Below are positions 1 to 64,000 of a stretch of 64,000 nucleotides of DNA, piece by piece. Where the stretch lies: positions 1,178,001 to 1,242,000 of the forward strand of contig NZ_JABTEX010000001.1 in assembly GCF_015711645.1 (NCBI RefSeq). The letters are read 5' to 3'. The position numbers and the translations under genes are program-made. Each line of letters opens with the position of its first letter. Position 1 is the stretch's first letter. The DNA is from Planomonospora sp. ID82291. GTDB lineage: Bacteria; Actinomycetota; Actinomycetes; Streptosporangiales; Streptosporangiaceae. The notes beneath the pieces are model-generated. The model saw only the letters and a program-made list of their open reading frames with translations, was not told the origin of the DNA and ran no database searches.

Positions 1-124
1 CGTCTCCGTCGGGGACGTCATCGAGCCGCCGCCACGCGACCAGGAAGGTCTCGGCGATCACGTCGGCGACATCGTCCGTCGAGTCGCTGCGACGCACCGC
101 GTAGCGATACAGCGCTCTCGACCG
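1..124 (-). pseudogene. ECF sigma factor, 5'-truncated fragment (runs off window)
   Basis: The minus strand reads ALYRYAVRRSDSTDDVADVI then AETFLVAWRRLDDVP, which is the region 2 core helix of an extracytoplasmic-function RNA polymerase sigma factor. The frame opens directly after the TGA stop of the neighbouring gene and holds no ATG. The only possible start is a GTG inside the conserved helix (the V of YAVRR). The N-terminal part that ECF factors carry before this helix is missing. I infer a truncated remnant; the C-terminal part lies outside the window, so an intact domain 4 cannot be checked. Confidence 0.6.
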
Positions 125-481
125 TCAGCTCGACCGCAGTACGCGCACGTCGATGCCGAACTTCTCGGCTTCCTTCATCTTCAGGTCGGACGTGACGAGA
201 GGTGCGTCCAGTGCCTGTGCCAACACGACATACGCCGCATCGTGGGTCGTGAAGTCGTCACGGAGCCTGAGCACGTGGCCCAGGAGTTCGGTCATCTGGT
301 AACGCCGGATGCGTAGTGAGCCGAAGTCCTCGACGGCTTCGTCCAGCCGCTGCTCATCGAGCTTCTCACCGAGGACGAGACCCCTCAACGCGCTCGAGAC
401 TGTGAGGCCGCGCTCGGCCGCCTGCTCTTTGAGTGCTCGTACTGTCGGTTCGGGGACATCGCGTACCTGCAACAGTGCCAT
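125..481 (-). pseudogene. VapB-type antitoxin fused to C-terminal half of a PIN toxin (deletion remnant)
   Basis: The 118-residue product has two unrelated halves. Residues 1-30 (MALLQVRDVPEPTVRALKEQ...) match the ribbon-helix-helix start of FitA/VapB antitoxins. Residues 30-118 match the second half of VapC/PIN ribonucleases, with ALRGLVLGEKL, RIRRY, the acidic THDAAYVVLA (Asp81) and PLVTSD (Asp99). The first part of the PIN fold, with its DASA-type Asp and the Glu that precedes VLSALR in the family, is absent, and so is the toxin-binding tail of the antitoxin. An in-frame deletion between vapB and vapC with a junction near SSALR explains this best. With two of the catalytic acids missing, nuclease activity is unlikely. 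I chose the ATG at 481 because MALLQVRD is the usual antitoxin start; the frame also allows an upstream start at 508. Confidence 0.65.
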
Positions 482-490
482 GACTTCATG

Positions 491-506
491 GCATGCATTT
501 GCATGC
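491..506. promoter_or_regulatory. Candidate autoregulatory operator of the TA remnant
   Basis: GCATGC-ATTT-GCATGC lies 9 bp upstream of the antitoxin ATG. Two identical self-complementary hexamers are separated by 4 bp. Ribbon-helix-helix antitoxins of the FitA/VapB type bind short inverted repeats at this position. The DNA-binding N-terminus is retained in the fused gene, so the site may still be bound. This is inference from position and symmetry. Confidence 0.4.
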
Positions 507-596
507 AAGCTGCGACCGGAATCGGTGATGACGCAGGACAGTCCGAGAGACCCGATGTCTCGAGCTCTCGAGTAGCCTTCACCAAGACCTGCCGAC

Positions 597-2339
597 TCAG
601 GCCAGGTTGGTCTCCGGGGCGGCGAAGGGGACGATGTCGGGGGCGCCGAGGCGGATGGCGTCGGCCTCGTGGTCGGTGTCCTGCTCCTGGGAGAGCCGTT
701 CGGCCTCGACGCGCTTGGTGTAGTACTCGATCTCGCGCTTGACCTGCTCGTCGTCCCATTCCAGCGGTCCGGCGAGCAGCGCGGCGGCCTCCTCGGCCAC
801 GGCCAGGCCGCGGTGGAAGGTCTCGATGGCGACGTGGGTGCGCCGGGCCAGCACGTCGTTGAGGTGCCGGGCGCCCTCGTGGGTGGCGGCGTAGACGACC
901 TCGGCCCGCAGGTAGTCGTCCGCCCCGGTCAGCGGCCGGCCCAGCGACGGGTCCTCCCCGATCAGCGCCAGCACCTCGTCGATCATGGAACCGTACCGCT
1001 GGAGCAGGTGCTCGATCCGGGCCACGTGCAGCCCGGACGACCGGGCCAGCCGCTCGCGCGAGTTCCACAGCGCCTGGTAGCCCTCGGCCCCGGCCAGCGG
1101 GATCCGGTCGGTGCAGGAGGGCGGGACCCGCTGGCGCAGGCCGTGCGCGACCGCGTCCACCGCGTCGCGCGCCATCACCCGGTAGGTCGTGTACTTGCCC
1201 CCGGCCACCATGACCAGACCGGGCACCGGGTGGGCCACCACGTGCTCGCGCGAGAGCTTCGAGGTCTCCTCCGACTCCCCCGACAGCAGCGGCCGCAGCC
1301 CCGCGTAGACGCCCTCGACGTCGTCGCGGGTGAGCGGCACCGACAGGACCGCGTTGACGTGCTCCAGCACGTAGTCGATGTCGGAGCGGGAGGCCGCCGG
1401 GTGGACCTTGTCCAGGTTCCAGCGGGTGTCGGTGGTCCCGATGATCCAGTGGCGGCCCCAGGGGATGACGAACAGCACCGACTTCTCGGTCCGCAGGATG
1501 ATCCCGGTCAGGGAGTGGATCCGGTCGCGCGGCACCACCAGGTGGACGCCCTTGGAGGCGCGCACGTGGATCTGCCCGCGCCCGCCGACCAGTTCCTGGA
1601 TCTCGTCGGTCCACACGCCGGTGGCGTTCACCACCTGGCGCGCCCGCACCTCCAGGTCGCTCCCGGTCTCCAGGTCGCGCACCCGCACCCCGGTGACCCG
1701 TTCCCCCTCCCGCAGGAAGCCCGTCACCTGCGCCCGCGAGGCGACGTGCGCCCCGTAGCCGGCGGCGGTCCGCAGCATGGTCATCACGTAGCGGGCGTCG
1801 TCCACCTGCGCGTCCCAGTACTGCACCGCACCGGAGAAGGCGGTGCGGCGCAGCGCCGGGGCCAGCCGCAGCGCCCGCCTGCGCGACAGGTGCCGGTGGC
1901 CGGGGACGCCGCGGGTGAGCCCGGCGGAGAAGCCCAGGGTGTCGTACATCACCAGCCCGGTGCCCACGTACGGCCGCTCCCAGCCGAGATGGGTGAGCGG
2001 GAACAGGAACGGCACCGGCCGCACGAGGTGGGGGGCGGTCCGCTGCAGCAGCAGCGCGCGTTCCTGCAGCGCCTCCCTGACCAGGTCGAAGTTGAGCTGC
2101 TCCAGGTAGCGCAGGCCGCCGTGGATCAGCTTGGAGGACCGGGAGGAGGTCCCCGACGCGAAGTCGCGCGCCTCCAGCAGCCCGACGCTCAGGCCCCGGG
2201 TCGTCGCGTCCAGCGCGACCCCGGCGCCGACGACCCCGCCGCCGATCACGACCACGTCGAGTTCGGCGGAGCCCATCTGCGCCAGTGCGGCGGACCTCTC
2301 GGCAGGGCCGAGCCGTGCGGTGCCCCTACGCGCCGTCAT
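597..2339 (-). CDS. glpD: Aerobic glycerol-3-phosphate dehydrogenase
   Basis: This FAD enzyme oxidises sn-glycerol 3-phosphate to dihydroxyacetone phosphate at the membrane and passes electrons to the quinone pool. The 580-residue product has the FAD dinucleotide fold GGGVVGAG at residues 33-40, then TSSRSSKLIHGGLRYLE, and the conserved IIGTTDT and GGKYTTYR segments of the DAO/GlpD family; the C-terminal helical GlpD_C domain follows from about residue 420. The length is normal. The start at 2339 is supported by a G-rich ribosome binding site (GGGGGGA) 7 bp upstream; the frame stays open further but loses family similarity. It follows a DeoR-family regulator on the same strand (176 bp apart). 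GlpR-type DeoR proteins regulate glpD in other bacteria, so control by that neighbour is plausible but not shown. Confidence 0.95.
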   Translation of the reverse strand: MTARRGTARLGPAERSAALAQMGSAELDVVVIGGGVVGAGVALDATTRGLSVGLLEARDFASGTSSRSSKLIHGGLRYLEQLNFDLVREALQERALLLQRTAPHLVRPVPFLFPLTHLGWERPYVGTGLVMYDTLGFSAGLTRGVPGHRHLSRRRALRLAPALRRTAFSGAVQYWDAQVDDARYVMTMLRTAAGYGAHVASRAQVTGFLREGERVTGVRVRDLETGSDLEVRARQVVNATGVWTDEIQELVGGRGQIHVRASKGVHLVVPRDRIHSLTGIILRTEKSVLFVIPWGRHWIIGTTDTRWNLDKVHPAASRSDIDYVLEHVNAVLSVPLTRDDVEGVYAGLRPLLSGESEETSKLSREHVVAHPVPGLVMVAGGKYTTYRVMARDAVDAVAHGLRQRVPPSCTDRIPLAGAEGYQALWNSRERLARSSGLHVARIEHLLQRYGSMIDEVLALIGEDPSLGRPLTGADDYLRAEVVYAATHEGARHLNDVLARRTHVAIETFHRGLAVAEEAAALLAGPLEWDDEQVKREIEYYTKRVEAERLSQEQDTDHEADAIRLGAPDIVPFAAPETNLA

Positions 2340-2515
2340 GCTGCATCCCCCCGGGGTACGTGGATCGTCGTCTTGTCCGGGATATGTACCCCCGCCCCGG
2401 GACGTCACTACCCACCGGTAGCCATGCTCGCGGTGATTCGCACCACCATCCAGCACTCTGTCCACCACATCCGCCTCTGCCCCTTTTCGCCCCACACGTC
2501 CGCGGGCCGGGCCGA

Positions 2516-3286
2516 TCAGGCGCGGACGACCTTCACCCCGGCGTCGGCGAAGCGGGCCGCGTCCTCGTCGGAGAGGCCCTCGTCGGTGATCAGTGTGCCG
2601 ACGGCGTCCAGGGTGCAGATCCGGGCGAAGGCGCGGCGGCCGATCTTGGAGGCGTCCGCGACCACGACGACCTCGGCGGCCCGGCCGATCAGCAGGCCGT
2701 TGACGCTCGCCTCGCCCTCGTGGTGGGCGAAGGCCCCCGCTCCGGCGTCGACCGCGTCCACCCCCAGGAACGCGATGTCCAGCGTGATCCGGTCCAGCAC
2801 CTCCGAGGCCAGCGGTCCGATCAGCTCGTAGGACTGGGGCCGCGCCACCCCGCCGGTCACCACGATCTTGACGTTCTGCCGCACGGTCAGCTCGGCGGCG
2901 ATGTTCAGGGCGTTGGTGACGACGGTGAAGCCGATCTCCGGATCGGCCCGCACGGCCAGCGCCCGCGCGACCTCCGAGGTGGTGGTGCCGCCGTTCATGC
3001 CGACGACCGCGCCGGGCGCCACCAGCGCGGCGGCGGCCTCGGCGATCCGCTGCTTCTCCCCGGCGTGGCGCGCGGTCTTGTAGCGCAGCGGCAGGTCGTA
3101 GCTCACACTCTGCGCGACGGCCCCGCCCCGCGTGCGCATGAGCATCTGCTGCCTGGCCAGCTGGTCGAAGTCGCGCCGGATCGTCGCGGTGGAGACGCCC
3201 AGCCCCTCGGCGGCCTGCTCGACGGTCAGGCGGCCCTCCTGCGCGAGCAGTTCGAGGATCGCGTTCCAGCGCTCGTATCGGCTCAC
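2516..3286 (-). CDS. DeoR-family transcriptional regulator
   Basis: The 256-residue product is a classical DeoR regulator. An N-terminal helix-turn-helix (LTVEQAAEGLGVSTATIRRD, about residues 18-38) is followed by a sugar-phosphate isomerase-like sensor domain with GMNGGTTTSEVARAL, VVTNALNIA, GGVARPQSYELIGP, LGVDAVDAGAG and the DASKIGR motif. The GTG start at 3286 gives the usual DeoR length and drops a non-homologous N-terminal tail. It is divergent from the SIS/nagA genes and upstream of glpD on its own strand. The effector is probably a sugar phosphate; whether its targets are the amino-sugar genes, glpD or both cannot be told from sequence. Confidence 0.92.
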   Translation of the reverse strand: MSRYERWNAILELLAQEGRLTVEQAAEGLGVSTATIRRDFDQLARQQMLMRTRGGAVAQSVSYDLPLRYKTARHAGEKQRIAEAAAALVAPGAVVGMNGGTTTSEVARALAVRADPEIGFTVVTNALNIAAELTVRQNVKIVVTGGVARPQSYELIGPLASEVLDRITLDIAFLGVDAVDAGAGAFAHHEGEASVNGLLIGRAAEVVVVADASKIGRRAFARICTLDAVGTLITDEGLSDEDAARFADAGVKVVRA

Positions 3287-3337
3287 GGCCACCAGGGTGT
3301 CACAGCACAGAATCAAAACCCATCCCTGCCCAAAGAT

Positions 3338-3371
3338 GCTCATTTCTGCTATAAATCACTCATAATTGAGC
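3338..3371. promoter_or_regulatory. Candidate DeoR operator in divergent promoter region
   Basis: The 104-bp gap between the DeoR gene and the SIS gene holds an unusually AT-rich patch bounded by GCTCATTT and AATTGAGC, an imperfect inverted repeat, with ATAAATCACTCATAAT between. Such AT-rich dyads between a DeoR regulator and a divergent sugar operon are typical operator positions. The distal half abuts the SIS gene leader (start 3391), so it could block transcription of that operon. Confidence 0.4.
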
Positions 3372-3390
3372 TGATGCGGGGAGGCCTGCC

Positions 3391-4275
3391 GTGACCACCC
3401 ACACCGAAGCGGAGATCGCGTCCCAGCCGGAGTGCTGGCGCCGCGCCGTCGCCGCGATCCCGGCCGACGCCCTCCCGCAGCCGGGCGAGCGGGTGGCGGT
3501 GGTCGGCTGCGGCACCTCCTGGTTCATCGCCCAGGCGTACGCCGCGCTCCGCGAGCGCGCCGGGCACGGCGAGACCGACGCCTTCGCCGCCTCCGAGGCA
3601 CCGGCCGGCCGCTCCTACGACCGGGTGCTCGCGCTGACCCGGTCCGGCACCACCACCGAGGTGCTGGAACTGCTGCGGAGCACCCGCGCCCGGACCACCG
3701 CGATCACCGCCGACCCCGCCGCCCCGGTCACGGCGCTGGCCGACCGGGTCGTCGTCCTCGACTACGCCGACGAGCGGTCGGTCGTGCAGACCCGGTTCGC
3801 CACCACCCAGCTGGCCCTGCTCCGCGCCCACCTCGGCGAGGACCTGACCGCCGCCGTCGCCGACGCCGAGCGCGCGCTCGCCGAGCCGGTCGCCCCCGAG
3901 ACGCTCGCCGCCGAGCAGTTCACCTTCCTGGGCCGCGGCTGGACGTACGGCCTGGCCCTGGAGGCGGCGCTGAAGATGCGCGAGGCCTGCCGGGCGTGGA
4001 CCGAGGCCTACCCCGCGATGGAGTACCGGCACGGCCCGATCAGCATCGCCGGGCCCGGCCGGATCACCTGGATGCTCGGTGACGCCCCCGAAGGGCTGCG
4101 CGCCGAGGTGGCGGCGACCGGCGGCGTCTTCACGGCCGGCGGCCTGGACCCGATGGCCGAGCTGGTGCGCGTCCAGCGGGTGGCGGCGGCCAGGGCCCTG
4201 GCCCGGGGGCTCGACCCGGACCGGCCGCTCCACCTGACCCGCTCGGTGATCCTCCCGGTCCGGGAGCCGCGGTGA
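3391..4275 (+). CDS. SIS-domain sugar-phosphate isomerase/deaminase (AgaS/GlmS-C-like)
   Basis: The 294-residue protein is made of two SIS (sugar isomerase) domains without the glutamine amidotransferase domain of GlmS. The first carries VVGCGTSWFIAQ and ALTRSGTTTEVLEL, the phosphosugar-binding Ser/Thr loop. The second carries FLGRGWTYGLALEAALKMRE and EYRHGPISI, as in the isomerase half of GlmS and in AgaS. I infer a ketose/aldose amino-sugar phosphate isomerase or deaminase acting before or after NagA, encoded 124 bp downstream on the same strand. The GTG start at 3391 has GGGGAGG upstream. The substrate is unproven. Confidence 0.85.
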   Translation: MTTHTEAEIASQPECWRRAVAAIPADALPQPGERVAVVGCGTSWFIAQAYAALRERAGHGETDAFAASEAPAGRSYDRVLALTRSGTTTEVLELLRSTRARTTAITADPAAPVTALADRVVVLDYADERSVVQTRFATTQLALLRAHLGEDLTAAVADAERALAEPVAPETLAAEQFTFLGRGWTYGLALEAALKMREACRAWTEAYPAMEYRHGPISIAGPGRITWMLGDAPEGLRAEVAATGGVFTAGGLDPMAELVRVQRVAAARALARGLDPDRPLHLTRSVILPVREPR

Positions 4276-4399
4276 CCGCACCCGCCGCGACCGCAGGAGG
4301 AGCCGGGGCGGGATCCCCGGCGACCGCGCCCGCCCCGGCCGCACCCGCCACGAACCCACCGCGGCCCCGCCCTCCGGCCCGCCGCGGGAGGATGGGACC

Positions 4400-5533
4400 A
4401 TGAGCCTCACACTCGCCGACGCCCGCGTCGTCACCCCCGACGGTGTCCACGACGGCTGGCTGACCATCGAAGACGGCCGCATCACCCACGTCGGCCGCGG
4501 GACCGCCCCCGGTCCGGGGCGCAGCCTCGGCGGCCGGTACGTCGTGCCGGGCTTCGTCGACATCCACAGCCACGGCGGGGCGGGCGCCTCCTTCCCCTCG
4601 GGCGACCAGGAGCAGGCCGTCCGGATCGCGGCCCTGCACGCCCGGCACGGCACCACCACGCTCATGGCCAGCCTGGTCACCGCCGCCCCCGGCGACCTGG
4701 CCGGGGCCGCCTCCGCCCTGGCCGACCTGTGCGAGGACGGCCTGCTGGCCGGCATCCACCTCGAGGGCCCCTACATCTCCACGGCCCGCTGCGGCGCGCA
4801 CGATCCCGCCCTGCTGCGCGAGCCCTCCCCCGCAGAGCTCCTCGGCCTGCTGAAGGCCGGGCGCGGGCACGTGCGCATGCTCACCATCGCCGCCGAGCTG
4901 CCGGGCGCGCTGGACACCATCCGGGAGGCCGCCGCGAACGACGTGATCGCCGCCCTCGGGCACAGCGACGCCGACTACGGGCAGACCCTCGCCGGGATCG
5001 ACGCGGGCGCCCGCGTCGCGACCCACCTCTACAACGCGATGCCCCCGCTCGGGCACCGCGACCCCGGCCCGGTCGCCGCGCTGCTGCAGGACGAGCGGGT
5101 CACGGTCGAGCTGGTGAGCGACGGCGTGCACGTGCACCCCGCCATGCTCCGCCTCGCCCTGCGGACCGCCGGGCCGGGCCGTACGGCGTTCGTCACGGAC
5201 GCGATGGCGGCGGCCGGGGCCGGGGACGGGACCTACGACCTGGGCCCGCTGAAGGTCGAGGTGACCGGCGGCGTCGCCCGCCTGGCGGGGGACGGGCCCA
5301 TCGCGGGCTCCACCCTGACCATGGACGCCGCCTTCCGGCGCGCCGTCCGCGAGCTCGGCCTGTCCCTGCCCGAGGCCGTCGAGGTCACCTCCCGCACGCC
5401 CGCCCGGGTCCTCGGCCTCGGCGACCGCCTCGGCTCCGTCACGGCCGGCGGGCAGGCCGACCTGCTGGTCCTCGACGCGGAGCTGGAGGTCGCCGGCGTC
5501 ATGAAGCGCGGACGCTGGATCACCGAGCCCTGA
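4400..5533 (+). CDS. nagA: N-acetylglucosamine-6-phosphate deacetylase
   Basis: NagA removes the acetyl group of GlcNAc-6-phosphate to give GlcN-6-phosphate and acetate, the first committed cytosolic step of chitin and peptidoglycan amino-sugar use. The 377-residue product shows the amidohydrolase features in order: metal motif DIHSHG, HLEGPYIS with the metal Glu, ALGHSDAD and THLYNAMPPLGHRDPG with metal and substrate histidines, and the catalytic Asp in VTDAMAAAG. The length is normal. GGGAGG 9-14 bp upstream sets the ATG at 4400. It is probably transcribed with the SIS gene and ends in a strong bidirectional hairpin. Confidence 0.96.
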   Translation: MSLTLADARVVTPDGVHDGWLTIEDGRITHVGRGTAPGPGRSLGGRYVVPGFVDIHSHGGAGASFPSGDQEQAVRIAALHARHGTTTLMASLVTAAPGDLAGAASALADLCEDGLLAGIHLEGPYISTARCGAHDPALLREPSPAELLGLLKAGRGHVRMLTIAAELPGALDTIREAAANDVIAALGHSDADYGQTLAGIDAGARVATHLYNAMPPLGHRDPGPVAALLQDERVTVELVSDGVHVHPAMLRLALRTAGPGRTAFVTDAMAAAGAGDGTYDLGPLKVEVTGGVARLAGDGPIAGSTLTMDAAFRRAVRELGLSLPEAVEVTSRTPARVLGLGDRLGSVTAGGQADLLVLDAELEVAGVMKRGRWITEP

Positions 5534-5534
5534 A

Positions 5535-5566
5535 GGGCCCGGCGGCCCGCACGGGCCGCCGGGCCC
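5535..5566. terminator. Bidirectional terminator hairpin, nagA / guaB3
   Basis: Perfect 15-bp stem GGGCCCGGCGGCCCG / CGGGCCGCCGGGCCC with a 2-nt nominal loop lies directly after the nagA stop and 17 bp from the guaB3 stop on the other strand. The convergent position fits a shared terminator; no U-run is needed for such GC-rich actinobacterial hairpins. Confidence 0.85.
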
Positions 5567-5582
5567 TCGGCCCGCCACCGGG

Positions 5583-6701
5583 TCAGGAGTGCTGCGGGGC
5601 GACGACCACCTCGACCCGCTGGAACTCCTTCAGGTCGGAGTAGCCGGCGGTGGCCATGGTGCGCCGGAGCGCGCCCATCAGGTTCATCGAGCCGTCGGCC
5701 ACCGAGGAGGGGCCGTGCAGGATCTGCGCGAGCGTGCCGACCGTGCCGAACTCGACCCGCTTGCCGCGCGGCAGCTCCGGGTGCTGGGCCTCCGAGCCCC
5801 AGTGGAAGCCGCGGCCGGGCGCCTCGACCGCGCGGGCCAGCGGCGAGCCGACCATGACCGCGTCGGCGCCGCAGGCGATGGCCTTGGCGATGTCGCCGGA
5901 GGTGCCCATGCCGCCGTCCGCGATGACGTGGACGTACCGGCCGCCGGACTCGTCCATGTAGTCGCGGCGCGCCGCGGCCACGTCCGAGATCGCGGTGGCC
6001 ATCGGCACCGCCACGCCCAGCACCGTGCGGGTGGTGTGCGAGGCCCCGCCGCCGAAGCCGACGAGCACGCCGGCCGCGCCGGTCCGCATCAGGTGCAGCG
6101 CCGCGGTGTAGGTGGCGCAGCCGCCGACGATCACCGGCACGTCGAGCTCGTAGATGAACTGCTTGAGGTTGAGCGGCTCGGCCCGGCCCGAGACGTGCTC
6201 GGCCGAGACCGTGGTGCCGCGGATCACGAAGATGTCCACGCCCGCGTCGATGACGGCCTTGTGGTGCTGGACCGTGCGCTGCGGGGAGAGCCGGACGGCC
6301 GTGGTGACCCCGGCGGCGCGGATCTCCTCGATCCGGCGGCCGATCAGCTCCTCCTTGATCGGCTCCTCGTAGATCTTCTGCAGGCGCCTGGTCGCCGGCT
6401 CGCCCTTGAGCTCGGCCACCTCCTCCAGCAGCGGCACCGGGTCCTCGTAGCGGGTCCACAGACCCTCCAGGTCCAGCACCGCCAGGCCGCCGTGCCGGCC
6501 CACCTCGATCGCGGTCTGCGGCGAGACCACGCTGTCCATGGGGCTCACCACCAGGGGCAGCTCGAACCGGTAGGCGTCGATCTGCCAGGCGATCGAGACC
6601 TCCTCGGGGTCGCGGGTCCGCCGGGAGGGGACGATGCCGATCTCGTCCAGCGCGTAGGCACGGCGTCCGTTCTTGCCGCGGCCGATCTCCACCTGAGTCA
6701 T
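5583..6701 (-). CDS. guaB3: GuaB3-family IMP dehydrogenase-related protein
   Basis: The 372-residue protein is the IMPDH/GMP-reductase TIM-barrel paralog found beside guaB in actinobacteria. It starts MTQVEIGRGKNGRRAYALDE and shows PLVVSPMDSVVSPQTAIEVG, VIVGGCATYTAALHLMRTGA, VIADGGMGTSGDIAKAIACG and DAVMVGSPLARA. It has no CBS pair. At the place where GuaB has the catalytic cysteine loop GPGSICTTR the sequence is VGFGGGASHTTRTVLG, so the IMPDH cysteine is missing and IMP oxidation by the same chemistry is unlikely. The ATG at 6701 has AGAGACAGGA upstream. It follows guaB by 88 bp and probably shares its transcript through an intergenic hairpin. Its exact reaction in this organism is not evident. 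Confidence 0.92.
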   Translation of the reverse strand: MTQVEIGRGKNGRRAYALDEIGIVPSRRTRDPEEVSIAWQIDAYRFELPLVVSPMDSVVSPQTAIEVGRHGGLAVLDLEGLWTRYEDPVPLLEEVAELKGEPATRRLQKIYEEPIKEELIGRRIEEIRAAGVTTAVRLSPQRTVQHHKAVIDAGVDIFVIRGTTVSAEHVSGRAEPLNLKQFIYELDVPVIVGGCATYTAALHLMRTGAAGVLVGFGGGASHTTRTVLGVAVPMATAISDVAAARRDYMDESGGRYVHVIADGGMGTSGDIAKAIACGADAVMVGSPLARAVEAPGRGFHWGSEAQHPELPRGKRVEFGTVGTLAQILHGPSSVADGSMNLMGALRRTMATAGYSDLKEFQRVEVVVAPQHS

Positions 6702-6728
6702 GTCCTGTCTCTTTCCCATCTCACGCGC

Positions 6729-6760
6729 GTACGGCCCACGCCTCGCGGCGTGAGCCGTAC
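6729..6760. terminator. Intergenic hairpin between guaB and guaB3
   Basis: GTACGGCCCACGCC / GGCGTGAGCCGTAC with a TCGC loop gives a 14-bp stem with one mismatch in the 88-bp gap. Placed after the guaB stop (6790) and before guaB3, it may end part of the guaB transcripts or protect the upstream mRNA. Confidence 0.6.
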
Positions 6761-6789
6761 CTGTGTCCGACCGGTCCGCACGCCGAGGT

Positions 6790-8851
<2,062 letters not shown>

Positions 8852-9886
8852 ATGCCTGCCGACACCTCCGACCCGCTCGCCGCCCTGGGCCTGACCCCCG
8901 CCCAGACCGCGCTGTACGACGCGGTGCTCCGGCTGCACCGCGCCACCTGCGCCAAACTGGCCGAGGCCGTCGGCGACCCGCCCGAGTCGCTGCACCGCGA
9001 GCTGACGACCCTGGTACGGCTCGGCGTGGTCGACGAGCAGGCCGGGGAGTACCTCGCACGGCACCCGGCCGCGGCCCTCGGCCGGCTGATCGCCGACCGG
9101 CTGGACCACCTCGCCGAGGAGAGCCGCAGGATCGACGCGGTGCTGGGCTCGATCCGCCGCCTCGTCCACCAGTACGACGCCGGCCGCGACCAGCAGACCG
9201 GGCAGTTCCCGGTCGAACTGGTCGGCGGGGCCGACGAGCTCTACGAGAGCGTGATCGGCATGGCGGTCCAGGCGCCCCCGCTGCGGCTGCTGACCGCCGT
9301 CCCGGACCGGCGGACGATGAGCGACTTCACCCAGCGCTACGCCGACCAGTGGATCGCGGCCCAGCACCGGGGCCTGCTCTCCTGCCGCACCCTCATCCCG
9401 GCCGACCTGCTGCAGATGCCCGGTCTGCCGGAGAAACTCGTCCGGTTCGAGCGCGCGGGCGCGCGGATCCGGACCGTCGGCTCGGTGCCGAGCTGGTTCC
9501 TCGTCGCCGGGGACGAGGTGGCCGGGCTGCCCGCCCGGTGGGGCGGCGCCCTGGCCGAGAACGCCTACCGCTTCCACCTGGTCCGCGCCTCGGTGGTGGT
9601 GGCCGCGCTGCGCACGCTGTTCGAGGAGCTGTGGGCGCGGGCCGCGCCCCCGCCGTGGGCCCGCACCGACGACGGCGTGGTCCGGGTGCTCCGGCTGGCC
9701 TCGCAGGGCGTGGGCGACGAGGCGATCGCCCGGCAGCTCGGCGTCTCGGTCCGGACCGTCCGCGCCCGCTTCGCCGGCGCGATGGCCGAACTGGGCGCGC
9801 AGTCCCGTTTCCAGGCGGGCGTGGAGGCCGCCCGCCGCGGATGGCTCGCGGAACGCCCGGGTTCGGACCCTGCCCGGCACGCCTAG
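8852..9886 (+). CDS. Transcriptional regulator with N-terminal TrmB-type and C-terminal LuxR-type HTH
   Basis: The 344-residue protein begins with a TrmB-like winged helix (LGLTPAQTALYDAVLRLHRA, residues 10-60), has a middle ligand/sensor-like region (PVELVGGADELYESVIGMAV, VRFERAGARIRTV), and ends with a LuxR-type HTH (LASQGVGDEAIARQLGVSVR then TVRARFAGAMAELGAQSRFQ). This architecture is common in Streptomyces and relatives, where such proteins are usually orphan regulators. The start at 8852 has CCAGGAG upstream; the frame remains open upstream only because of GC bias. The target and signal are unknown. It precedes the DUF5319 gene by 16 bp. Confidence 0.85.
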   Translation: MPADTSDPLAALGLTPAQTALYDAVLRLHRATCAKLAEAVGDPPESLHRELTTLVRLGVVDEQAGEYLARHPAAALGRLIADRLDHLAEESRRIDAVLGSIRRLVHQYDAGRDQQTGQFPVELVGGADELYESVIGMAVQAPPLRLLTAVPDRRTMSDFTQRYADQWIAAQHRGLLSCRTLIPADLLQMPGLPEKLVRFERAGARIRTVGSVPSWFLVAGDEVAGLPARWGGALAENAYRFHLVRASVVVAALRTLFEELWARAAPPPWARTDDGVVRVLRLASQGVGDEAIARQLGVSVRTVRARFAGAMAELGAQSRFQAGVEAARRGWLAERPGSDPARHA

Positions 9887-9902
9887 GCCATAAAGTGGAA
9901 CG

Positions 9903-10280
9903 GTGCTGGACGACGTCCCTCGCGACCCGTTCGCGGACGACCCCGACGACCCGGCCGCCGCGCTGGGTGATTCCGACGACCCCGAACCCCTGACGCCCGC
10001 CGAGCGCGACGAGGCGGTCACCGACCTCGCCGACGTGGAGGTCTTCCGCTCCCTGCTCGAACCGCAGGGGGTCTTCGGTCTGGTCCTCGACTGCCCGGAG
10101 TGCGGCGAGCAGCACTATTTCAACTGGGAGCTGCTCCGCGGGAACCTGCGCCAGATGATCGACAACGGCAGGCCGCAGGTGCACGAGCCGGCCTACCGGC
10201 CCGATCCCACCGACTACGTGAGCTGGGACTACGCCCAGGGCTACGCCGACGGCGTGATCGACACCGAGGAGAGGCGCTGA
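9903..10280 (+). CDS. DUF5319 family protein
   Basis: The 125-residue acidic protein has an N-terminal Asp/Pro-rich segment (DDPDDPAAALGDSDDPEPLT) and a conserved C-terminal region with a CPECGE zinc-knuckle-like pair, HYFNWELLRGNL and a [13 protein letters not shown] motif. These are marks of a small actinobacterial family of unknown function that lies by guaB and the SigD/ShbA sigma gene. The single CxxC cannot by itself fold a classical zinc finger, so dimerisation or another role is possible. GTG start. Its 3' end overlaps by 40 bp the convergent anti-sigma-like gene. Confidence 0.8.
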   Translation: MLDDVPRDPFADDPDDPAAALGDSDDPEPLTPAERDEAVTDLADVEVFRSLLEPQGVFGLVLDCPECGEQHYFNWELLRGNLRQMIDNGRPQVHEPAYRPDPTDYVSWDYAQGYADGVIDTEERR

Positions 10281-10474
10281 CCGGCGGCGCGGTCGTGGTC
10301 GAGATCCCGGTCGACGTCCGCGATCAGCGCTGAGAGCAGCCGGACCACGTCGTCCGCGGCGGGGACGGGCTCCCTGCGCGAGAGCGCCTGCACCAGGGCC
10401 TCGGTCCCGGCCACGGCCGGGTCACCGTCCGGCCCGTACCGCCGGGCCGGACGCCGTGGATGGACCGCGGTCAA
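10241..10474 (-). CDS. Small RsdA-like anti-sigma factor candidate, no membrane domain
   Basis: The 77-residue product contains [20 protein letters not shown] then [15 protein letters not shown], which resembles the sigma-binding segment of the anti-SigD factor RsdA (LLDALA-RE-DDALAALL-WRDDL in Mycobacterium). RsdA is normally a long membrane protein; here the frame ends soon after the segment with no hydrophobic stretch. The TTG start overlaps the sigma gene stop (TTGA), so translation would be coupled. Codon use is like that of its neighbours. It overlaps the 3' end of the DUF5319 gene by 40 bp on the other strand. The role is inferred from position and a short motif. Confidence 0.5.
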
Positions 10475-11100
10475 GCCGTCGACTCCAGCTCGGCCAGTGC
10501 CCGCAGCCTGGCGAGCGCCCGATGCTGGGCGACGCGAACCGCACCCGGTGACATACCGAGTACATTACCCGTCTCCTCGGCCGACAGGCCCGACACCACC
10601 CTGAGCATCAGCAGCTCGCGCTGGTTGTCCGGAAGGCGGGAGAGCAGTCTGCGCGCGTGCTCGGCCTCGATGTAGCGCACCACGGTCTCCTCCGGCCCCG
10701 GGCCCTCGTCGGGCCCGTCGGGGAGGTCCTGGGTCGGCACGGCCGAGCGCACCGAGCTGCGCAGCGCGTCGGCCACCTTGTGGGAGGCGATGCCGAAGAC
10801 GAAGGACGCGAACGGACGCCCCATGTCCCGGTACCGGGGCAGCGCGGACAGGACGGCGATGCACACTTCCTGGGCCACGTCGTCCGCAATGTGATATTGG
10901 CCGGAAACCCGGCCCAGGCGGGCACGGCAATAGCGCACCACCATCGGGCGCAACTGCGCGAGCAGGGATTCGATCGCACCGCGATCCCCCTGAACGGCGA
11001 GGCTCGTCAGATCCTTGAGGTCGTCTTTGTGGACGACCTCGTCAGACCTCGTCGCAAGCCTTACCCCACTCTTGGCGTCGGCGACGCATCCCTCGGTCAC
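10471..11100 (-). CDS. RNA polymerase sigma factor, SigD/ShbA type (ECF)
   Basis: The 209-residue product has sigma region 2 ([20 protein letters not shown], then [20 protein letters not shown] and [19 protein letters not shown]) and region 4 ([20 protein letters not shown], then [20 protein letters not shown] and [10 protein letters not shown]). It matches the SigD (Mycobacterium) / ShbA (Streptomyces) group, which lies near groESL and guaB. ShbA transcribes the principal sigma gene hrdB in Streptomyces; the same role here is inference. The GTG at 11100 has no clear ribosome binding site and the alternatives are poor, so the start is uncertain. The downstream small anti-sigma candidate overlaps its stop. 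Confidence 0.9.
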
Positions 11101-11331
11101 GTAGGCATGATGCCCGCACTGATCGGACCTGTCGTCATGGCAAACGGCTACGGATTGGTCACATTGAGACGACGACAGCGAACGGTAATCAACCGGCTAC
11201 ACTGAGATTTTTCGCACCACCGGAAATTTCAGCGGATTGCCGAATATGACTGCCATTCGTTATATAAGCCGCAAGCCGGAACGCCGGTCGCACCGGACGC
11301 TTTGCCGCTCTTTCGGATTTCCCCGAAAAGC

Positions 11332-11366
11332 GTACGGCCCGCACCCGGGGAGGGTGCGGGCCGTAC
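11332..11366. terminator. groEL terminator
   Basis: Perfect 15-bp stem GTACGGCCCGCACCC / GGGTGCGGGCCGTAC with a GGGGA loop lies 17 bp past the groEL stop on the minus strand. It separates groEL from the sigma gene promoter region (11101-11331), which is notably AT-rich for this DNA. Confidence 0.9.
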
Positions 11367-11382
11367 CGGAGCCTGGCGGAGA

Positions 11383-13035
<1,653 letters not shown>

Positions 13036-13097
13036 TCAAAGCCCCGGGCGCAGACTGCGGCCCGGGGCTCGATACGTCATCTCCGGTGAAGCGTGGA

Positions 13098-13409
13098 CTA
13101 CTTCTCGATGATCGCGAGCACGTCACGGGCGGAGAGCACGAGGTACTCCTCGCCGCCGTACTTCACCTCGGTGCCGCCGTACTTGCTGTAGAGAACGATG
13201 TCGCCCTCGCTCACGTCGAGCGGGATGCGCTTGCTGCCCTCGTCGTCCCAGTTGCCCGGACCCACCGCGAGGACCTTGCCCTCCTGCGGCTTCTCCTTGG
13301 CGGTGTCCGGGATGACCAGACCGGAAGCGGTGGTCTGCTCCGCCTCGAGCGGCTGGACCACGATGCGGTCGCCGAGCGGCTTAACGGGAACCTTGGTGGC
13401 GGTCGTCAC
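13098..13409 (-). CDS. groES: Co-chaperonin GroES
   Basis: The 103-residue 10-kDa subunit caps the GroEL ring. It has [20 protein letters not shown], the mobile loop [20 protein letters not shown], and [14 protein letters not shown]-like residues near the end. The GTG at 13409 has GGGGAGG upstream. It is the first gene of the groESL operon, under a sigma-70-type promoter and the CIRCE operator, so HrcA control is expected. Confidence 0.97.
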
Positions 13410-13498
13410 GTCGGACCTCCCCTTCAGATATGGATGATCTAGAAGAGGCGACCAGCGGTCTGCCGTCGCGGGTGCCAGACCTGACCTCGTCGCATGGA

Positions 13499-13525
13499 TT
13501 GGCACTCTCACGGGGAGAGTGCCAA
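13499..13525. promoter_or_regulatory. CIRCE element (HrcA operator) of groESL
   Basis: TTGGCACTC-N9-GAGTGCCAA is a perfect CIRCE inverted repeat. It lies just downstream of the promoter at 13532-13560 and about 90 bp before the groES start. HrcA repressor binds such sites and releases on heat stress. hrcA itself is outside the window. Confidence 0.97.
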
Positions 13526-13531
13526 TACGGA

Positions 13532-13560
13532 ACAGTATGCAAGGAGGCCTTGACAGTCAA
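13532..13560 (-). promoter_or_regulatory. groESL promoter, sigma-70 (HrdB) type
   Basis: On the minus strand TTGACT, a 17-bp spacer and TACTGT give near-consensus -35 and -10 elements. The expected start of transcription falls at or just before the CIRCE element, so HrcA binding would block initiation or early elongation. Confidence 0.85.
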
Positions 13561-14205
13561 CACGAACCGCCCTGTCTGCGCTTCGGGCGAACGCGATCCC
13601 CTTCCGCCGCACCCGCCCCCCTGCGTCCGGCGCCGCCGTCCCGTCCGGCCCGGCCCCTCCCCGGACCGCGGGCGGCCCCTCCCCCCGACCGGGCACCGCA
13701 CCGCACCGCCCCCCGGACGGTCCCCGGATGAGAACACGAAGGGGAAACGCCCCCGTCCGCCGCCGCAATCACCGGACCGCCGGTTCACCCATATGAAACA
13801 CACACGAACATCGGTCATCAATTCATGTACGGGCTCACACGGTTTTCACCGCGACCGCCGGCCTCGGACCGCACGGCCCCCGCATTCTTCTTCGGAACGG
13901 CAAAGAGTCGGCAATGCGAAACGGCCCCGGAGTCGCCGGGGCCCTCCCGCACGAATTCCGGGAGCGCCGCGGGGAGACCGGCCGTCCGCGAGACGGGACG
14001 GCGGCGCCCGGTCCGCGCGAGAGCACCGGGGCCGCCCTCGTTCCGACCCGACTTGCGTCCCCAAAAAGACAGACATATCCGCATCATGAAATCCGCCGCC
14101 ACCCCTGACCGCGCCGCCCGGATCGGGGGAACATACGGGGAGACGGCCTGGCACCGACGGGAATGTGACCTGATGACCACGAACGGTAACGGGGAAGGCG
14201 CTACG
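13561..14205. other. Gene-free region between groES promoter and Uma2 gene
   Basis: No supportable gene was found in these 645 bp. Low-complexity Pro/Arg-coding frames occur but have no ribosome binding site or family similarity. Two AT-richer patches (around 13780-13850 and 14060-14100) stand out from the GC-rich background. One short hairpin lies at 13923-13943: GGCCCCGG / CCGGGGCC. The promoter of the Uma2 gene probably lies at the right end. Confidence 0.6.
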
Positions 14206-14853
14206 GTGAACGACATGACCAGCACGATGAGCGAAGAGGACGTCACGGAACACGAGGATCGTGACCCGCTCGCCGACTGGCCCTCCCCTCCGCCCGGCGG
14301 GTGGACGGCCGACGATCTGGACCGGCTCCCCCAGGACGGCCCCAACGGCGAGCCGGACTTCTTCAAGCGCATCGAACTCCTCGACGGAGCACTCATCTTC
14401 ATGTCCCCCCAGAAGCGCTTCCACGAGTACGTCCTGTACGGGCTCCGGACCAGCTTGAACTCCCAGGTCCCCGATCACCTCAAAGCGGTGATGCAGATGG
14501 ACGTGGTCCTCGGCCCGAGACAACGCCCCTGCCCGGACGTGCTGGTCGTCGACAGGAGCGCGGCGAAGGACCGATCCCGTACCGCGTACACACCCGCGGA
14601 GGTGAAGCTCGTGATCGAGGTCGTCTCACCCGAGTCCGAGTTCCGCGATCACGAGGTCAAGCCCGCGCGGTACGCCGCAGCAGGCATCCCGCACTTCTGG
14701 CTGGTGGAGAACCACGCGGACGAGCCCGTGGTCCACGTCTACCAACTCGATCCGGTCACCCGTTCCTATGTCGTCACCGGCATCCACCACGGCCGACTCA
14801 AGCTCGCCGACCCTTTCCCCCTCGACATCGACCTCGCCGAACTGCCCGACTGA
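14206..14853 (+). CDS. Uma2-family (DUF820) restriction-endonuclease-fold protein
   Basis: The 215-residue product belongs to the Uma2/DUF820 group of PD-(D/E)XK nuclease-fold proteins, abundant in actinobacteria and cyanobacteria. Visible marks are FKRIELLDGALIFMSPQ, the core DVLVVDRS with the first Asp, the EVKLVIEVVSPESEFRDHE strand with the E-x-V signature, and ARYAAAGIPHFWLVE. The real substrate of this family is not established. I chose the GTG at 14206 with GGGGAAGG upstream; an in-frame ATG at 14173 is possible. It stands alone, and its base composition is a little less GC-rich than its neighbours, as is usual for this mobile-like family. Confidence 0.85.
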   Translation: MNDMTSTMSEEDVTEHEDRDPLADWPSPPPGGWTADDLDRLPQDGPNGEPDFFKRIELLDGALIFMSPQKRFHEYVLYGLRTSLNSQVPDHLKAVMQMDVVLGPRQRPCPDVLVVDRSAAKDRSRTAYTPAEVKLVIEVVSPESEFRDHEVKPARYAAAGIPHFWLVENHADEPVVHVYQLDPVTRSYVVTGIHHGRLKLADPFPLDIDLAELPD

Positions 14854-14895
14854 GCGGAAGCCCGGTGATCCCACCAGGGGGTAACGTCGGGCGGC

Positions 14896-16062
14896 GTGGA
14901 CCTTGACGCATTCCGCGGGCTGCTGACGCCGCGCGGCCAGGAGGCCCTGGGGGCCGCGGCCGAGCTCGCCGGGGACGACCCCGTGGCGGCCGTGACCCGG
15001 CTCAGGAAGACCTACGACGCCGACCTCACCTCGGCCGCGCTCGGCCAGGCGGTGCTCAGGCGGCGGGCGCGGGAGAAGTTCGGCGCCGACGCCGACCTGA
15101 TGTACTTCACCCCCCACGGCCTGGAGCAGGCCACCCGCCGCGAGGTCGCCGACCACCGCGCCCGGCGCATCCCCGCGGGCTCCCGGGTCGCCGACGTCTG
15201 CTGCGGCATCGGCGGCGACCTGCTCGCCCTGGCCCGGGCCGGCTGCACGGTGGAGGCGGTGGACGCCGACCCGCTCACCGCCGCCGTCGCCCGGGCCAAC
15301 GCCGACGCCCTGGGATTCGGCGAGCGCGTCACGGTCCGCGCGGCCGACGCCGGCACGGTCGACCCGGCCGCCTTCGACGTGCTGTTCGCCGATCCCGCCC
15401 GCCGTACGGTGCGCGGCAGGACCTTCGACCCGCTGGCCTACTCCCCGGCCTGGCCCGAGGTGCTGGCGATGGTCGCCGCGGCGCGGGCGGCCTGCCTGAA
15501 GGTCGCCCCCGGCATCCCGTACGAGTTCATCCCCGCCGGGACCGAGGCCGAGTGGGTCTCCCACCGGGGCGAGGTCAAGGAGGCGGTGATCTGGGCGGGC
15601 GCGCCGGCCGGCCGGGTGGAGCGGCGGGCCACGATGCTGCCGTCCGGCCTGACGCTGACGCCCGACCCCGGCCTCGGCCCGGCGGAGGTCGGCCCCATCG
15701 GCCGCTACGTCTACGAGCCGGACGGCGCGGCGATCCGCTCCCACCTCGTCGCCGAGGTCGCCGCGCTGGTCGGCGGGCGCCTGATCGACCCGCACATCGC
15801 CTACATCACCTCCGACGTCCCCGTGGAGACCCCGTGGGCGTCCCGTTACGAGGTGCACGAGGTGCTGCCGTTCTCGCTCAAGCGGCTGCGGGCGGCGCTC
15901 CGGGAGCGCGGGGTCGGGAACGTGACGATCAAGAAACGCGGATCCGCGGTCGACGTCGAGCGGCTCCGGAAAGACCTCCGCCTTTCCGGAAAGAAATTCA
16001 CAACGGTCATTCTCACCCGAGTCATCGACAGACCTTTTGTCCTCGTATGCGACCCGTGCTGA
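14896..16062 (+). CDS. SAM-dependent methyltransferase with THUMP-like C-terminal domain
   Basis: The 388-residue protein has a Rossmann methyltransferase core: motif I VADVCCGIGGDLLALARAG near residues 98-116, an acidic strand VEAVDAD, and a DPAR motif (VLFADPARRT) typical of RNA and rRNA base methyltransferases. The C-terminal part (ERGVGNVTIKKRGSAVDVER) matches the THUMP-like domain attached to this actinobacterial family. The target is probably a structured RNA; this is inference. The GTG start lies 43 bp after the Uma2 gene stop. It ends in a markedly AT-richer stretch. Confidence 0.82.
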   Translation: MDLDAFRGLLTPRGQEALGAAAELAGDDPVAAVTRLRKTYDADLTSAALGQAVLRRRAREKFGADADLMYFTPHGLEQATRREVADHRARRIPAGSRVADVCCGIGGDLLALARAGCTVEAVDADPLTAAVARANADALGFGERVTVRAADAGTVDPAAFDVLFADPARRTVRGRTFDPLAYSPAWPEVLAMVAAARAACLKVAPGIPYEFIPAGTEAEWVSHRGEVKEAVIWAGAPAGRVERRATMLPSGLTLTPDPGLGPAEVGPIGRYVYEPDGAAIRSHLVAEVAALVGGRLIDPHIAYITSDVPVETPWASRYEVHEVLPFSLKRLRAALRERGVGNVTIKKRGSAVDVERLRKDLRLSGKKFTTVILTRVIDRPFVLVCDPC

Positions 16063-16253
16063 TCGACCCGGAACCGTAAATCCGGGAAATCCGTCGACAA
16101 TCGCTACCTTTTAAATCCGGATTCGAAAAACCTTGATCCAGACGCTATCGTTGCGCCCCGGGAGTCGTTCCCGTCAGCGGTTCGACCGCGTTCAACAACA
16201 GCCGGACCAATCCCACCGCGCGGCTGACCGTCGGCGAGTGAAGGAGCTTTTCG

Positions 16254-17876
16254 GTGGATCACTCCAATCAGACCCTGCTGCAGGCCGGCGGCCAGACCGC
16301 CATCTCCGACCGGATGCGGGAGCTCCTCGCCCGCGCCGCGCAGGACCACGTCTACGAGCAGCGCACGCAGGGCGCGGTGCTGGACGAGATCCGCCAGCGG
16401 CTCGAAGGCATGGAGTGGCTGCTGCGCGAGGTCAGGGAACGCGAGCTCGGCGGGCTGAACGGCACGCTGGAGTCCGTCCACGGCCGCCTGGACGACATCG
16501 CCATCCGGCCTCCGACCTGGGCGGAGAGCCTCGCCCAGCACGTCGAGGCGGTCCGCGACCACGTCGACGCCGTCGGCGAGCACGTCGGTTCGGTGCGCCA
16601 GCGGGTCGACTCCGTGGGCCAGCGCATCGACACCGTCGGGGACCGGGTCACCCCCATCGGCGAGCTGCCGAGCCTCTGGGCCGACCTCGGCACCGTCGGC
16701 GAGAACGTGGACGAGGCGCTCACCCGCCTCCAGGCGGTCCTCGACGGCACCCGGGGCGTCGGCGACCGGATGGACGAGTTCGCCCGGCGCCTCGGCCAGT
16801 TCCAGGAGGGCATGGAGGCCGCGGCCGGCCGGTTCACCCGCCTGGACAAGGCGCTCACCGAGCTCTCCCAGCGCACCGAGCGCGTGGAGACCGGCCTGGT
16901 CGAGCTCACGGCGGGGGTGCGGGAGTCCGTGGACACCGGCGTCGGCCGTCTGCTCGACGCGATCGGCCAGGTGGGCGGGAAGGTCGAGCAGGCGGCGGTC
17001 CGGGTGGACGACCGGATGGACGGCGCCGAGAGCCGCATCGACCGGGTCGACGCCCGCCTGGCCTCGGTGGACGGCCGCCTGGAGACCGCCGACGACCGCC
17101 TGGCCGGGATCGGCGACCACCTGGTGACGGTGGACGGCCGCCTGGTCTCCCTCGACGGGCACCTGGCCTCGGTGAACGGACACCTGGCCTCGGTCGACGG
17201 ACATCTGGAGACCGCCGACGACCGCCTGGCCGACATCGACGGCCGGGTGAGCGGCGTCGAGACCCGCCTGGGCGGCGTGGACACCCGCGTCGCCGCGGTG
17301 GACACCCGCCTCGCCTCGGTGGAGACCCGGGTCGGCTCGGTGGACACGCGCATCGGCTCGGTGGACACCCGGATCGGCGAGATCGGCGCCCGGCACGACG
17401 GCCGCCTGGACACCCTGGACGAGCGCCTCGACGACATCGAGGGCCGCGTCACGAGCCGGATCGACGTCGTCGACTCCCGCCTGTGCGCGCTGGACAGCCG
17501 CGCGGAGAAGGCCGGCGAGCAGCTGGAGGCCGTCGACGACCGCGTCGAGGCCGTCAACCAGCGGGTCGGCCAACTGCCCGCCGTCCTCAACCTCGGCGAG
17601 ATCCACAAGCGCGTCGGCGAACTCGTCTCCGCCCAGGCCGACGGGCAGGAGCAGCGCTTCGACACCCTGGACGAGCGCCTCGCCCGGGCCGAGGCCGCCC
17701 TCGCCCCGCTGGCCGACATGCTCCGCGCCCAGCCGGACCGCGAGCAGCTCGCCGAGGCCCTCGGCGAGATCGTGGACCCCGTCCGCACCGACCTCACCCG
17801 CCGCCTCGGCGCGCTGGAGGAGACCATGCTCGCCCTGGCCGAGGCGCTCCTGCGGCCCACCCGCACGAAGGACTGA
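16254..17876 (+). CDS. Long heptad-repeat coiled-coil protein
   Basis: The 540-residue protein has no enzymatic motif. From about residue 90 to 460 it is built of strict 7-residue units such as VDGRLASVDGHLETADDRL and VDTRVAAVDTRLASVETRV, with V/I/L at a and d positions, as a continuous parallel coiled coil broken only by Gly/Pro near 125-140. The DNA repeats accordingly with a 21-bp period at 17030-17400. Residues 1-90 and the last 80 are non-repetitive and may be binding ends. There is no signal peptide or membrane segment, so it is cytoplasmic. The GTG start has AAGGAG upstream. Similar proteins in actinomycetes are annotated as apolipoprotein-like or hypothetical; a scaffold or cytoskeletal role is a guess. 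Confidence 0.8.
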   Translation: MDHSNQTLLQAGGQTAISDRMRELLARAAQDHVYEQRTQGAVLDEIRQRLEGMEWLLREVRERELGGLNGTLESVHGRLDDIAIRPPTWAESLAQHVEAVRDHVDAVGEHVGSVRQRVDSVGQRIDTVGDRVTPIGELPSLWADLGTVGENVDEALTRLQAVLDGTRGVGDRMDEFARRLGQFQEGMEAAAGRFTRLDKALTELSQRTERVETGLVELTAGVRESVDTGVGRLLDAIGQVGGKVEQAAVRVDDRMDGAESRIDRVDARLASVDGRLETADDRLAGIGDHLVTVDGRLVSLDGHLASVNGHLASVDGHLETADDRLADIDGRVSGVETRLGGVDTRVAAVDTRLASVETRVGSVDTRIGSVDTRIGEIGARHDGRLDTLDERLDDIEGRVTSRIDVVDSRLCALDSRAEKAGEQLEAVDDRVEAVNQRVGQLPAVLNLGEIHKRVGELVSAQADGQEQRFDTLDERLARAEAALAPLADMLRAQPDREQLAEALGEIVDPVRTDLTRRLGALEETMLALAEALLRPTRTKD

Positions 17877-17895
17877 CGTCCGCGCACGGCCCTCC

Positions 17896-17929
17896 GGGCC
17901 CCGGTCCTCGCGTCGGAGGGCCGGGGCCC
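17896..17929. terminator. Terminator hairpin after coiled-coil gene
   Basis: GGGCCCCGG / CCGGGGCCC, a perfect 9-bp stem with internal GGAGGG/CCTCCG pairing possible, followed by TT. It lies 20 bp past the coiled-coil gene stop and faces the convergent MarR gene. Confidence 0.65.
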
Positions 17930-18022
17930 TTCCGCTGCGGAGAACCCGCGCAGACACGGAAACCGCGCGGACGCGAGGGCCTTCGGAGGCGGCCTCCGTC
18001 GGAGGAAGGGCGCGGCCCGCCG

Positions 18023-18529
18023 TCAGAAGGCGCAGGACCCCTCGTCGGACGCGGCCTCGGGGCAGACGTTCTCCCGCACCACGCCCAGCAGCGAGAGCAG
18101 CGTCCCGACCTGCTCGGAGGAGAGCCCGCGGGTCATCCGCCGGTGGAGCTCCGTCGCCACCCGCTCCACCTCGGGGCGGAGGGCGTCGCCGGCCGGCGTC
18201 GTGCTGACGATGCTGATGCGCCGGTTGGCGGGGGACGGACTCCGGCTGACGAACCCGCTCCGCTCCAGGCGCTGCAGCATCTTGGTCATCGTGGACACGT
18301 CGATGCCGAGGATCCTCGCCAGCGCGTTCTGCGACTGCGGCCCGTTCTCCCACAGGGCGCTCAGCGCGCGGTCCTGTCCCGGATACAGGTCGATCTCCGC
18401 CAGCAGCCCGGCGAGCAGCACCCGGTGGCCCCGCGCCGTCTGGGCCATCAGGCAGCTCAGCCCGTCCGGGTCCTCCGGGCCGCACACCGTCGGGTAGGTC
18501 GTCTCCTCCACCGTCATCGGCTCCGCCAT
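18023..18529 (-). CDS. MarR-family transcriptional regulator
   Basis: The 168-residue product has the MarR winged helix: QDRALSALWENGPQSQNALA, ILGIDVSTMTKMLQRLERSG and the wing FVSRSPSPANRRISIVSTT. MarR proteins bind palindromes as dimers and are released by small ligands or thiol oxidation. Two cysteines lie near the N-terminus (VCGPEDPDGLSC) and two near the C-terminus (NVCPEA, GSCAF), which could make it redox-sensitive. GGAGG sits 6 bp before the ATG at 18529. It is divergent from an Old-Yellow-Enzyme gene with an operator between, so it very likely controls that gene and itself. Confidence 0.92.
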   Translation of the reverse strand: MAEPMTVEETTYPTVCGPEDPDGLSCLMAQTARGHRVLLAGLLAEIDLYPGQDRALSALWENGPQSQNALARILGIDVSTMTKMLQRLERSGFVSRSPSPANRRISIVSTTPAGDALRPEVERVATELHRRMTRGLSSEQVGTLLSLLGVVRENVCPEAASDEGSCAF

Positions 18530-18569
18530 GTCAGGCCTCCCTTTCCCGGCACAGCCTACCGCTTGCATA

Positions 18570-18609
18570 TTGGCCGACCAAGTTGTAGAACTAATCCTTG
18601 GTCGGCCAA
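18570..18609. promoter_or_regulatory. MarR operator between regulator and OYE gene
   Basis: TTGGCCGACCAAG and CTTGGTCGGCCAA form a perfect 13-bp inverted repeat separated by 14 bp. Each arm is itself an imperfect dyad (TTGGccgaCCAAG), so each may bind one MarR dimer. A third partial copy, CCAAGTTGGTCGCCCAAG, follows at 18606-18623. The sites fill the 106-bp gap between the divergent genes. Confidence 0.8.
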
Positions 18610-18635
18610 GTTGGTCGCCCAAGAAAGGAAGAGCC

Positions 18636-19712
18636 ATGCCGTTCAACGCCTTCGAACTCGGCCGCCTCCGGCTTCCCAGCCGCCTGGTGATGGCCCCCAT
18701 GACCCGGTCCCGGGCCTACGTGGACGGAATCCCCTCCTCCCTCACCGCCCTCTACTACGCCCAGCGCGCCTCGGCCGGTCTGATCGTCACCGAGGGCATC
18801 CAGCCGAGCCCGGCGGGCAAGGGCTACATGGACACGCCGGGACTGCACACCGACGAGCAGGTCGCGGGCTGGCGCGAGGTGACCGACGCCGTCCACGCGG
18901 CGGGCGGCCGGATCTTCGCCCAGATCATGCACGCCGGCCGGATCGGCCACCCCGACAACACCGGCGCGCTTCCCGTCGCGCCCTCCGCCGTGCCGGCCGC
19001 GGAGCAGATCTTCACTCCGAACGGCATGCAGGACCTCCCCGTCCCGGTGGCGCTGACCACCGCCGAGGCCGAGGCGACCGTGCAGGACTTCGCGGACGCC
19101 GCCCGGCGGGCCGTGGAGGCCGGTTTCGACGGGGTCGAGCTGCACGGCGCCAACGGCTACCTCATCCACCAGTTCCTGTCGCAGAACGCCAACCTGCGCG
19201 ACGACCGCTTCGGCGGGTCCGTCGAGGGCAGGATCCGGTTCGCCGTGGAGACCGCCCGGGCGGTCGTGGAGGCGATCGGCGCGGACCGCGTCGGCTTCCG
19301 CATCTCCCCCGCCACCGGGGTCCAGGGCCTCGTGGAGGACGACGCCTCCGTGGTCTATCCGGCGCTGCTGTCCGCCCTGGCCGAGCTCGACCTCGTCTAC
19401 CTGCACCACCTGGCGGGCGGCTCCGAGGAGCTCGACCGGCGGATCCGCGACCTGTGGCCGAACGCGCTCATCGTCAACGACCCGTCGGCCGCCCATCCGG
19501 CCGAGGCCGCGGACCGGTGGCTGAGCCGGGGCGCGGACCTGGTGGCACTGGGCAAGTACTTCCTGTCCAACCCCGACCTGCCGCTCCGCCTGCGCCTGGG
19601 CGCGCCGCTCAACGAGCCCGACTTCGGCACGGCCTTCGGCGGCGACCACCGCGGGTACACCGACTACCCGGCGCTCTCCCTCCACCCGGTCGGCGAGCCC
19701 GCCCTCGGCTGA
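18636..19712 (+). CDS. Old Yellow Enzyme-type alkene reductase
   Basis: The 358-residue FMN enzyme reduces activated C=C bonds with NAD(P)H. Marks in order: MPFNAFELGRLRLPSRLVMA, PMTRSRA (FMN phosphate side), QIMHAGRIGHP, the substrate-binding HGANGYLIHQFL, NLRDDRFGGSVEGRIRF and GKYFLSNPDLP. It has the length and motifs of the classical plant/yeast/bacterial OYE class (NemA-like). AAAGGAAGAG precedes the ATG. The divergent MarR gene and operator suggest induction by reactive electrophiles or quinones, as in NemR-NemA systems; this is inference. Confidence 0.94.
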   Translation: MPFNAFELGRLRLPSRLVMAPMTRSRAYVDGIPSSLTALYYAQRASAGLIVTEGIQPSPAGKGYMDTPGLHTDEQVAGWREVTDAVHAAGGRIFAQIMHAGRIGHPDNTGALPVAPSAVPAAEQIFTPNGMQDLPVPVALTTAEAEATVQDFADAARRAVEAGFDGVELHGANGYLIHQFLSQNANLRDDRFGGSVEGRIRFAVETARAVVEAIGADRVGFRISPATGVQGLVEDDASVVYPALLSALAELDLVYLHHLAGGSEELDRRIRDLWPNALIVNDPSAAHPAEAADRWLSRGADLVALGKYFLSNPDLPLRLRLGAPLNEPDFGTAFGGDHRGYTDYPALSLHPVGEPALG

Positions 19713-19723
19713 GCGCGGGCGGC

Positions 19724-19753
19724 GCCCCCCGGACCGCGGTCCCGTCCGGGGGC
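19724..19753. terminator. Convergent terminator, OYE gene / tsaD
   Basis: GCCCCCCGGAC / GTCCGGGGGC forms a 10-bp stem with a 9-nt loop between the two convergent stops (19712 and 19761). Confidence 0.75.
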
Positions 19754-19760
19754 GGGCTGC

Positions 19761-20792
19761 TCAGACGTGCACGGTGGTGATCGGCAGCGAGGAGTCGGCC
19801 GGGATGTCCAGCGGGGACGGGGACACCCCGGCGGCGACCAGGTCCGAGCCGAGAGCCGCCACCATGGCGCCGTTGTCGGTGCACAGGCCCGGGCGGGGGA
19901 CGCGCACCCGGACCCCGGCCGCCTCGCAGCGCTCGACGGCCAGCGCCCGCAACCGCGAGTTGGCCGCCACACCGCCGCCGATCAGCAGGTCGGCGACCCC
20001 GTGCTCCCGGCAGGCCGCCAGGGCCTTGCGGGTCAGCACGTCGACCACGGCCTCCTGGAACGAGGCCGCCACGTCGGGCACGTGGACCCGCTCGCCGGCC
20101 TTCTCCCTGGCCTCGACCCACCGGGCCACGGCCGTCTTCAGGCCGGAGAACGAGAAGTCCAGCGTCCCGTCGTCGTACTTGCCCCGGGGGAACGCCACGG
20201 CCGTGCCGGACCCCTCACGGGCCACCCGGTCGATGTGCGGCCCGCCCGGGAAGGGCAGCCCGAGGACCCGGGCCACCTTGTCGAACGCCTCACCGGCCGC
20301 GTCGTCCACCGTGGAGCCGAGCGGGATCACCTCCCGCGCGACGTCCGGCACCAGCAGCAGCGAGGAGTGCCCGCCCGAGACGAGCATCGCGATGCACGGC
20401 TTGGGCAGGGCGCCGTGTTCGAGCTGGTCCACGGCCACGTGGGCGGCCAGGTGGTTCACCCCGTAGAGCGGCACGCCCATGCCCAGCGCGTAGGCCTTCG
20501 CCGCCGCCACGCCCACCAGCAGCGCCCCGGCCAGGCCGGGACCGGCGGTCACGGCGACCGCGTCGATGTCGGACAGGCGCAGCCCGGACTGCTCCAGGGC
20601 CCGCTCGACGGTCGGCGCCATCGCCTCCAGGTGCGCGCGGGAGGCCACCTCGGGGACGACGCCGCCGAAGCGGGCGTGCTCCTCGACGCTGGACGCGATC
20701 GTGTTGGCCAGCAGGGTGTGGCCCCGCACGATGCCGACGCCGGTCTCGTCGCAGGAGGTCTCGATCCCCAGGACCAGAGGTTCGTCACGCAT
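19761..20792 (-). CDS. tsaD: tRNA N6-threonylcarbamoyladenosine transferase TsaD
   Basis: TsaD transfers the threonylcarbamoyl group to A37 of ANN-decoding tRNAs, working with TsaB and TsaE. The 343-residue ASKHA-fold product has [15 protein letters not shown], the metal-binding HLAAH (His114, His118), [10 protein letters not shown], the [16 protein letters not shown] segment and [14 protein letters not shown]. The length is normal. Its start overlaps the rimI stop by 8 bp, so it is translated together with rimI and tsaB. tsaE lies 2.6 kb upstream in the same cluster; tsaC is not in the window. Confidence 0.97.
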
Positions 20793-21336
20793 TGAGATCC
20801 TTCTTCATCATGATCGCGTCGGTGCCGTCGGAGTAGTAGCCCCGGCGCAGGCCGATGCGCTCGAAGCCGAACCGGTCGTAGACCGCTTGGGCGTCCGGGT
20901 TGTCGGCGCGGACCTCCAGGAAGACCGAGCGGGCGCCCCGCCGTACGGCCTCCGCCAGCAGCTCGGACAGCAGGGCGCCGCCGATCCCGGCCCTGCGGCG
21001 GCCCGCCGCGACGGCGATGGTCTGCACGTCGGCCTGGTCCCCCGCGGCGGCCAGGCCCGCGTAGCCGACGATCCCGCCGCCCGCCAGGGCCACCACGTAG
21101 TGCCGGGTCCGGGGCTGGTCGGCCAGTTCGCCGCGGAACATGCCCTCGCTCCACGCGTCGGCGGGGAAGGTCTTTCGTTCGAGCTCCGTCACGGCGGGCA
21201 GGTCGCCGACGGTCATCCGCCGGAGCAGCACGTCCCCGGCGCTCTGCGGGCCCGGGGTGCCTCCGCCGCTCCGGCCGCCCCCATCGCTCCGGCCGCCCCC
21301 GTCGCGGGCCGCGTCCGGGCGGGGCCCCTCGCTCAC
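20785..21336 (-). CDS. rimI: Ribosomal protein S18 alanine N-acetyltransferase RimI
   Basis: This GNAT acetyltransferase acetylates the N-terminus of S18. The 183-residue product has a GNAT core: [20 protein letters not shown] then the RimI signature [15 protein letters not shown], the acetyl-CoA loop [19 protein letters not shown], and [19 protein letters not shown] then [10 protein letters not shown]. The N-terminal 35 residues are a Gly/Arg/Ser-rich repeat tract ([14 protein letters not shown]) not found in E. coli RimI. The GTG start overlaps the tsaB stop (GTGA). It lies between tsaB and tsaD as in many actinobacteria. Confidence 0.93.
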
Positions 21337-22016
21337 TTGGTGACCTTCTTCGGCGCGGAGGGCACCTGGGCGTCGGGGCGGCGCAGGTAGATCGGGCGGG
21401 GCACGCCCAGCACGGGGTGCGTGCCGCTCGCCACGACCTCGGCCAGGTCCGGCTGCCCCAGCTGCGCGGCGGCCAGCGCGGCCAGCGCCCCCGCACCCGG
21501 GTACTCGGGCGCGGCGGCCAGCCGGGAGGACCCGACGACCTCGGCGTACATCCGCGCGCCGGCGCCGACGACCGGCAGGTCGCCGGGCAGGTCCTGCGGC
21601 CGGTCCACCGCGGGCCCGGACAGCCGGGTGCGCGCGTCGGCGTAGCGGCCCCAGAAGACCTCCCTGCGGCGGGCGTCGGTGGCGACCAGGAACGGCTCGG
21701 ACAGGCCGCTGCCGTAGGCGAGGGCGTCGAGCGTGCACACGCCGTACGCGGGCACGCCCAGGGCGGTGGCCAGGGCCTGGGCGGTCACCAGGCCGACCCG
21801 CAGGCCGGTGTAGGGGCCGGGGCCGGAGCCCGCCACGATCGTCGTGACGTCGGCGAGCGAGGCTCCGGCCTCCGCCATGACGCGTTCGATCGCGGGCACG
21901 AGCAGCTCGCCGTGGCGGCGCGCGTCCACCGTGGTCGACTCGGAGAGGACCCTCGTGCCGTCGTGCAGCGCTGCGGTGACGGCGGGGGTCGCGGTGTCAA
22001 AGGCCAGGACCAGCAC
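21333..22016 (-). CDS. tsaB: tRNA threonylcarbamoyladenosine biosynthesis protein TsaB
   Basis: TsaB is the non-catalytic ASKHA partner that dimerises with TsaD for t6A37 synthesis. The 227-residue product starts MLVLAFDTATPAVTAALHDG and shows the hallmark GSGPGPYTGLRVGLVTAQAL and ATDARRREVFWGRY. The GTG at 22016 gives the typical start; the frame extends a few codons upstream without similarity. Its stop overlaps the rimI start. Confidence 0.95.
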   Translation of the reverse strand: MLVLAFDTATPAVTAALHDGTRVLSESTTVDARRHGELLVPAIERVMAEAGASLADVTTIVAGSGPGPYTGLRVGLVTAQALATALGVPAYGVCTLDALAYGSGLSEPFLVATDARRREVFWGRYADARTRLSGPAVDRPQDLPGDLPVVGAGARMYAEVVGSSRLAAAPEYPGAGALAALAAAQLGQPDLAEVVASGTHPVLGVPRPIYLRRPDAQVPSAPKKVTK

Positions 22017-22085
22017 GGTCGTCAAGCCTAGCCCGTCGTACGGCACGGCCCGCACCGAAGGCGCGGACGCCGTCCCCCTCCGGGG

Positions 22086-22652
22086 TCAGGTCCCGGGGTC
22101 GGCGGGCTTCACCAGGGTGGCATAGACGATCACGTTGTCGTCGTACTCGTTCCGGTCCCAGTCGAACGCCCCGCCGCAGGTGATCAGGCGCAGGCCGTCC
22201 TCCACGTAGACCTTGTCCGCCGGGAAGTCGTCCTTGGCGACCTGCTCGACGGAGTCGACGCGGTACTGGGCGGTCCTGCCGTCACTCCGCACGACCTTGA
22301 TGACCTGGCCCTCGCGCATGGTCTTGAGCTTGTAGAAGACCGCGGGCGCCTCCTTGGTGTCGACGTGCCCGAGGATGACCGCGGGCCCCTCGTCACCGGG
22401 GACCACGGTTCCGGCGACCCAGCCGGCGACGTCCGGTTTCTCGTACGGCGGCAGCTCGACCTCGCCGTCGGCCACGCCGAGCCTCATCAGCGGCGCCTTG
22501 ACACCGAGCGACGGGATCTCCAGGCGGCTGGGCACCACCGTGGCCCGGACGGGCCCGTCGTCCTCGGTGCCGCCCTTGCCGAACGCGACCATGACGGCGC
22601 CGGTGAGGACTCCGGCCACGATGATCCGTGACCAGCGGGGGGAATCGGCCAT
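22086..22652 (-). CDS. Class F sortase
   Basis: Sortases are membrane transpeptidases that join surface proteins to the cell wall or to each other. The 188-residue product has an N-terminal membrane anchor (residues 9-25), the beta-barrel with ILGHVDTKEAPAVFYKL (catalytic His96), LITCGGAF (nucleophile Cys159) and the arginine in WDRNEYDDN (Arg167). This is the class F layout, which is found mainly in actinobacteria. It lies 6 bp after a surface-protein gene with a C-terminal PHTGG motif, membrane segment and RRRR tail, its likely substrate. It is inserted between tsaB and tsaE and probably shares their transcript. Confidence 0.93.
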   Translation of the reverse strand: MADSPRWSRIIVAGVLTGAVMVAFGKGGTEDDGPVRATVVPSRLEIPSLGVKAPLMRLGVADGEVELPPYEKPDVAGWVAGTVVPGDEGPAVILGHVDTKEAPAVFYKLKTMREGQVIKVVRSDGRTAQYRVDSVEQVAKDDFPADKVYVEDGLRLITCGGAFDWDRNEYDDNVIVYATLVKPADPGT

Positions 22653-22658
22653 CGGAGG

Positions 22659-23306
22659 TTACGCGCGGCGGCGGCGCACGACCGCGAAGCCGATGCCGCC
22701 CGCCAGGACCGCCAGCAGCGCGACGGCCGACCCGGCGGGCATGCCCGAGTCGTCCGGCCCGCCGGCCGCGGTGCCGCCGCCGCCGGTGTGCGGGGCCTTG
22801 GTGCTGACGGGCTTGCGGGTCGTGGTCGGCCTGGCGCTGGGCGTGCCGTCCGCCACGATCCGCAGGTCGGCCGTGCCGGTGTCGTTGGTCCCCTCGCAGC
22901 GGGCGTTGACGTCGTAGACGCCGGGCTTGACGCCGTCGGCGACCGTGGCCTGCCCGCGGACCCACGGCCGGGGTGTGGGCGTGGCGGTGCCCTGGGGGGC
23001 GGGGGTGGGGGTCACCAGGATGGGGTCGAGCGTGACGGGGGTGCGGAAGATCTCCGAGGAGGCGGTGCCCCGGTGCTCGGGACCGCCCTGGGGGATCGGG
23101 CAGTTCGCCAGCACCCAGACCTTGTCGCCCGCCTTCGCCCGGGCGGGCTGGAGCTGGATCTCGATGTCGACCCGGCCGGCGGCCGTCACGGAGGCGGCGG
23201 GCGAGGAGGTCGCCGCGGCGTTCTCCGTCTCCGGCTCCGCCGTGCAGCCGGTCATCCCGATCAGGGCGATGGCCCCGAGAACAGCGACACGCTTGACCCT
23301 TGGCAC
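22659..23306 (-). CDS. Lipobox-bearing surface protein, probable sortase substrate
   Basis: The 215-residue protein has a lipoprotein-type signal (VAVLGAIALIGMTGC, Cys21), a Pro/Thr-rich extracellular domain of about 140 residues with two cysteines (LANCPIP, NARCEGT), a KPVSTKAPHTGGGG motif at 165-178, one hydrophobic segment (192-210) and a terminal RRRR. The end is a sortase cell-wall sorting signal with PHTGG in the place of LPxTG. Both a lipid anchor and a sorting signal in one protein are unusual. The extracellular domain resembles short Ig-like or secreted domains of actinobacteria, with no defined function. GTG start with GGAG 7-8 bp upstream. Confidence 0.75.
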   Translation of the reverse strand: MPRVKRVAVLGAIALIGMTGCTAEPETENAAATSSPAASVTAAGRVDIEIQLQPARAKAGDKVWVLANCPIPQGGPEHRGTASSEIFRTPVTLDPILVTPTPAPQGTATPTPRPWVRGQATVADGVKPGVYDVNARCEGTNDTGTADLRIVADGTPSARPTTTRKPVSTKAPHTGGGGTAAGGPDDSGMPAGSAVALLAVLAGGIGFAVVRRRRA

Positions 23307-23418
23307 CGTCGCACTCCACTCCGCAGTCCGGCCGACGACCCTCGGCTGACACGACTTCCCGCCTGTTCCCCATTAAACATGGGCAAGCCCGTCAGAGTCG
23401 ATCATCAGACATGATGAT

Positions 23419-23874
23419 CTATACCAAGGGGGAGGGAACCGTCTCCCAGCGGGCGCCGACCCCGCGGAGCCGTACCGTGCGCTCGTCGTCCGCCTCGCCC
23501 CGGTCGATGCGGATCTCCAGCCGGTCCTCGGTGAGCCCCTCGACCAGGCCCTCGCCCCACTCGACGAGCGTGACGGAGTCCTCCAGGGAGGCGTCCAGGT
23601 CCAGGTCGTCGACCTCCAGGTCGCCGCCGAGCCGGTAGGCGTCCACGTGCACGAGGGCGGGACCGTCCACCAGCGAGGGATGCACCCGGGCGATCACGAA
23701 GGTCGGCGAGGTGATCGGGCCGCGTACCTTGAGCCCCTCGCCGATGCCCTGGACCAGGGTCGTCTTGCCCGCGCCCAGCGGCCCGGAGAGCACCGCCAGG
23801 TCCCCCGGCCGCAGCAGCCCGGCCAGCTCCGCGCCCAGTTCCCGCATCTCCTCGGCGGTCGCCACGATCCTCAC
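23419..23874 (-). CDS. tsaE: tRNA threonylcarbamoyladenosine biosynthesis ATPase TsaE
   Basis: TsaE is the P-loop ATPase needed for turnover of the TsaBD complex in t6A37 synthesis. The 151-residue product has AEEMRELGAELAGLLRPGDL, Walker A GPLGAGKTT (31-39), the SPTFVIARVHPS switch, VHVDAYRLGG and LVEWGEGLVE. I take the GTG at 23874 (MRIVATAEE) because GGGGAG lies 8 bp upstream; another GTG at 23883 sits on the binding site itself. The start overlaps the end of a repeat-coded small frame (23871-23957). Confidence 0.93.
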   Translation of the reverse strand: MRIVATAEEMRELGAELAGLLRPGDLAVLSGPLGAGKTTLVQGIGEGLKVRGPITSPTFVIARVHPSLVDGPALVHVDAYRLGGDLEVDDLDLDASLEDSVTLVEWGEGLVEGLTEDRLEIRIDRGEADDERTVRLRGVGARWETVPSPLV

Positions 23875-23957
23875 CGTCCGCACTCCCCTCTGCTCATGCC
23901 ACCGCTCACGTCACCGCTCATGCCACCGCTCACGTCACCGCTCATGCCACCGCTCAT
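23871..23957 (-). CDS. Possible 28-residue leader peptide coupled to tsaE
   Basis: A small frame reads MSGGMSGDVSGGMSGD and then VSGGMSRGECGR, and its TGA overlaps the tsaE GTG (GTGA), the pattern of translational coupling. It is made of the 12-bp tandem repeat, so nearly every fourth codon is ATG or GTG and could initiate. There is no good ribosome binding site before its first ATG. It may be a chance frame. Confidence 0.25.
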   Translation of the reverse strand: MSGGMSGDVSGGMSGDVSGGMSRGECGR

Positions 23958-23964
23958 GTCGCGG
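23893..23964. repeat. 12-bp tandem repeat, six copies
   Basis: Six back-to-back copies of CTCA(T/C)G(C/T)CACCG, alternating between CTCATGCCACCG and CTCACGTCACCG, fill the gap between the hydrolase stop (23990) and the tsaE start. The last copy has diverged (CTCATGTCGCGG). Alternation means the real expansion unit is 24 bp. Confidence 0.9.
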
Positions 23965-23989
23965 ACGGCCGCTCCTCCGGCGGGCCGGG

Positions 23990-25063
23990 CTACTGCTCCG
24001 CGGCGTCCGCGGCGTCCGCGGCCACCCGCTTGAGCAGGTCGCGCAACGCGTCGTTGACCGCGCCCGGCCGCTCCAGCTGCACCAGGTGCGAGCTGTCCGG
24101 CACCTCGGTGTACCACGCACGCGGCAGGGCCGCGGCCATCGCCTTGCTGTGCTCGACCGGGGTCAGCCAGTCGCCGTCGCCGACCACGATCGAGGTCGGC
24201 ACGCCGTCCAGGACGCCCAGCGCGCTCAGTTTGTCGTGCGACATCAGCGCCGGGTAGAAGTCCGCGATCACTTCGAAAGGGGTGGAGCGGATCATCGACT
24301 CGACGAAGTCGACCACGGTGGGGCTGACGTTCTCGGAGTCGCCGAAGCCCAGGTGGCGCAGGACCAGGAAGGCCACGTCGCTGCCGGCCTGGCGGCCCTT
24401 GTCCACCAGCGAGCCCCGGCGGCCGAGCAGCGCCACCGTACTCGGAGTGATCATGTGCACCGCCTTGGAGAGCAGCGCGGGCAGACCCAAAGAGACCTCG
24501 GCCAGCTTCCCGGCGGAGGTGGAGATCAGCGAGACGCCCTTGATCCGGTCGCCGAACAGCTCGGGGCGCCGGTCGGCGAGCGCCATGATCGTCATGCCGC
24601 CCATGGAGTGGCCGACGAGCACGCACGGGCCCGGGACCAGCTCCTGGAGGACCTCGTACAGGTCCTCGCCCAGCCGGTCGATCGTGGAGTCGTCGACCCG
24701 GGTGCGCTGCGAGCGCCCGTGGGAGCGCTGGTCCCACAGCACCAGGCGGTAGGAGTCGCGCAGGTCGCGGCGCTGGTAGTGCCAGGAGTCCAGGTTGAGG
24801 GTGTACCCGTGGCAGAGCACCACGGTCAGCGGGGCGTCCTCGGGCCCGTCGACCTCGGCGTGCAGGGAGACGCCGTCGGAGGCCGTGATCGTGACGGGCC
24901 TGCCGCGCAGCTCACCCAGCGGCTCGCTCGCCTCCAGGTCGGGACGGAGCCTGATCCTGCCCACGGCGTACCGCTTGGCGAAGGCGGCCGCCGCCACTCC
25001 GGCGGACGCCGCACCGAAGACCGCACTCGCGATCCCGACCCTGCGTCGTGTCGTGGTAGCCAT
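23990..25063 (-). CDS. Alpha/beta hydrolase, N-terminal membrane anchor
   Basis: The 357-residue product has a short hydrophobic N-terminus (VGIASAVFGAASAGVAAAAF, residues 9-28) and then a complete alpha/beta hydrolase: oxyanion LCHGY, LWDQRSHGRSQRT, nucleophile GHSMGG (Ser153), an acidic residue in VVGDGDWLTP, and the histidine in PDSSHLVQLE. The order fits the esterase/lipase class located between alr and tsaE in many actinobacteria. The substrate is unknown. It lies 12 bp before the alr stop on the same strand and is probably in that operon. Confidence 0.9.
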   Translation of the reverse strand: MATTTRRRVGIASAVFGAASAGVAAAAFAKRYAVGRIRLRPDLEASEPLGELRGRPVTITASDGVSLHAEVDGPEDAPLTVVLCHGYTLNLDSWHYQRRDLRDSYRLVLWDQRSHGRSQRTRVDDSTIDRLGEDLYEVLQELVPGPCVLVGHSMGGMTIMALADRRPELFGDRIKGVSLISTSAGKLAEVSLGLPALLSKAVHMITPSTVALLGRRGSLVDKGRQAGSDVAFLVLRHLGFGDSENVSPTVVDFVESMIRSTPFEVIADFYPALMSHDKLSALGVLDGVPTSIVVGDGDWLTPVEHSKAMAAALPRAWYTEVPDSSHLVQLERPGAVNDALRDLLKRVAADAADAAEQ

Positions 25064-25075
25064 CGCGCACCCCCT

Positions 25076-26203
25076 TTACCGGTAAACGCGCGGTACGCGT
25101 GAACCGATCCCGGTCACGATCTCATACGTGATCGTGCCGAGGGAATCCGCCCATTCCTGCACGGTCGGCTCACCCCGTGAACCGTCGCCGAACAGGACCA
25201 CCTCGTCTCCCTCCGTCACCGGGTCGTCTCCCACGTCGATCACGAACTGGTCCATGCAGACCCGACCGGCGATCCGCCGCCGGCGGCCTCCCGCGAGCAC
25301 CTCCGCCCGGTTGGTGGCGTGCCGAGGGATGCCGTCCGCATACCCGAGGGGGACCAGACCAAGCGTGGTTTCACAATCTGTGACATAAAGGTGCCCATAG
25401 GACACTCCGGAACCCTCAGGCACCCGCTTGACCAGCGCGAGCCGCGCCACCAGCGTCATCGCCGGACGCAGTCCGAAATCCCCCAGCTCCGGGACGGGGC
25501 TCAGGCCGTAGAGCGCGATGCCCGGCCGGACCATGTCGTAACGGGCCCGCGGGAGCGCCAGGGCCGCCGCGGAGTTGGCGATGTGCCGGATCACGTGCGA
25601 GCCCGCGGCCCCCGCCTTCTCCGCCACGGCCAGCGCCTCGTCGAACGCGTCGAGCTGGGCCGCGACGGACGGGTGTCCCGGGACGTCGGCGCAGGCGAGG
25701 TGCGACCAGAGACCGGTGATCTCCACCGTCCCCTCCGCCTGCCGGGCCAGCGCCCGGTCCAGCAGCGCGGGCCAGTCCGCGGCGGTCGCCCCGCCGCGCC
25801 CGTTGCCGGTGTCGGCCTTCAGGTGCACCCGGGCCGGACGCCCGGCCCGGCCCGCCGCCTCCGCGATCTCGTCCACCAGCCACGGCGCGCCCGCCGCCAG
25901 CTCCACGTCCCCGGCGACGGCCTCGGCCAGCGGCTCCCCCGGCGGGATGAGCCACGACAGGACCGGCGCGGCGACGCCCGCGGCCCGCAGCGCCAGAGCC
26001 TCCCGCACGGAGGCGGTGCCGAGCCGGTCGGCGCCGCCCTCCAGGGCCGCCCGCGCGCAGGCCGCCATGCCGTGCCCGTACCCGTCCGCCTTGACCGTGG
26101 CCATGACCTGGGCGCCGGACGCCCGGCTCCGCAGCAGCGCGGTGTTCGCCCGGATCGCCGAGAGGTCCACCCGCGCCTCGGCAGGGGTCATCGGGAAGCT
26201 CAT
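25076..26203 (-). CDS. alr: Alanine racemase
   Basis: Alr interconverts L- and D-alanine with PLP to supply peptidoglycan. The 375-residue product has the PLP lysine in ATVKADGYGHG (Lys38), the barrel strands VHLKADTGNGRGG and GLWSHLACAD, RPGIALYGLSP, and the catalytic tyrosine region GVSYGHLYVT followed by VCMDQFVIDVG. The length is normal. Its ATG overlaps the stop of nnr (ATGA), so the two are translationally coupled. Confidence 0.97.
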   Translation of the reverse strand: MSFPMTPAEARVDLSAIRANTALLRSRASGAQVMATVKADGYGHGMAACARAALEGGADRLGTASVREALALRAAGVAAPVLSWLIPPGEPLAEAVAGDVELAAGAPWLVDEIAEAAGRAGRPARVHLKADTGNGRGGATAADWPALLDRALARQAEGTVEITGLWSHLACADVPGHPSVAAQLDAFDEALAVAEKAGAAGSHVIRHIANSAAALALPRARYDMVRPGIALYGLSPVPELGDFGLRPAMTLVARLALVKRVPEGSGVSYGHLYVTDCETTLGLVPLGYADGIPRHATNRAEVLAGGRRRRIAGRVCMDQFVIDVGDDPVTEGDEVVLFGDGSRGEPTVQEWADSLGTITYEIVTGIGSRVPRVYR

Positions 26204-27858
26204 CCTTCCAGTTTGGCAGCTCCGTCCCGGTGCCGGAGCCCGTTCACCACCCGCCTGATCACGCCCGGGAGCGCCTCGGCGACGTCCCCGGCGGCCAGCG
26301 GCCCGTCCTGCCCGGCGACGCCGTGCAGGTACGCCGCGCACGTGGCCGCGTCGTAGCAGTCCAGCCCGGCCGCCAGCAGCGCGCCCGCGAGCCCGGCCAG
26401 CACGTCGCCGGTGCCGCCGGTGGCCAGCCAGGGGCTGCCGGTCGGGTTGACCCGGACCGGCCGGCCCTCCTGCGCCACCAGCGTGGTCGAGCCCTTCAGC
26501 AGCACGGTCGCGCCCAGTTCCGCGGCGGCCCGCCGTACGTGCTCCAGCCGCCGCGCCTCGATCCGCGCCCGGTCCACGCCCAGCAGCCGGGACAGCTCGC
26601 CCGCGTGCGGGGTGAGCAGCACCGGGGCCCCGCGCCGCAGCAGCGACCGGTCCTCGGCCAGCAGCGTCAGGCCGTCGGCGTCCACCAGCACCGGCAGATC
26701 GCTCGCCAGCACCGAGCGGGCCAGCGCGAACGCGCCGGAGTCCGTGCCGAGGCCGGGCCCGAGCACCCACGCCTGCACCCGTCCCACCCCGCCGACCCCC
26801 TCGCCCGGCGCCAGTTCGGTGACCACCGCCTCCGGCCAGCGGGCCCGCACCCCGGCCACCGGCTCGGCGGCCCCCGCGTAGCGGACCATGCCGGCCCCGC
26901 CGCGGACCGCGCCCCCCACGCACAGCACCGCCGCCCCGGTGTAGCGGCGGCTCCCGGCCGCGATCCCCACGACCCCCCGGCGGTACTTGTCGGAGCGGGC
27001 GTCCGGCCTCGGCAGCAGCGGCGCGACGTCCGCACCGGTCGGCGCGGTCACGCCGGCGTCCGGCAGGTACGGCCCCAGCCCGATGTCGACCTGTTCCACC
27101 CGGCCCGCGTGCCCCGCGCCCGGGTCGATCAGCAGCCCGGCCTTGAGCGCCCCGAAGGTGACCGTGACGTCCGCCCGGAACGCCTCGCCCCCGACCCGCC
27201 CGTCACTCGCGTCCACCCCGCTCGGCACGTCCACCGCGACGACGGCGCCGGAGGCGCTCACGGTCTCGGCGGTGATCCGCGCCAGCGTCGCGTACGGCTC
27301 CCGCAGCGCGCCCGTCCCGCCGATGCCGACCAGTCCGTCCACGACCAGGTCCGCCGCCCCGGTCAGCGCGCGGACCCGCTCGAACCGGCCGTCCGACGGG
27401 CCGGTGCCGATGCCGGTGCCGGTGCCGGGTGGGACGGTGCCGGGTGGGACGGTGCCGGTGCCGGTGCCGGTGTCCTGCAGGACGGCCGCACCGCCCGCGG
27501 AGGCGTCCCCGGCGTCCGGCACGGGACCGCTCCGCAGGTCGAGCACCCGCCCCCCGGCCCGGCGCAGGGCCGCCAGCCCGGCCGGGTGCGCCCGTGACCC
27601 GGCCAGGACCGCGTCCACCCGCGCGCCGCGGGCCGCCAACCGGGCCCCGGCGTACAGGGCGTCGCCGCCGTTGTCGCCGCCGCCCACCAGGAGCACGACG
27701 CGCGAGCCGTACACCCGGCCGGCCGTGCCGCCGAGCATCCGGGCGCAGACCGCCGCCAGCCCGGCGGCCGCGCGTTCCATCAGCGCACCCTCGGGCAGCG
27801 CCGCCATCAGCGCCGCCTCGGCCGCCCTGATCTGGTCAGAGGTGTATGCCGTCCGCAT
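26200..27858 (-). CDS. nnr: Bifunctional NAD(P)H-hydrate epimerase / dehydratase
   Basis: The protein repairs hydrated NADH and NADPH. The N-terminal epimerase (YjeF_N, residues 1-240) shows LLVGGGDNGGDALYAGARLA, DLVVDGLVGIGGTGALREPY and VDVPSGVDASDGRV. The C-terminal ADP-dependent dehydratase (250-552) shows KYRRGVVGIAAGSRRYTGAA, VLGPGLGTD, LLTPHAGELSRLLG and GTGDVLAGLAGALLAAG. Residues 129-155 hold a non-family insertion of GT/PPGT repeats coded by a tandem repeat. The start at 27858 (MRTAYTSDQI) fits the family. It is coupled to alr downstream and 10 bp after acpS. Confidence 0.95.
   Translation of the reverse strand: MRTAYTSDQIRAAEAALMAALPEGALMERAAAGLAAVCARMLGGTAGRVYGSRVVLLVGGGDNGGDALYAGARLAARGARVDAVLAGSRAHPAGLAALRRAGGRVLDLRSGPVPDAGDASAGGAAVLQDTGTGTGTVPPGTVPPGTGTGIGTGPSDGRFERVRALTGAADLVVDGLVGIGGTGALREPYATLARITAETVSASGAVVAVDVPSGVDASDGRVGGEAFRADVTVTFGALKAGLLIDPGAGHAGRVEQVDIGLGPYLPDAGVTAPTGADVAPLLPRPDARSDKYRRGVVGIAAGSRRYTGAAVLCVGGAVRGGAGMVRYAGAAEPVAGVRARWPEAVVTELAPGEGVGGVGRVQAWVLGPGLGTDSGAFALARSVLASDLPVLVDADGLTLLAEDRSLLRRGAPVLLTPHAGELSRLLGVDRARIEARRLEHVRRAAAELGATVLLKGSTTLVAQEGRPVRVNPTGSPWLATGGTGDVLAGLAGALLAAGLDCYDAATCAAYLHGVAGQDGPLAAGDVAEALPGVIRRVVNGLRHRDGAAKLEG
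27401..27472. repeat. GGTGCC / 15-bp tandem repeat inside nnr
   Basis: Runs of the hexamer GGTGCC flank two copies of GGGTGGGACGGTGCC (27427-27441 and 27442-27456). The number of bases is a multiple of three, so the epimerase frame stays open and gains a flexible Gly-Thr-Pro loop. Slippage during replication is the probable cause. Confidence 0.9.
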
Positions 27859-27868
27859 TCCGCCCAAT

Positions 27869-28228
27869 CTACGGGGCCCGGCCCTCCGCGATCACGTAGG
27901 CGACGGCGACGCCGCCGTCGTGGGTCAGCGAGACGTGCCAGCGGACCACGCCCAGGGCCACGGCGACCTCGGCGGCCCGGCCGGTCACCCGCAGCTCCGG
28001 GCGGCCGTGCTCGCCGGTCACCACCTCGGCCTCCGCGTGCAGCAGGCCGGGCGGAGCCCCCAGCGCCTTGGCGACGGCCTCCTTGGCCGCGAACCGCGCG
28101 GCCAGGGACTCCAGCCGCAGACCGCGCTCCCGCTCGGTGAACAGCCGCGCCCGCAGCGCGGGCGTCCGCTCCAGCGTCGCCCCGAACCTGGCCACGTCCA
28201 CGACGTCCACGCCGATTCCCACGATCAT
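27869..28228 (-). CDS. acpS: Holo-[acyl-carrier-protein] synthase
   Basis: AcpS moves 4'-phosphopantetheine from CoA to apo-ACP for fatty acid synthesis. The 119-residue product has the metal-binding [12 protein letters not shown] at the start, [20 protein letters not shown] with the family [12 protein letters not shown] motif, and the [17 protein letters not shown] end. It lies just upstream of nnr and alr, the usual order in actinobacteria. Confidence 0.96.
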
Positions 28229-28261
28229 CCGCCCAGGCTAGTGCGGGTGCGCGCCCGGCCG

Positions 28262-28441
28262 TCCGCCGTGCGGGGCCGGCGCTCGCGGGCGGCCGGTGCG
28301 CACCCGCCCGCCGTGCGGGGCCGGCGCTCGCGGGCGGCCGGTGCGCACCCGCCCGCCGTGCGGCGCCGGCGGTCACGGGCGGCCGGTGCGCACCCGCCCG
28401 CCGTGCGGCGCCGGCGGTCACGGGCGGCCGATGCGCACCCG
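28262..28441. repeat. 45-bp tandem repeat, four copies, derived from a gene 3' end
   Basis: Four units of exactly 45 bp lie in tandem. Read on the minus strand the first unit starts at the C-terminal codons of the hemerythrin gene (CGGGTGCGCATCGGCCGCCC then its TGA), and the next three repeat that sequence past the stop. Units one and two keep TGACCGCCGGCGCC; units three and four carry GCGAGCGCCGGCCCC, so the copies group in pairs. The tract fills the gap to acpS. Confidence 0.92.
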
Positions 28442-29227
28442 CCACACGCTCGGCCCGGACTCGGCGTAGTCCCAGGTGAACTCGCCCGGGTGCTCGGCGG
28501 CGAACTGGTAGTAGAGGGGCTTGGGGTCGTGGTCGTTGACCAGGACGAACGCGGCGCCCGTCGGCAGCTCCGCGAACGTGGCGAAGATCTGCGCGTGGCG
28601 CTGGGCCGGCACCAGGCGGCGCACGTCCAGTTCCCCGACGGCATCCCCCACGGCGTCCCCCACGGCGTCCCCGACGGTGCCCGGGCCCTCCTCCGCCGCG
28701 GGTTCGCGGGCGCCGCACCCGCAGCCGCCGCACCCGCAGCCCTGCTCGGGGGCGGGCTCGCCGAGGATCTCGTGCATCCCGTCGAGCAGGGCGGCGAGGT
28801 CGACCCCGGCGGCGGCGAGGGCCGGCAGCAGGATGTCGTTCTCCTTCTCCAGGTGCGACTGGAACAGGGCGTTCAGCGCCGCGGCGGCACTCACGACCTC
28901 CCCCGTGGTGCTCGCCTTCTCCAGCTCGGCGACCAGATCCGTCAGGACGACGTGCTCCCTGCTCATCGCCCGCACCAGCAGCTCGGTCTCGGGCAGGCCC
29001 GCCGCGACGCGGTACAGCGTCTCCTCCTCCGCCGCCGCGTGCGGGAGCACCTCCTCGACGCAGAAGGCGACCAGCACCGCGTGCCGGGCCGTCGGCGACG
29101 CCAGCCGGTCGACCGAGCGCGCGATGGTCACGGTGTGGTCGGACATCGTCCGGCCGAGCTGGTCGTGGTGGGCGCGGATCGTCGCCAGCACGGCGCCCTG
29201 CGGGTCCTCACCGGTCGGATCGGTCAT
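28418..29227 (-). CDS. Hemerythrin-domain protein with C-terminal DUF2249
   Basis: The 269-residue cytosolic protein has an HHE/hemerythrin helical bundle in residues 1-165 (IRAHHDQLGRTMSDHTVTIA, EVLPHAAAEEETLY, REHVVLTDLVAELE, LFQSHLEKENDILLPAL), which should hold a di-iron site. A Cys/Gly linker GCGCGGCGCG follows, then VGDAVGDAVGDAVGE repeats, and a DUF2249 domain (VRRLVPAQRHAQIFATFAEL, FVLVNDHDPKPLYYQF, WDYAESGPSVWRVRIGR). This combination is seen in proteins tied to NO or O2 sensing and Fe-S repair. It lies 122 bp past cysK on the same strand. The role is inferred. Confidence 0.88.
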   Translation of the reverse strand: MTDPTGEDPQGAVLATIRAHHDQLGRTMSDHTVTIARSVDRLASPTARHAVLVAFCVEEVLPHAAAEEETLYRVAAGLPETELLVRAMSREHVVLTDLVAELEKASTTGEVVSAAAALNALFQSHLEKENDILLPALAAAGVDLAALLDGMHEILGEPAPEQGCGCGGCGCGAREPAAEEGPGTVGDAVGDAVGDAVGELDVRRLVPAQRHAQIFATFAELPTGAAFVLVNDHDPKPLYYQFAAEHPGEFTWDYAESGPSVWRVRIGRP

Positions 29228-29349
29228 CGGACTGCGCTCCTTGTCTCGCCTCCGGCCTGCAGGCCGGGGGGCGTACGGATTCCCGGGTGGGCCCGGGGCC
29301 TTTCGGCGGCCGGGAGGCCCTCCGCCGGTCGGCGGGCGGCCTCCCGCCG

Positions 29350-30273
29350 CTACGGGGTGAACAGCGGGGTGCTGAGGTAGCGCTCCCCGGTGTCCGGGAG
29401 GACCACGACGATCAGTCGGCCCTCGTTCTCGGGCCGGGCGGCGAGGGCGGTGGCCGCGCTCAGCGCCGCGCCCCCGGACACCCCGGCGAGGATGCCCTCG
29501 GTGCGGGCCAGCCGGCGGGCGTCGTCGCGGGCCGCGTCCACGCCGACCCGGACCACCTCGTCGTAGACCCCGGTGTCCAGCACCTCGGGCACGAACCCGG
29601 CGCCCAGGCCCTGGATCCCGTGCGGCGCCGCGGTACCGCCGGACAGCACCGGGGACTCGGCGGGCTCGACCGCGACCACGTGCACGCCCGGCTTCTTCTC
29701 CTTGAGGAAGCGGCCCACCCCGGTGACGGTGCCGCCGGTGCCGACGCCCGCGACGAGCACGTCGACCTCTCCGGCGGTGTCCGCCCAGATCTCCTGCGCC
29801 GTGGTGCGCAGGTGCACGTCGGGATTGGCCGGGTTGGCGAACTGCTGCGGCATGAACCAGCCGTGCTCGGCCGCCAGCCGCGCCGCCTCGGCCACCGCGC
29901 CCTTCATCCCGGCCGCGGCCGGGGTGAGGACCAGGTCCGCGCCGTACGCCGCGAGCAGGGCCCGGCGCTCGACGCTCATGCTCTCCGGCATGGTGAGCGT
30001 CAGCCGGTAGCCCTTGGCCGCGGCCACCATGGCCAGGCCGATCCCGGTGTTGCCGCTGGTCGGCTCGACGAGGTGGCCGCCGGGGGCGAGGTGTCCCGCG
30101 TCCTCGGCCGCCTCGATCATCGCCCGGGCGATGCGGTCCTTGACGCTGCCGCCGGGGTTGGCGGATTCGAGCTTGGCGACCAGGCGGCCGGGCAGGTCGA
30201 CGCCGAAGCGCGAGAGCCGTACCAGCGGGGTGCGGCCGATGAGGGACAGGACGTCGGGGTGGATCGCGGTCAT
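29350..30273 (-). CDS. cysK: Cysteine synthase A (O-acetylserine sulfhydrylase)
   Basis: CysK makes cysteine from O-acetylserine and sulfide with PLP. The 307-residue product has [10 protein letters not shown], the PLP lysine in [13 protein letters not shown] (Lys45), the substrate loop [20 protein letters not shown], the phosphate loop [18 protein letters not shown] and [17 protein letters not shown]. It follows cysE by 23 bp on the same strand, so both steps from serine to cysteine are one transcript. Confidence 0.97.
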
Positions 30274-30296
30274 GGGAGTCGTCTCCTGGTGGTCGG

Positions 30297-30857
30297 CTAC
30301 GGGAGGGGCGCGGGGCGGGCGGCGGGCACGGCGACGCCGTCGGCGGGAGCGGCGACGACGGACGGCGGGGCCGACACCCGGGCCCCGGCGGGCACGTCCC
30401 CCAGGACCAGGGCGTGGGCGCCGATCACCGCGTCGTCGCCGACGTGCACGCGGCCCAGGACCGAGGCGCCCACCCCCACGGTGACCCGGTCGCCGAGGAC
30501 CGGGTGGCGGGCGGCGCCCTTGCCGTCGGACCGGAACCCCCGGCCGCCGAGGGTGACCCGGTGGTAGAGCGTGACGTCGTCGCCGATCACCGCGGTCTCG
30601 CCGATGACGACCCCGGCCCCGTGGTCGATGAACAGCCGGCGTCCGATGCGCGCGCCGGGATGGATCTCGACGCCGGTCAGGGCGCGGGCGAGCTGCGAGA
30701 CCAGACGGGGCGCGAAGGGCACGCCGCGGCGGTGCAGCCGGTGGGAGAGGCGGTGGACCCACACCGCCCACAGTCCCGGGTAGAGCACGGCCTCGACGGC
30801 GCGTGGACCGTACAGGGCGGGATCGCGGCGGCAGGCCGCACGGAGGTCTTCGAGCAT
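30297..30857 (-). CDS. cysE: Serine O-acetyltransferase
   Basis: CysE acetylates serine to O-acetylserine, the substrate of CysK. The 186-residue product is of the short EpsC/CysE type: an N-terminal helical part ([40 protein letters not shown]) and a left-handed hexapeptide-repeat helix ([40 protein letters not shown]). The catalytic His is in IDHGAG. The Ala/Pro-rich C-terminus differs from the cysteine-sensing tail of E. coli CysE. A small frame and a hairpin lie upstream and may regulate it. Confidence 0.95.
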
Positions 30858-30899
30858 GGCGGGGCGTCCTCGGCGAGGTTCGGCGGTGGGCGGCGCCGA

Positions 30900-30922
30900 C
30901 CGGCCGGGAAGGGACCGGCCGG
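30900..30922. promoter_or_regulatory. Leader hairpin upstream of cysE
   Basis: CCGGCCGG-GAAGGGA-CCGGCCGG forms an 8-bp perfect stem in the 82-bp space between a small frame (ending at 30940) and the cysE start. Position between leader peptide and biosynthetic gene is that of an attenuator, but no alternative antiterminator pairing was worked out. Confidence 0.4.
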
Positions 30923-30939
30923 CACCGGAGGGTGCGGCG

Positions 30940-31047
30940 TCAGGCCGCGGGACACCGCTCGTCGAAGACGCTGCGGACGTGGAAGCCGGTCATGGGCGTC
31001 GCGAACCGCGAACCGGCCAGGCTGCGGAGCGGACGCGTATCGGACAT
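30940..31047 (-). CDS. Candidate 35-residue leader peptide upstream of cysE
   Basis: A small frame MSDTRPLRSLAGSRF ... VRSVFDERCPAA lies upstream of cysE-cysK on the same strand. It ends with a cysteine codon four codons before its stop, then a GC-rich hairpin and cysE follow. The ribosome binding site is weak (CAGG adjacent to the ATG). Small cysteine-containing leader peptides before sulfur genes are known in actinobacteria, but I do not recognise this peptide. Confidence 0.35.
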   Translation of the reverse strand: MSDTRPLRSLAGSRFATPMTGFHVRSVFDERCPAA

Positions 31048-31257
31048 GCCTGAAACGCTAGGTGCGCCGGCGCGTCGGCGGAACCGGCACAGGTCACCCC
31101 GCCGAAGGACTTTCGGCCCTGGTCTCACGGCCTTGCGACCCTGCTGACGCCTCACGCCGGTCTCACGGCCTTGCCCCGCTCATGTCCACCCGTTCCCGCA
31201 CATTCCTGTCGCCCGCCCATCCCGGCCTTCCGGCCGCCCCGGTCCCTCCCGCCGCGC

Positions 31258-31340
31258 CGGCGGGGGCTCGGTCTCCGGGGAGTGCACGGTCCTCAGGGGC
31301 GGGGACGACCGTGCACCTCCCGGGGACCGAGCCCCCGCCG
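31258..31340. repeat. Large inverted repeat with 34-bp arms
   Basis: Arms 31258-31291 and 31307-31340 pair at 31 of 34 positions across a 15-nt loop. The outer part is CGGCGGGGGCTCGGTC and the inner part GTGCACGGTC. It lies 24 bp past the stop of the small hemerythrin gene on the minus strand, so it can act as its terminator, but it is over twice the size of other hairpins here. The rest of the 317-bp gap to the cysE leader (31048-31364) holds no recognised gene; the cysE promoter should be there. Confidence 0.9.
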
Positions 31341-31364
31341 GGGATCGGGCGCCCTGCGGGCGGC

Positions 31365-31811
31365 TCAGCCTCCGGAGACGGACGGCTCAGGGGTGATGCG
31401 GTCCCAGGCCGCGATCGGCAACATGATGATCGACGCGGGGAACAGTCCGTGCTCCTCGCGGTCGATGTGGTGGTGCAGCTTCCCGATCGCCTCCAGCACG
31501 ACGGCCCAGTCCGGGTCCTGCCGGTCGATCCCGCCGAACACCCCGTGGATGTCGTCGTGCTCGGCGCAGAGCCGGTCCACCTCCTCCGCCAGCGACCCCT
31601 CTTCGCGCAGCTCGGCGAAGAGTCCGCTCTCCTCGGTCGCGGTGTGCGGGAGCAGCTGGGCGAGCAGCTCGTCGAGGAGCGTCCCCGCGTCGCCGTACCG
31701 GCTCTCGTTGATCGCCCGGCGCAGCGCCCCGGCGGTCTCCTCGATCTCCCAGTGCTCCTGGGAGAGCCTGCCGATCAGCGGGAAGTCCCGGCAGCCGCAG
31801 TAGTTGCACAT
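31365..31811 (-). CDS. Hemerythrin-domain protein with N-terminal CNYCGC motif
   Basis: The 148-residue protein starts MCNYCGCRDFPLIGRLSQEH and continues as a four-helix hemerythrin-like bundle: His in SQEHWEIEETAG, LLPHTATEESGLF, CAEHDDIHGVFGG and KLHHHIDREEHGLFPASI. The set of His and Glu residues fits a di-iron site. The three N-terminal cysteines could bind a metal or be redox-active. The ATG at 31811 has AGGGG 8 bp upstream; another ATG at 31832 is possible. It lies near cysE-cysK and another hemerythrin protein, which suggests a role in redox, NO or iron-sulfur homeostasis. Confidence 0.88.
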   Translation of the reverse strand: MCNYCGCRDFPLIGRLSQEHWEIEETAGALRRAINESRYGDAGTLLDELLAQLLPHTATEESGLFAELREEGSLAEEVDRLCAEHDDIHGVFGGIDRQDPDWAVVLEAIGKLHHHIDREEHGLFPASIIMLPIAAWDRITPEPSVSGG

Positions 31812-31968
31812 GGTGTGGCCCCTCGGTTCCAACGTGTCGCTCCAGGATGCCCGCCGCGGCCCCCGCCCCGGCAGAGGAGGCGGTCCCGCACCGCTAGGGC
31901 CGTTGGTCCACTCTGCGCCCGCCGCCGCCCGCCGCCGCCCGCCGCCCCGGCGGGCGGCGCGTCGGACC

Positions 31969-33384
31969 CTAGAACCCGCCGCGCTGCCAGGGGCCCCAGA
32001 TCGCGAAGCTGGCGCCCCGGGAGGACTGCACGTTGACGTAGAGGGTGCGGCCGCCGGGACCGAAGGTGGAGCCGGCGAACTCGGCGCCGGAGTCCCCCGC
32101 GACGGGGGCCAGCAGGGCGAAGTCGAAGATCCCGCCGTGCCGGGTCAGGCCGCGCAGGTAGTTGCCCTCGCCCCCGTCCTCGCACAGCACCAGGGTCCCC
32201 CGGGGACTGGTGGTGACGTTGTCGGGGAGGTCGAGGACGACCGAACCGGGGGACTCGTAGACCAGCCGCAGCAGGCCGCTCCACGTCTCGTACGCCCAGA
32301 CCTGCCCCCGCCCCTTGCCGAACCCGTCGGGCGGGGTGTCCCCGGGGGCGGTCGCGCCGCCCTGGGTGGAGACGAAGTAGATCGTGCCGTGGTGGTGGAC
32401 CGCCCCCTCCAGCCGGGAGAACAGCGCCGCGCCCCCGGCCCGGCCCTGGCTCCCGACGGCCTGCATCGCGATCTCGTAGCCCGGCGTGCCGGTGAACTCC
32501 GGATCGGGGTCCTCGATGTCCACCCAGGCCGTCTGGTAGGTGGCGCCGGCGGGCTGGCCGAGCGAGAGGTCCTTGCCCGGCTCACCCCGTACGGCGAGCA
32601 TCTGCAACCGGCCGCCGTCCAGGATCCGCCCGGCGCGCAACGGGTTCTGCGGCGGCAGGTAGCGGTAGAAGCCCGAGGCGAAGGCGAAGTTGTCCTCGGT
32701 GAGGTAGATCGCCCCGCTCGACGGGTCGAACGCGGCCGACTCGTGCGAGAACCGCCCGGCGCTCCGGATCGGCCCGCCCGCCCGGCCGTCGAGGGGGACC
32801 TCGAAGATGTAGCCGTGCCTGCGCTGGAGCCTGCCGTTGTCCTGACCGGTGTGGTCGTTTCCGACGTCCGGCCCGTTCACGGTCTCCTCGCAGCTCACCC
32901 AGGCGCCCCAGGGCATCGGCCCGCCGGAGCAGTTCATCTGGGTGCCGGTCAGGCTGGGCCCGGACCGGAGCACCCGGCCGTCGCCGGTGACCTGGAGCGT
33001 CGCCGTACCCCCGCCGGCCGCCGGGTCGTAGGCCTTCGCCGGATCGCCGAACGCGCCGACGGGACCGTTGACCTCATGGTTGCGGATCAGGATCGCGGTC
33101 CCGCGCGGCCCCCGGAACGCGGCCATGCCGTCGTGCTTGCCGGGGGTGACCGTGCCGTCGGTGAACGCCTCGCCCGCCGGGTTGAACGAGCGGTACCGGA
33201 ACCCCTCCGGCAGGTGCAGCCGGACCACGCCGTCCCGCTCGTCGGGGACCGGGGTCAACGGCCCGTACCCCCCCGCGCGGCGGAGTTCCCCGCTCCGCCC
33301 GGCCCGGGCGACCCCGGCGAACGGGCCGGCCACCCCGGCCGCGGTGAGTGCTGCCGACCCTGCGAGGAAACGACGACGGTCCAT
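31969..33384 (-). CDS. PhoX-type (DUF839) protein, Tat-exported
   Basis: The 471-residue protein starts MDRRRFLAGSAALTAAGVAG, a twin-arginine signal. The mature part is a DUF839/PhoX beta-propeller: VVRLHLPEGFRYRSF, TAILIRNHEVNGPVG, GGGTATLQV, WGAWVSCEETVNGP, GYIFEVPLD, FSHESAAFDPSSGAIYLTED and GTLVLCEDGGEGNYLRG. PhoX enzymes are secreted Ca/Fe alkaline phosphatases; many actinobacterial DUF839 members are only presumed phosphatases. AAGGAG precedes the ATG. A triplet of 11-bp direct repeats upstream looks like a PHO box, which supports a phosphate-starvation role. Confidence 0.88.
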   Translation of the reverse strand: MDRRRFLAGSAALTAAGVAGPFAGVARAGRSGELRRAGGYGPLTPVPDERDGVVRLHLPEGFRYRSFNPAGEAFTDGTVTPGKHDGMAAFRGPRGTAILIRNHEVNGPVGAFGDPAKAYDPAAGGGTATLQVTGDGRVLRSGPSLTGTQMNCSGGPMPWGAWVSCEETVNGPDVGNDHTGQDNGRLQRRHGYIFEVPLDGRAGGPIRSAGRFSHESAAFDPSSGAIYLTEDNFAFASGFYRYLPPQNPLRAGRILDGGRLQMLAVRGEPGKDLSLGQPAGATYQTAWVDIEDPDPEFTGTPGYEIAMQAVGSQGRAGGAALFSRLEGAVHHHGTIYFVSTQGGATAPGDTPPDGFGKGRGQVWAYETWSGLLRLVYESPGSVVLDLPDNVTTSPRGTLVLCEDGGEGNYLRGLTRHGGIFDFALLAPVAGDSGAEFAGSTFGPGGRTLYVNVQSSRGASFAIWGPWQRGGF

Positions 33385-33408
33385 GACGCGACTCCTTGCG
33401 TTCGAAAG

Positions 33409-33441
33409 GTTCACGACACGTTAATCACGAGTTGTCGATCA
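33409..33441. promoter_or_regulatory. PHO-box-like direct repeats upstream of the PhoX gene
   Basis: Three tandem 11-bp units GTTCACGACAC, GTTAATCACGA and GTTGTCGATCA begin 25 bp before the PhoX start. Streptomyces PhoP binds direct repeats of 11 bp whose conserved core is GTTCACC. The first unit fits best; the third is degenerate. Spacing and neighbour gene support the call. Confidence 0.55.
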
Positions 33442-33539
33442 GTCATAGAGCACATCTCGACAATCGGCCGGGCCCGGCCGGAAACCCCGGCGGAGCCCGG
33501 CGGCGAGGCGCATCCGACCGGTCAGTAGGCTTGCGGGCT

Positions 33540-34475
33540 ATGGCAGTTGGGTGGGACGCGGCCGTGCCGTACGTGGAGCTGAGCCGGGAGCAGTGGAGCG
33601 AGCTCCGCAAGAACACTCCCCTCACGCTCACCGAGGGCGAGCTGGAGGAGCTCCGGGGCGTCGACGACCCGATCGACCTGGCCGAGGTGACCGACGTCTA
33701 CCTGCCGCTGACCCGGCTGCTCAACCTGCACTTCACCGGCGCCCGGCAGCGCAACGCGGCGGTCAGCACCTTCCTCGGCGCCGGGCGGGAGCCCGCGCCG
33801 TACATCCTCGGCATCGCCGGGAGCGTCGCGGTCGGCAAGTCCACCACCGCCCGGCTCCTGCACACCCTGCTGGCCCGCTGGCCCGAGCACCCCCGGGTCG
33901 AGCTGATCACCACCGACAGCTTCCTGTACCCGAACAGGGTCCTCGCCGAGCGCGACATCATGCACCGCAAGGGCTTCCCGGAGAGCTACGACCGGCGGGC
34001 CCTGGTCCGGTTCGTCGCCGACGTCAAGGCGGGGCTGCCCGAGGTGACCGCGCCGGTCTACAGCCACCTGGAGTACGACATCGTGCCGGGCGCCGCGCAG
34101 ACCGTGCGCCGGCCGGACATCCTCATCGTCGAGGGCCTCAACGTCCTGCAGCCCGCCCCGCCGACCGCGCTGGCGGTCAACGACTACTTCGACTTCTCGA
34201 TCTACGTGGACGCCAAGGTCGAGCACATCCGCGACTGGTACGTCGACCGGTTCCACAAGCTCCGCCGCACCGCCTTCGAGGACCCCAAGTCCTACTTCCG
34301 GCACCTGGCCGAGATGTCGGACGAGGAGGCCACGGCGTTCGCCAGGGACGTCTGGCGCGACATCAACGAGCGCAACCTCGTCGAGAACATCGCCCCCACC
34401 CGGGGCCGCGCCGGCCTCGTGCTCCGCAAGGGCGCCGACCACTCGATCCGCCGGGTACGGCTGCGCCGCGTCTGA
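33540..34475 (+). CDS. coaA: Type I pantothenate kinase
   Basis: CoaA phosphorylates pantothenate, the first step of CoA synthesis. The 311-residue product has [20 protein letters not shown], the P-loop [12 protein letters not shown] (91-102), [42 protein letters not shown] and the C-terminal [17 protein letters not shown]-like end. The start ATG at 33540 fits the family. It is divergent from the PhoX gene. Confidence 0.97.
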
Positions 34476-34572
34476 CCCCGGCCCGCGTCAGGGTTCCCCC
34501 TGACCTACGGACGAGGGGCGGGTCGTCCGGACGGCCGAGGCGGAAGGCTCCCCCGGTCGATAGTGTCCGATC

Positions 34573-35478
34573 ATGACTATCCTCGCCACCAAGGGGCTCA
34601 GCAGGCGGTTCCCCCGGGTGACGGCACTCGACCGGCTCACCGTCGCCGTCGGCCCCGGGGTGACCGGACTGGTCGGCGCCAACGGCGCGGGCAAGTCCAC
34701 GCTCATCAAGATCCTGCTGGGCCTGCTCGAACCCTCCGAGGGGACCGCGCAGGTGCTCGGCATGGACGTGACGGCGCAGGGCGCCGAGATCCGCCGGGTC
34801 GTGGGCTACATGCCCGAGCACGACTGCCTGCCCCCCGACCTGTCGGCCACCGAGTTCACCGTGCACCTGGCCCGGATGTCCGGGCTGCCGCGCACCGCCG
34901 CCCGCGAGCGCGCCGCCGACGTGCTGCGCCACGTGGGACTGTACGAGGAGCGCTACCGCGCGATGGGCGGCTACTCCACCGGCATGAAGCAGCGGGTCAA
35001 GCTGGCCCAGGCCCTCGTGCACGACCCGAAGCTGGTCTTCCTGGACGAGCCCACCAACGGGCTCGACCCGCAGGGCCGCGACGAGATGCTCGCCCTGATC
35101 CGCCGGATCGGCACCGAGTTCGGGATCAGCGTGCTGGTCACCTCCCACCTCCTCGGCGAGCTGGAGCGGATCTGCGACCACGTCATCGTCATCGACGGCG
35201 GCACGCTGCTGCGCTCCTCCGCCATCTCCGAGTTCACCCAGTCCACGCAGACCGTCACGGTCGAGGTCGAGGAGGGCCGGGACGCGCTCGCCGCGCGCCT
35301 GGCCGAACGGGGTGAGACCGTCACCGCCGCGGGCCGCACGCTCCTGGTCGAGGTGCGCGCCCCGCAGACCTACGACACGCTCCGCGACGCCGTCTGCGAC
35401 CTCGACCTCTGCCTCATCCGCATGGAGCAGGGCCGCCAGCGCATCGAGGACGTCTTCAAGGAGCCCGCCGATGTCTGA
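34573..35478 (+). CDS. ABC transporter ATP-binding protein (first pair)
   Basis: The 301-residue ATPase of an ABC exporter has Walker A GANGAGKST (35-43), the Q-loop region VVGYMPEHDCLPPDLS, the signature STGMKQRVKLAQ, Walker B LVFLDEPTNGLDPQG and the switch VTSHLLGELERICDH. It is of the drug/ABC-2 type (DrrA-like) and has a C-terminal extension (TVTVEVEEGRDALAARLAE). Its stop overlaps the permease start by 8 bp. The cargo is unknown. Confidence 0.93.
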   Translation: MTILATKGLSRRFPRVTALDRLTVAVGPGVTGLVGANGAGKSTLIKILLGLLEPSEGTAQVLGMDVTAQGAEIRRVVGYMPEHDCLPPDLSATEFTVHLARMSGLPRTAARERAADVLRHVGLYEERYRAMGGYSTGMKQRVKLAQALVHDPKLVFLDEPTNGLDPQGRDEMLALIRRIGTEFGISVLVTSHLLGELERICDHVIVIDGGTLLRSSAISEFTQSTQTVTVEVEEGRDALAARLAERGETVTAAGRTLLVEVRAPQTYDTLRDAVCDLDLCLIRMEQGRQRIEDVFKEPADV

Positions 35479-36379
35479 CCCGTCCCCCGCGACCCCGAGC
35501 CCCGGCGCCCCCGCGGGCGTCATCCACGACATCGGGTACCGCCACTACGACGGTCCGCGCACCGGGCGCGGGCCCGCCGCCGCGGCCCTGGCGGTGCACA
35601 CCCTGCGCGGGGTCTTCGGCCTCGGCCGCCCGGCCCGCGCGAAGATCATCCCCTTCCTGCTGGCGGGCGTCATGATGCTGCCGGCCGTGGTCTCCATCGC
35701 GGCCATGGCCGCGATCCAGCAGCGGGCCACCGGCTACACCGAGTACGCGGTCATCATGCAGGCCGTACTCGCGATCTTCCTCGCCGCGCAGGCGCCGTAC
35801 ACCGTCGCGCCCGACCTGCGCTTCCGCGTGCTGCCGCTCTACCTGTCACGCCCGGTGACGCTCCGCGACTACGTCGGGGCGAAGCTGGCGGCGATGACGG
35901 TCGCGATGCTCCTGCTGCAGGCCGTGCCGCTGACCACGCTGTTCATCGGGGAACTGGTCGTGGACATGCCCGGTCCCCCGCGCACCGCCGAGTACCTGGC
36001 GAGCATGGCGGGCGCGGTCGGCAACGCGGTGCTGCTGGCCTGCATCGGGGTGGCGGTCGCCTCGTTCACCCCCCGGCGCGGCCTCGGCGTCGCCGCGGTC
36101 ATCTCGCTCTACCTGCTCGCCTCCGGCGTCTCGGGCGTCGTCGCCGCGACGATGGAGGCGACCAACCACTACGACGCCGCCGCCTGGGCCTGGCTGATCA
36201 ACCCGTTCTTCCTCGTGGACGCGGCCGTCCAGGTCGGGATCTTCGGCGCCGAGCCCTCCGGCCCCGGCGCCTACCCGACCGGGATCGGCGTGCCCGCCGC
36301 GATCACGATCATGCTCGGGCTGATCGCACTCTCGGTGACCGCCCTGGTCATCCGCTACCGGAAGGCGGCCTCGCGATGA
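35471..36379 (+). CDS. ABC-2 type permease (first pair)
   Basis: The 302-residue protein has about six membrane segments (PFLLAGVMMLPAVVSIAAMA; AVIMQAVLAIFLAAQAPYT; AMTVAMLLLQAVPLTTLFIG; AGAVGNAVLLACIGVAVASF; GVAAVISLYLLASGVSGVVA; ITIMLGLIALSVTALVI) and an N-terminal cytoplasmic GYRHYDGPRTGRG segment found in ABC permeases next to such ATPases. It is coupled by overlaps to the ATPase genes on both sides (8 bp and ATGA). Confidence 0.88.
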   Translation: MSDPSPATPSPGAPAGVIHDIGYRHYDGPRTGRGPAAAALAVHTLRGVFGLGRPARAKIIPFLLAGVMMLPAVVSIAAMAAIQQRATGYTEYAVIMQAVLAIFLAAQAPYTVAPDLRFRVLPLYLSRPVTLRDYVGAKLAAMTVAMLLLQAVPLTTLFIGELVVDMPGPPRTAEYLASMAGAVGNAVLLACIGVAVASFTPRRGLGVAAVISLYLLASGVSGVVAATMEATNHYDAAAWAWLINPFFLVDAAVQVGIFGAEPSGPGAYPTGIGVPAAITIMLGLIALSVTALVIRYRKAASR

Positions 36380-37290
36380 ACCTCGAACTGGCCCAGGTCT
36401 CCCGCTGGTACGGCAACGTGGTGGCGGTCAACGACGTCACCATGACCATCGGCCCCGGTGTCACCGGCCTGCTCGGCCCCAACGGCGCGGGCAAGTCCAC
36501 CCTGCTGCACATGATGGCCGGCTTCCTCGCCCCCTCGGGCGGGACCGTGACCCTCGACGGCACCACGGTCTGGCGCAACCACGAGATCTACCGCTCGATC
36601 GGCCTGGTCCCCGAGCGCGAGGCCGTCTACGGCTTCCTCACCGGCCGGCAGTTCGTGCTCTCCAGCGCCAGGCTCCACCGCCTGCCCGACCCGGAGGGCG
36701 CCGCGGGCAAGGCGCTGGCGCTGGTCGAGATGGAGGCCGCCGCCGACCGCAGGATCGAGACCTACTCCAAGGGTATGCGCCAGCGGGTGAAGGTCGCCGC
36801 GGCGCTGGTGCACGACCCGAAGGTGCTCCTGCTGGACGAGCCGTTCAACGGCATGGACCCGCGCCAGCGCATGCACCTGATGGACCTGGTCCGCTCCATG
36901 GGGGCCGAGGGCAGGACCATCCTGTTCAGCTCGCACATCCTGGAGGAGGTGGAGCGCGTCGCCCAGCACATCGAGGTCCTGGTCGCCGGCCGGCACGCCG
37001 CCTCCGGCGACTTCCGCGAGATCCGCCGCCGGATGACCGACCGGCCGCACCTGTTCCGGGTCCGCTCCAGCGACGACCGCCGCCTGGCCTCGGTCCTGAT
37101 CGCCGACGCCTCCGCCGGGTCCGTCTCCCTCACCGAGACGGGACTGGAGGTCCGCGCGGTGGACTTCCGGCGCTTCACCCGGCTGCTGCCCCGCCTGGCG
37201 CGGGACGCGGACGTGCGGCTCTGGCAGATCTCCCCCGCCGACGAAGACCTGGAGAGCGTCTTCTCCTACCTGATCAACAGGAGCAGCTGA
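36376..37290 (+). CDS. ABC transporter ATP-binding protein (second pair)
   Basis: The 304-residue ATPase has Walker A GPNGAGKST (34-42), signature YSKGMRQRVKVA, Walker B LLLDEPFNGMDPRQR and the H-switch LFSSHILEEVERV. It is a paralog of the first ATPase. It was probably followed at once by the permease now at 38653, but a TnpB element lies between. Its last codons hold AGGAG, which would have been the ribosome binding site of that permease. Confidence 0.93.
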   Translation: MNLELAQVSRWYGNVVAVNDVTMTIGPGVTGLLGPNGAGKSTLLHMMAGFLAPSGGTVTLDGTTVWRNHEIYRSIGLVPEREAVYGFLTGRQFVLSSARLHRLPDPEGAAGKALALVEMEAAADRRIETYSKGMRQRVKVAAALVHDPKVLLLDEPFNGMDPRQRMHLMDLVRSMGAEGRTILFSSHILEEVERVAQHIEVLVAGRHAASGDFREIRRRMTDRPHLFRVRSSDDRRLASVLIADASAGSVSLTETGLEVRAVDFRRFTRLLPRLARDADVRLWQISPADEDLESVFSYLINRSS

Positions 37291-37301
37291 CTTGACTTTC
37301 T

Positions 37302-37322
37302 CCCCACGGCTAAAGCCGGGGG
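37302..37322 (-). ncRNA. Right-end hairpin and probable 3' part of omega RNA
   Basis: CCCCACGGC-TAAA-GCCGGGGG (plus-strand reading) is the right-end hairpin and overlaps the tnpB stop. In characterised TnpB elements the guide omega RNA starts within the 3' part of tnpB, folds through this right-end hairpin, and takes its guide from the flanking DNA. The guide here would come from the last codons of the ATPase gene. The RNA 5' end, likely 100-200 bp inside tnpB, cannot be fixed. Confidence 0.45.
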
Positions 37323-38509
37323 ATTCCACCCCTCGCGGGTTGGGTTTCCTGCTTCACAGCCGACCGCACCCGGGAAGACCCGGGGTGTCTCACGTCAGCT
37401 CCACAGGCGGACACGGCAAGACCTGCCGCCAGGATGTTCTTCGCGGCGTTGACGTCCCGGTCATGCCGGGTGCCGCAACCCGGGCACGTCCAGTGCCGGG
37501 TGTTGAGCGAGAGCGCGGCAAGCAGGTGCCCGCACGCGCTGCACGTCTTGCTGGAGGGGTACCAGCGGTCGATCACGATCAGGTGGCGGCCGTACCGGGT
37601 CGTCTTGTACTCCAGCAGGCGGCGGAACTCGCCCCACCCGCAGTCGGAGATGGTCCGGGCCAGGGACCGGTTGCGGACCATGTTCTTCACGGCCAGGTCT
37701 TCGATCACGATCACGTCGTGGTCGCGGACCAGTCGCGTGCTGGTCTTGTGAAGGAAATCCCGGCGGGCGTCGCGGACCTTGCGATGTGCCCGTGCGATCT
37801 TGGCCCTGGCCTTGGCCCGGTTCGCGCTGCCGCGCTGTTTGCGGGCCATGCGCCGCTGGTAGCGGGCCAGGTTGCGGGCCTTGCGCTCCAGGTGACGCGG
37901 GTTGGCGATCTTCTCGCCGTCGCTGGTGACGGCGAAGTCCTTCACCCCGAGATCCACGCCGACCGCGGTCCCGGTCGCCGGGGTCTGCTCGGGGTCGGCC
38001 ACGTCCACGGCGAGGGAGACGTACCAGCGCCCGTCCGGGTCACGGGACACCGTCACGGTGGAGGGGGTGATCGTGGCCGGGTCCACGTCCGGCCACGACC
38101 ACACGAACTTCAGCGGTGTGTCCGTCTTCGCCAGCCACAGACGGCCATCGCGCCAACGGAACCCGCTGCGGGTGTATTCGGCGCTCTGACGACCGGTCCG
38201 GGACTTGAAGCGCGGGTAGCGGGCGCGGCCCTCGAAGAAGTTGACGAACGCCCGCTGCTGGGTGCGCAGCACCTGTTGCAGCGGAACCGAGGACACCTCG
38301 TTCAGCCAGGCGAACTCCTCGGTGCGTTTGAGCTGGGTGAGGAAGGCGTTGGCCTGCGGCACGTTCGTGGATTCCTGCTCGGCGTGCCAGCGGCGGTGCC
38401 GCCAGGCGAGGGTCTGGTTCCACACCACGCGCACGCAGCCGAACGTGCGGCTGAGCATCGCCGCCTGTTCGGGAGTCGGGTAGGCCCGACACTTGTACGC
38501 CGTTCTCAC
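37310..38509 (-). CDS. tnpB: TnpB RNA-guided endonuclease (IS605 OrfB)
   Basis: The 399-residue product has the helix-turn-helix-like N-terminal AYPTPEQAAMLSRTFGCVRV VWNQ segment, the RuvC catalytic triad VGVDLGVKD (Asp186), VIEDLAVKNM (Glu270) and RDVNAAKNI (Asp352), and the zinc finger CSACG / CPGCG (Cys323, 326, 342, 345). All catalytic residues are present and the frame is intact, so it may be active. TnpB uses an omega RNA to cut DNA next to its target motif and so retains the element. I take the GTG at 38509 (MRTAYKCRAYPT); a TTG lies two codons earlier. Confidence 0.93.
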   Translation of the reverse strand: MRTAYKCRAYPTPEQAAMLSRTFGCVRVVWNQTLAWRHRRWHAEQESTNVPQANAFLTQLKRTEEFAWLNEVSSVPLQQVLRTQQRAFVNFFEGRARYPRFKSRTGRQSAEYTRSGFRWRDGRLWLAKTDTPLKFVWSWPDVDPATITPSTVTVSRDPDGRWYVSLAVDVADPEQTPATGTAVGVDLGVKDFAVTSDGEKIANPRHLERKARNLARYQRRMARKQRGSANRAKARAKIARAHRKVRDARRDFLHKTSTRLVRDHDVIVIEDLAVKNMVRNRSLARTISDCGWGEFRRLLEYKTTRYGRHLIVIDRWYPSSKTCSACGHLLAALSLNTRHWTCPGCGTRHDRDVNAAKNILAAGLAVSACGADVRHPGSSRVRSAVKQETQPARGGIPRL

Positions 38510-38610
38510 ACCCAAGATCTTAGCAGGAGCCGGTGTTCCTGCTTAATGTCATTCCGTCTTGGCGGCGGCCTGACGTTCCCGATGCCGCTACGCGGCCGGT
38601 TCGCTTTTCT

Positions 38611-38631
38611 CCCCGGGGCTGAAACCCGGGG
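38611..38631. repeat. Left-end hairpin of the TnpB element
   Basis: CCCCGGG-GCTGAAA-CCCGGGG lies near the tnpB 5' side and copies the pattern of the right end, in the same orientation. The strip after it, GCGAAAGGAAATTCG, now gives the ribosome binding site of the downstream permease. Confidence 0.7.
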
Positions 38632-38652
38632 TTTCCCGCGAAAGGAAATTCG

Positions 38653-39369
38653 ATGAACGGCGTCATCGCCGAGATCTCCTACCGGGCGCTGCTCGGCCGC
38701 CGCCGGGTCTGGCTGCTCGTCCTGCTGCCCGTAGTGCTGCTCGCCCTGGCCGTCCTGCTGCGCGTGGTCGACGCCGGCGGCGAGCGGGCCGCGGTCATGC
38801 TCCTGCAGACCTTCGCCGTCGGCACCATGCTGCCGCTGCTGGGACTGATCGCGGGCACCGGCGTGATCGCCCCGGAGATCGAGGACGGGACGGTCGTCCA
38901 CCTGCTGGCCAAGCCGATCTCCCGGCCGGTGATCGCGCAGACCAAGTTCCTGGTCGCCGCCTCGATCGTCGCCGTCTTCGCCTCCGTGCCGACCTTCGCC
39001 GCCGCCTACCTGCTGGTCGGGCTGGAGTCCGGGGTGGCGTCGGGCTTCGCGCTGGGCGCCCTGATCGGGGGCCTCGCCTACGCGGCGGTCTTCATGCTGC
39101 TGGGCACGGTCACCCGGCACGCCGTCACGATCGGCATCGCCTACGCGGTGATCTGGGAGGGCGTGGTGGGCAACTTCGTTCCCGGCGCCCGCCGGTTCTC
39201 CATCCAGCAGTGGGCCCAGACGGTCGCCGACCAGGTCTCGTCGTCCGCCTTCCTCCGCACCGAGATCACGCTCGGCTTCGCCGTACCGGCCCTGCTGCTC
39301 GTCACGGTCGGGGCCGTCGTCTGGGCGGGCCGGCGCCTGCGGAGCTTCTCGCTCACCGGCGACGAGTGA
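38653..39369 (+). CDS. ABC-2 type permease (second pair)
   Basis: The 238-residue protein has about six membrane segments starting with VWLLVLLPVVLLALAVLLRV and a conserved cytosolic GVIAPEIEDGTVVHLLAKPI SR motif typical of ABC-2 permeases. It is the partner of the ATPase at 36376-37290, from which the TnpB element now separates it. The element supplies AAAGGAAA 8 bp before its ATG, so translation can still occur; cotranscription across the element is uncertain. Confidence 0.9.
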   Translation: MNGVIAEISYRALLGRRRVWLLVLLPVVLLALAVLLRVVDAGGERAAVMLLQTFAVGTMLPLLGLIAGTGVIAPEIEDGTVVHLLAKPISRPVIAQTKFLVAASIVAVFASVPTFAAAYLLVGLESGVASGFALGALIGGLAYAAVFMLLGTVTRHAVTIGIAYAVIWEGVVGNFVPGARRFSIQQWAQTVADQVSSSAFLRTEITLGFAVPALLLVTVGAVVWAGRRLRSFSLTGDE

Positions 39370-39385
39370 GCCCCGCGCCCTCCCC

Positions 39386-39418
39386 GGCCGGCCCGCCGCC
39401 CGGGGAGGGCGGCCGGCC
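39386..39418. terminator. Terminator of the ABC operon
   Basis: GGCCGGCCCGCCGCCC / GGGCGGCCGGCC with a GGGGA loop forms a long stem with a 4-nt bulge, 16 bp past the permease stop, with GTTTGGTT following. It separates the operon from the histidine kinase gene. Confidence 0.8.
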
Positions 39419-39440
39419 CGGGTTTGGTTAGCATGCGCAG

Positions 39441-40643
39441 ATGCGCGCGACGATGGCGGCACTGGCGGGCAGGACGAACCCCCACGCGGTGGACGCGGTG
39501 CTCGCCGTCGCGCTCACCGCGTTCACCCTGGTGTGGCAGGCGAACGACCGCAGCGGCGGGTGGCGGGAGCCGGACGCGGTCTCGGCCGCGCTGACCTGCG
39601 CGGCCAACCTCCCCGTCGCCGTGCGCCGGCGGACCCCGCTGCTCGTGGTCCTCGTCTGCGCCGCCGCCTCGGCGGTCCACCACGCGCTGGGCTACCAGCC
39701 CAGCGCGAACAACTTCTCCTGCCTGTTCGCCCTCTACACCGTCGCCGTCCAGCGCCCGCTGCCGGCCATCCTCGCCGGGGCGGGCCTGGCGACGGCGCTG
39801 TGGTGGTGGGCCGCGGTCATGGCCTCAGGCGGCGCGGTGCTGCTCAACACCGCCCAGGGCCTGGCCTTCACCGTGGCCACCTGCGCGTTCGGGCTGGGCA
39901 ACCGCAGGCTCGCCGACCGCAACCGGCGCCTGGCCGAGCTGACCGAGCAGCTCCGGCAGGAGCAGGAGGACCGCGAGCGGCGGGCGGTCACCCGGGAGCG
40001 GGTGCGGATCGCCCGTGAACTGCACGACATCGTGGCCCACCACATCTCGGTGATGTCGGTGCAGGCCGGGCTCGGCGCCTACGTCGTGGACTCCGACCCC
40101 CGGACGGCCCGGGAGACGCTGACCACGATCGCCGACACCGGCCGCGAGGCCATGGCGGAACTGCGCCGGCTGCTGTCGCTGCTCCGCCTCGACGGGGACG
40201 GCGACGGCGCCGAGGAGACGTACGCCTTCACGCCCGGAGTCGAGCGGCTGGGCCCGCTCGTCGAGCGACTGGGGACCGCCGGCGTGCCGGTGGAGATGCG
40301 GATCACCGGCACGCCGCAGCCCCTGCCGCCGGGACTGGATCTGTGCGTCTACCGGATCGTCCAGGAATGCCTCACCAACGTGCTCAAGCACGCCGGTCCC
40401 GCACGCGCCGAGGTGACCCTGGCCTACCGCGCGGACGAGCTGACGGTGCGCGTCGCCGACGACGGCCGCCCGGCCGCCCGGCCCGGCGCGCCCCGCGGGC
40501 ACGGTCTGATCGGCATGGCCGAACGCGTCAGGCTGTACCGGGGGACCATCGGCCACGGTCCCCGGCCCGGCGGCGGCTTCGAGGTCGTGGCGGCGTTCCC
40601 GCTGACGCCGCTCCCCGAGGAAGAGCGCTCCGCGGCCCCGTGA
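39441..40643 (+). CDS. Sensor histidine kinase, NarL/HisKA_3 type
   Basis: The 400-residue protein has four or more N-terminal membrane segments (residues 15-150), a coiled linker (RRLAELTEQLRQEQEDRERR), the dimerisation helix RIARELHDIVAHHISVM with phospho-acceptor His195, and an HATPase_c domain with the N-box ECLTNVLKHAG and the G-box ADDGRPAARPGAPRGHGLIG MAERV. It is of the actinobacterial class that normally pairs with a LuxR-type response regulator; none is encoded next to it. The signal is unknown. Confidence 0.92.
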   Translation: MRATMAALAGRTNPHAVDAVLAVALTAFTLVWQANDRSGGWREPDAVSAALTCAANLPVAVRRRTPLLVVLVCAAASAVHHALGYQPSANNFSCLFALYTVAVQRPLPAILAGAGLATALWWWAAVMASGGAVLLNTAQGLAFTVATCAFGLGNRRLADRNRRLAELTEQLRQEQEDRERRAVTRERVRIARELHDIVAHHISVMSVQAGLGAYVVDSDPRTARETLTTIADTGREAMAELRRLLSLLRLDGDGDGAEETYAFTPGVERLGPLVERLGTAGVPVEMRITGTPQPLPPGLDLCVYRIVQECLTNVLKHAGPARAEVTLAYRADELTVRVADDGRPAARPGAPRGHGLIGMAERVRLYRGTIGHGPRPGGGFEVVAAFPLTPLPEEERSAAP

Positions 40644-40739
40644 CGCCCGTCCGCGCATCCCGCGACGGCGGTCGGCGGTCGGCCGTAGCGCTCCGGAGGC
40701 TCGCCCCCCCGGATCGTGCACGGGGTACGGCGCGCAGGG

Positions 40740-40807
40740 AACGCGTACGGCCCGCGCACCGGGCGCGGGTCCCGGACAACGCGTACGGCCCGCGCACCGG
40801 GCGCGGG
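40740..40807. repeat. Two tandem hairpins, 38-bp period
   Basis: A 30-bp unit beginning AACGCGTACGGCCCGCG and ending CCGGGCGCGGG occurs at 40740-40769 and again at 40778-40807. Each unit folds as CCCGCGC-ACCG-GGCGCGGG. They stand between the convergent histidine kinase and secreted-protein genes and probably form a double terminator. Confidence 0.85.
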
Positions 40808-40872
40808 CCGCAGGGGACGTATCCGCCGCACCGCGCTTCGCGCGGACGGGGGCGGGGGCGGGGAGCAGGCGG

Positions 40873-41406
40873 TCAGGCCGGGAAGTCCTTCGGGTTGACG
40901 CCGCTGGTGCGGGCGTTGCCGCCCTTGACCGGGTTGAGGGTGAGCGTCCAGATGGTGGCGCTGGAGGAGGTCGTGGTGAACCTCAGCCGGTCGTCGAACT
41001 TCTGGTAGGAGGCGCCCCGGGCGAACCGGCCCTTGGAGACGCTGAACCGGTAGCCGCTGGTGAAGAAGATCCGGTAGGTGCCGTCACGGACGTCGTTGAC
41101 CTTCGCGGTCGACCGGGCCCGGACGTAGACGCTGATCGCCTTGCTCTTCCCGCGGACGAGGGTGACGACCGCGTCCCTGGACGTGCCGTTCTTGACCTTC
41201 AGGACGCCCTGACCACCGCTGATGCGGTCGTAGAGGATCCTGCCGTTGCGCGGCCGTGCCGCCGCCGTCGTCGCCGTCCCGGCCGACTCGGACCAGGAGA
41301 CCGTCGCGGTCGTGGAAGGCGTGGCGGCACCGGCGGGCGCGGCGGTGAAACCGGTCAGAAGGGCGGAGGCAAGGACCACTCCGGCGAGGGGACGTAGAGA
41401 GACCAT
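40873..41406 (-). CDS. Small secreted protein of unknown function
   Basis: The 177-residue product has a Sec signal peptide (MVSLRPLAGVVLASALLTGF then TAAPAGAATP, cleavage near AGA-AT). The mature 148 residues are rich in Ser, Thr, Lys and Arg (ILYDRISGGQGVLKVKNGTS, VTLVRGKSKAISVYVRARST, YRIFFTSGYRFSVSKGRF) and look beta-rich, without cysteines. It resembles a widespread secreted family of unknown role in filamentous actinobacteria. I do not recognise a catalytic motif. It stands alone upstream of glmM. Confidence 0.75.
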   Translation of the reverse strand: MVSLRPLAGVVLASALLTGFTAAPAGAATPSTTATVSWSESAGTATTAAARPRNGRILYDRISGGQGVLKVKNGTSRDAVVTLVRGKSKAISVYVRARSTAKVNDVRDGTYRIFFTSGYRFSVSKGRFARGASYQKFDDRLRFTTTSSSATIWTLTLNPVKGGNARTSGVNPKDFPA

Positions 41407-41532
41407 GGCGACAAATATGTCGAACCAGCGGTCGGCCCGTCAACGCGGCCCCGTCTCCCGGGAACGTTCCGGAGCCCTTCCGCCGGAGCGGGACCGGCCC
41501 CCCGCGAAGGGCGCCGGTCCTGCTCACGGGGG

Positions 41533-42900
41533 TCACCCGCAGGCCGTACGGACGACGTCCGCCAGGCGGTCCGCCAGGTGCTCGGCCTGTTCCGCCGAGG
41601 CCGCCTCGACCATGACCCGGATCATCGGCTCGGTGCCGCTCGGCCGGATCAGCACCCGGCCGGTCTCGCCGAGCTCCGCCTCCGCCGCCGCCACCGCCGC
41701 GGTCAGCTCCGGCACCGAGGCCTTCGCGCGGTCCACGCCCTTGACGTTGACCAGCACCTGCGGGAGCCGGGTCATCACCGAGGCCAGCTCCGCCAGCGGC
41801 CTGCCCTCGCGGACCACGGCCGACAGCAGGTGCAGCGAGGTCAGCAGCCCGTCCCCGGTGGTGGCGTGGTCGAGCATGATCACATGCCCGGACTGCTCGC
41901 CGCCGAGGGTGTAGCCGCCCTCCCGCATGGCCTCCAGGACGTAGCGGTCGCCGACCGCGGTCTCGATCACGTCGATCCCGGCGTTCCGCATCGCCAGTTT
42001 GAAGCCCAGGTTGGACATGACCGTGGCGACGACGGTGTCACCCGCCAGCCGGCCCTCGGCGTGCATGGCCACGGCCAGCACGGCCATGATCTGGTCGCCG
42101 TCGACCACCTCTCCGGTGTGCGCCACCGCCAGGCAGCGGTCGGCGTCGCCGTCGTAGGCGATCCCGACGTCCGCGCCGCGGGAGACCACGATCTGCCGGA
42201 GCTTGTCCAGGTGGGTGGAGCCGACCCCGGAGTTGATGTTCAGCCCGTCGGGGCGGGCGCCGATGGTCTCGACCTTCGCCCCGGCCCGGATGAGCGCCTC
42301 GGGGGCCACCACGTGGGCGGCGCCGTGGGCGCAGTCGAGGACGACGTTCAGGCCGTCGAGCCGGCCGGGCAGGGTGGACAGCACGTGGGAGACGTAACGG
42401 TCGGCCTCGCCGTACGCCTCGCGCACGCGGCCGACCGCGGCGCCGACGGGGCGGTCCCACTGCTCGCCGAGGCGCTGCTCGATCTCGGTCTCCACCGCGT
42501 CGGGCAGCTTGAAGCCGCCGCGGGTGAGGAACTTGATCCCGTTGTCCGGGGCGGGGTTGTGGGAGGCGGAGATCATCACGCCCATGTCGGCTCCGAGAGC
42601 CGTGGTCAGGTACGCGACCGCCGGGGTGGGCAGCACGCCGAGCCGGAGGACGTCCACGCCCGCCGACGCGAGACCGGCGACCACCGCCGCCTCCAGGAAT
42701 TCTCCTGAGGCGCGGGGATCGCGGCCCACGACGGCGATCGGGCGGCCCGGTGAGGAACCGGGCCGCCCGTCGGCGGCGCTGAACGCCCCGGCGTCGCCGA
42801 GGACATGAGCTGCGGCCACGGACAGGTCCATGGCGAGCTCGGCCGTGAGGTCGCGACCCGCGACCCCACGTACCCCGTCGGTGCCGAAAAGGCGCCCCAA
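41533..42900 (-). CDS. glmM: Phosphoglucosamine mutase
   Basis: GlmM turns GlcN-6-phosphate into GlcN-1-phosphate for UDP-GlcNAc. The 455-residue product begins [20 protein letters not shown], has the phosphoserine loop [15 protein letters not shown] (Ser near 113), the metal motif DGDADR, the sugar-binding GGEQSGH and the C-terminal [12 protein letters not shown]. The TTG at 42900 starts the family sequence and lies one base after the rpsI stop (TAAG-TTG), so translation is coupled. glmS is not next to it here. Confidence 0.95.
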
Positions 42901-42901
42901 C

Positions 42902-43426
42902 TTAACGCTTGCTGTACTGGGGGGCCTTACGGGCCTTCTTGAGACCGTACTTCTTGCGCTCGGTGGCGCGGGCGTCACGGGTCAGGAAGCCGGCCTTCTT
43001 CAGCGGCGCGCGGTTGACCTCGACGTCCAGGACGGCCAGCGCACGGGACAGGCCCATGCGCAGGGCGCCGGCCTGGCCGGTGACGCCGCCGCCGTCGATG
43101 CGGGCGATGACGTCGAACTGGTCCTCGGCGCCGAGCGTCACGAAGGGCTCGTTGACGATCTGCTGGTGGACCTTGTTCGGGAAGTAGACGTCAAGCGGGC
43201 GACCGTTGATCGTCCACTTGCCGGTGCCCGGCACGATGCGCACGCGGGCGACGGCCTCCTTGCGGCGGCCGGTGCCGTACGAGTTGCCCACGGTGATGGG
43301 CTTGCGCACGGCCTCGCCGCCGGCGGCGGCGGAGGACTCGCTGGTGTACTCGGAGGGGAACTCCTCCGCGTTGTAGTCGTCCAGCTCGCCCTCGACGGGC
43401 GTCTCGACACCGGTGGGCTCAGCCAC
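42902..43426 (-). CDS. rpsI: 30S ribosomal protein S9
   Basis: uS9 has its C-terminal tail in the ribosomal P site. The 174-residue product has an acidic N-terminal extension of about 45 residues ([20 protein letters not shown]) common in actinobacteria, then [20 protein letters not shown] and the tail APQYSKR. GTG start with GGAG upstream. It lies 71 bp downstream of rplM with a small hairpin in the gap. Confidence 0.97.
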
Positions 43427-43451
43427 GGTTCTCCTCAAACTTTCCTACTCG

Positions 43452-43472
43452 GCGCCGGCCGTCGGCCGGCGC
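43452..43472. terminator. Hairpin between rplM and rpsI
   Basis: GCGCCGGCC-GTC-GGCCGGCGC is a perfect 9-bp stem in the 71-bp gap, one of a series of such hairpins at ribosomal gene junctions in this window. It may attenuate or mark an mRNA processing site. Confidence 0.5.
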
Positions 43473-43497
43473 TGCTGCGGATGGGCAGCTCGTACGA

Positions 43498-43941
43498 CTA
43501 CTGGGCGATCTGGGTGAGCTCGAACGGCACCGGCTGCTGAGCCTGGTGCGGGTGCTCGGAGCCGGCGTAGACCTTGAGCTTCTTGATCATCTTCCGGCCG
43601 AGGGCGTTCTTGGGCAGCATGCCCTTCACGGCCTTCTCAACGGCGCGGTCGGGACGCTTGTCCATGAGCTCGGCGTAGGTCACGGAACGCAGACCGCCGG
43701 GGTAGCCCGAGTGACGGTAAGCCTTCTTCTGCTCCAGCTTGTTGCCGGTCAGCGCGATCTTGTCGGCGTTGATGACGATGACGAAGTCGCCGGTGTCGAC
43801 GTGGTTCGCGAAGATCGGCTTGTGCTTACCGCGAAGCAGGATCGCGACGTGGCTGGCCAGCCGGCCGAGCACGATGTCGGTGGCGTCGATGACATACCAC
43901 TGACGCTCGACTTCAGCAGGCTTGGGTGTGTACGTGCGCAC
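43498..43941 (-). CDS. rplM: 50S ribosomal protein L13
   Basis: uL13 is an early assembly protein of the large subunit. The 147-residue product has [54 protein letters not shown] and [20 protein letters not shown]. The GTG at 43941 has AAAGAAGG upstream. It heads the rplM-rpsI-glmM transcript from the promoter at 44117-44146. Confidence 0.97.
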
Positions 43942-44308
43942 GGTCGTATGCCTTCTTTGATCGCATCTCGGCGCTGTCGGAGGCGACAGCGACATGGTCG
44001 GTAGGTGCGGGCGCACGACAGCCCGGACCTTCCGTCTCCCTAGATGCGAGGAGATGACGCCGGACGCGCCGCGTATCGGTCTGCAGAGGAGACCGATTCG
44101 CACACAACGAATATGCAGAATACAGGCCTGGAGGAGAGAGGGTCAAAACGACACCGCCCCGGACCGGCCTTCCCGGCCAGTCTACCGTGCGGGGGGAGGG
44201 CGGGACGGCCGTCCGGCCGACACCGGGCGGCGCCCGGCCGAACGTTTGCAACTCGTTCCCGACATTCCCTTCTTCACCTATCTCAACATCTCTATCGTTG
44301 ATAGCCGT
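43942..44308. other. Divergent promoter region rplM / CAP protein
   Basis: This 367-bp gap holds no gene. It has the rplM promoter (44117-44146) and a leader of about 170 nt before rplM. The right end carries the CAP gene leader with a small dyad CTATC-GTT-GATAG (44292-44304) directly before the start codon. Confidence 0.65.
44117..44146 (-). promoter_or_regulatory. rplM-rpsI-glmM promoter
   Basis: On the minus strand TTGACC, an 18-bp spacer and TATTCT form a near-consensus sigma-70 (HrdB) promoter about 175 bp before the rplM start. Confidence 0.8.
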
Positions 44309-45094
44309 ATGTGGCAGTCCCCTTACCCCGGGCATACCCAGCGGGCCGCCTTGCGCCGCGCCGGGTTGTTCGCCTGCCTCGCCGCCGTCCTGTTCCTCGG
44401 GTTCCTCCTCGGCCGGGAAAGCCGCCACGAGGAGGCCCCCGGCCACGTCTACCTGAACGAGGCGGGCCCCGCCGAGCCCTCGTCCGCCCTCACGACCGAG
44501 CCGGGCGACTCGCCCGACGAGCGCGTCCCGCTGCACCGGGTCACGCGTCCCGCCCCCGCCGCCTCCCCCTCCGCCTCCCGGCAGCGGCGTCCCCTCCCGC
44601 GCGCCTCCGACGGCCCGCGCAACGTCATCGACGGCTCCACCCACGACGACCCCGGCTACGTCCTGCGCGGAGACGGCGGCGGGGATGACGGCGGCCACGG
44701 CGTGGCCACGGCGCTGAGCGCGATGGAGGGCGAGGTCGTCCGGCTCACCAACATCGAGCGCCGCCGGGCCGGCTGCGCTCCCCTGCGGATCGACAGGCGG
44801 CTGGCCCGGTCGGCGCGGGCGCACTCCTCGGAGATGGCGCTGAGCGACGCCTTCTCGCACGACTCCCCGGACGGCGGCTCCCCCTGGGACCGCATGGAGG
44901 CCGCCGGCTACCGCGACGGGGGCGCCGAGAACATCGGCCGCGGCTACGCCTCCGCACAGGAGGCGGTGCGCGGCTGGATGGCGAACCCCGGCCACCGGCG
45001 CAACATCCTCAACTGCGCGCTGGCGGCCACCGGCGTCGGGGTCGTGGAAGGGCCCGGCGGTCCCTGGTGGACCCAGGACTTCGGGTATTCATGA
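44309..45094 (+). CDS. Secreted CAP/SCP-domain protein
   Basis: The 261-residue protein has an N-terminal membrane segment or uncleaved signal (LRRAGLFACLAAVLFLGFLL, residues 15-34), a low-complexity linker rich in Pro, Ser and Arg to about residue 130, and a CAP (cysteine-rich secretory/PR-1) domain: VRLTNIERRRAGCAPLRIDR, HSSEMALSDAFSHDSPDG, AGYRDGGAENIGRGYASA, WMANPGHRRNILNCALAATG and WTQDFGY. The four CAP-site residues (two His, two Glu) are present. It lies 35 bp before two membrane-protein genes on the same strand. Confidence 0.9.
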   Translation: MWQSPYPGHTQRAALRRAGLFACLAAVLFLGFLLGRESRHEEAPGHVYLNEAGPAEPSSALTTEPGDSPDERVPLHRVTRPAPAASPSASRQRRPLPRASDGPRNVIDGSTHDDPGYVLRGDGGGDDGGHGVATALSAMEGEVVRLTNIERRRAGCAPLRIDRRLARSARAHSSEMALSDAFSHDSPDGGSPWDRMEAAGYRDGGAENIGRGYASAQEAVRGWMANPGHRRNILNCALAATGVGVVEGPGGPWWTQDFGYS

Positions 45095-45129
45095 ACTGAT
45101 CCGCCCTGATACGGAGTTAATCTCAGCGC

Positions 45130-46386
45130 ATGGGTTTTCCCGGTGATTCTCCGCGCCGCCAGCCGTACGTCCAGCCCGGCGGGCCGCAGCCGCCGCTCCA
45201 GCCCGGCGGACCGCAGCCGCCGTCCCCCTGGGACGACCAGGCCGGCGGACAGAGGGGCGGACAGGACGGCGGGCAGCCGGATGGGCAGCCGGGCGGGCAG
45301 GGTGAGGGCTGGTTCGGCCCGCCCGCGCAGGGCCCGCGCCCGCAGTCCCCCGCCGGCTTCGGCTCCGCGCCCCCGGAGTCTCCGCGGCGGGCGCCCGGAC
45401 GGCAGGCGCCTCCCGGGTGGGCCCCGCCCGGACAGGAGCGGCCCGAACGGGAGCGGTCCGGGCAGGAACGGCCCGGCCCTGCGGCATTCGCGCAGGAGAC
45501 GCCCGGCCCTGCGGCGTTCACGCAGGAGACGCCCGGCCCTGCGGCGTTCACGCAGGAGACGCCCGGCCCTGCGGAGCGTCCGCAGCAGCCCCCGGCCCGT
45601 CCCGCGGAGCAGAAGCGGCCCAAGAAGCAGAAGCAGCCGTGGAGCCCTTATGAGGACGGCCTCCGCGCGCTCCTGCCCACCTTCGTCGCGATCGGCGTGA
45701 TCGGCATGCTCATCGCGGGCGGCATCGGGCTGGCCGTCTTCGCCAGTTCCGGCGACGACTCCCCGGCCGGCGCGGCGGACGCCCCGGCACCGTCCGCCAC
45801 CAGGCCCGTGATCCCCGCCAATCCCGGAGGCACGTACGGCTTCGCCGAGGCCCGCAAGACCGATCCGGGCAAGCTGACCCTGGACGAGCTCTTCAAGAGC
45901 CGCAAGGCCCGGCACAAGGGCCAGACCTACCTGATGACCGTCCGCAGGAGCGACAAGAAGTGCAAGGACGCCGCCGTCGGCTCCGGCCTGCAGAAGGCCC
46001 TCGCCGCGGGCAGGTGCAACCAGCTCCTGCGCGCCAGCTTCCGCGACTCCTCCGGTAAGATCATCGGAACCCTGGGGGTCGCCAACCTCGACACCTCGTC
46101 GGCCGCGGCGAAGGTCGTCAAGGCCGCCCGGGGGAAGAAGTCCCGGGAATACCTCAAGGTGCTGCCCGGCAAGGACAAGCTCACCAAACTCCTGGGCACC
46201 GGCGACGCCTTCGTCGGAGGATGGCGGCACGGCCACTACGCCATCCTGGTCTGGTTCCAGTACAAGGACGGCCACCTGCCGAGCAAGGCGGAGGCCAAGA
46301 AGCTCAACGCGGCCGCGTTCGGGGTCGCCGACGCGACCGTCACCCCCGCGCTGGAGTCCCGTTCACTGACCGGAAGGCGCCCGTGA
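45130..46386 (+). CDS. Single-pass membrane protein with paired-cysteine outer domain (paralog 1)
   Basis: The 418-residue protein has a 175-residue Pro/Gly/Gln-rich cytosolic part with three GPAAFTQETP repeats, a basic stretch KRPKKQKQP, one membrane helix (181-205, LLPTFVAIGVIGMLIAGGIG) and an outer domain. The outer domain shows DPGKLTLDELF, KKCKDAAVGSGLQKALAAGR CNQLLRASF (Cys278, Cys296, probably a disulfide) and WRHGHYAILVWFQYKDGHLP. The next gene encodes a clear paralog. I know no function for the domain. The start ATG at 45130 has GGAG rather far upstream. Confidence 0.8.
   Translation: MGFPGDSPRRQPYVQPGGPQPPLQPGGPQPPSPWDDQAGGQRGGQDGGQPDGQPGGQGEGWFGPPAQGPRPQSPAGFGSAPPESPRRAPGRQAPPGWAPPGQERPERERSGQERPGPAAFAQETPGPAAFTQETPGPAAFTQETPGPAERPQQPPARPAEQKRPKKQKQPWSPYEDGLRALLPTFVAIGVIGMLIAGGIGLAVFASSGDDSPAGAADAPAPSATRPVIPANPGGTYGFAEARKTDPGKLTLDELFKSRKARHKGQTYLMTVRRSDKKCKDAAVGSGLQKALAAGRCNQLLRASFRDSSGKIIGTLGVANLDTSSAAAKVVKAARGKKSREYLKVLPGKDKLTKLLGTGDAFVGGWRHGHYAILVWFQYKDGHLPSKAEAKKLNAAAFGVADATVTPALESRSLTGRRP
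45471..45575. repeat. 30-bp tandem repeat coding GPAAFTQETP
   Basis: Three full 30-bp units (45471, 45501, 45531) and half of a fourth lie in the cytosolic low-complexity part of paralog 1. The second and third units are identical, which shows recent duplication. Length changes stay in frame. Confidence 0.9.
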
Positions 46387-46490
46387 ACACTCCCCCATTC
46401 GGGGCTTTTCGGGCATAAAACCGGCGGGCGATCCGGCCAGGAACACCCATACTCACATGCCGATCTCCGGCTATCGCTACGCTGCCAGGT

Positions 46491-48230
46491 ATGCGTGGCC
46501 AGGAATCCGGATCCGAGCACGAGCGCGAAACCGACGGTTCGGTCGTACCGGCGACGCCGCCGCCGAGCTTCGGCCAGCCTTCATCGCAGGTGCCGCGGGT
46601 CGATCTCGCCGAAGGCGAGCAGTCCCATGTCCCTCCCGCCGTCCCTCCCGCCGTCCCTCCCGTGCGGCCGGAGCCCGCGGCCGGCCGGCCCTGGACGGCC
46701 CCCGGTGACGGCGGGACCTCCTACGACCGGCTCACCCGGGCCGGGGAGGAAGACGTCCTCGCCCCCGTCCCGGACGGACCCGCCGCCCCGGCGTGGCAGC
46801 CTCCGCCCGCCTTCACCGCCGCCGCCGCCGGCATCCAGGTGTGGCCGTCACCCGCCGCGGACGCTCCCGTGCCCCCTCCGTGGCCCGCGGCCACGGGAGA
46901 GCCCGTCGAGGAACTGTCCTGGCCCGACTCCGACGAGGAGGCCCGTCCTGTCGGCCCCGTCGGCCCCGTCGGCCGATCGTCCCCCCTCGGCCCGCCCGTC
47001 AGCGAGAATCCGGAGAACACCGTCGACGTCCGCGTCCCCGCTCCCGCCGTGCCCGATCCGCAGGAGCCCGTCCCCCCGGTCGCGGACCCGCAGGAGATCG
47101 GCCCCGCCGCGACGACCGCACCGCAGGAACCGACCGCCGGGCACGCCGCACCACCTGCGCCCCCATCGCAGCCCCCCACCGCCGGGCACGCCGCACCGCC
47201 CTCACCTCCGTCTCCGCCCTCCCCTGCCGGGCGCACCGCACCACCCGAGGCGCAGCCGTCCGCGTCCGGTCCTCAGGTGATCCCGTCCACGGCGCTTCCG
47301 CCGTCCGGCCCGGCTCCGTCTCCCGCCGACCAGCCGACCCCTCCGGGCGGCTTCCCGCCCCTCCCCCCGCCGTTCCCGCCTCCGCCGTCTCCTCCCTCCG
47401 GGCGGCTCCCCGTCTCCGACGACCCGGTGGTGGAGCGCGGTCCGTTCGAACCGCCCACGGCGACCGTGTCCGCCCCGCCGGCGCCTCCCGCCGCCGCGCC
47501 CCCGGCCCCCGGCCGGGGCAGGATCATCCTGGTGGCCGCCGCGGTCGCGGTCGTGATCGGCGGCATCGGCACCGGCGCCTTCTTCGCCTACCGGTCGTTC
47601 AACGCGGCCGATCCGCAGCCCGTCCGGCCCACTGCCGCGCCGGTGACCGGCGACCCGATCGAGGAGAGCCCCGAGAACATCCCGACCGAGGAGCTGATCG
47701 ACACCACGCTGCTCAACTCCGAGCTGACCGACCCGGGCAAGATGACCCTCGCCGACGCCTTCGCCAAGAAGGTGACCATCGCCGGAACCACCTTCACCCG
47801 GGTCAAGACCCATCTGACCCAGGACTGCGACAAGACGGCGGCGGGCACGTTCGCCACCGCGCTCGAGAACGGCGACTGCCGCCGCGTGCTGCGGGCCACC
47901 TACGTCGACCGCAAGAAGAAGTACGCCGTCACCACGGGCGTCGCCGTCCTGCCCACCCGCGAGTCGGCCGTCAAGGTCGACCAGGCCAAGAACCTCGAGA
48001 AGAACCTGTGGTTCCGCGGCCTGCGGGGCGCTTCCGGCAGCGGGGCCGAACGCATGCACATCGCGGGCGGCTACGCGGCCGGACTGGTATGGGGCCGCTA
48101 CATCGTGTTCAGCTACGCGACCTTCGCCGACGGCCACACCCCCACCGCGAAGGAGAAGAGCCTCGGCAAGCTCAGCGGCGCCTTCCGCGACCAGACCTCC
48201 AAGGTCGTCGAGCACCGCCTGACCCGCTGA
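46491..48230 (+). CDS. Single-pass membrane protein with paired-cysteine outer domain (paralog 2)
   Basis: The 579-residue protein repeats the layout of the preceding gene: a 340-residue Pro-rich cytosolic part, one membrane helix (344-366, IILVAAAVAVVIGGIGTGAF) and an outer domain with DPGKMTLADAFAKKVTIAGT, TQDCDKTAAGTFATALENGD CRRVLRATY (Cys446, Cys463) and YIVFSYATFADGHTP. The outer domains align along their whole length with paralog 1, but the Pro-rich parts do not. The ATG at 46491 has only AGG adjacent, so it may be leaderless (TACGCT lies at a -10 distance). Function unknown. Confidence 0.8.
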   Translation: MRGQESGSEHERETDGSVVPATPPPSFGQPSSQVPRVDLAEGEQSHVPPAVPPAVPPVRPEPAAGRPWTAPGDGGTSYDRLTRAGEEDVLAPVPDGPAAPAWQPPPAFTAAAAGIQVWPSPAADAPVPPPWPAATGEPVEELSWPDSDEEARPVGPVGPVGRSSPLGPPVSENPENTVDVRVPAPAVPDPQEPVPPVADPQEIGPAATTAPQEPTAGHAAPPAPPSQPPTAGHAAPPSPPSPPSPAGRTAPPEAQPSASGPQVIPSTALPPSGPAPSPADQPTPPGGFPPLPPPFPPPPSPPSGRLPVSDDPVVERGPFEPPTATVSAPPAPPAAAPPAPGRGRIILVAAAVAVVIGGIGTGAFFAYRSFNAADPQPVRPTAAPVTGDPIEESPENIPTEELIDTTLLNSELTDPGKMTLADAFAKKVTIAGTTFTRVKTHLTQDCDKTAAGTFATALENGDCRRVLRATYVDRKKKYAVTTGVAVLPTRESAVKVDQAKNLEKNLWFRGLRGASGSGAERMHIAGGYAAGLVWGRYIVFSYATFADGHTPTAKEKSLGKLSGAFRDQTSKVVEHRLTR

Positions 48231-48396
48231 CGGCACCCGCCCCGCACGCCGGAGGGGCGGCCCCGCCGCCGGACCCGCCTCTCCGGCGGAAGCAGCCGGC
48301 GTACCCTCCGGCGCGTACCTCTGGCAGAACCACCCGGCGCACACCCGACGGAGCCGTCCCACCCCGTGCGTGCACCGGCGCATCGCGGCCCATCCG

Positions 48397-48485
48397 CCCC
48401 GGGAGCGGCCCTCGGCACACAGCGGACCGCGCACCCCCGGGAGCGGCCCTCGGCACACAGCGGACCGCGCACCCCCGGGAGCGGC
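48397..48485. repeat. 38-bp tandem repeat downstream of truA
   Basis: Units with CCCCGGGAGCGGCCCTCGGC followed by ACACAGCGGACCGCGCAC start at 48397, 48435 and 48473 (the last is cut short at the truA 3' end). The first two are identical across 38 bp. They fill the gap between paralog 2 and the convergent truA gene; no gene is seen in 48231-48486. Confidence 0.9.
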
Positions 48486-48486
48486 C

Positions 48487-49443
48487 TCAGCCCCCGGCGC
48501 GCAGGCCGTCCGCCTCAGCCCTCGGCACGCGTACCCGGCGGGTCAGCGCGGCCCTCAGGGCCAGTTCCTCCGCCCCGGGGTAGCGCACCTCCTCCAGGCA
48601 GAGCCCGTGCGCCGGCGCCACATGCACCCCGGAGTCCCGTACGGCTCTCGCCAGCACCTGCCCGGGCCACTCCACCCCGAGACGCCCTTCCCCGACCGCC
48701 AGCAGCGATCCCACCAGCGCCCGCACCATGGAGTGGCAGAAGGCGTCGGCGACCACCGTCGCGACCAGGACCCCGCCCTCGCCCCCCTCGCCGCCCTCAC
48801 GGGCCCAGTCCAGCCGCTGCAGTTCGCGGATCGTCGTCGCGCCCTCGCGCTTCTTGCAGAACGCCGCGAAGTCGTGCTCGCCGAGCAGTCGCGCGGCGGC
48901 CGTGTTGAGCCGGTCCAGGTCGAGCGGGCGGGCGTACCAGACGACCTCCCGGCGGCGGAGCGGATCCACGCCCCCCGGCGCGTCGCACACCCGGTAGGCG
49001 TACCGGCGGGACAGCGCGGAGAACCGCGCGTCGAAGCCCTCAGGGGCCACCGTGACGCGATGAACCCTGACGTCCGGGGGGAGGACCCCGGCAAGCCTCC
49101 TGCGCAGGGCGGAGAGCCGCTCCTCGACCCGCTCCCGCGCTCCCCGGACCTCGGCGGCCCCGGCCTGCCCGACCCCCTCGGCCCGCCCCTGCCCGCGTGA
49201 CCTCGCGCGGCCCTCCACCGCCGCGAGCGCCTCCTCGTCCACGTCGAGATGCGCCACCTGCCCGCGGGCGTGCACCCCGGCGTCGGTCCGGCCCGCCACG
49301 GTCAGCGCGGGGGCCTCACCGAGCCGCAGGACCCTGGCGAGCGCCTCCTCGATCTCCCCCTGGACCGTCCGCCTGCCGGGCTGCCGGGCCCAGCCGGAGA
49401 AGTCCGTGCCGTCGTAGGCGAGATCCAGGCGCAGCCGTACCAC
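48487..49443 (-). CDS. truA: tRNA pseudouridine(38-40) synthase TruA
   Basis: TruA makes pseudouridine at tRNA positions 38-40. The 318-residue product has [20 protein letters not shown], the catalytic Asp in [19 protein letters not shown] (Asp54), RRYAYRVCD, the [20 protein letters not shown] segment and [25 protein letters not shown]. Residues 78-110 are an insertion rich in Arg, Gly and Glu. The GTG at 49443 has GGAGG 6 bp upstream. It ends the alpha-operon cluster, 79 bp past rplQ. Confidence 0.95.
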
Positions 49444-49464
49444 GTTGTTCCTCCCGGAGAACGG

Positions 49465-49507
49465 GAACGGGCCCGGTACCCCCGATGCGGGGATGCCGGA
49501 CCCGTTC
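49465..49507. terminator. Imperfect hairpin between rplQ and truA
   Basis: GAACGGGCCCGGTACCCC pairs with GGGGATGCCGGACCCGTTC, with three mismatches and one bulge, directly past the rplQ stop. It may limit transcription into truA. Confidence 0.55.
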
Positions 49508-49522
49508 ACCCAGCCTGAGAGA

Positions 49523-50059
49523 TCAGGCGTTGTCCTTCTTGTCCTCGGTCTCCTCGGCCGGAGCCTCGGTCGCCTCGTCGTTCTTCTCCGCGGCGGGGGC
49601 CTCGGCGGTCTCCTCGGCCTCCTGCGTGGCGGGGGCCTCGGCCTTCTCCGCGGCCGGGGCCTCGGCGGCGGCCGGAGCCTTGGCGACGCGGACCGTGTTC
49701 AGCGGCTCGGACACCAGCTCGATGACCGCCATGGGGGCGGCGTCGCCCTTGCGGAGGCCGACCTTGGTGATCCGGGTGTAACCGCCGGGACGCTCGGCGA
49801 AGGTCGGGGCGATCTCGGTGAAGAGGTGGTGGACGACACCCTTGTCGCGGACGACCGTCAGCACCTGGCGACGGTTGTGCATGTCGCCCTTCTTCGCCTT
49901 CGTGATCAGCTTCTCCGCCAGCGGGCGCAGGCGCTTCGCCTTCGCCTCGGTGGTCCTGATCCGGCCGTGCTGGAACAGCTGGGTGGCGAGGTTCGCCAGG
50001 ATCAGCTTCTCGTGGGCCGGGCTGCCGCCGAGACGGGCACCCTTGGTGGGCCTGGGCAT
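49523..50059 (-). CDS. rplQ: 50S ribosomal protein L17
   Basis: bL17 lies near the exit tunnel of the large subunit. The 178-residue product has the core [40 protein letters not shown], and [20 protein letters not shown]. After residue 125 an Ala/Glu/Pro-rich acidic extension ([20 protein letters not shown]) adds over 50 residues to the standard length, as in other actinomycetes. Confidence 0.96.
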
Positions 50060-50114
50060 TTCGTTCTCCTTGAGAGTGAACCCGCCCCGGCCGTACCAGG
50101 TACCGGGGTCGGGC

Positions 50115-50140
50115 CGCGGGAGTCGCCTGCGACTCCCGCG
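50115..50140. terminator. Hairpin between rpoA and rplQ (1)
   Basis: CGCGGGAGTCGC / GCGACTCCCGCG is a perfect 12-bp stem in the 142-bp gap. With the palindrome at 50152-50173 it gives two hairpins in series between rpoA and rplQ. Confidence 0.6.
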
Positions 50141-50151
50141 TGGCGATCGGT

Positions 50152-50173
50152 CCCGGAGGGCGCGCCCTCCGGG
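50152..50173. terminator. Hairpin between rpoA and rplQ (2)
   Basis: A perfect 22-bp palindrome with arms CCCGGAGGGCG / CGCCCTCCGGG, 28 bp past the rpoA stop. Confidence 0.6.
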
Positions 50174-50201
50174 GGATCACGGGGACGGAGTCCCCGCGGG
50201 G

Positions 50202-51218
50202 TCAGTACTGCTCGGTCTCCACGTACGCGCTGTCGTCGTCGTCGTAGCCGCCGCCGGCCACCGCGGTCGGGTCGAACCCGGGCGGGGAGTCCTTGAGCGC
50301 CAGCGACATCTCGTGCAGCTTCTGCTTGACCTCCTCGATGGACTTCGCACCGAAGTTGCGGATGTCCAGCAGGTCCTGCTCGCTGCGCGCGACGAGCTCG
50401 CCCACGGTGTGGATGCCCTCGCGCTTGAGGCAGTTGTAGGAGCGGACCGTGAGGTTCAGCTCCTCGATCGGCAGCGCCAGGTCCGCGGCCAGGGCCGCGT
50501 CCGTCGGCGACGGGCCGATGTCGATGCCCTCGGCCTCGACGTTCAGCTCGCGGGCGAGGCCGAACAGCTCGACCAGGGTCTTGCCGGCGGAGGCCACCGC
50601 GTCGCGGGGCTTCATCGCGGCCTTGGTCTCGACGTCCAGGATCAGGCGGTCGAAGTCGGTGCGCTGCTCGACACGGGTCGCCTCGACCTTGTAGGTGACC
50701 TTGAGCACCGGCGAGTAGATCGAGTCGATCGGGATGCGCCCGATCTCCTGGCCCGGCTGCTTGTTCTGCGCCGCGGAGACGTAGCCGCGACCGCGCTCGA
50801 CGGTCAGCTCCATCTCCAGCTTCGCCTTGCCGTTCAGCGTGGCGATGCGCAGCTCGGGGTTGTGCACCTCGACACCGGCCGGGGGCGCGATGTCGGCGGC
50901 GGTGACGTCCCCGGGGCCCTGCTTGCGCAGGTACATGACCACGGGCTCGTCGTGCTCGGAGGAGACGACCAGCTCCTTGAGGTTCAGGATGATGTCGGTG
51001 ACGTCCTCCTTGACCCCCGGGACGGTCGAGAACTCGTGCAGCACGCCCTCGATGCGGATGCTGGTCACGGCCGCGCCCGGGATGGACGACAGCAGCGTGC
51101 GCCGCAGCGAGTTGCCGATGGTGTAGCCGAAGCCGGGCTCCAGCGGCTCGATGACGAACCGGGAGCGGGTCTCCTCGATGCTCTCCTCGAGGAGGGTCGG
51201 GCGCTGAGCGATCAGCAT
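50202..51218 (-). CDS. rpoA: DNA-directed RNA polymerase subunit alpha
   Basis: RpoA forms the platform for RNA polymerase assembly. The 338-residue product has the N-terminal domain with [39 protein letters not shown], a linker, and the C-terminal domain [40 protein letters not shown] that contacts UP elements and activators. Length normal. It lies in the alpha operon between rpsD and rplQ. Confidence 0.98.
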
Positions 51219-51278
51219 GTGGGTTCTCCCCTTGACGTGCGGCGCCCGCTATTTGACGCCGCTCGGTAACAACAGCAT

Positions 51279-51308
51279 AGGTGCCGTACGGCGAACCGTA
51301 CGGCACCT
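51279..51308. terminator. Hairpin with UUCG loop between rpsD and rpoA
   Basis: On the minus strand AGGTGCCGTACGG-TTCG-CCGTACGGCACCT is a perfect 13-bp stem closed by the very stable UUCG tetraloop, 14 bp past the rpsD stop. No U-run follows. It may attenuate or define an mRNA end upstream of rpoA. Confidence 0.7.
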
Positions 51309-51322
51309 GTGCGGGTGAGCTG

Positions 51323-51949
51323 CTACTTGGAGTAGAGCTCGACGATCAGCTGCTCCTGGACCTGGGTGTCGATCTGCTGACGGACCGGGAGCTGGTGGAC
51401 CAGGATGCGCATGGCCTCCGGGGCCACGCCCAGCCACGCCGGGAACGTCTTGTCGCCGGCGGTGGCGCGCGCCACCTCGTAGGGCAGCAGGTTGCGCGAG
51501 CGCTCGCGGACCTCGACGATGTCGTGCTCGCGGACGCGGTACGACGGGATGTCGACCTTCTTGCCGTTCACCAGGATGTGGCCGTGGCGGACCTGCTGGC
51601 GGGCGGCGTCGCGGGACTCGGCGAAGCCGGCGCGGTAGACCACGTTGTCGAGACGGCTCTCCAGGATCTGGAGGAGGTTCTCGCCGGTCTTGCCGCCCTT
51701 GCGGTTGGCTTCCTCGTAGTAGTTGCGGAACTGCTTCTCGAGGACGCCGTAGATGCGGCGGGTCTTCTGCTTCTCCCGGAGCTGGAGCTGGTACTCCGAC
51801 TCCTTGGGACGGCCGCGGCCGTGCTCACCCGGCGGGTAGGGACGGATCTCGATGGGGCACTTCGCGGACTCGCACTTCTTGCCCTTGAGGAAGAGCTTGA
51901 CCTTCTCCCGACGGCAGAGCTTGCAGTCCGCACCCGTGTAACGAGCCAT
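51323..51949 (-). CDS. rpsD: 30S ribosomal protein S4
   Basis: uS4 starts 30S assembly by binding 16S rRNA. The 208-residue product is the zinc (C+) form: CKLCRREKVKLFLKGKKCES AKC at the N-terminus. The S4 RNA-binding domain shows RLDNVVYRAGFAESRDAARQ QVRHGHILVNGKKVDIPSY. In E. coli S4 represses the alpha operon; whether this holds here is unknown. Confidence 0.98.
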   Translation of the reverse strand: MARYTGADCKLCRREKVKLFLKGKKCESAKCPIEIRPYPPGEHGRGRPKESEYQLQLREKQKTRRIYGVLEKQFRNYYEEANRKGGKTGENLLQILESRLDNVVYRAGFAESRDAARQQVRHGHILVNGKKVDIPSYRVREHDIVEVRERSRNLLPYEVARATAGDKTFPAWLGVAPEAMRILVHQLPVRQQIDTQVQEQLIVELYSK

Positions 51950-51969
51950 TTTCTATCTTCTCCTGGGGC

Positions 51970-52374
51970 TCAGACGCGACGGCGCTTGGGCGGGCGGCAG
52001 CCGTTGTGCGGCACGGGGGTCACGTCCTGGATGGACCCGACCTCCAGGCCGGTCGCCTGCAGCGAGCGGATGGCGGTCTCGCGGCCGGAACCCGGGCCCT
52101 TGACGAAGACGTCGACCTTGCGCATGCCGTGCTCCATGGCGCGGCGCGCGGCGTTCTCGGCGGCCATCTGCGCGGCGAACGGGGTGGACTTGCGAGAGCC
52201 CTTGAACCCGACGTGGCCGGCGCTGGCCCAGGAGATCACGTTCCCGCTCGGGTCGGTGATCGAAACGATCGTGTTGTTGAACGTGCTCTTGATGTGGGCG
52301 TGCCCGTGAGCGACGTTCTTCTTTTCCTTGCGGCGCACCTTCTTCGGTGCACCCTGGCGGCTCTTAGGAGGCAT
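51970..52374 (-). CDS. rpsK: 30S ribosomal protein S11
   Basis: uS11 lies on the platform of the small subunit. The 134-residue product has [51 protein letters not shown] and the end [18 protein letters not shown]. It lies 20 bp before rpsD and 45 bp after rpsM. Confidence 0.98.
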
Positions 52375-52419
52375 TGTTTGCCTTCACTCCTGAGGTCTTC
52401 GGTCCTGCGGCTGCGCGGA

Positions 52420-52800
52420 CTACTTCTTACCGGGCTTCTTCTTGCCGGCGACGGTCTTCTTCTTGCCCTTGCGGGTGCGCGCGTTGGTCTGCGTGCGCTG
52501 GCCGTGCACGGGAAGACCGCGACGGTGCCGGATGCCCTGGTAGGACTGAATCTCGATCTTGCGGCGGATGTCGGCCTGAATCTCGCGACGGAGGTCACCC
52601 TCGATCTTGAAATTCGCCTCGATGTAGTCACGCAGCGGCACGAGCTCTTCGTCCGTGAGCTGGTGAACCCGGAGGTCGCCGCTGACGCCGGTGGCCTTCA
52701 GGGTCTCGAGCGCGCGCGTGCGGCCGATTCCGAAAATGTAGGTGAGAGCGATCTCCAGCCGCTTGTCGCGGGGGAGGTCGACGCCAACCAGGCGAGCCAT
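52420..52800 (-). CDS. rpsM: 30S ribosomal protein S13
   Basis: uS13 sits in the head of the 30S and contacts the P-site tRNA. The 126-residue product has [40 protein letters not shown] and the [27 protein letters not shown] tail. It follows rpmJ after an unusually long 298-bp gap. Confidence 0.98.
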
Positions 52801-53098
52801 GGTCGGGCATTCTCCTTCTTTGTGGCGGAGGTCCTACGCTTCACCGCCCCTCCCCATGCCCGGGGTGAGGGCCCCGGCCTCCGACCAGGGGTCTCCTGCG
52901 GGGTACGGCCTCGGCGGCCGCCTGCGCAGGTGTGAAACGCGATTACCGTTCTTCCGGGCGGGGTCCGCCTCCCCGCTCCACCGCGGGGAGCGTCTCCGCT
53001 CTCCGCACCGGACCGGCGGGACCGCCTTCACCCGATGGGCCCCACATGCATCGAGTCCGCCCCTTTTCGAGCGGACCCCGTGAGACCTTCTTCGGCGA
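52801..53098. other. Long leader between rpmJ and rpsM
   Basis: No gene is seen in these 298 bp. Hairpins are visible at 52969-52990 (CTCCCCGC / GCGGGGAG) and 53055-53076 (GTCCGC / GCGGAC). An AT-richer patch GTGAAACGCGATTACCGTTC (minus strand GAACGGTAATCG) near 52932 may hold a promoter element. The region may carry its own promoter or a ribosomal-protein binding leader for rpsM. Confidence 0.5.
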
Positions 53099-53212
53099 CT
53101 AGCCCTGACGCTGCTTGTGGCGCAGGTTGTCGCAGATCACCATGACGCGACCGTGCCGGCGGATCACCTTGCACTTGTCGCAGATCTTCTTGACGCTCGG
53201 CTTGACCTTCAT
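53099..53212 (-). CDS. rpmJ: 50S ribosomal protein L36
   Basis: bL36 is the smallest ribosomal protein. The minus strand codes for 37 residues, [20 protein letters not shown] then [17 protein letters not shown]. It is the zinc (C+) form with CDKC, a third Cys (ICDN) and a His (RHK). It lies 24 bp after infA, the usual order. Confidence 0.97.
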
Positions 53213-53236
53213 AGTCCTTATTCGTCCCTCAGACGC

Positions 53237-53458
53237 TTACTTGTATCGGTAGACGATCCGCCCACGACTGAGGTCGTAGGGGCTCAGTTCGACGACGACC
53301 CGGTCGTCGGGAAGGATTCGGATGTAGTGCATGCGCATCCGCCCGCTGATGTGGGCCAGGACCTTATGGCCGTTGTCGAGCTGAACCCGGAACATTGCGT
53401 TCGGGAGCGACTCAACCACAGTGCCCTCGATCTCGATGGCGCCGTCTTTCTTGGCCAT
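53237..53458 (-). CDS. infA: Translation initiation factor IF-1
   Basis: IF-1 binds the 30S A site in initiation. The 73-residue S1/OB-fold product reads [40 protein letters not shown] and [28 protein letters not shown], normal in length and sequence. A promoter is expected in the 273-bp gap upstream; ATTGTA (minus TACAAT) at 53587-53592 is a possible -10 element. Confidence 0.98.
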
Positions 53459-53673
53459 GTCCCTCGCGTTTCACTGATCGGTCGTCTGAGGCTTCGGAAC
53501 ACTAAGCAGCCGCGACCATGCGCTTCCAGGAGAGGCGGCGGTAGCGACACCGCTGAGGCGCAATGGTCATAGTGAACCGAAGAAGGATTGTACGGCACCG
53601 GGCGATGGAATGCGAAACCGACGGCCGACGCTCGACACAACCACCGGACATCATACCGCTCGGACGAGCGGAA

Positions 53674-53704
53674 AGCCCACCGGTGACCGTGTCACCGGTG
53701 GGCT
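53674..53704. terminator. Intrinsic terminator of the small secreted protein gene
   Basis: On the minus strand AGCCCACCGGTGAC-ACG-GTCACCGGTGGGCT is a perfect 14-bp stem followed by TTCC, 28 bp past the stop at 53732. It isolates this gene from infA. Confidence 0.88.
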
Positions 53705-53731
53705 CGTGCCGTTCGGCCGTGCCGGCCGCGC

Positions 53732-54202
53732 CTAGAAGGCGTCACCCCAGCCGCCGCAGTCGTCGAAGCGGTCGTCGCCCTCGCAGACGCGGATCTTGAA
53801 GTCGTCGAAGCCGCTGCTCTTCTTGAAGCCGCCGAACTTCGTGAAGTGCCGGCTGCCGAACGTCTTGTAGTACTTGGTGTGGACGCCGAACTTGTCGTGC
53901 CACCTGAACCAGACGTAGCTGTACTCGCGGTCGCGGTCCCGGTCGAACAGGTCGCCGTGGAACCAGTAGCGGCCGTCCTGCTTGATCCAGTAGCCCTTGA
54001 AGTAGGAGCGCTTGCCGAAGCCCTCGCCGCCGCCGAACGTCGAGTGGTACGGGCCGAAGAAGTGCTTCGATCCCTGCGCCTCCTGGAAGGCGGCGACCGT
54101 GGCCGTTCCGGCGGTCGCGGCCTGGGCCGGGACCGCGGCCAGACCCGCGGCGAGCGAGCCGGCGAGGACGGTGGCGGCGAGAAGGGTGCGGGCCTTGCTC
54201 AT
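53732..54202 (-). CDS. Secreted aromatic- and charge-rich protein of unknown function
   Basis: The 156-residue product has a Sec signal (MSKARTLLAATVLAGSLAAG LAAVPAQA-AT). The mature part is rich in Phe, Tyr, Lys and Asp: KHFFGPYHSTFGGGEGFGKR, YFKGYWIKQDGRYWFHGDLF DRDRDREYSYVWFRWHD and two cysteines close to the end (RVCEGDDRFDDCGGWGD). It looks like a small beta-rich secreted domain of the kind found in many Streptosporangiales and Streptomyces. AGGAGG precedes the ATG at 54202. It stands as a single unit between map and infA. Confidence 0.78.
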   Translation of the reverse strand: MSKARTLLAATVLAGSLAAGLAAVPAQAATAGTATVAAFQEAQGSKHFFGPYHSTFGGGEGFGKRSYFKGYWIKQDGRYWFHGDLFDRDRDREYSYVWFRWHDKFGVHTKYYKTFGSRHFTKFGGFKKSSGFDDFKIRVCEGDDRFDDCGGWGDAF

Positions 54203-54307
54203 GTCTTCCTCCTGTGACGGGGTCCGTCGTTCGGACACCGCTCACGTTAGGAAGCTCCGGTCCGTCCTTCTGCGGAGGAATGCACACTCGCCGCCGAGCG
54301 TGCACTA

Positions 54308-54748
54308 TTACGGCTTACGATCGCCGCCGGCCTTCATCAGAACGGTCGCGACCAGCAGGATCGCGCCCCAGGGCCCCATCACCCACAGCGGCCAGGGGTA
54401 GGGGAAGTCGAAGTCGTTCCCCATGCCGATGGCGAACCAGATCGTCCAGTTGACGGTGACCGCGAAGGCCCAGGGACCCCACATGGCGGCCAGGCGGCCG
54501 TTCTCGCCGCGCTCCGGCTGCTTCGGGGGACGCGGGGAGACCTCCCGCATGGCGCGCAGGTCGACGTCGGGCAGATCGGAGGTGAGCGTGGCCAGCTCGC
54601 CGTACGTCCTGCTCGCGTAGAGCTGTTCGAGCCGCTCGTCGAACTCCTCGACGGTGAGACGCCCCTGCGCGTAGTGCTCACGGAGCACCGAGGCGATCCT
54701 GTCCCTGTCGTCGTCCGACGCCCGCATCTGCGGACCAGCCGCCATCAT
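54308..54748 (-). CDS. DUF1707 domain membrane protein with 2TM tail
   Basis: The 146-residue protein has an N-terminal DUF1707 helical domain (MRASDDDRDRIASVLREHYA QGRLTVEEFDERLEQLYASR TYGELATLTSDLP) and two C-terminal membrane segments (WAFAVTVNWTIWFAIGMG and LWVMGPWGAILLVATVLM). DUF1707 is an actinobacterial SHOCT-like domain of unknown function. The start could be the ATG at 54748 or 54745, or MRASDDD at 54727. It lies 37 bp past map. Confidence 0.88.
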   Translation of the reverse strand: MMAAGPQMRASDDDRDRIASVLREHYAQGRLTVEEFDERLEQLYASRTYGELATLTSDLPDVDLRAMREVSPRPPKQPERGENGRLAAMWGPWAFAVTVNWTIWFAIGMGNDFDFPYPWPLWVMGPWGAILLVATVLMKAGGDRKP

Positions 54749-54785
54749 CGCTCACATCCGCTCACCACGGCGGGCAGCGTCGCCG

Positions 54786-55607
54786 CTAGCCCGCGTTCTC
54801 TCCCAGCACGTCGGCGAACCGCTCCCTGCCCCCGTCGAGCGCGGTCAGCACCCACGGTCCATTATGTGTCACCGCGACGCTGTGCTCGAAGTGCGCCGAG
54901 GGCTTGCCGTCGATGGTGACGACGGTCCAGTCGTCGGCCAGCACCTTGGTCCGCGCGGTGCCCAGGTTGACCATCGGCTCCACCGCGAAGCACATGCCCA
55001 CCTCCAGCCTGGGCCCCTTGCCGGGCTTGCCGTGGTTGGCGACCCAGGGGTCCATGTGCATCTCGGTGCCGATCCCGTGCCCGCCGTACTCCTGCGGGAT
55101 GCCGTAACGGCCTTGGGCGCGGACGTACTTCTCCACCGCGTGGCCCACGTCGGACAGGTGACCACCCGGCTTCAGAGCGGCGATGCCCTGCCACATCGCC
55201 TCCTCGGTGACCCGCATCAGCTCGGTCAGCGCGGGATCCACCTCGCCGACCGGGACCGTGACGGCCGAGTCGCCGTGCCAGCCGTCCAGGATGGCGCCGC
55301 AGTCGATCGAGATGATGTCGCCGTCGCGCAGCTTCCGGCGGTCACCGGGGATCCCGTGCACGACCTCGTCGTTGACCGACGCGCAGATCGTCGCGGGAAA
55401 GCCCTGGTAGCCCTTGAAGGAGGGGATCGCGCCCTCGGCCCGGATCGCCTTCTCCGCGATCGCGTCGAGGTCCAGCGGCGTCATGCCCGGCTGGACGCTC
55501 TCCTTGAGCAGCTGCAGCGTCCGCCCGACCACCAGGCCCGCGGCACGCATCTTCTCCAGCTGCTCCGGTGTCTTGATCTGGATCCCGTGTCGGTTTTTCT
55601 TGAACAC
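54786..55607 (-). CDS. map: Type I methionine aminopeptidase
   Basis: Map removes the N-terminal methionine of new proteins. The 273-residue product has IQIKTPEQLEKMRAAGLVVG, the metal ligands in IISIDCGAILDGWHGDSAVT (two Asp), GGHGIG (His), AVEPMVNLG (Glu) and EHSVAVT (with the last Glu). The GTG at 55607 has GGGGG 8 bp upstream. It follows adk after a terminator. Confidence 0.97.
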   Translation of the reverse strand: MFKKNRHGIQIKTPEQLEKMRAAGLVVGRTLQLLKESVQPGMTPLDLDAIAEKAIRAEGAIPSFKGYQGFPATICASVNDEVVHGIPGDRRKLRDGDIISIDCGAILDGWHGDSAVTVPVGEVDPALTELMRVTEEAMWQGIAALKPGGHLSDVGHAVEKYVRAQGRYGIPQEYGGHGIGTEMHMDPWVANHGKPGKGPRLEVGMCFAVEPMVNLGTARTKVLADDWTVVTIDGKPSAHFEHSVAVTHNGPWVLTALDGGRERFADVLGENAG

Positions 55608-55690
55608 GTATGCACCCCCTGGGGTGGTTGAACGGGCGATTCGGGAGCCCAATTCCCGATTGTGCCCGAGAAGACTTCTCCTAACGACAG

Positions 55691-55726
55691 CACGCCACCC
55701 GCGGGGTGCTTCCCGCGGGTGGCGTG
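55691..55726. terminator. Terminator between adk and map
   Basis: CACGCCACCCGCGGG / CCCGCGGGTGGCGTG is a perfect 15-bp stem with a 6-nt loop, 14 bp past the adk stop. It suggests map has its own promoter in the next 80 bp or depends on readthrough. Confidence 0.85.
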
Positions 55727-55740
55727 CCGGATGAGAACCG

Positions 55741-56391
55741 CTAGCCGACGTGGGGCGCCAGGGCCTCCATCGCGCGACGGGTGACCTCTTCCACCGGACC
55801 GGCCGCGTCCACCCCGACGAGGATCTTCTCCTCCGCGTAGAACGAGACCAGCGGAGCGGTCTGCTCCTGGTAGACCTCCAGACGACGCCGGACGGTCTCC
55901 TCCTTGTCGTCGTCCCTCTGGTAGAGGCTGCCGCCGCAGGCGTCGCAGATGTCGTCCTTCTTGTCGTCGAAGTCGACGTGCCAGATCCGGCCGCACCGGC
56001 CGCAGGTACGACGGCCGGCGAGGCGGCGGACCACCTCGTCCTCGTCGACCACGAGCTCCAGGACGACGTCCAGCGCGACCCCGAACTCCGCGAGCATCTT
56101 CTTCAGGATCTCGGCCTGGGGCACGTTCCTGGGGAAGCCGTCGAGCAGGAAGCCGTCCCGCGCGTCGTCCTCGGAGAGGCGGTCGCGGACCATGGCGATG
56201 GTCACCTCGTCGGGCACGAGGTCGCCGCGGTCCATGTACTCCTTGGCAAGCTTGCCGAGCTCCGTGCCGCCCGAGACGTTGGCGCGGAAGATATCCCCTG
56301 TCGAGATCTTCGGGATGGACAGGTTCGATGCGATGAACTGGGCCTGAGTCCCCTTACCCGCTCCGGGGGGGCCCACCAGGACGAGGCGCAC
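55741..56391 (-). CDS. adk: Adenylate kinase
   Basis: Adk interconverts ATP + AMP and 2 ADP. The 216-residue product has the P-loop GPPGAGKGT (7-15), the AMP site [20 protein letters not shown], and a long LID with a four-cysteine zinc site (CGRCGRIWH ... CDACGG), followed by [13 protein letters not shown]. The GTG start shares one base with the secY stop (TAGTG), so it is coupled to secY. Confidence 0.97.
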
Positions 56392-57704
56392 TACTTCAGG
56401 AAGCCTTCGTAGTTGCGCTGCTGCAGCTGGCTCTCGATCTGCTTCACGGTGTCAAGACCGACACCCACCATGATCAGAATGCTCGTGCCTCCGAACGGGA
56501 AGTTCTGGCTCGCTCCGACCAGCGCCAGCGCGACGATCGGCACCATGGAGATCAGGCCCAGATAGAGCGATCCCGGAGCCGTGAGTCGCGAGAGCACGTA
56601 GTTCAGGTACTCGGCCGTCGGGCGTCCCGGGCGGATACCCGGGATGAAACCACCGTACTTCTTCATGTTGTCGGCCACTTCAACGGGGTTGAAGGTGATG
56701 GACACGTAGAAGTAGGTGAAGAAGACGATCAGGAGGAAGAACGTGATCATGTAGGCCGGGGTGTCGCCGGTGACCAGGTTCTGCTGGATCCACTGCACGA
56801 CCGCGTTCGGCTCTTCCGTGCCGCTGAACAGGGTCGTGACCAGCTGCGGCAGGTAGAGCAGCGAGGAGGCGAAGATGACCGGGATGATGCCGGCCTGGTT
56901 CACCTTCAGCGGGATGTACGTGGAGGTCCCGCCGTACATCCGGCGCCCGACCATGCGCTTGGCGTACTGCACCGGGACCCGGCGCTGAGCCTGCTCGACC
57001 ATGACGACCAGGGCGATCATCGCGATGCCGACGGCCATGACCACGGCGAAGACGAACGCGCCCTTCTGGCGGCCGATGTTCAGCAGCTCGGACGGGAAGA
57101 CCGCGATGACCTGGGTGAAGATCAGAATGGACATGCCGTTGCCGACGCCGCGGTCGGTGACGAGCTCGCCCAGCCACATGATCACGGCGGTGCCGGCGGT
57201 CATCACCAGGACCATGGTCACGATGGTGAAGACGCTGTCCTTGTCCAGCAGGACGTCCTGACGGCAGCCGGGGAAGAGCTGGCCGCTGCGCGCGAGCGCG
57301 ATGAAGGCGGTCGACTGCAGGATCGCCAGGCCGATCGTCAGGTAACGCGTATATTGAGTGATCTTGGTCTGGCCCGCCTGTCCCTCCTTCTTGAGGGCTT
57401 CGAGGCGGGGGATGACCACGACGAGGAGTTGGAGGATGATGCTCGCGGTGATGTACGGCATGATGCCGAGCGCGAAGATGGACAGCTTCAGCAGCGCGCC
57501 TCCGCTGAACAGCTGCACCATCCCGTAGATATTGCCCGCATCGCCGGCCTGCGCCTCCTTGAGGCACAGTGCGATGTTTTCGGTGTGAACACCCGGAGTC
57601 GGAAGAACCGAGCCGAGACGGAAGAGCGCGATGATGCCCAGTGTGAAGAGCAACTTCTTGCGCAGGTCCGGCGTACGGAACGCTCGGGTAAACGCGGTCA
57701 GCAC
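56391..57704 (-). CDS. secY: Preprotein translocase subunit SecY
   Basis: SecY forms the protein-conducting channel. The 437-residue product has ten membrane helices, starting [22 protein letters not shown], with [44 protein letters not shown] and the cytosolic loop [33 protein letters not shown]. The GTG at 57704 has AGGAGGG upstream. A 175-bp gap with a terminator-like hairpin and a dyad separates it from rplO. Confidence 0.98.
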
Positions 57705-57793
57705 GGTCCCTCCTGCGCGCCTGAAAGGCGAGGTCGGTCAGCGATGGTGCGGGGGTGATCCATCTTGGTATCTCAAGTCAACGAGTCCGTGGA

Positions 57794-57811
57794 AATGAGT
57801 TGACACTCATT
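57794..57811. promoter_or_regulatory. Perfect dyad upstream of secY
   Basis: AATGAGT-TGAC-ACTCATT, a 7-bp perfect inverted repeat in an AT-rich patch, lies 90 bp before the secY start. On the minus strand TTGACTTGAGATACC follows downstream near 57765-57783, so a promoter may be close. Operator or RNA hairpin are both possible. Confidence 0.4.
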
Positions 57812-57836
57812 GTCCAGCGAACTCTAACGCACCGCG

Positions 57837-57866
57837 GGCGCGGAGGCCCAGAAGGGCCCCCGCGCC
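57837..57866. terminator. Hairpin after rplO
   Basis: GGCGCGGAGGCCC / GGGCCCCCGCGCC pairs at 12 of 13 positions with a short loop, 14 bp past the rplO stop on the minus strand. It may end part of the spc transcripts before secY. Confidence 0.7.
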
Positions 57867-57879
57867 ACGTGATTGATGC

Positions 57880-58335
57880 CTACAGCTCGGAGACGGAGCC
57901 CCCGGCGGCGGCGATCTTCTCCTTGGCGGTGGCGGAGAAGGCGTGCGCCTGCACGTTCAACGCCACGGAGATCTCGCCGGTTCCCAGGACCTTCACGAGC
58001 TGGTTCTTGCGGACCGCGCCCCTGGCGACCATGGCCTCGACGGTGACGTCGCCACCCTCGGGGAACAGCTCGCCGAGCCGGTCCAGGTTGACGACCTGGT
58101 AGGTCGTCTTGAACAGGGCGTTGGAGAAGCCCTTGTACTTGGGCAGGCGGCGCTGGAGCGGAACCTGGCCGCCCTCGAAGCCGAGGGGGACCGTGTTCCG
58201 GGACCGCGTGCCCTTGGTGCCACGACCGGCGGTCTTGCCCTTGGACGCCTCGCCGCGGCCCTTGCGGACCTTCGACTTGTTGGCGCCCGGAGCCGGCCGC
58301 AGGTGGTGGATGCGGAGCGGAGTGTTCTCTGCCAT
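57880..58335 (-). CDS. rplO: 50S ribosomal protein L15
   Basis: uL15 is a late assembly protein of the 50S. The 151-residue product starts with [20 protein letters not shown], has [32 protein letters not shown] and [15 protein letters not shown] at the end. One base separates it from rpmD. Confidence 0.98.
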
Positions 58336-58336
58336 G

Positions 58337-58519
58337 TCAGTCGACCTCTTCCACGGTGACCAGGTGCGTCACCACGGAGACCATGCCGCGGATCTCCGGG
58401 CGGTCCTCCTTGACGACGACGTCGCCGATGCGCTTCAGACCCAGCGAGCGCAGCGAGTCGCGCTGGTTCTGCTTGCCGCCGATCTTCGAGCGGACCTGAG
58501 TGATCTTCAGGCGTGCCAT
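58337..58519 (-). CDS. rpmD: 50S ribosomal protein L30
   Basis: uL30 in its short bacterial form, 60 residues: [58 protein letters not shown]. It lies 3 bp after rpsE and 1 bp before rplO. Confidence 0.97.
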
Positions 58520-58522
58520 CGA

Positions 58523-59155
58523 CTAGCTCACCGCCTTCGCCGCCGCGGCCTCCGCGATGCCCTCGGCGCGCGCCTTGAGCATCGCCTTGGGGGCGACGTC
58601 CTCGATCGGCAGGCCGCGGCGGGCCGCGATCTCCTCGGGGCGGCTGAGGCCCTTCAGAGCGGCCACCGTGGCGTGCACGATGTTGATCGGGTTGTCCGAG
58701 CCGAGCGACTTGGACAGGACGTCGTGGATGCCGGCGCACTCCAGCACGGCGCGCACCGGACCACCGGCGATGACACCGGTACCCGGCGAGGCCGGACGCA
58801 GGAAGACGACGCCGGCGGCCTCTTCACCCTGCACGATGTGCGGGATGGTGCCCTGGATGCGGGGCACCCGGAAGAAGTGCTTCTTCGCCTCTTCGACGCC
58901 CTTGGCGATGGCCGCGGGGACTTCCTTGGCCTTGCCGTAACCGACACCGACCATGCCGTTACCGTCACCGACGATAACCAGGGCGGTGAAGCTGAAGCGA
59001 CGACCACCCTTCACGACCTTGGCCACCCGGTTGATCTTCACGACGCGCTCGATGTACGAGACGCCCTTGTCAGCGCTGCCACCGCGGCGGTCGTCACGAC
59101 GACCGTCACGCCGCTCGCCACCGGCGGCGCCACCGCGACGCGGAGCTCCGGCCAT
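58523..59155 (-). CDS. rpsE: 30S ribosomal protein S5
   Basis: uS5 helps decoding fidelity. The 210-residue product has an Arg/Gly/Asp-rich N-terminal extension of about 30 residues ([20 protein letters not shown]), the S5 RNA-binding domain with [47 protein letters not shown] and the C-terminal domain with [23 protein letters not shown]. The extension is typical of actinobacteria. Confidence 0.98.
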
Positions 59156-59216
59156 CAGTGGTTCCTCTTCTCATTCGTCATACGGGCCATCAGGTGCGAT
59201 CCTCGGGACGGAGTCA

Positions 59217-59600
59217 TCAGAACTCCAGCCCGCCTTCGCGTGCGCTGTCCGCGAGGGCCGCGATGCGGCCTGCGTAGCGGTTGCCACCGCGGTCGAACAC
59301 GACCGCGGAGATACCGGCAGCCTTGGCCCGCTGAGCGATGAGCTCGCCGACCTGCTTCGCCTTGTCGGTCTTGGCGCCCTCGGCCGTGCGCAGCGAGCCC
59401 TCCATGGTGGAGGCGCTCACCAGCGTGTGGCCCTGGGTGTCGTCGACGATCTGCACGAACAGGTGTCGGGTGGAGCGGTTGACGACCAGGCGCGGACGCG
59501 CGGCCGTACCGACCACCTTCTTGCGGACTCGGCCGTGGCGGCGGGCCCGCGAGACGGCGCGGGCGGCCGTGTGCTTGCCGAACGCAGTCTTGCCAGCCAT
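59217..59600 (-). CDS. rplR: 50S ribosomal protein L18
   Basis: uL18 brings 5S rRNA to the large subunit. The 127-residue product has [46 protein letters not shown] and [28 protein letters not shown]. It follows rplF by 2 bp. Confidence 0.98.
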
Positions 59601-59602
59601 GC

Positions 59603-60145
59603 CTACTTACCAGCCTTTCCGACCTTGCGGCGGATAACTTCACCCTGGTAGCGCACGCCCTTGCCCTTGTACGGGTCGGGCTTGCGCAGCTTGCGGATGT
59701 TCGCGGCGATCTCGCCGACCTTCTGCTTGTCGATGCCGTCCACGTGGAACAGCGTCGGCTTCTCGACGCGGAAGGTGACGCCCTCGGGGGCGTCCACGAT
59801 CACCGGGTGACTGAAACCGAGGGCGAACTCAAGCTGAGTCGGCCCCTTGGCCTGGACGCGGTAACCGACGCCCACGATCTCCAGGGTCTTGGAGAATCCC
59901 TGGGTCACGCCCGTCACCATGTTGGCGATGAGCGTGCGGGACAGACCGTGCAGTGCGCGGACCTTGTTCTCGTCGTTGGGACGCGTGACGGCGACAGTGC
60001 CGTCCTCCGCCCGAGCGACCTCGATCGGCTCCGCCACCGTGTGCGAGAGCGTGCCCTTGGGGCCCTTGACCGTGACATCCCGACCGTCGATGGTGACGTC
60101 GACGCCGCTCGGTACAGGGATGGGCAGCCGTCCGATTCTCGACAT
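59603..60145 (-). CDS. rplF: 50S ribosomal protein L6
   Basis: uL6 lies near the factor-binding site. The 180-residue product starts [20 protein letters not shown] and has [37 protein letters not shown] and the end [28 protein letters not shown] take the ATG at 60145, the family start, rather than more distal codons in frame. 16 bp after rpsH. Confidence 0.97.
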
Positions 60146-60161
60146 GCTGTATGCCTCCCTT

Positions 60162-60560
60162 CTACCAAACGTAGGCGAGGACTTCCCCGCCCACACCACG
60201 CTTGCCGGCCTGCTTGTCGGTCATGAGGCCGCCGGACGTCGAGATGATCGCGACGCCCAGTCCGCCCAGGACCCGAGGCAGGTTGTCCTTCTTTGCATAG
60301 ACCCGCAGGCCGGGCTTGGAAACCCGGCGCAGGCCCGCGAGCGAGCGCTCACGGTTCGGCCCGAACTTGAGCTCCACCACGAGGTTCTTTCCGACCTTGG
60401 CGTCCTCGACGCTCCAGGCCTGGATGTAACCCTCCTGCTGGAGGATCTCGGCGATGTGCGCCTTGATCTTCGAGTACGGCATGGCCACGGTGTCGTGGTA
60501 CGCCGAGTTCGCGTTTCGCAGACGCGTCAGCATGTCTGCGATCGGGTCGGTCATCGTCAT
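60162..60560 (-). CDS. rpsH: 30S ribosomal protein S8
   Basis: uS8 binds helix 21 of 16S rRNA. The 132-residue product has [40 protein letters not shown] and the conserved [30 protein letters not shown]. The start may be 60560 or the ATG two codons on. In E. coli S8 represses the spc operon; here the gene is preceded by a 145-bp gap with a strong hairpin. Confidence 0.98.
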
Positions 60561-60669
60561 GGCCGGTGGCCTTCCTCACCGCGGTTTCCCCAGGGGACCT
60601 ACGGTGCGGTCATGGGCGCCTTCTTCGAACAGCGCCCGGTGAATATGACTTCTCTTCTGCGGCCGGCGC

Positions 60670-60702
60670 CGCACGGTCCCGTGAGGATCACGGGACCGTG
60701 CG
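60670..60702. terminator. Perfect hairpin inside the spc operon, rpsN-rpsH gap
   Basis: CGCACGGTCCCGTG / CACGGGACCGTGCG with an AGGAT loop is a perfect 14-bp stem that starts 3 bp past the rpsN stop. No U-run follows. It may partly end transcription, block 3' decay, or be a regulatory protein site ahead of rpsH. Confidence 0.75.
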
Positions 60703-60705
60703 CGG

Positions 60706-60891
60706 CTACCAGCTCGACTTGGTGATGCCGGGCAGCTCGCCCCGGTGCGCCATCTCGCGGAAGCAGATGCGGCACAGGCCGAACTTCCTGTACACGGCGC
60801 GGGGACGGCCACAGCGCGAGCACCGGGTGTAGGCCCGGACCTCGAACTTGGCCTTGCGAGCGGCCTTGACCTTGAGCGACGTCTTCGCCAT
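60706..60891 (-). CDS. rpsN: 30S ribosomal protein S14, type Z
   Basis: The 61-residue uS14 is the short zinc-binding form: [61 protein letters not shown]. The four cysteines CSRC and CRIC bind zinc. Many actinobacteria also hold a zinc-free copy elsewhere, induced in zinc starvation. 2 bp after rplE. Confidence 0.98.
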
Positions 60892-60893
60892 GA

Positions 60894-61463
60894 TCAGGCC
60901 TCCTTGAAGGGGAAGCCGAGGTGCTTCAGCAGCGCCCGGCCCTGGTCGTCGGTCTTGGCGGTGGTCACGACCGTGATGTCCATGCCACGCTGCCGGTCGA
61001 CCTTGTCCTGGTCGATCTCGTGGAACATGACCTGCTCGGTGAGACCGAAGGTGTAGTTGCCGTTGCCGTCGAACTGCTTCGGCGACAGGCCGCGGAAGTC
61101 GCGGATACGGGGAAGCGCCAGGGACAGCAGACGGTCCAGGAACTCCCACATGCGGTCGCCGCGCAGCGTGACGTGCGCACCGATCGGCATGCCCTCGCGC
61201 AGCTTGAACTGGGCGATGGACTTGCGGGCCCGCACGACGGCCGGCTTCTGACCGGTGATGACCGTCAGGTCGCGGACGGCGCCCTCGATCAGCTTGGAGT
61301 CGCGGGCCGCCTCGCCGACACCCATGTTCACCTTGATCTTGGTGATCGTGGGGATCAGCATGACGTTCTCGAACCCGAACTCCTCCTGCAGCTTCGCGGC
61401 GATCTCCTCGCGGTAGCGCTGCTTGAGGCGAGGGAGCGTGCGCTCTTCAGAGGTGGCAGTCAT
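60894..61463 (-). CDS. rplE: 50S ribosomal protein L5
   Basis: uL5 binds 5S rRNA and the P-site tRNA. The 189-residue product has [80 protein letters not shown] and [20 protein letters not shown]. Its ATG shares one base with the rplX stop. Confidence 0.98.
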
Positions 61464-61762
61464 CAGTTGTCCTCACCCGACTCGTCGGCCTTCTTGTCGG
61501 CCTTCTTGGCGGGCTTCTCGTCATCCTTGAGCTTCTTGACGTTGCTCACGTGGATGGGAGCCTCCATGGTCTGCACGCCGCCGGTCTTGGCGCCGCGCGG
61601 ACCCTGCAGGCCCTCCTTGACGTGCTTCTTGATCATGTTGACGCCTTCGACCACCACGCGGTCCTCGCGCGGGAGGGCGGCGATCACACGACCCTTGGCA
61701 CCCTTGTCCTTGCCGGCGATGACCTGGACCAGGTCACCCTTCTTCACATGCAGCTTCGACAT
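61463..61762 (-). CDS. rplX: 50S ribosomal protein L24
   Basis: uL24 starts 50S assembly. The 99-residue product has the KOW motif [33 protein letters not shown] and [13 protein letters not shown]; it ends in a Lys/Asp/Glu-rich tail. It directly abuts rplN and overlaps rplE by one base. Confidence 0.97.
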
Positions 61763-62131
61763 CTACAACACCTCCGGCGCGAGCGAGATGATGCGCATGA
61801 ACTTCTTGTCACGCAGCTCGCGGCCGACGGGACCGAAGATACGCGTGCCACGAGGGTCACCGCTGTCCTTGATGATGACGGCGGCGTTCTCGTCGAAGCG
61901 GATGTAGGAGCCGTCGGGCCGGCGGCGCTCCTTGACAGTGCGGACGACGACGGCCTTGACCACGTCGCCCTTCTTCACGGTGCCGCCCGGAATGGCGTCC
62001 TTGACAGTGGCGACGATGATGTCGCCGATACCGGCGTAGCGCCGACCCGAGCCGCCGAGCACCCGGATGCAGAGGACTTCCTTCGCACCCGTGTTGTCGG
62101 CGACCTTGAGTCGCGACTCCTGCTGGATCAC
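61763..62131 (-). CDS. rplN: 50S ribosomal protein L14
   Basis: uL14 lies at the subunit interface. The 122-residue product has [50 protein letters not shown] and [29 protein letters not shown]. The GTG at 62131 fits the family length exactly. It begins the spc operon after a 261-bp gap. Confidence 0.98.
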
Positions 62132-62253
62132 GTCTACTCCTGTTTGTCTCGCCGGTTCTCGCCCCTGATGGGCGAGCCTTGCGGAACCTACTGTGGTCTT
62201 TTTCCCCCGGCGACAGCCCGTCCGCCCGGGTCCGCCGCGCTCCGCGGCCGGTC

Positions 62254-62265
62254 CGTCACGTGACG
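62254..62265. promoter_or_regulatory. 12-bp perfect palindrome in the S10-spc gap
   Basis: CGTCACGTGACG lies in the 261-bp gap between rpsQ and rplN, about 120 bp before rplN. It includes CACGTG. It may be a transcription-factor site of a spc-operon promoter; no clear -35/-10 pair was found. Confidence 0.35.
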
Positions 62266-62353
62266 CACCGGCCCTTCCGGAACCCGGCCTCCCCGGCCGG
62301 CGACCGCCGCCGCAGGCGGTGCGGAGGAGGACCCCCACACCCTTGGACGCCGT

Positions 62354-62382
62354 CGTGGGGGGTGGACCCGCCACCCCCCACG
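62354..62382. terminator. Terminator of the S10 operon after rpsQ
   Basis: CGTGGGGGGTGG / CCACCCCCCACG is a perfect 12-bp stem with an ACCCG loop, 10 bp past the rpsQ stop. It marks the end of the S10 operon. Confidence 0.8.
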
Positions 62383-62392
62383 AGGCGCGTTG

Positions 62393-62674
62393 CTACTTGG
62401 CCTTCTCGAGGATCTCGACGACCCGCCAGCGCTTGCTGGCCGACAGCGGCCGGGTCTCCATCAGCAGGACGCGGTCGCCGATGCCGCAGCTGTTGGCCTC
62501 GTCGTGCGCCTTGTACTTGGTCGTCCTACGGATGACCTTGCCGTACAGGCGGTGCTTGACGCGGTCCTCGACGGCGACGACGACGGTCTTGTCCATCTTG
62601 TCGCTGACGACCAGACCCTCGCGGGTCTTGCGGTAGTTCCGCGCCTCGGTCGTGCTCTCCGTTGCTTCAGCCAT
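62393..62674 (-). CDS. rpsQ: 30S ribosomal protein S17
   Basis: uS17 binds 16S rRNA early. The 93-residue product has [74 protein letters not shown]. The ATG at 62674 overlaps the end of rpmC by 8 bp. Last gene of the S10 operon here. Confidence 0.97.
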
Positions 62675-62903
62675 CGCTCGACTCCTTCTCAACCGTTACA
62701 ATGCCGAGCTCCCGCTCGCGCATCACGGTGTAGATACGGGCGATCTCGCGGCGGACGGCGCGCAGCCGCCCGTGGCTCTCCAACTGGCCGGTCGCGGCCT
62801 GGAAGCGGAGGTTGAACAGCTCCTCCTTGGCTTCCTTCAGCTTCTGGACCAGGGTGTCCTGGTCCTCCACCCGCAGCTCACCGGCGGTCAGGCCCTTAGC
62901 CAT
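62667..62903 (-). CDS. rpmC: 50S ribosomal protein L29
   Basis: uL29 lies at the exit tunnel near SRP and trigger factor sites. The 78-residue product has [60 protein letters not shown]. The ATG shares one base with the rplP stop (TGATG). Confidence 0.97.
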
Positions 62904-63322
62904 CACGCCTCACCCACTTCACGCTTAACGACCTTGCACTTCATCGGGAGCTTGTGGATCGCCCGCTTCAGCGCCTCACGGGCCACCGGCTCGGCGACAC
63001 CGGAGAGCTCGAACATGACGCGACCGGGCTTGACGTTCGCGATCCACCACTCCGGCGAACCCTTACCGGAACCCATGCGGGTCTCGGCCGGCTTCTTGGT
63101 GAGCGGACGGTCCGGGTAGATGTTGATCCAGACCTTGCCGCCACGCTTGATGTGGCGGGTCATGGCGATACGAGCCGACTCGATCTGGCGGTTGGTCACG
63201 TAGGAGTGCTCAAGCGCCTGGATGCCGTACTCGCCGAACACGACGCGCGTGCCGCCCTTGGCGGCGCCGCTGCGGTCGGGCCGGTGCTGCTTGCGGTGCT
63301 TGACCCTGCGCGGGATCAGCAT
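62903..63322 (-). CDS. rplP: 50S ribosomal protein L16
   Basis: uL16 helps shape the A site. The 139-residue product has [88 protein letters not shown]. It lies 2 bp after rpsC. Confidence 0.98.
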
Positions 63323-63324
63323 GG

Positions 63325-64000
63325 TCAGCTCCCTTCAGCACCCGGCTGCGCAGCCGGGCCGGTCTCGGGGGCGGCCTGCGAAGCCGCCTCGGTCCTGGGT
63401 GCACGGTCGCCGCGGCCGCCGCCGCGACGGGGACGGTCGCCACCGGCGCCGCCGCCACGACGGGGGCGGTCGGCGCCACCGCGACGGTCGTCACGCTCGC
63501 GACGCTGGCCCGCACGGGCGCCGGCGGCAGCCGCCTCGCGCTCGGCGCGGCTGGTCGGAGCCTCACCCTTGTAGATCCACACCTTCACGCCGATGCGGCC
63601 GAAGGTGGTACGGGCCTCGTACAGGCCGTAGTCGATGTCCGCGCGGAGCGTGTGCAGGGGCACGCGGCCCTCGCGGTAGAACTCCGAGCGGGACATCTCG
63701 GCGCCGCCCAGACGACCGGAGCACTGCACCCGGATGCCCTTGGCGCCGCTCTTCATGGCCGACTGCATGGCCTTGCGCATGGCCCGCCGGAACGAGACAC
63801 GGCTGGACAGCTGCTCGGCCACGCCCTGGGCGACGAGCTGGGCGTCGATCTCGGGGTTCTTGACCTCGAGGATGTTCAGCTGGACCTGCTTCTTGGTCAG
63901 CTTCTCGAGGTCGCCCCGGATCCGGTCCGCCTCGGCGCCGCGGCGGCCGATGACGATGCCCGGACGGGCGGTGTGGATGTCGACCTGAACCCGGTCGGTG
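63325..64000 (-). CDS. rpsC: 30S ribosomal protein S3 (5' end outside window)
   Basis: uS3 lines the mRNA entry tunnel. The visible 225 codons lack the start, which lies past the window. They show the KH domain ([23 protein letters not shown]), [65 protein letters not shown] and VKVWIYKGE. The C-terminus is a long Arg/Gly-rich tail with DRPRRGGG repeats, typical of high-GC actinobacteria. Confidence 0.97.

Follow-up and report, generated by a model that had tools for sequence, protein, structure and literature searches.

The ShbA/SigD-type ECF sigma factor gene of Planomonospora sp. ID82291 is followed by a 77-codon frame that is a real gene under protein-level constraint. The stretch of DNA analysed here, 64,000 nucleotides of contig NZ_JABTEX010000001.1, is referred to as the window. 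The product of the 77-codon gene is homologous to the sigma-binding N-terminal domain of RsdA, it has no membrane segment, and this short form is found in a single clade of relatives. We consider it probable that the gene is an orthologue of rsdA of which only the part for the sigma-binding N-terminal domain is left, encoding a cytosolic anti-sigma factor that would bind the sigma factor together with which it is made. The features of the locus are collected in Table 1.

Table 1. Features at and around the short rsdA-like gene, in window coordinates.
Feature	Position	Strand	Basis
Convergent DUF5319 gene	9903..10280	+	PF17252, 168.1 bits
40 nt in which the tail of the short gene overlaps the 3' end of the DUF5319 gene	10241..10280	both	sequence
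Short rsdA-like gene, 77 codons, TTG start, TAG stop	10241..10474	-	frame reading, PF16751, relatives, constraint, family profile
PF16751 RsdA_SigD_bd-like segment, residues 20-53	10316..10417	-	Pfam match
TTGA shared by the TTG start codon of the short gene and the TGA stop codon of the sigma gene	10471..10474	-	sequence
ShbA/SigD-type ECF sigma factor gene	10471..11100	-	profile matches
GGAG, Shine-Dalgarno-like, 8 nt before TTG, within the sigma gene	10483..10486	-	sequence
Conserved block (A)TGTGACCA(A/T)TCCGT	11146..11165	-	upstream of the sigma start, also in related loci

The sigma gene is identified as ShbA by NCBIfam (NF007230, 283.2 bits against a cut-off of 209). A preliminary description, made from the letters of the window, had proposed that a 77-residue frame overlaps the stop codon of this gene by TTGA, and the frame is indeed there, beginning at TTG. 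An NTGA overlap of this kind occurs at the start of 47 of 64 short forms and 44 of 59 forms with a membrane segment. Amongst the 47 overlapping short forms, 30 have TTGA and 17 GTGA, and 40 are preceded by a Shine-Dalgarno-like motif. In some relatives without the overlap the aligned short product begins at an ATG, 74-92 nt past the sigma stop, and this supports the TTG start of the window frame.

That close relatives keep the frame, a point on which the preliminary description had made its reading depend, is borne out. The short frame is present in all 30 of the nearest loci (own genome and 29 relatives) and in each of the 35 loci that come from named Streptosporangiaceae genera, and no broken copy was seen in either set. 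The named-genus set (L035-L068 and L091, with five of its 35 sequences identical to ones among the 30 nearest loci) covers Streptosporangium, Planobispora, Sinosporangium, Acrocarpospora, Sphaerisporangium, Microbispora, Planotetraspora, Nonomuraea, Herbidospora, Sphaerimonospora and Microtetraspora. Pooling the short frames gave 64 rows and, once repeats were dropped, 59 different sequences, across which the frame is kept through insertions and deletions. With the last 14 codons cut off, pN/pS of the short frame is 0.43 (bootstrap 0.37-0.50) over 28 disjoint pairs limited to 3-35% difference over at least 75 nt, as uncorrected counts on short sequences. For the same pairs the two wrong frames have values of 1.25 and 2.09 and the sigma gene has 0.24, and differences in the short-frame pairs fall 181/127/324 on codon positions 1/2/3. 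GC at the three codon positions is 0.82/0.56/0.91.

The preliminary description had also likened part of the frame to the sigma-binding region of RsdA, to be checked against the Pfam family PF16751. This is the only Pfam family that the window frame matches; the segment was found as expected (E 0.0098) but its 16.6 bits fall below the family cut-off of 26.7. A six-frame search of the whole genome with PF16751 returned the window frame as the best of four matches (E 0.08, none above the cut-off), and since it also gave weak matches in 8 of 14 control genomes the whole-genome score by itself is poor evidence. Of 38 short forms, 35 have a PF16751 match at E <= 0.1, the best at 2.2e-07. When ten proteins (eight short, two membrane forms) were scored singly, nine matched at E <= 0.01, none of the ten reached the cut-off, and one of the membrane forms (L077) gave no match.

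Family profiles relate the frame to RsdA. Profile A1, built from 38 short forms, finds as its best match among all PDB sequences chain 3vep_X, which is M. tuberculosis RsdA (Rv3413c), at E 0.011. Profile A5, built from the N-terminal parts of 40 short and membrane forms, finds the same chain at E 2.7e-07 with the next chain at 0.26, in agreement with the proposed RsdA-like region. Against the genome of the strain itself, A1 has one match at E <= 0.01, the window frame (8.9e-29), and A5 finds the window frame at 1.8e-12 with the next match, at 0.029, covering only profile positions 64-92. There is thus no second RsdA within reach of these profiles, and a separate full-length RsdA, which according to the preliminary description would, together with a lack of binding, count against it, is not visible in the genome to PF16751, A1 or A5. 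Across the order, A1 has matches at E <= 0.01 in 127 of 200 genomes. The gene has two properties of an rsdA gene, the homologous sigma-binding N-terminal domain and a position directly after the SigD/ShbA sigma gene in the window and in relatives. The membrane helix and extracytoplasmic domain are missing from its 77 residues, in which the best 19-residue mean hydropathy is 1.10, as the preliminary description had supposed in assigning it no membrane domain. Since the membrane part is missing, we describe the product as RsdA-derived with the membrane part lost and not as a full RsdA.

We read the stretch after the sigma gene in 196 loci, 177 after removal of repeats. These comprise 65 short forms without a membrane segment, 59 forms with one, 47 loci with none and six open at a contig end. 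The 47 include one locus where the contig ends (L072) and four (L152, L169, L183 and L184) that by eye may hold diverged forms below the threshold, and without these five the count is 42. Membrane forms were called at a hydropathy threshold of 1.6 over a 19-residue stretch, with L101 and L185 set to membrane by hand. No short form has such a stretch above a mean of 1.58, and the membrane forms have at least 1.66, except L101 and L185 at 1.43.

On a quick tree of the sigma factors, rooted at the midpoint only, the short forms make up one clade, the Streptosporangiaceae (66 rows, 64 short and two with none; SH-aLRT 98). The two without the gene are L190 and L076, so it is dispensable in places. 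The only short form outside the clade is L178, which we rejected as a second origin because its frame breaks off and a membrane-like stretch follows in a different one, probably through a frameshift or a sequence error. Short forms are 50-114 aa long, with one exception of 244 aa in Nonomuraea endophytica (L051). On the sister Thermomonosporaceae side the membrane forms measure 149-345 aa, and in further families of the class they reach 393 aa. No RsdA frame is present at the locus in any of the 28 rows of the Nocardiopsaceae clade, nor between the sigma gene and guaB in six of six loci of the Streptomyces-like family f20, which we take to be Streptomyces from the look of its HrdB. Two metagenome-assembled genomes are exceptions by title: L069, titled Streptosporangiaceae, carries a membrane form and falls on the Thermomonosporaceae side, and L092, titled Nocardiopsaceae, carries a membrane form of 165 aa and is placed outside the clade of 28 rows. 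The short clade stands among membrane-form lineages and in this fits the class of soluble anti-sigma factors whose cytosolic domain came from a membrane-bound ancestor. Because the membrane forms are widely spread, the change would have run from membrane to short form, subject to the midpoint rooting.

By eye, the best conserved part of the short product is its tail, SSVSITPS(A/T). This tail lies opposite the end of DUF5319, a convergent gene whose antisense strand gives the last 12 codons of the short gene and its stop, an overlap that is absent from the preliminary description. The overlap was measured in 34 of the 64 short loci and has a length of exactly 40 nt in 33 of them and of 7 nt in the remaining one; of 32 membrane forms measured, one (L088) overlaps DUF5319. 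The tail letters are also found in L076, L190 and L191, all without the gene. Being antisense to DUF5319 and present in these gene-less loci, the conserved tail and the stop are not independent evidence for the gene and we rejected them as such. With its tail antisense to a conserved neighbour, a gene this small is easily missed or misjudged. The overlap does suggest a route for the truncation, namely a deletion between the sigma-binding domain and DUF5319.

Several further observations concern this end of the locus. The membrane form of L088 (Actinocorallia) is shortened to 149 aa and ends 40 nt inside DUF5319, and L191, which adjoins L088 on the tree, has lost the gene; a shortening may also have happened in this Actinocorallia kind. 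The short forms at L059 (3624-3893) and L022 (2213-2452) repeat a tail-like stretch (QRRSS...), as if the DUF5319-derived end had been duplicated. Beside DUF5319, at 8852-9886 (+) of the window, is a gene with a weak TrmB-like N-terminal part and a LuxR-type C-terminal helix-turn-helix.

In a model of the window peptide (mean pLDDT 75.1, pTM 0.46), residues 19-32 and 42-65 form two helices and the ends are loose. Foldseek with this single-peptide model gave six matches to solved structures at E <= 10 and none at E <= 0.001; the link to RsdA is therefore one of sequence profiles and gene position. In the solved M. tuberculosis complex of SigD and RsdA, the RsdA contact is reportedly with sigma region 4. 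Nocardiopsaceae keep the region 4 consensus of RsdA-bearing Streptosporangiales at 0.71 and Streptomyces-like rows at 0.77, against 0.72 in outer RsdA-bearing lineages. Region 4 therefore has no loss of conservation in the groups where RsdA is missing, and at these similar levels we see no sign of relaxed binding.

The mechanism that we propose begins with a deletion, presumably in an ancestor of the Streptosporangiaceae, that would have taken away the membrane helix of RsdA together with its outer part, leaving the sigma-binding part fused to the DUF5319 antisense strand. The product would be a small cytosolic peptide of the two-helix kind modelled above. By homology to the M. tuberculosis complex, it would bind the sigma factor and keep it from RNA polymerase. 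Since its start lies inside the sigma stop codon, both proteins would come from one mRNA in a near-fixed ratio. In corynebacteria, RsdA tethers sigma-D to the membrane and is a substrate of the proteases MarP and Rip1 (PMC11175481). Having no membrane part, the short form could not be released by MarP/Rip1-type cleavage, and the level of free sigma would depend on the ratio and on peptide turnover or a partner, rather than on envelope stress; the peptide would in effect set a threshold. The site-2-protease family PF02163 is present in the genome of the strain, so the loss of the membrane part is not explained by loss of that whole family. More tentatively, and with the chances in our estimate a little below even, one family may have rewired SigD/ShbA from a switch driven by envelope stress and intramembrane proteolysis to a ratio-set cytosolic circuit, with an anti-sigma factor that can be as short as 50 residues and takes its tail and stop codon from a neighbour's antisense strand. 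If so, one gene neighbourhood would display the path from membrane-bound through soluble to absent control.

Three other explanations must be weighed against this cytosolic anti-sigma factor. That the open frame and its conservation are by-products of overlap with the sigma and DUF5319 genes would account for the best conserved segment being DUF5319 antisense and recurring in loci without the gene. However, the constraint was measured with that stretch cut off, the similarity to RsdA falls outside it, and 59 different sequences retain the frame through insertions and deletions; with pN/pS at 0.43 and the A5 match to 3vep_X, we regard this explanation as refuted and give it hardly any weight. 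It is also unlikely, though less so, that the gene is a remnant on its way out, a truncated copy that still makes a weakly sigma-binding peptide but is decaying. Decay would fit the absence of the gene from the Nocardiopsaceae clade, the Streptomyces-like rows and, inside the short clade, L190 and L076, as well as a pN/pS higher than that of the sigma gene and the variable length of the short forms. Yet the reading frame is clearly constrained, 64 of 66 clade rows retain the domain, and decay should leave broken copies, none of which was seen in the 30 and 35 loci.

The peptide might instead bind the sigma factor without inhibiting it, as a co-folding or stabilising partner or as a helper that shapes promoter choice, and we think this improbable. 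Production from the same mRNA in a near-fixed ratio, as the overlap suggests, the absence of a sensor part and the retention of the domain while membrane control was dropped would all suit such a partner. On the other hand, the homologous RsdA domain is an inhibitor, as deletion of rsdA in C. glutamicum gives constant sigma-D activity (PMC11175481), and in other lineages the sigma factor functions without any such gene.

The short form resembles RsdA of Mycobacterium and Corynebacterium (Rv3413c; PDB 3vep) in its place after the SigD/ShbA gene, in the NTGA overlap found in most loci and in the homologous sigma-binding domain. Unlike RsdA, which is 149-393 aa long and is cut free by site-1 and site-2 proteases, the 77 aa short form (50-114 aa in relatives, one 244) has no membrane helix or outer domain and cannot be released in this way. 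Truncation of membrane-bound proteins is a recognised path to soluble ECF anti-sigma factors (PMC8103513), and the short form shares with these a cytosolic anti-sigma domain separated from its membrane helix. It differs from them in being built on RsdA_SigD_bd and in taking its tail and stop from the antisense strand of a neighbour. What appears to be new is a soluble form of RsdA, of which we found no report in the parts available of the open-licence literature on RsdA, ShbA and anti-sigma factors. The short gene offers a natural 50-77 aa candidate inhibitor of ShbA/SigD-type sigma factors, and because one syntenic locus has a membrane anti-sigma factor, a soluble one or none, it becomes possible to test how the sensor of a signalling system is lost when its sigma factor is retained.

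The preliminary description had further pointed out that in Streptomyces this sigma factor controls hrdB, and the hrdB link was not supported here. ShbA of Streptomyces drives hrdB as well as its own gene, and its regulation has been called unknown (PMC9205884); the SigD promoter motif is given as GTAAC(A/G) and GAT (PMC6338062). We searched for GTAAC followed after 13-20 nt by GAT or GAA. A query of 20 genomes, nine of them without a match, gave 11 hrdB loci, one of which could not be oriented. The 10 readable loci (five from the own genome and short-form relatives, four from Nocardiopsaceae-kind genera and one, G001, with a membrane form) have no SigD-type site within 500 nt upstream of hrdB. 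In contrast, both Streptomyces-like hrdB loci found (L222 and L223; eight genomes queried, six without a match) have such a site (GTAAC...CGAT), and Streptomyces-like genomes, with their known ShbA control of hrdB and a homologous sigma gene beside guaB, have no rsdA frame after that sigma gene (six of six loci). Upstream of the sigma gene itself, a block of the form GTrACCAwTCnnT is present in 99 of 110 loci, among them all 65 with short forms, whereas 2200 base-shuffled controls gave 0. This block may be the sigma factor's own promoter or the site of another regulator.
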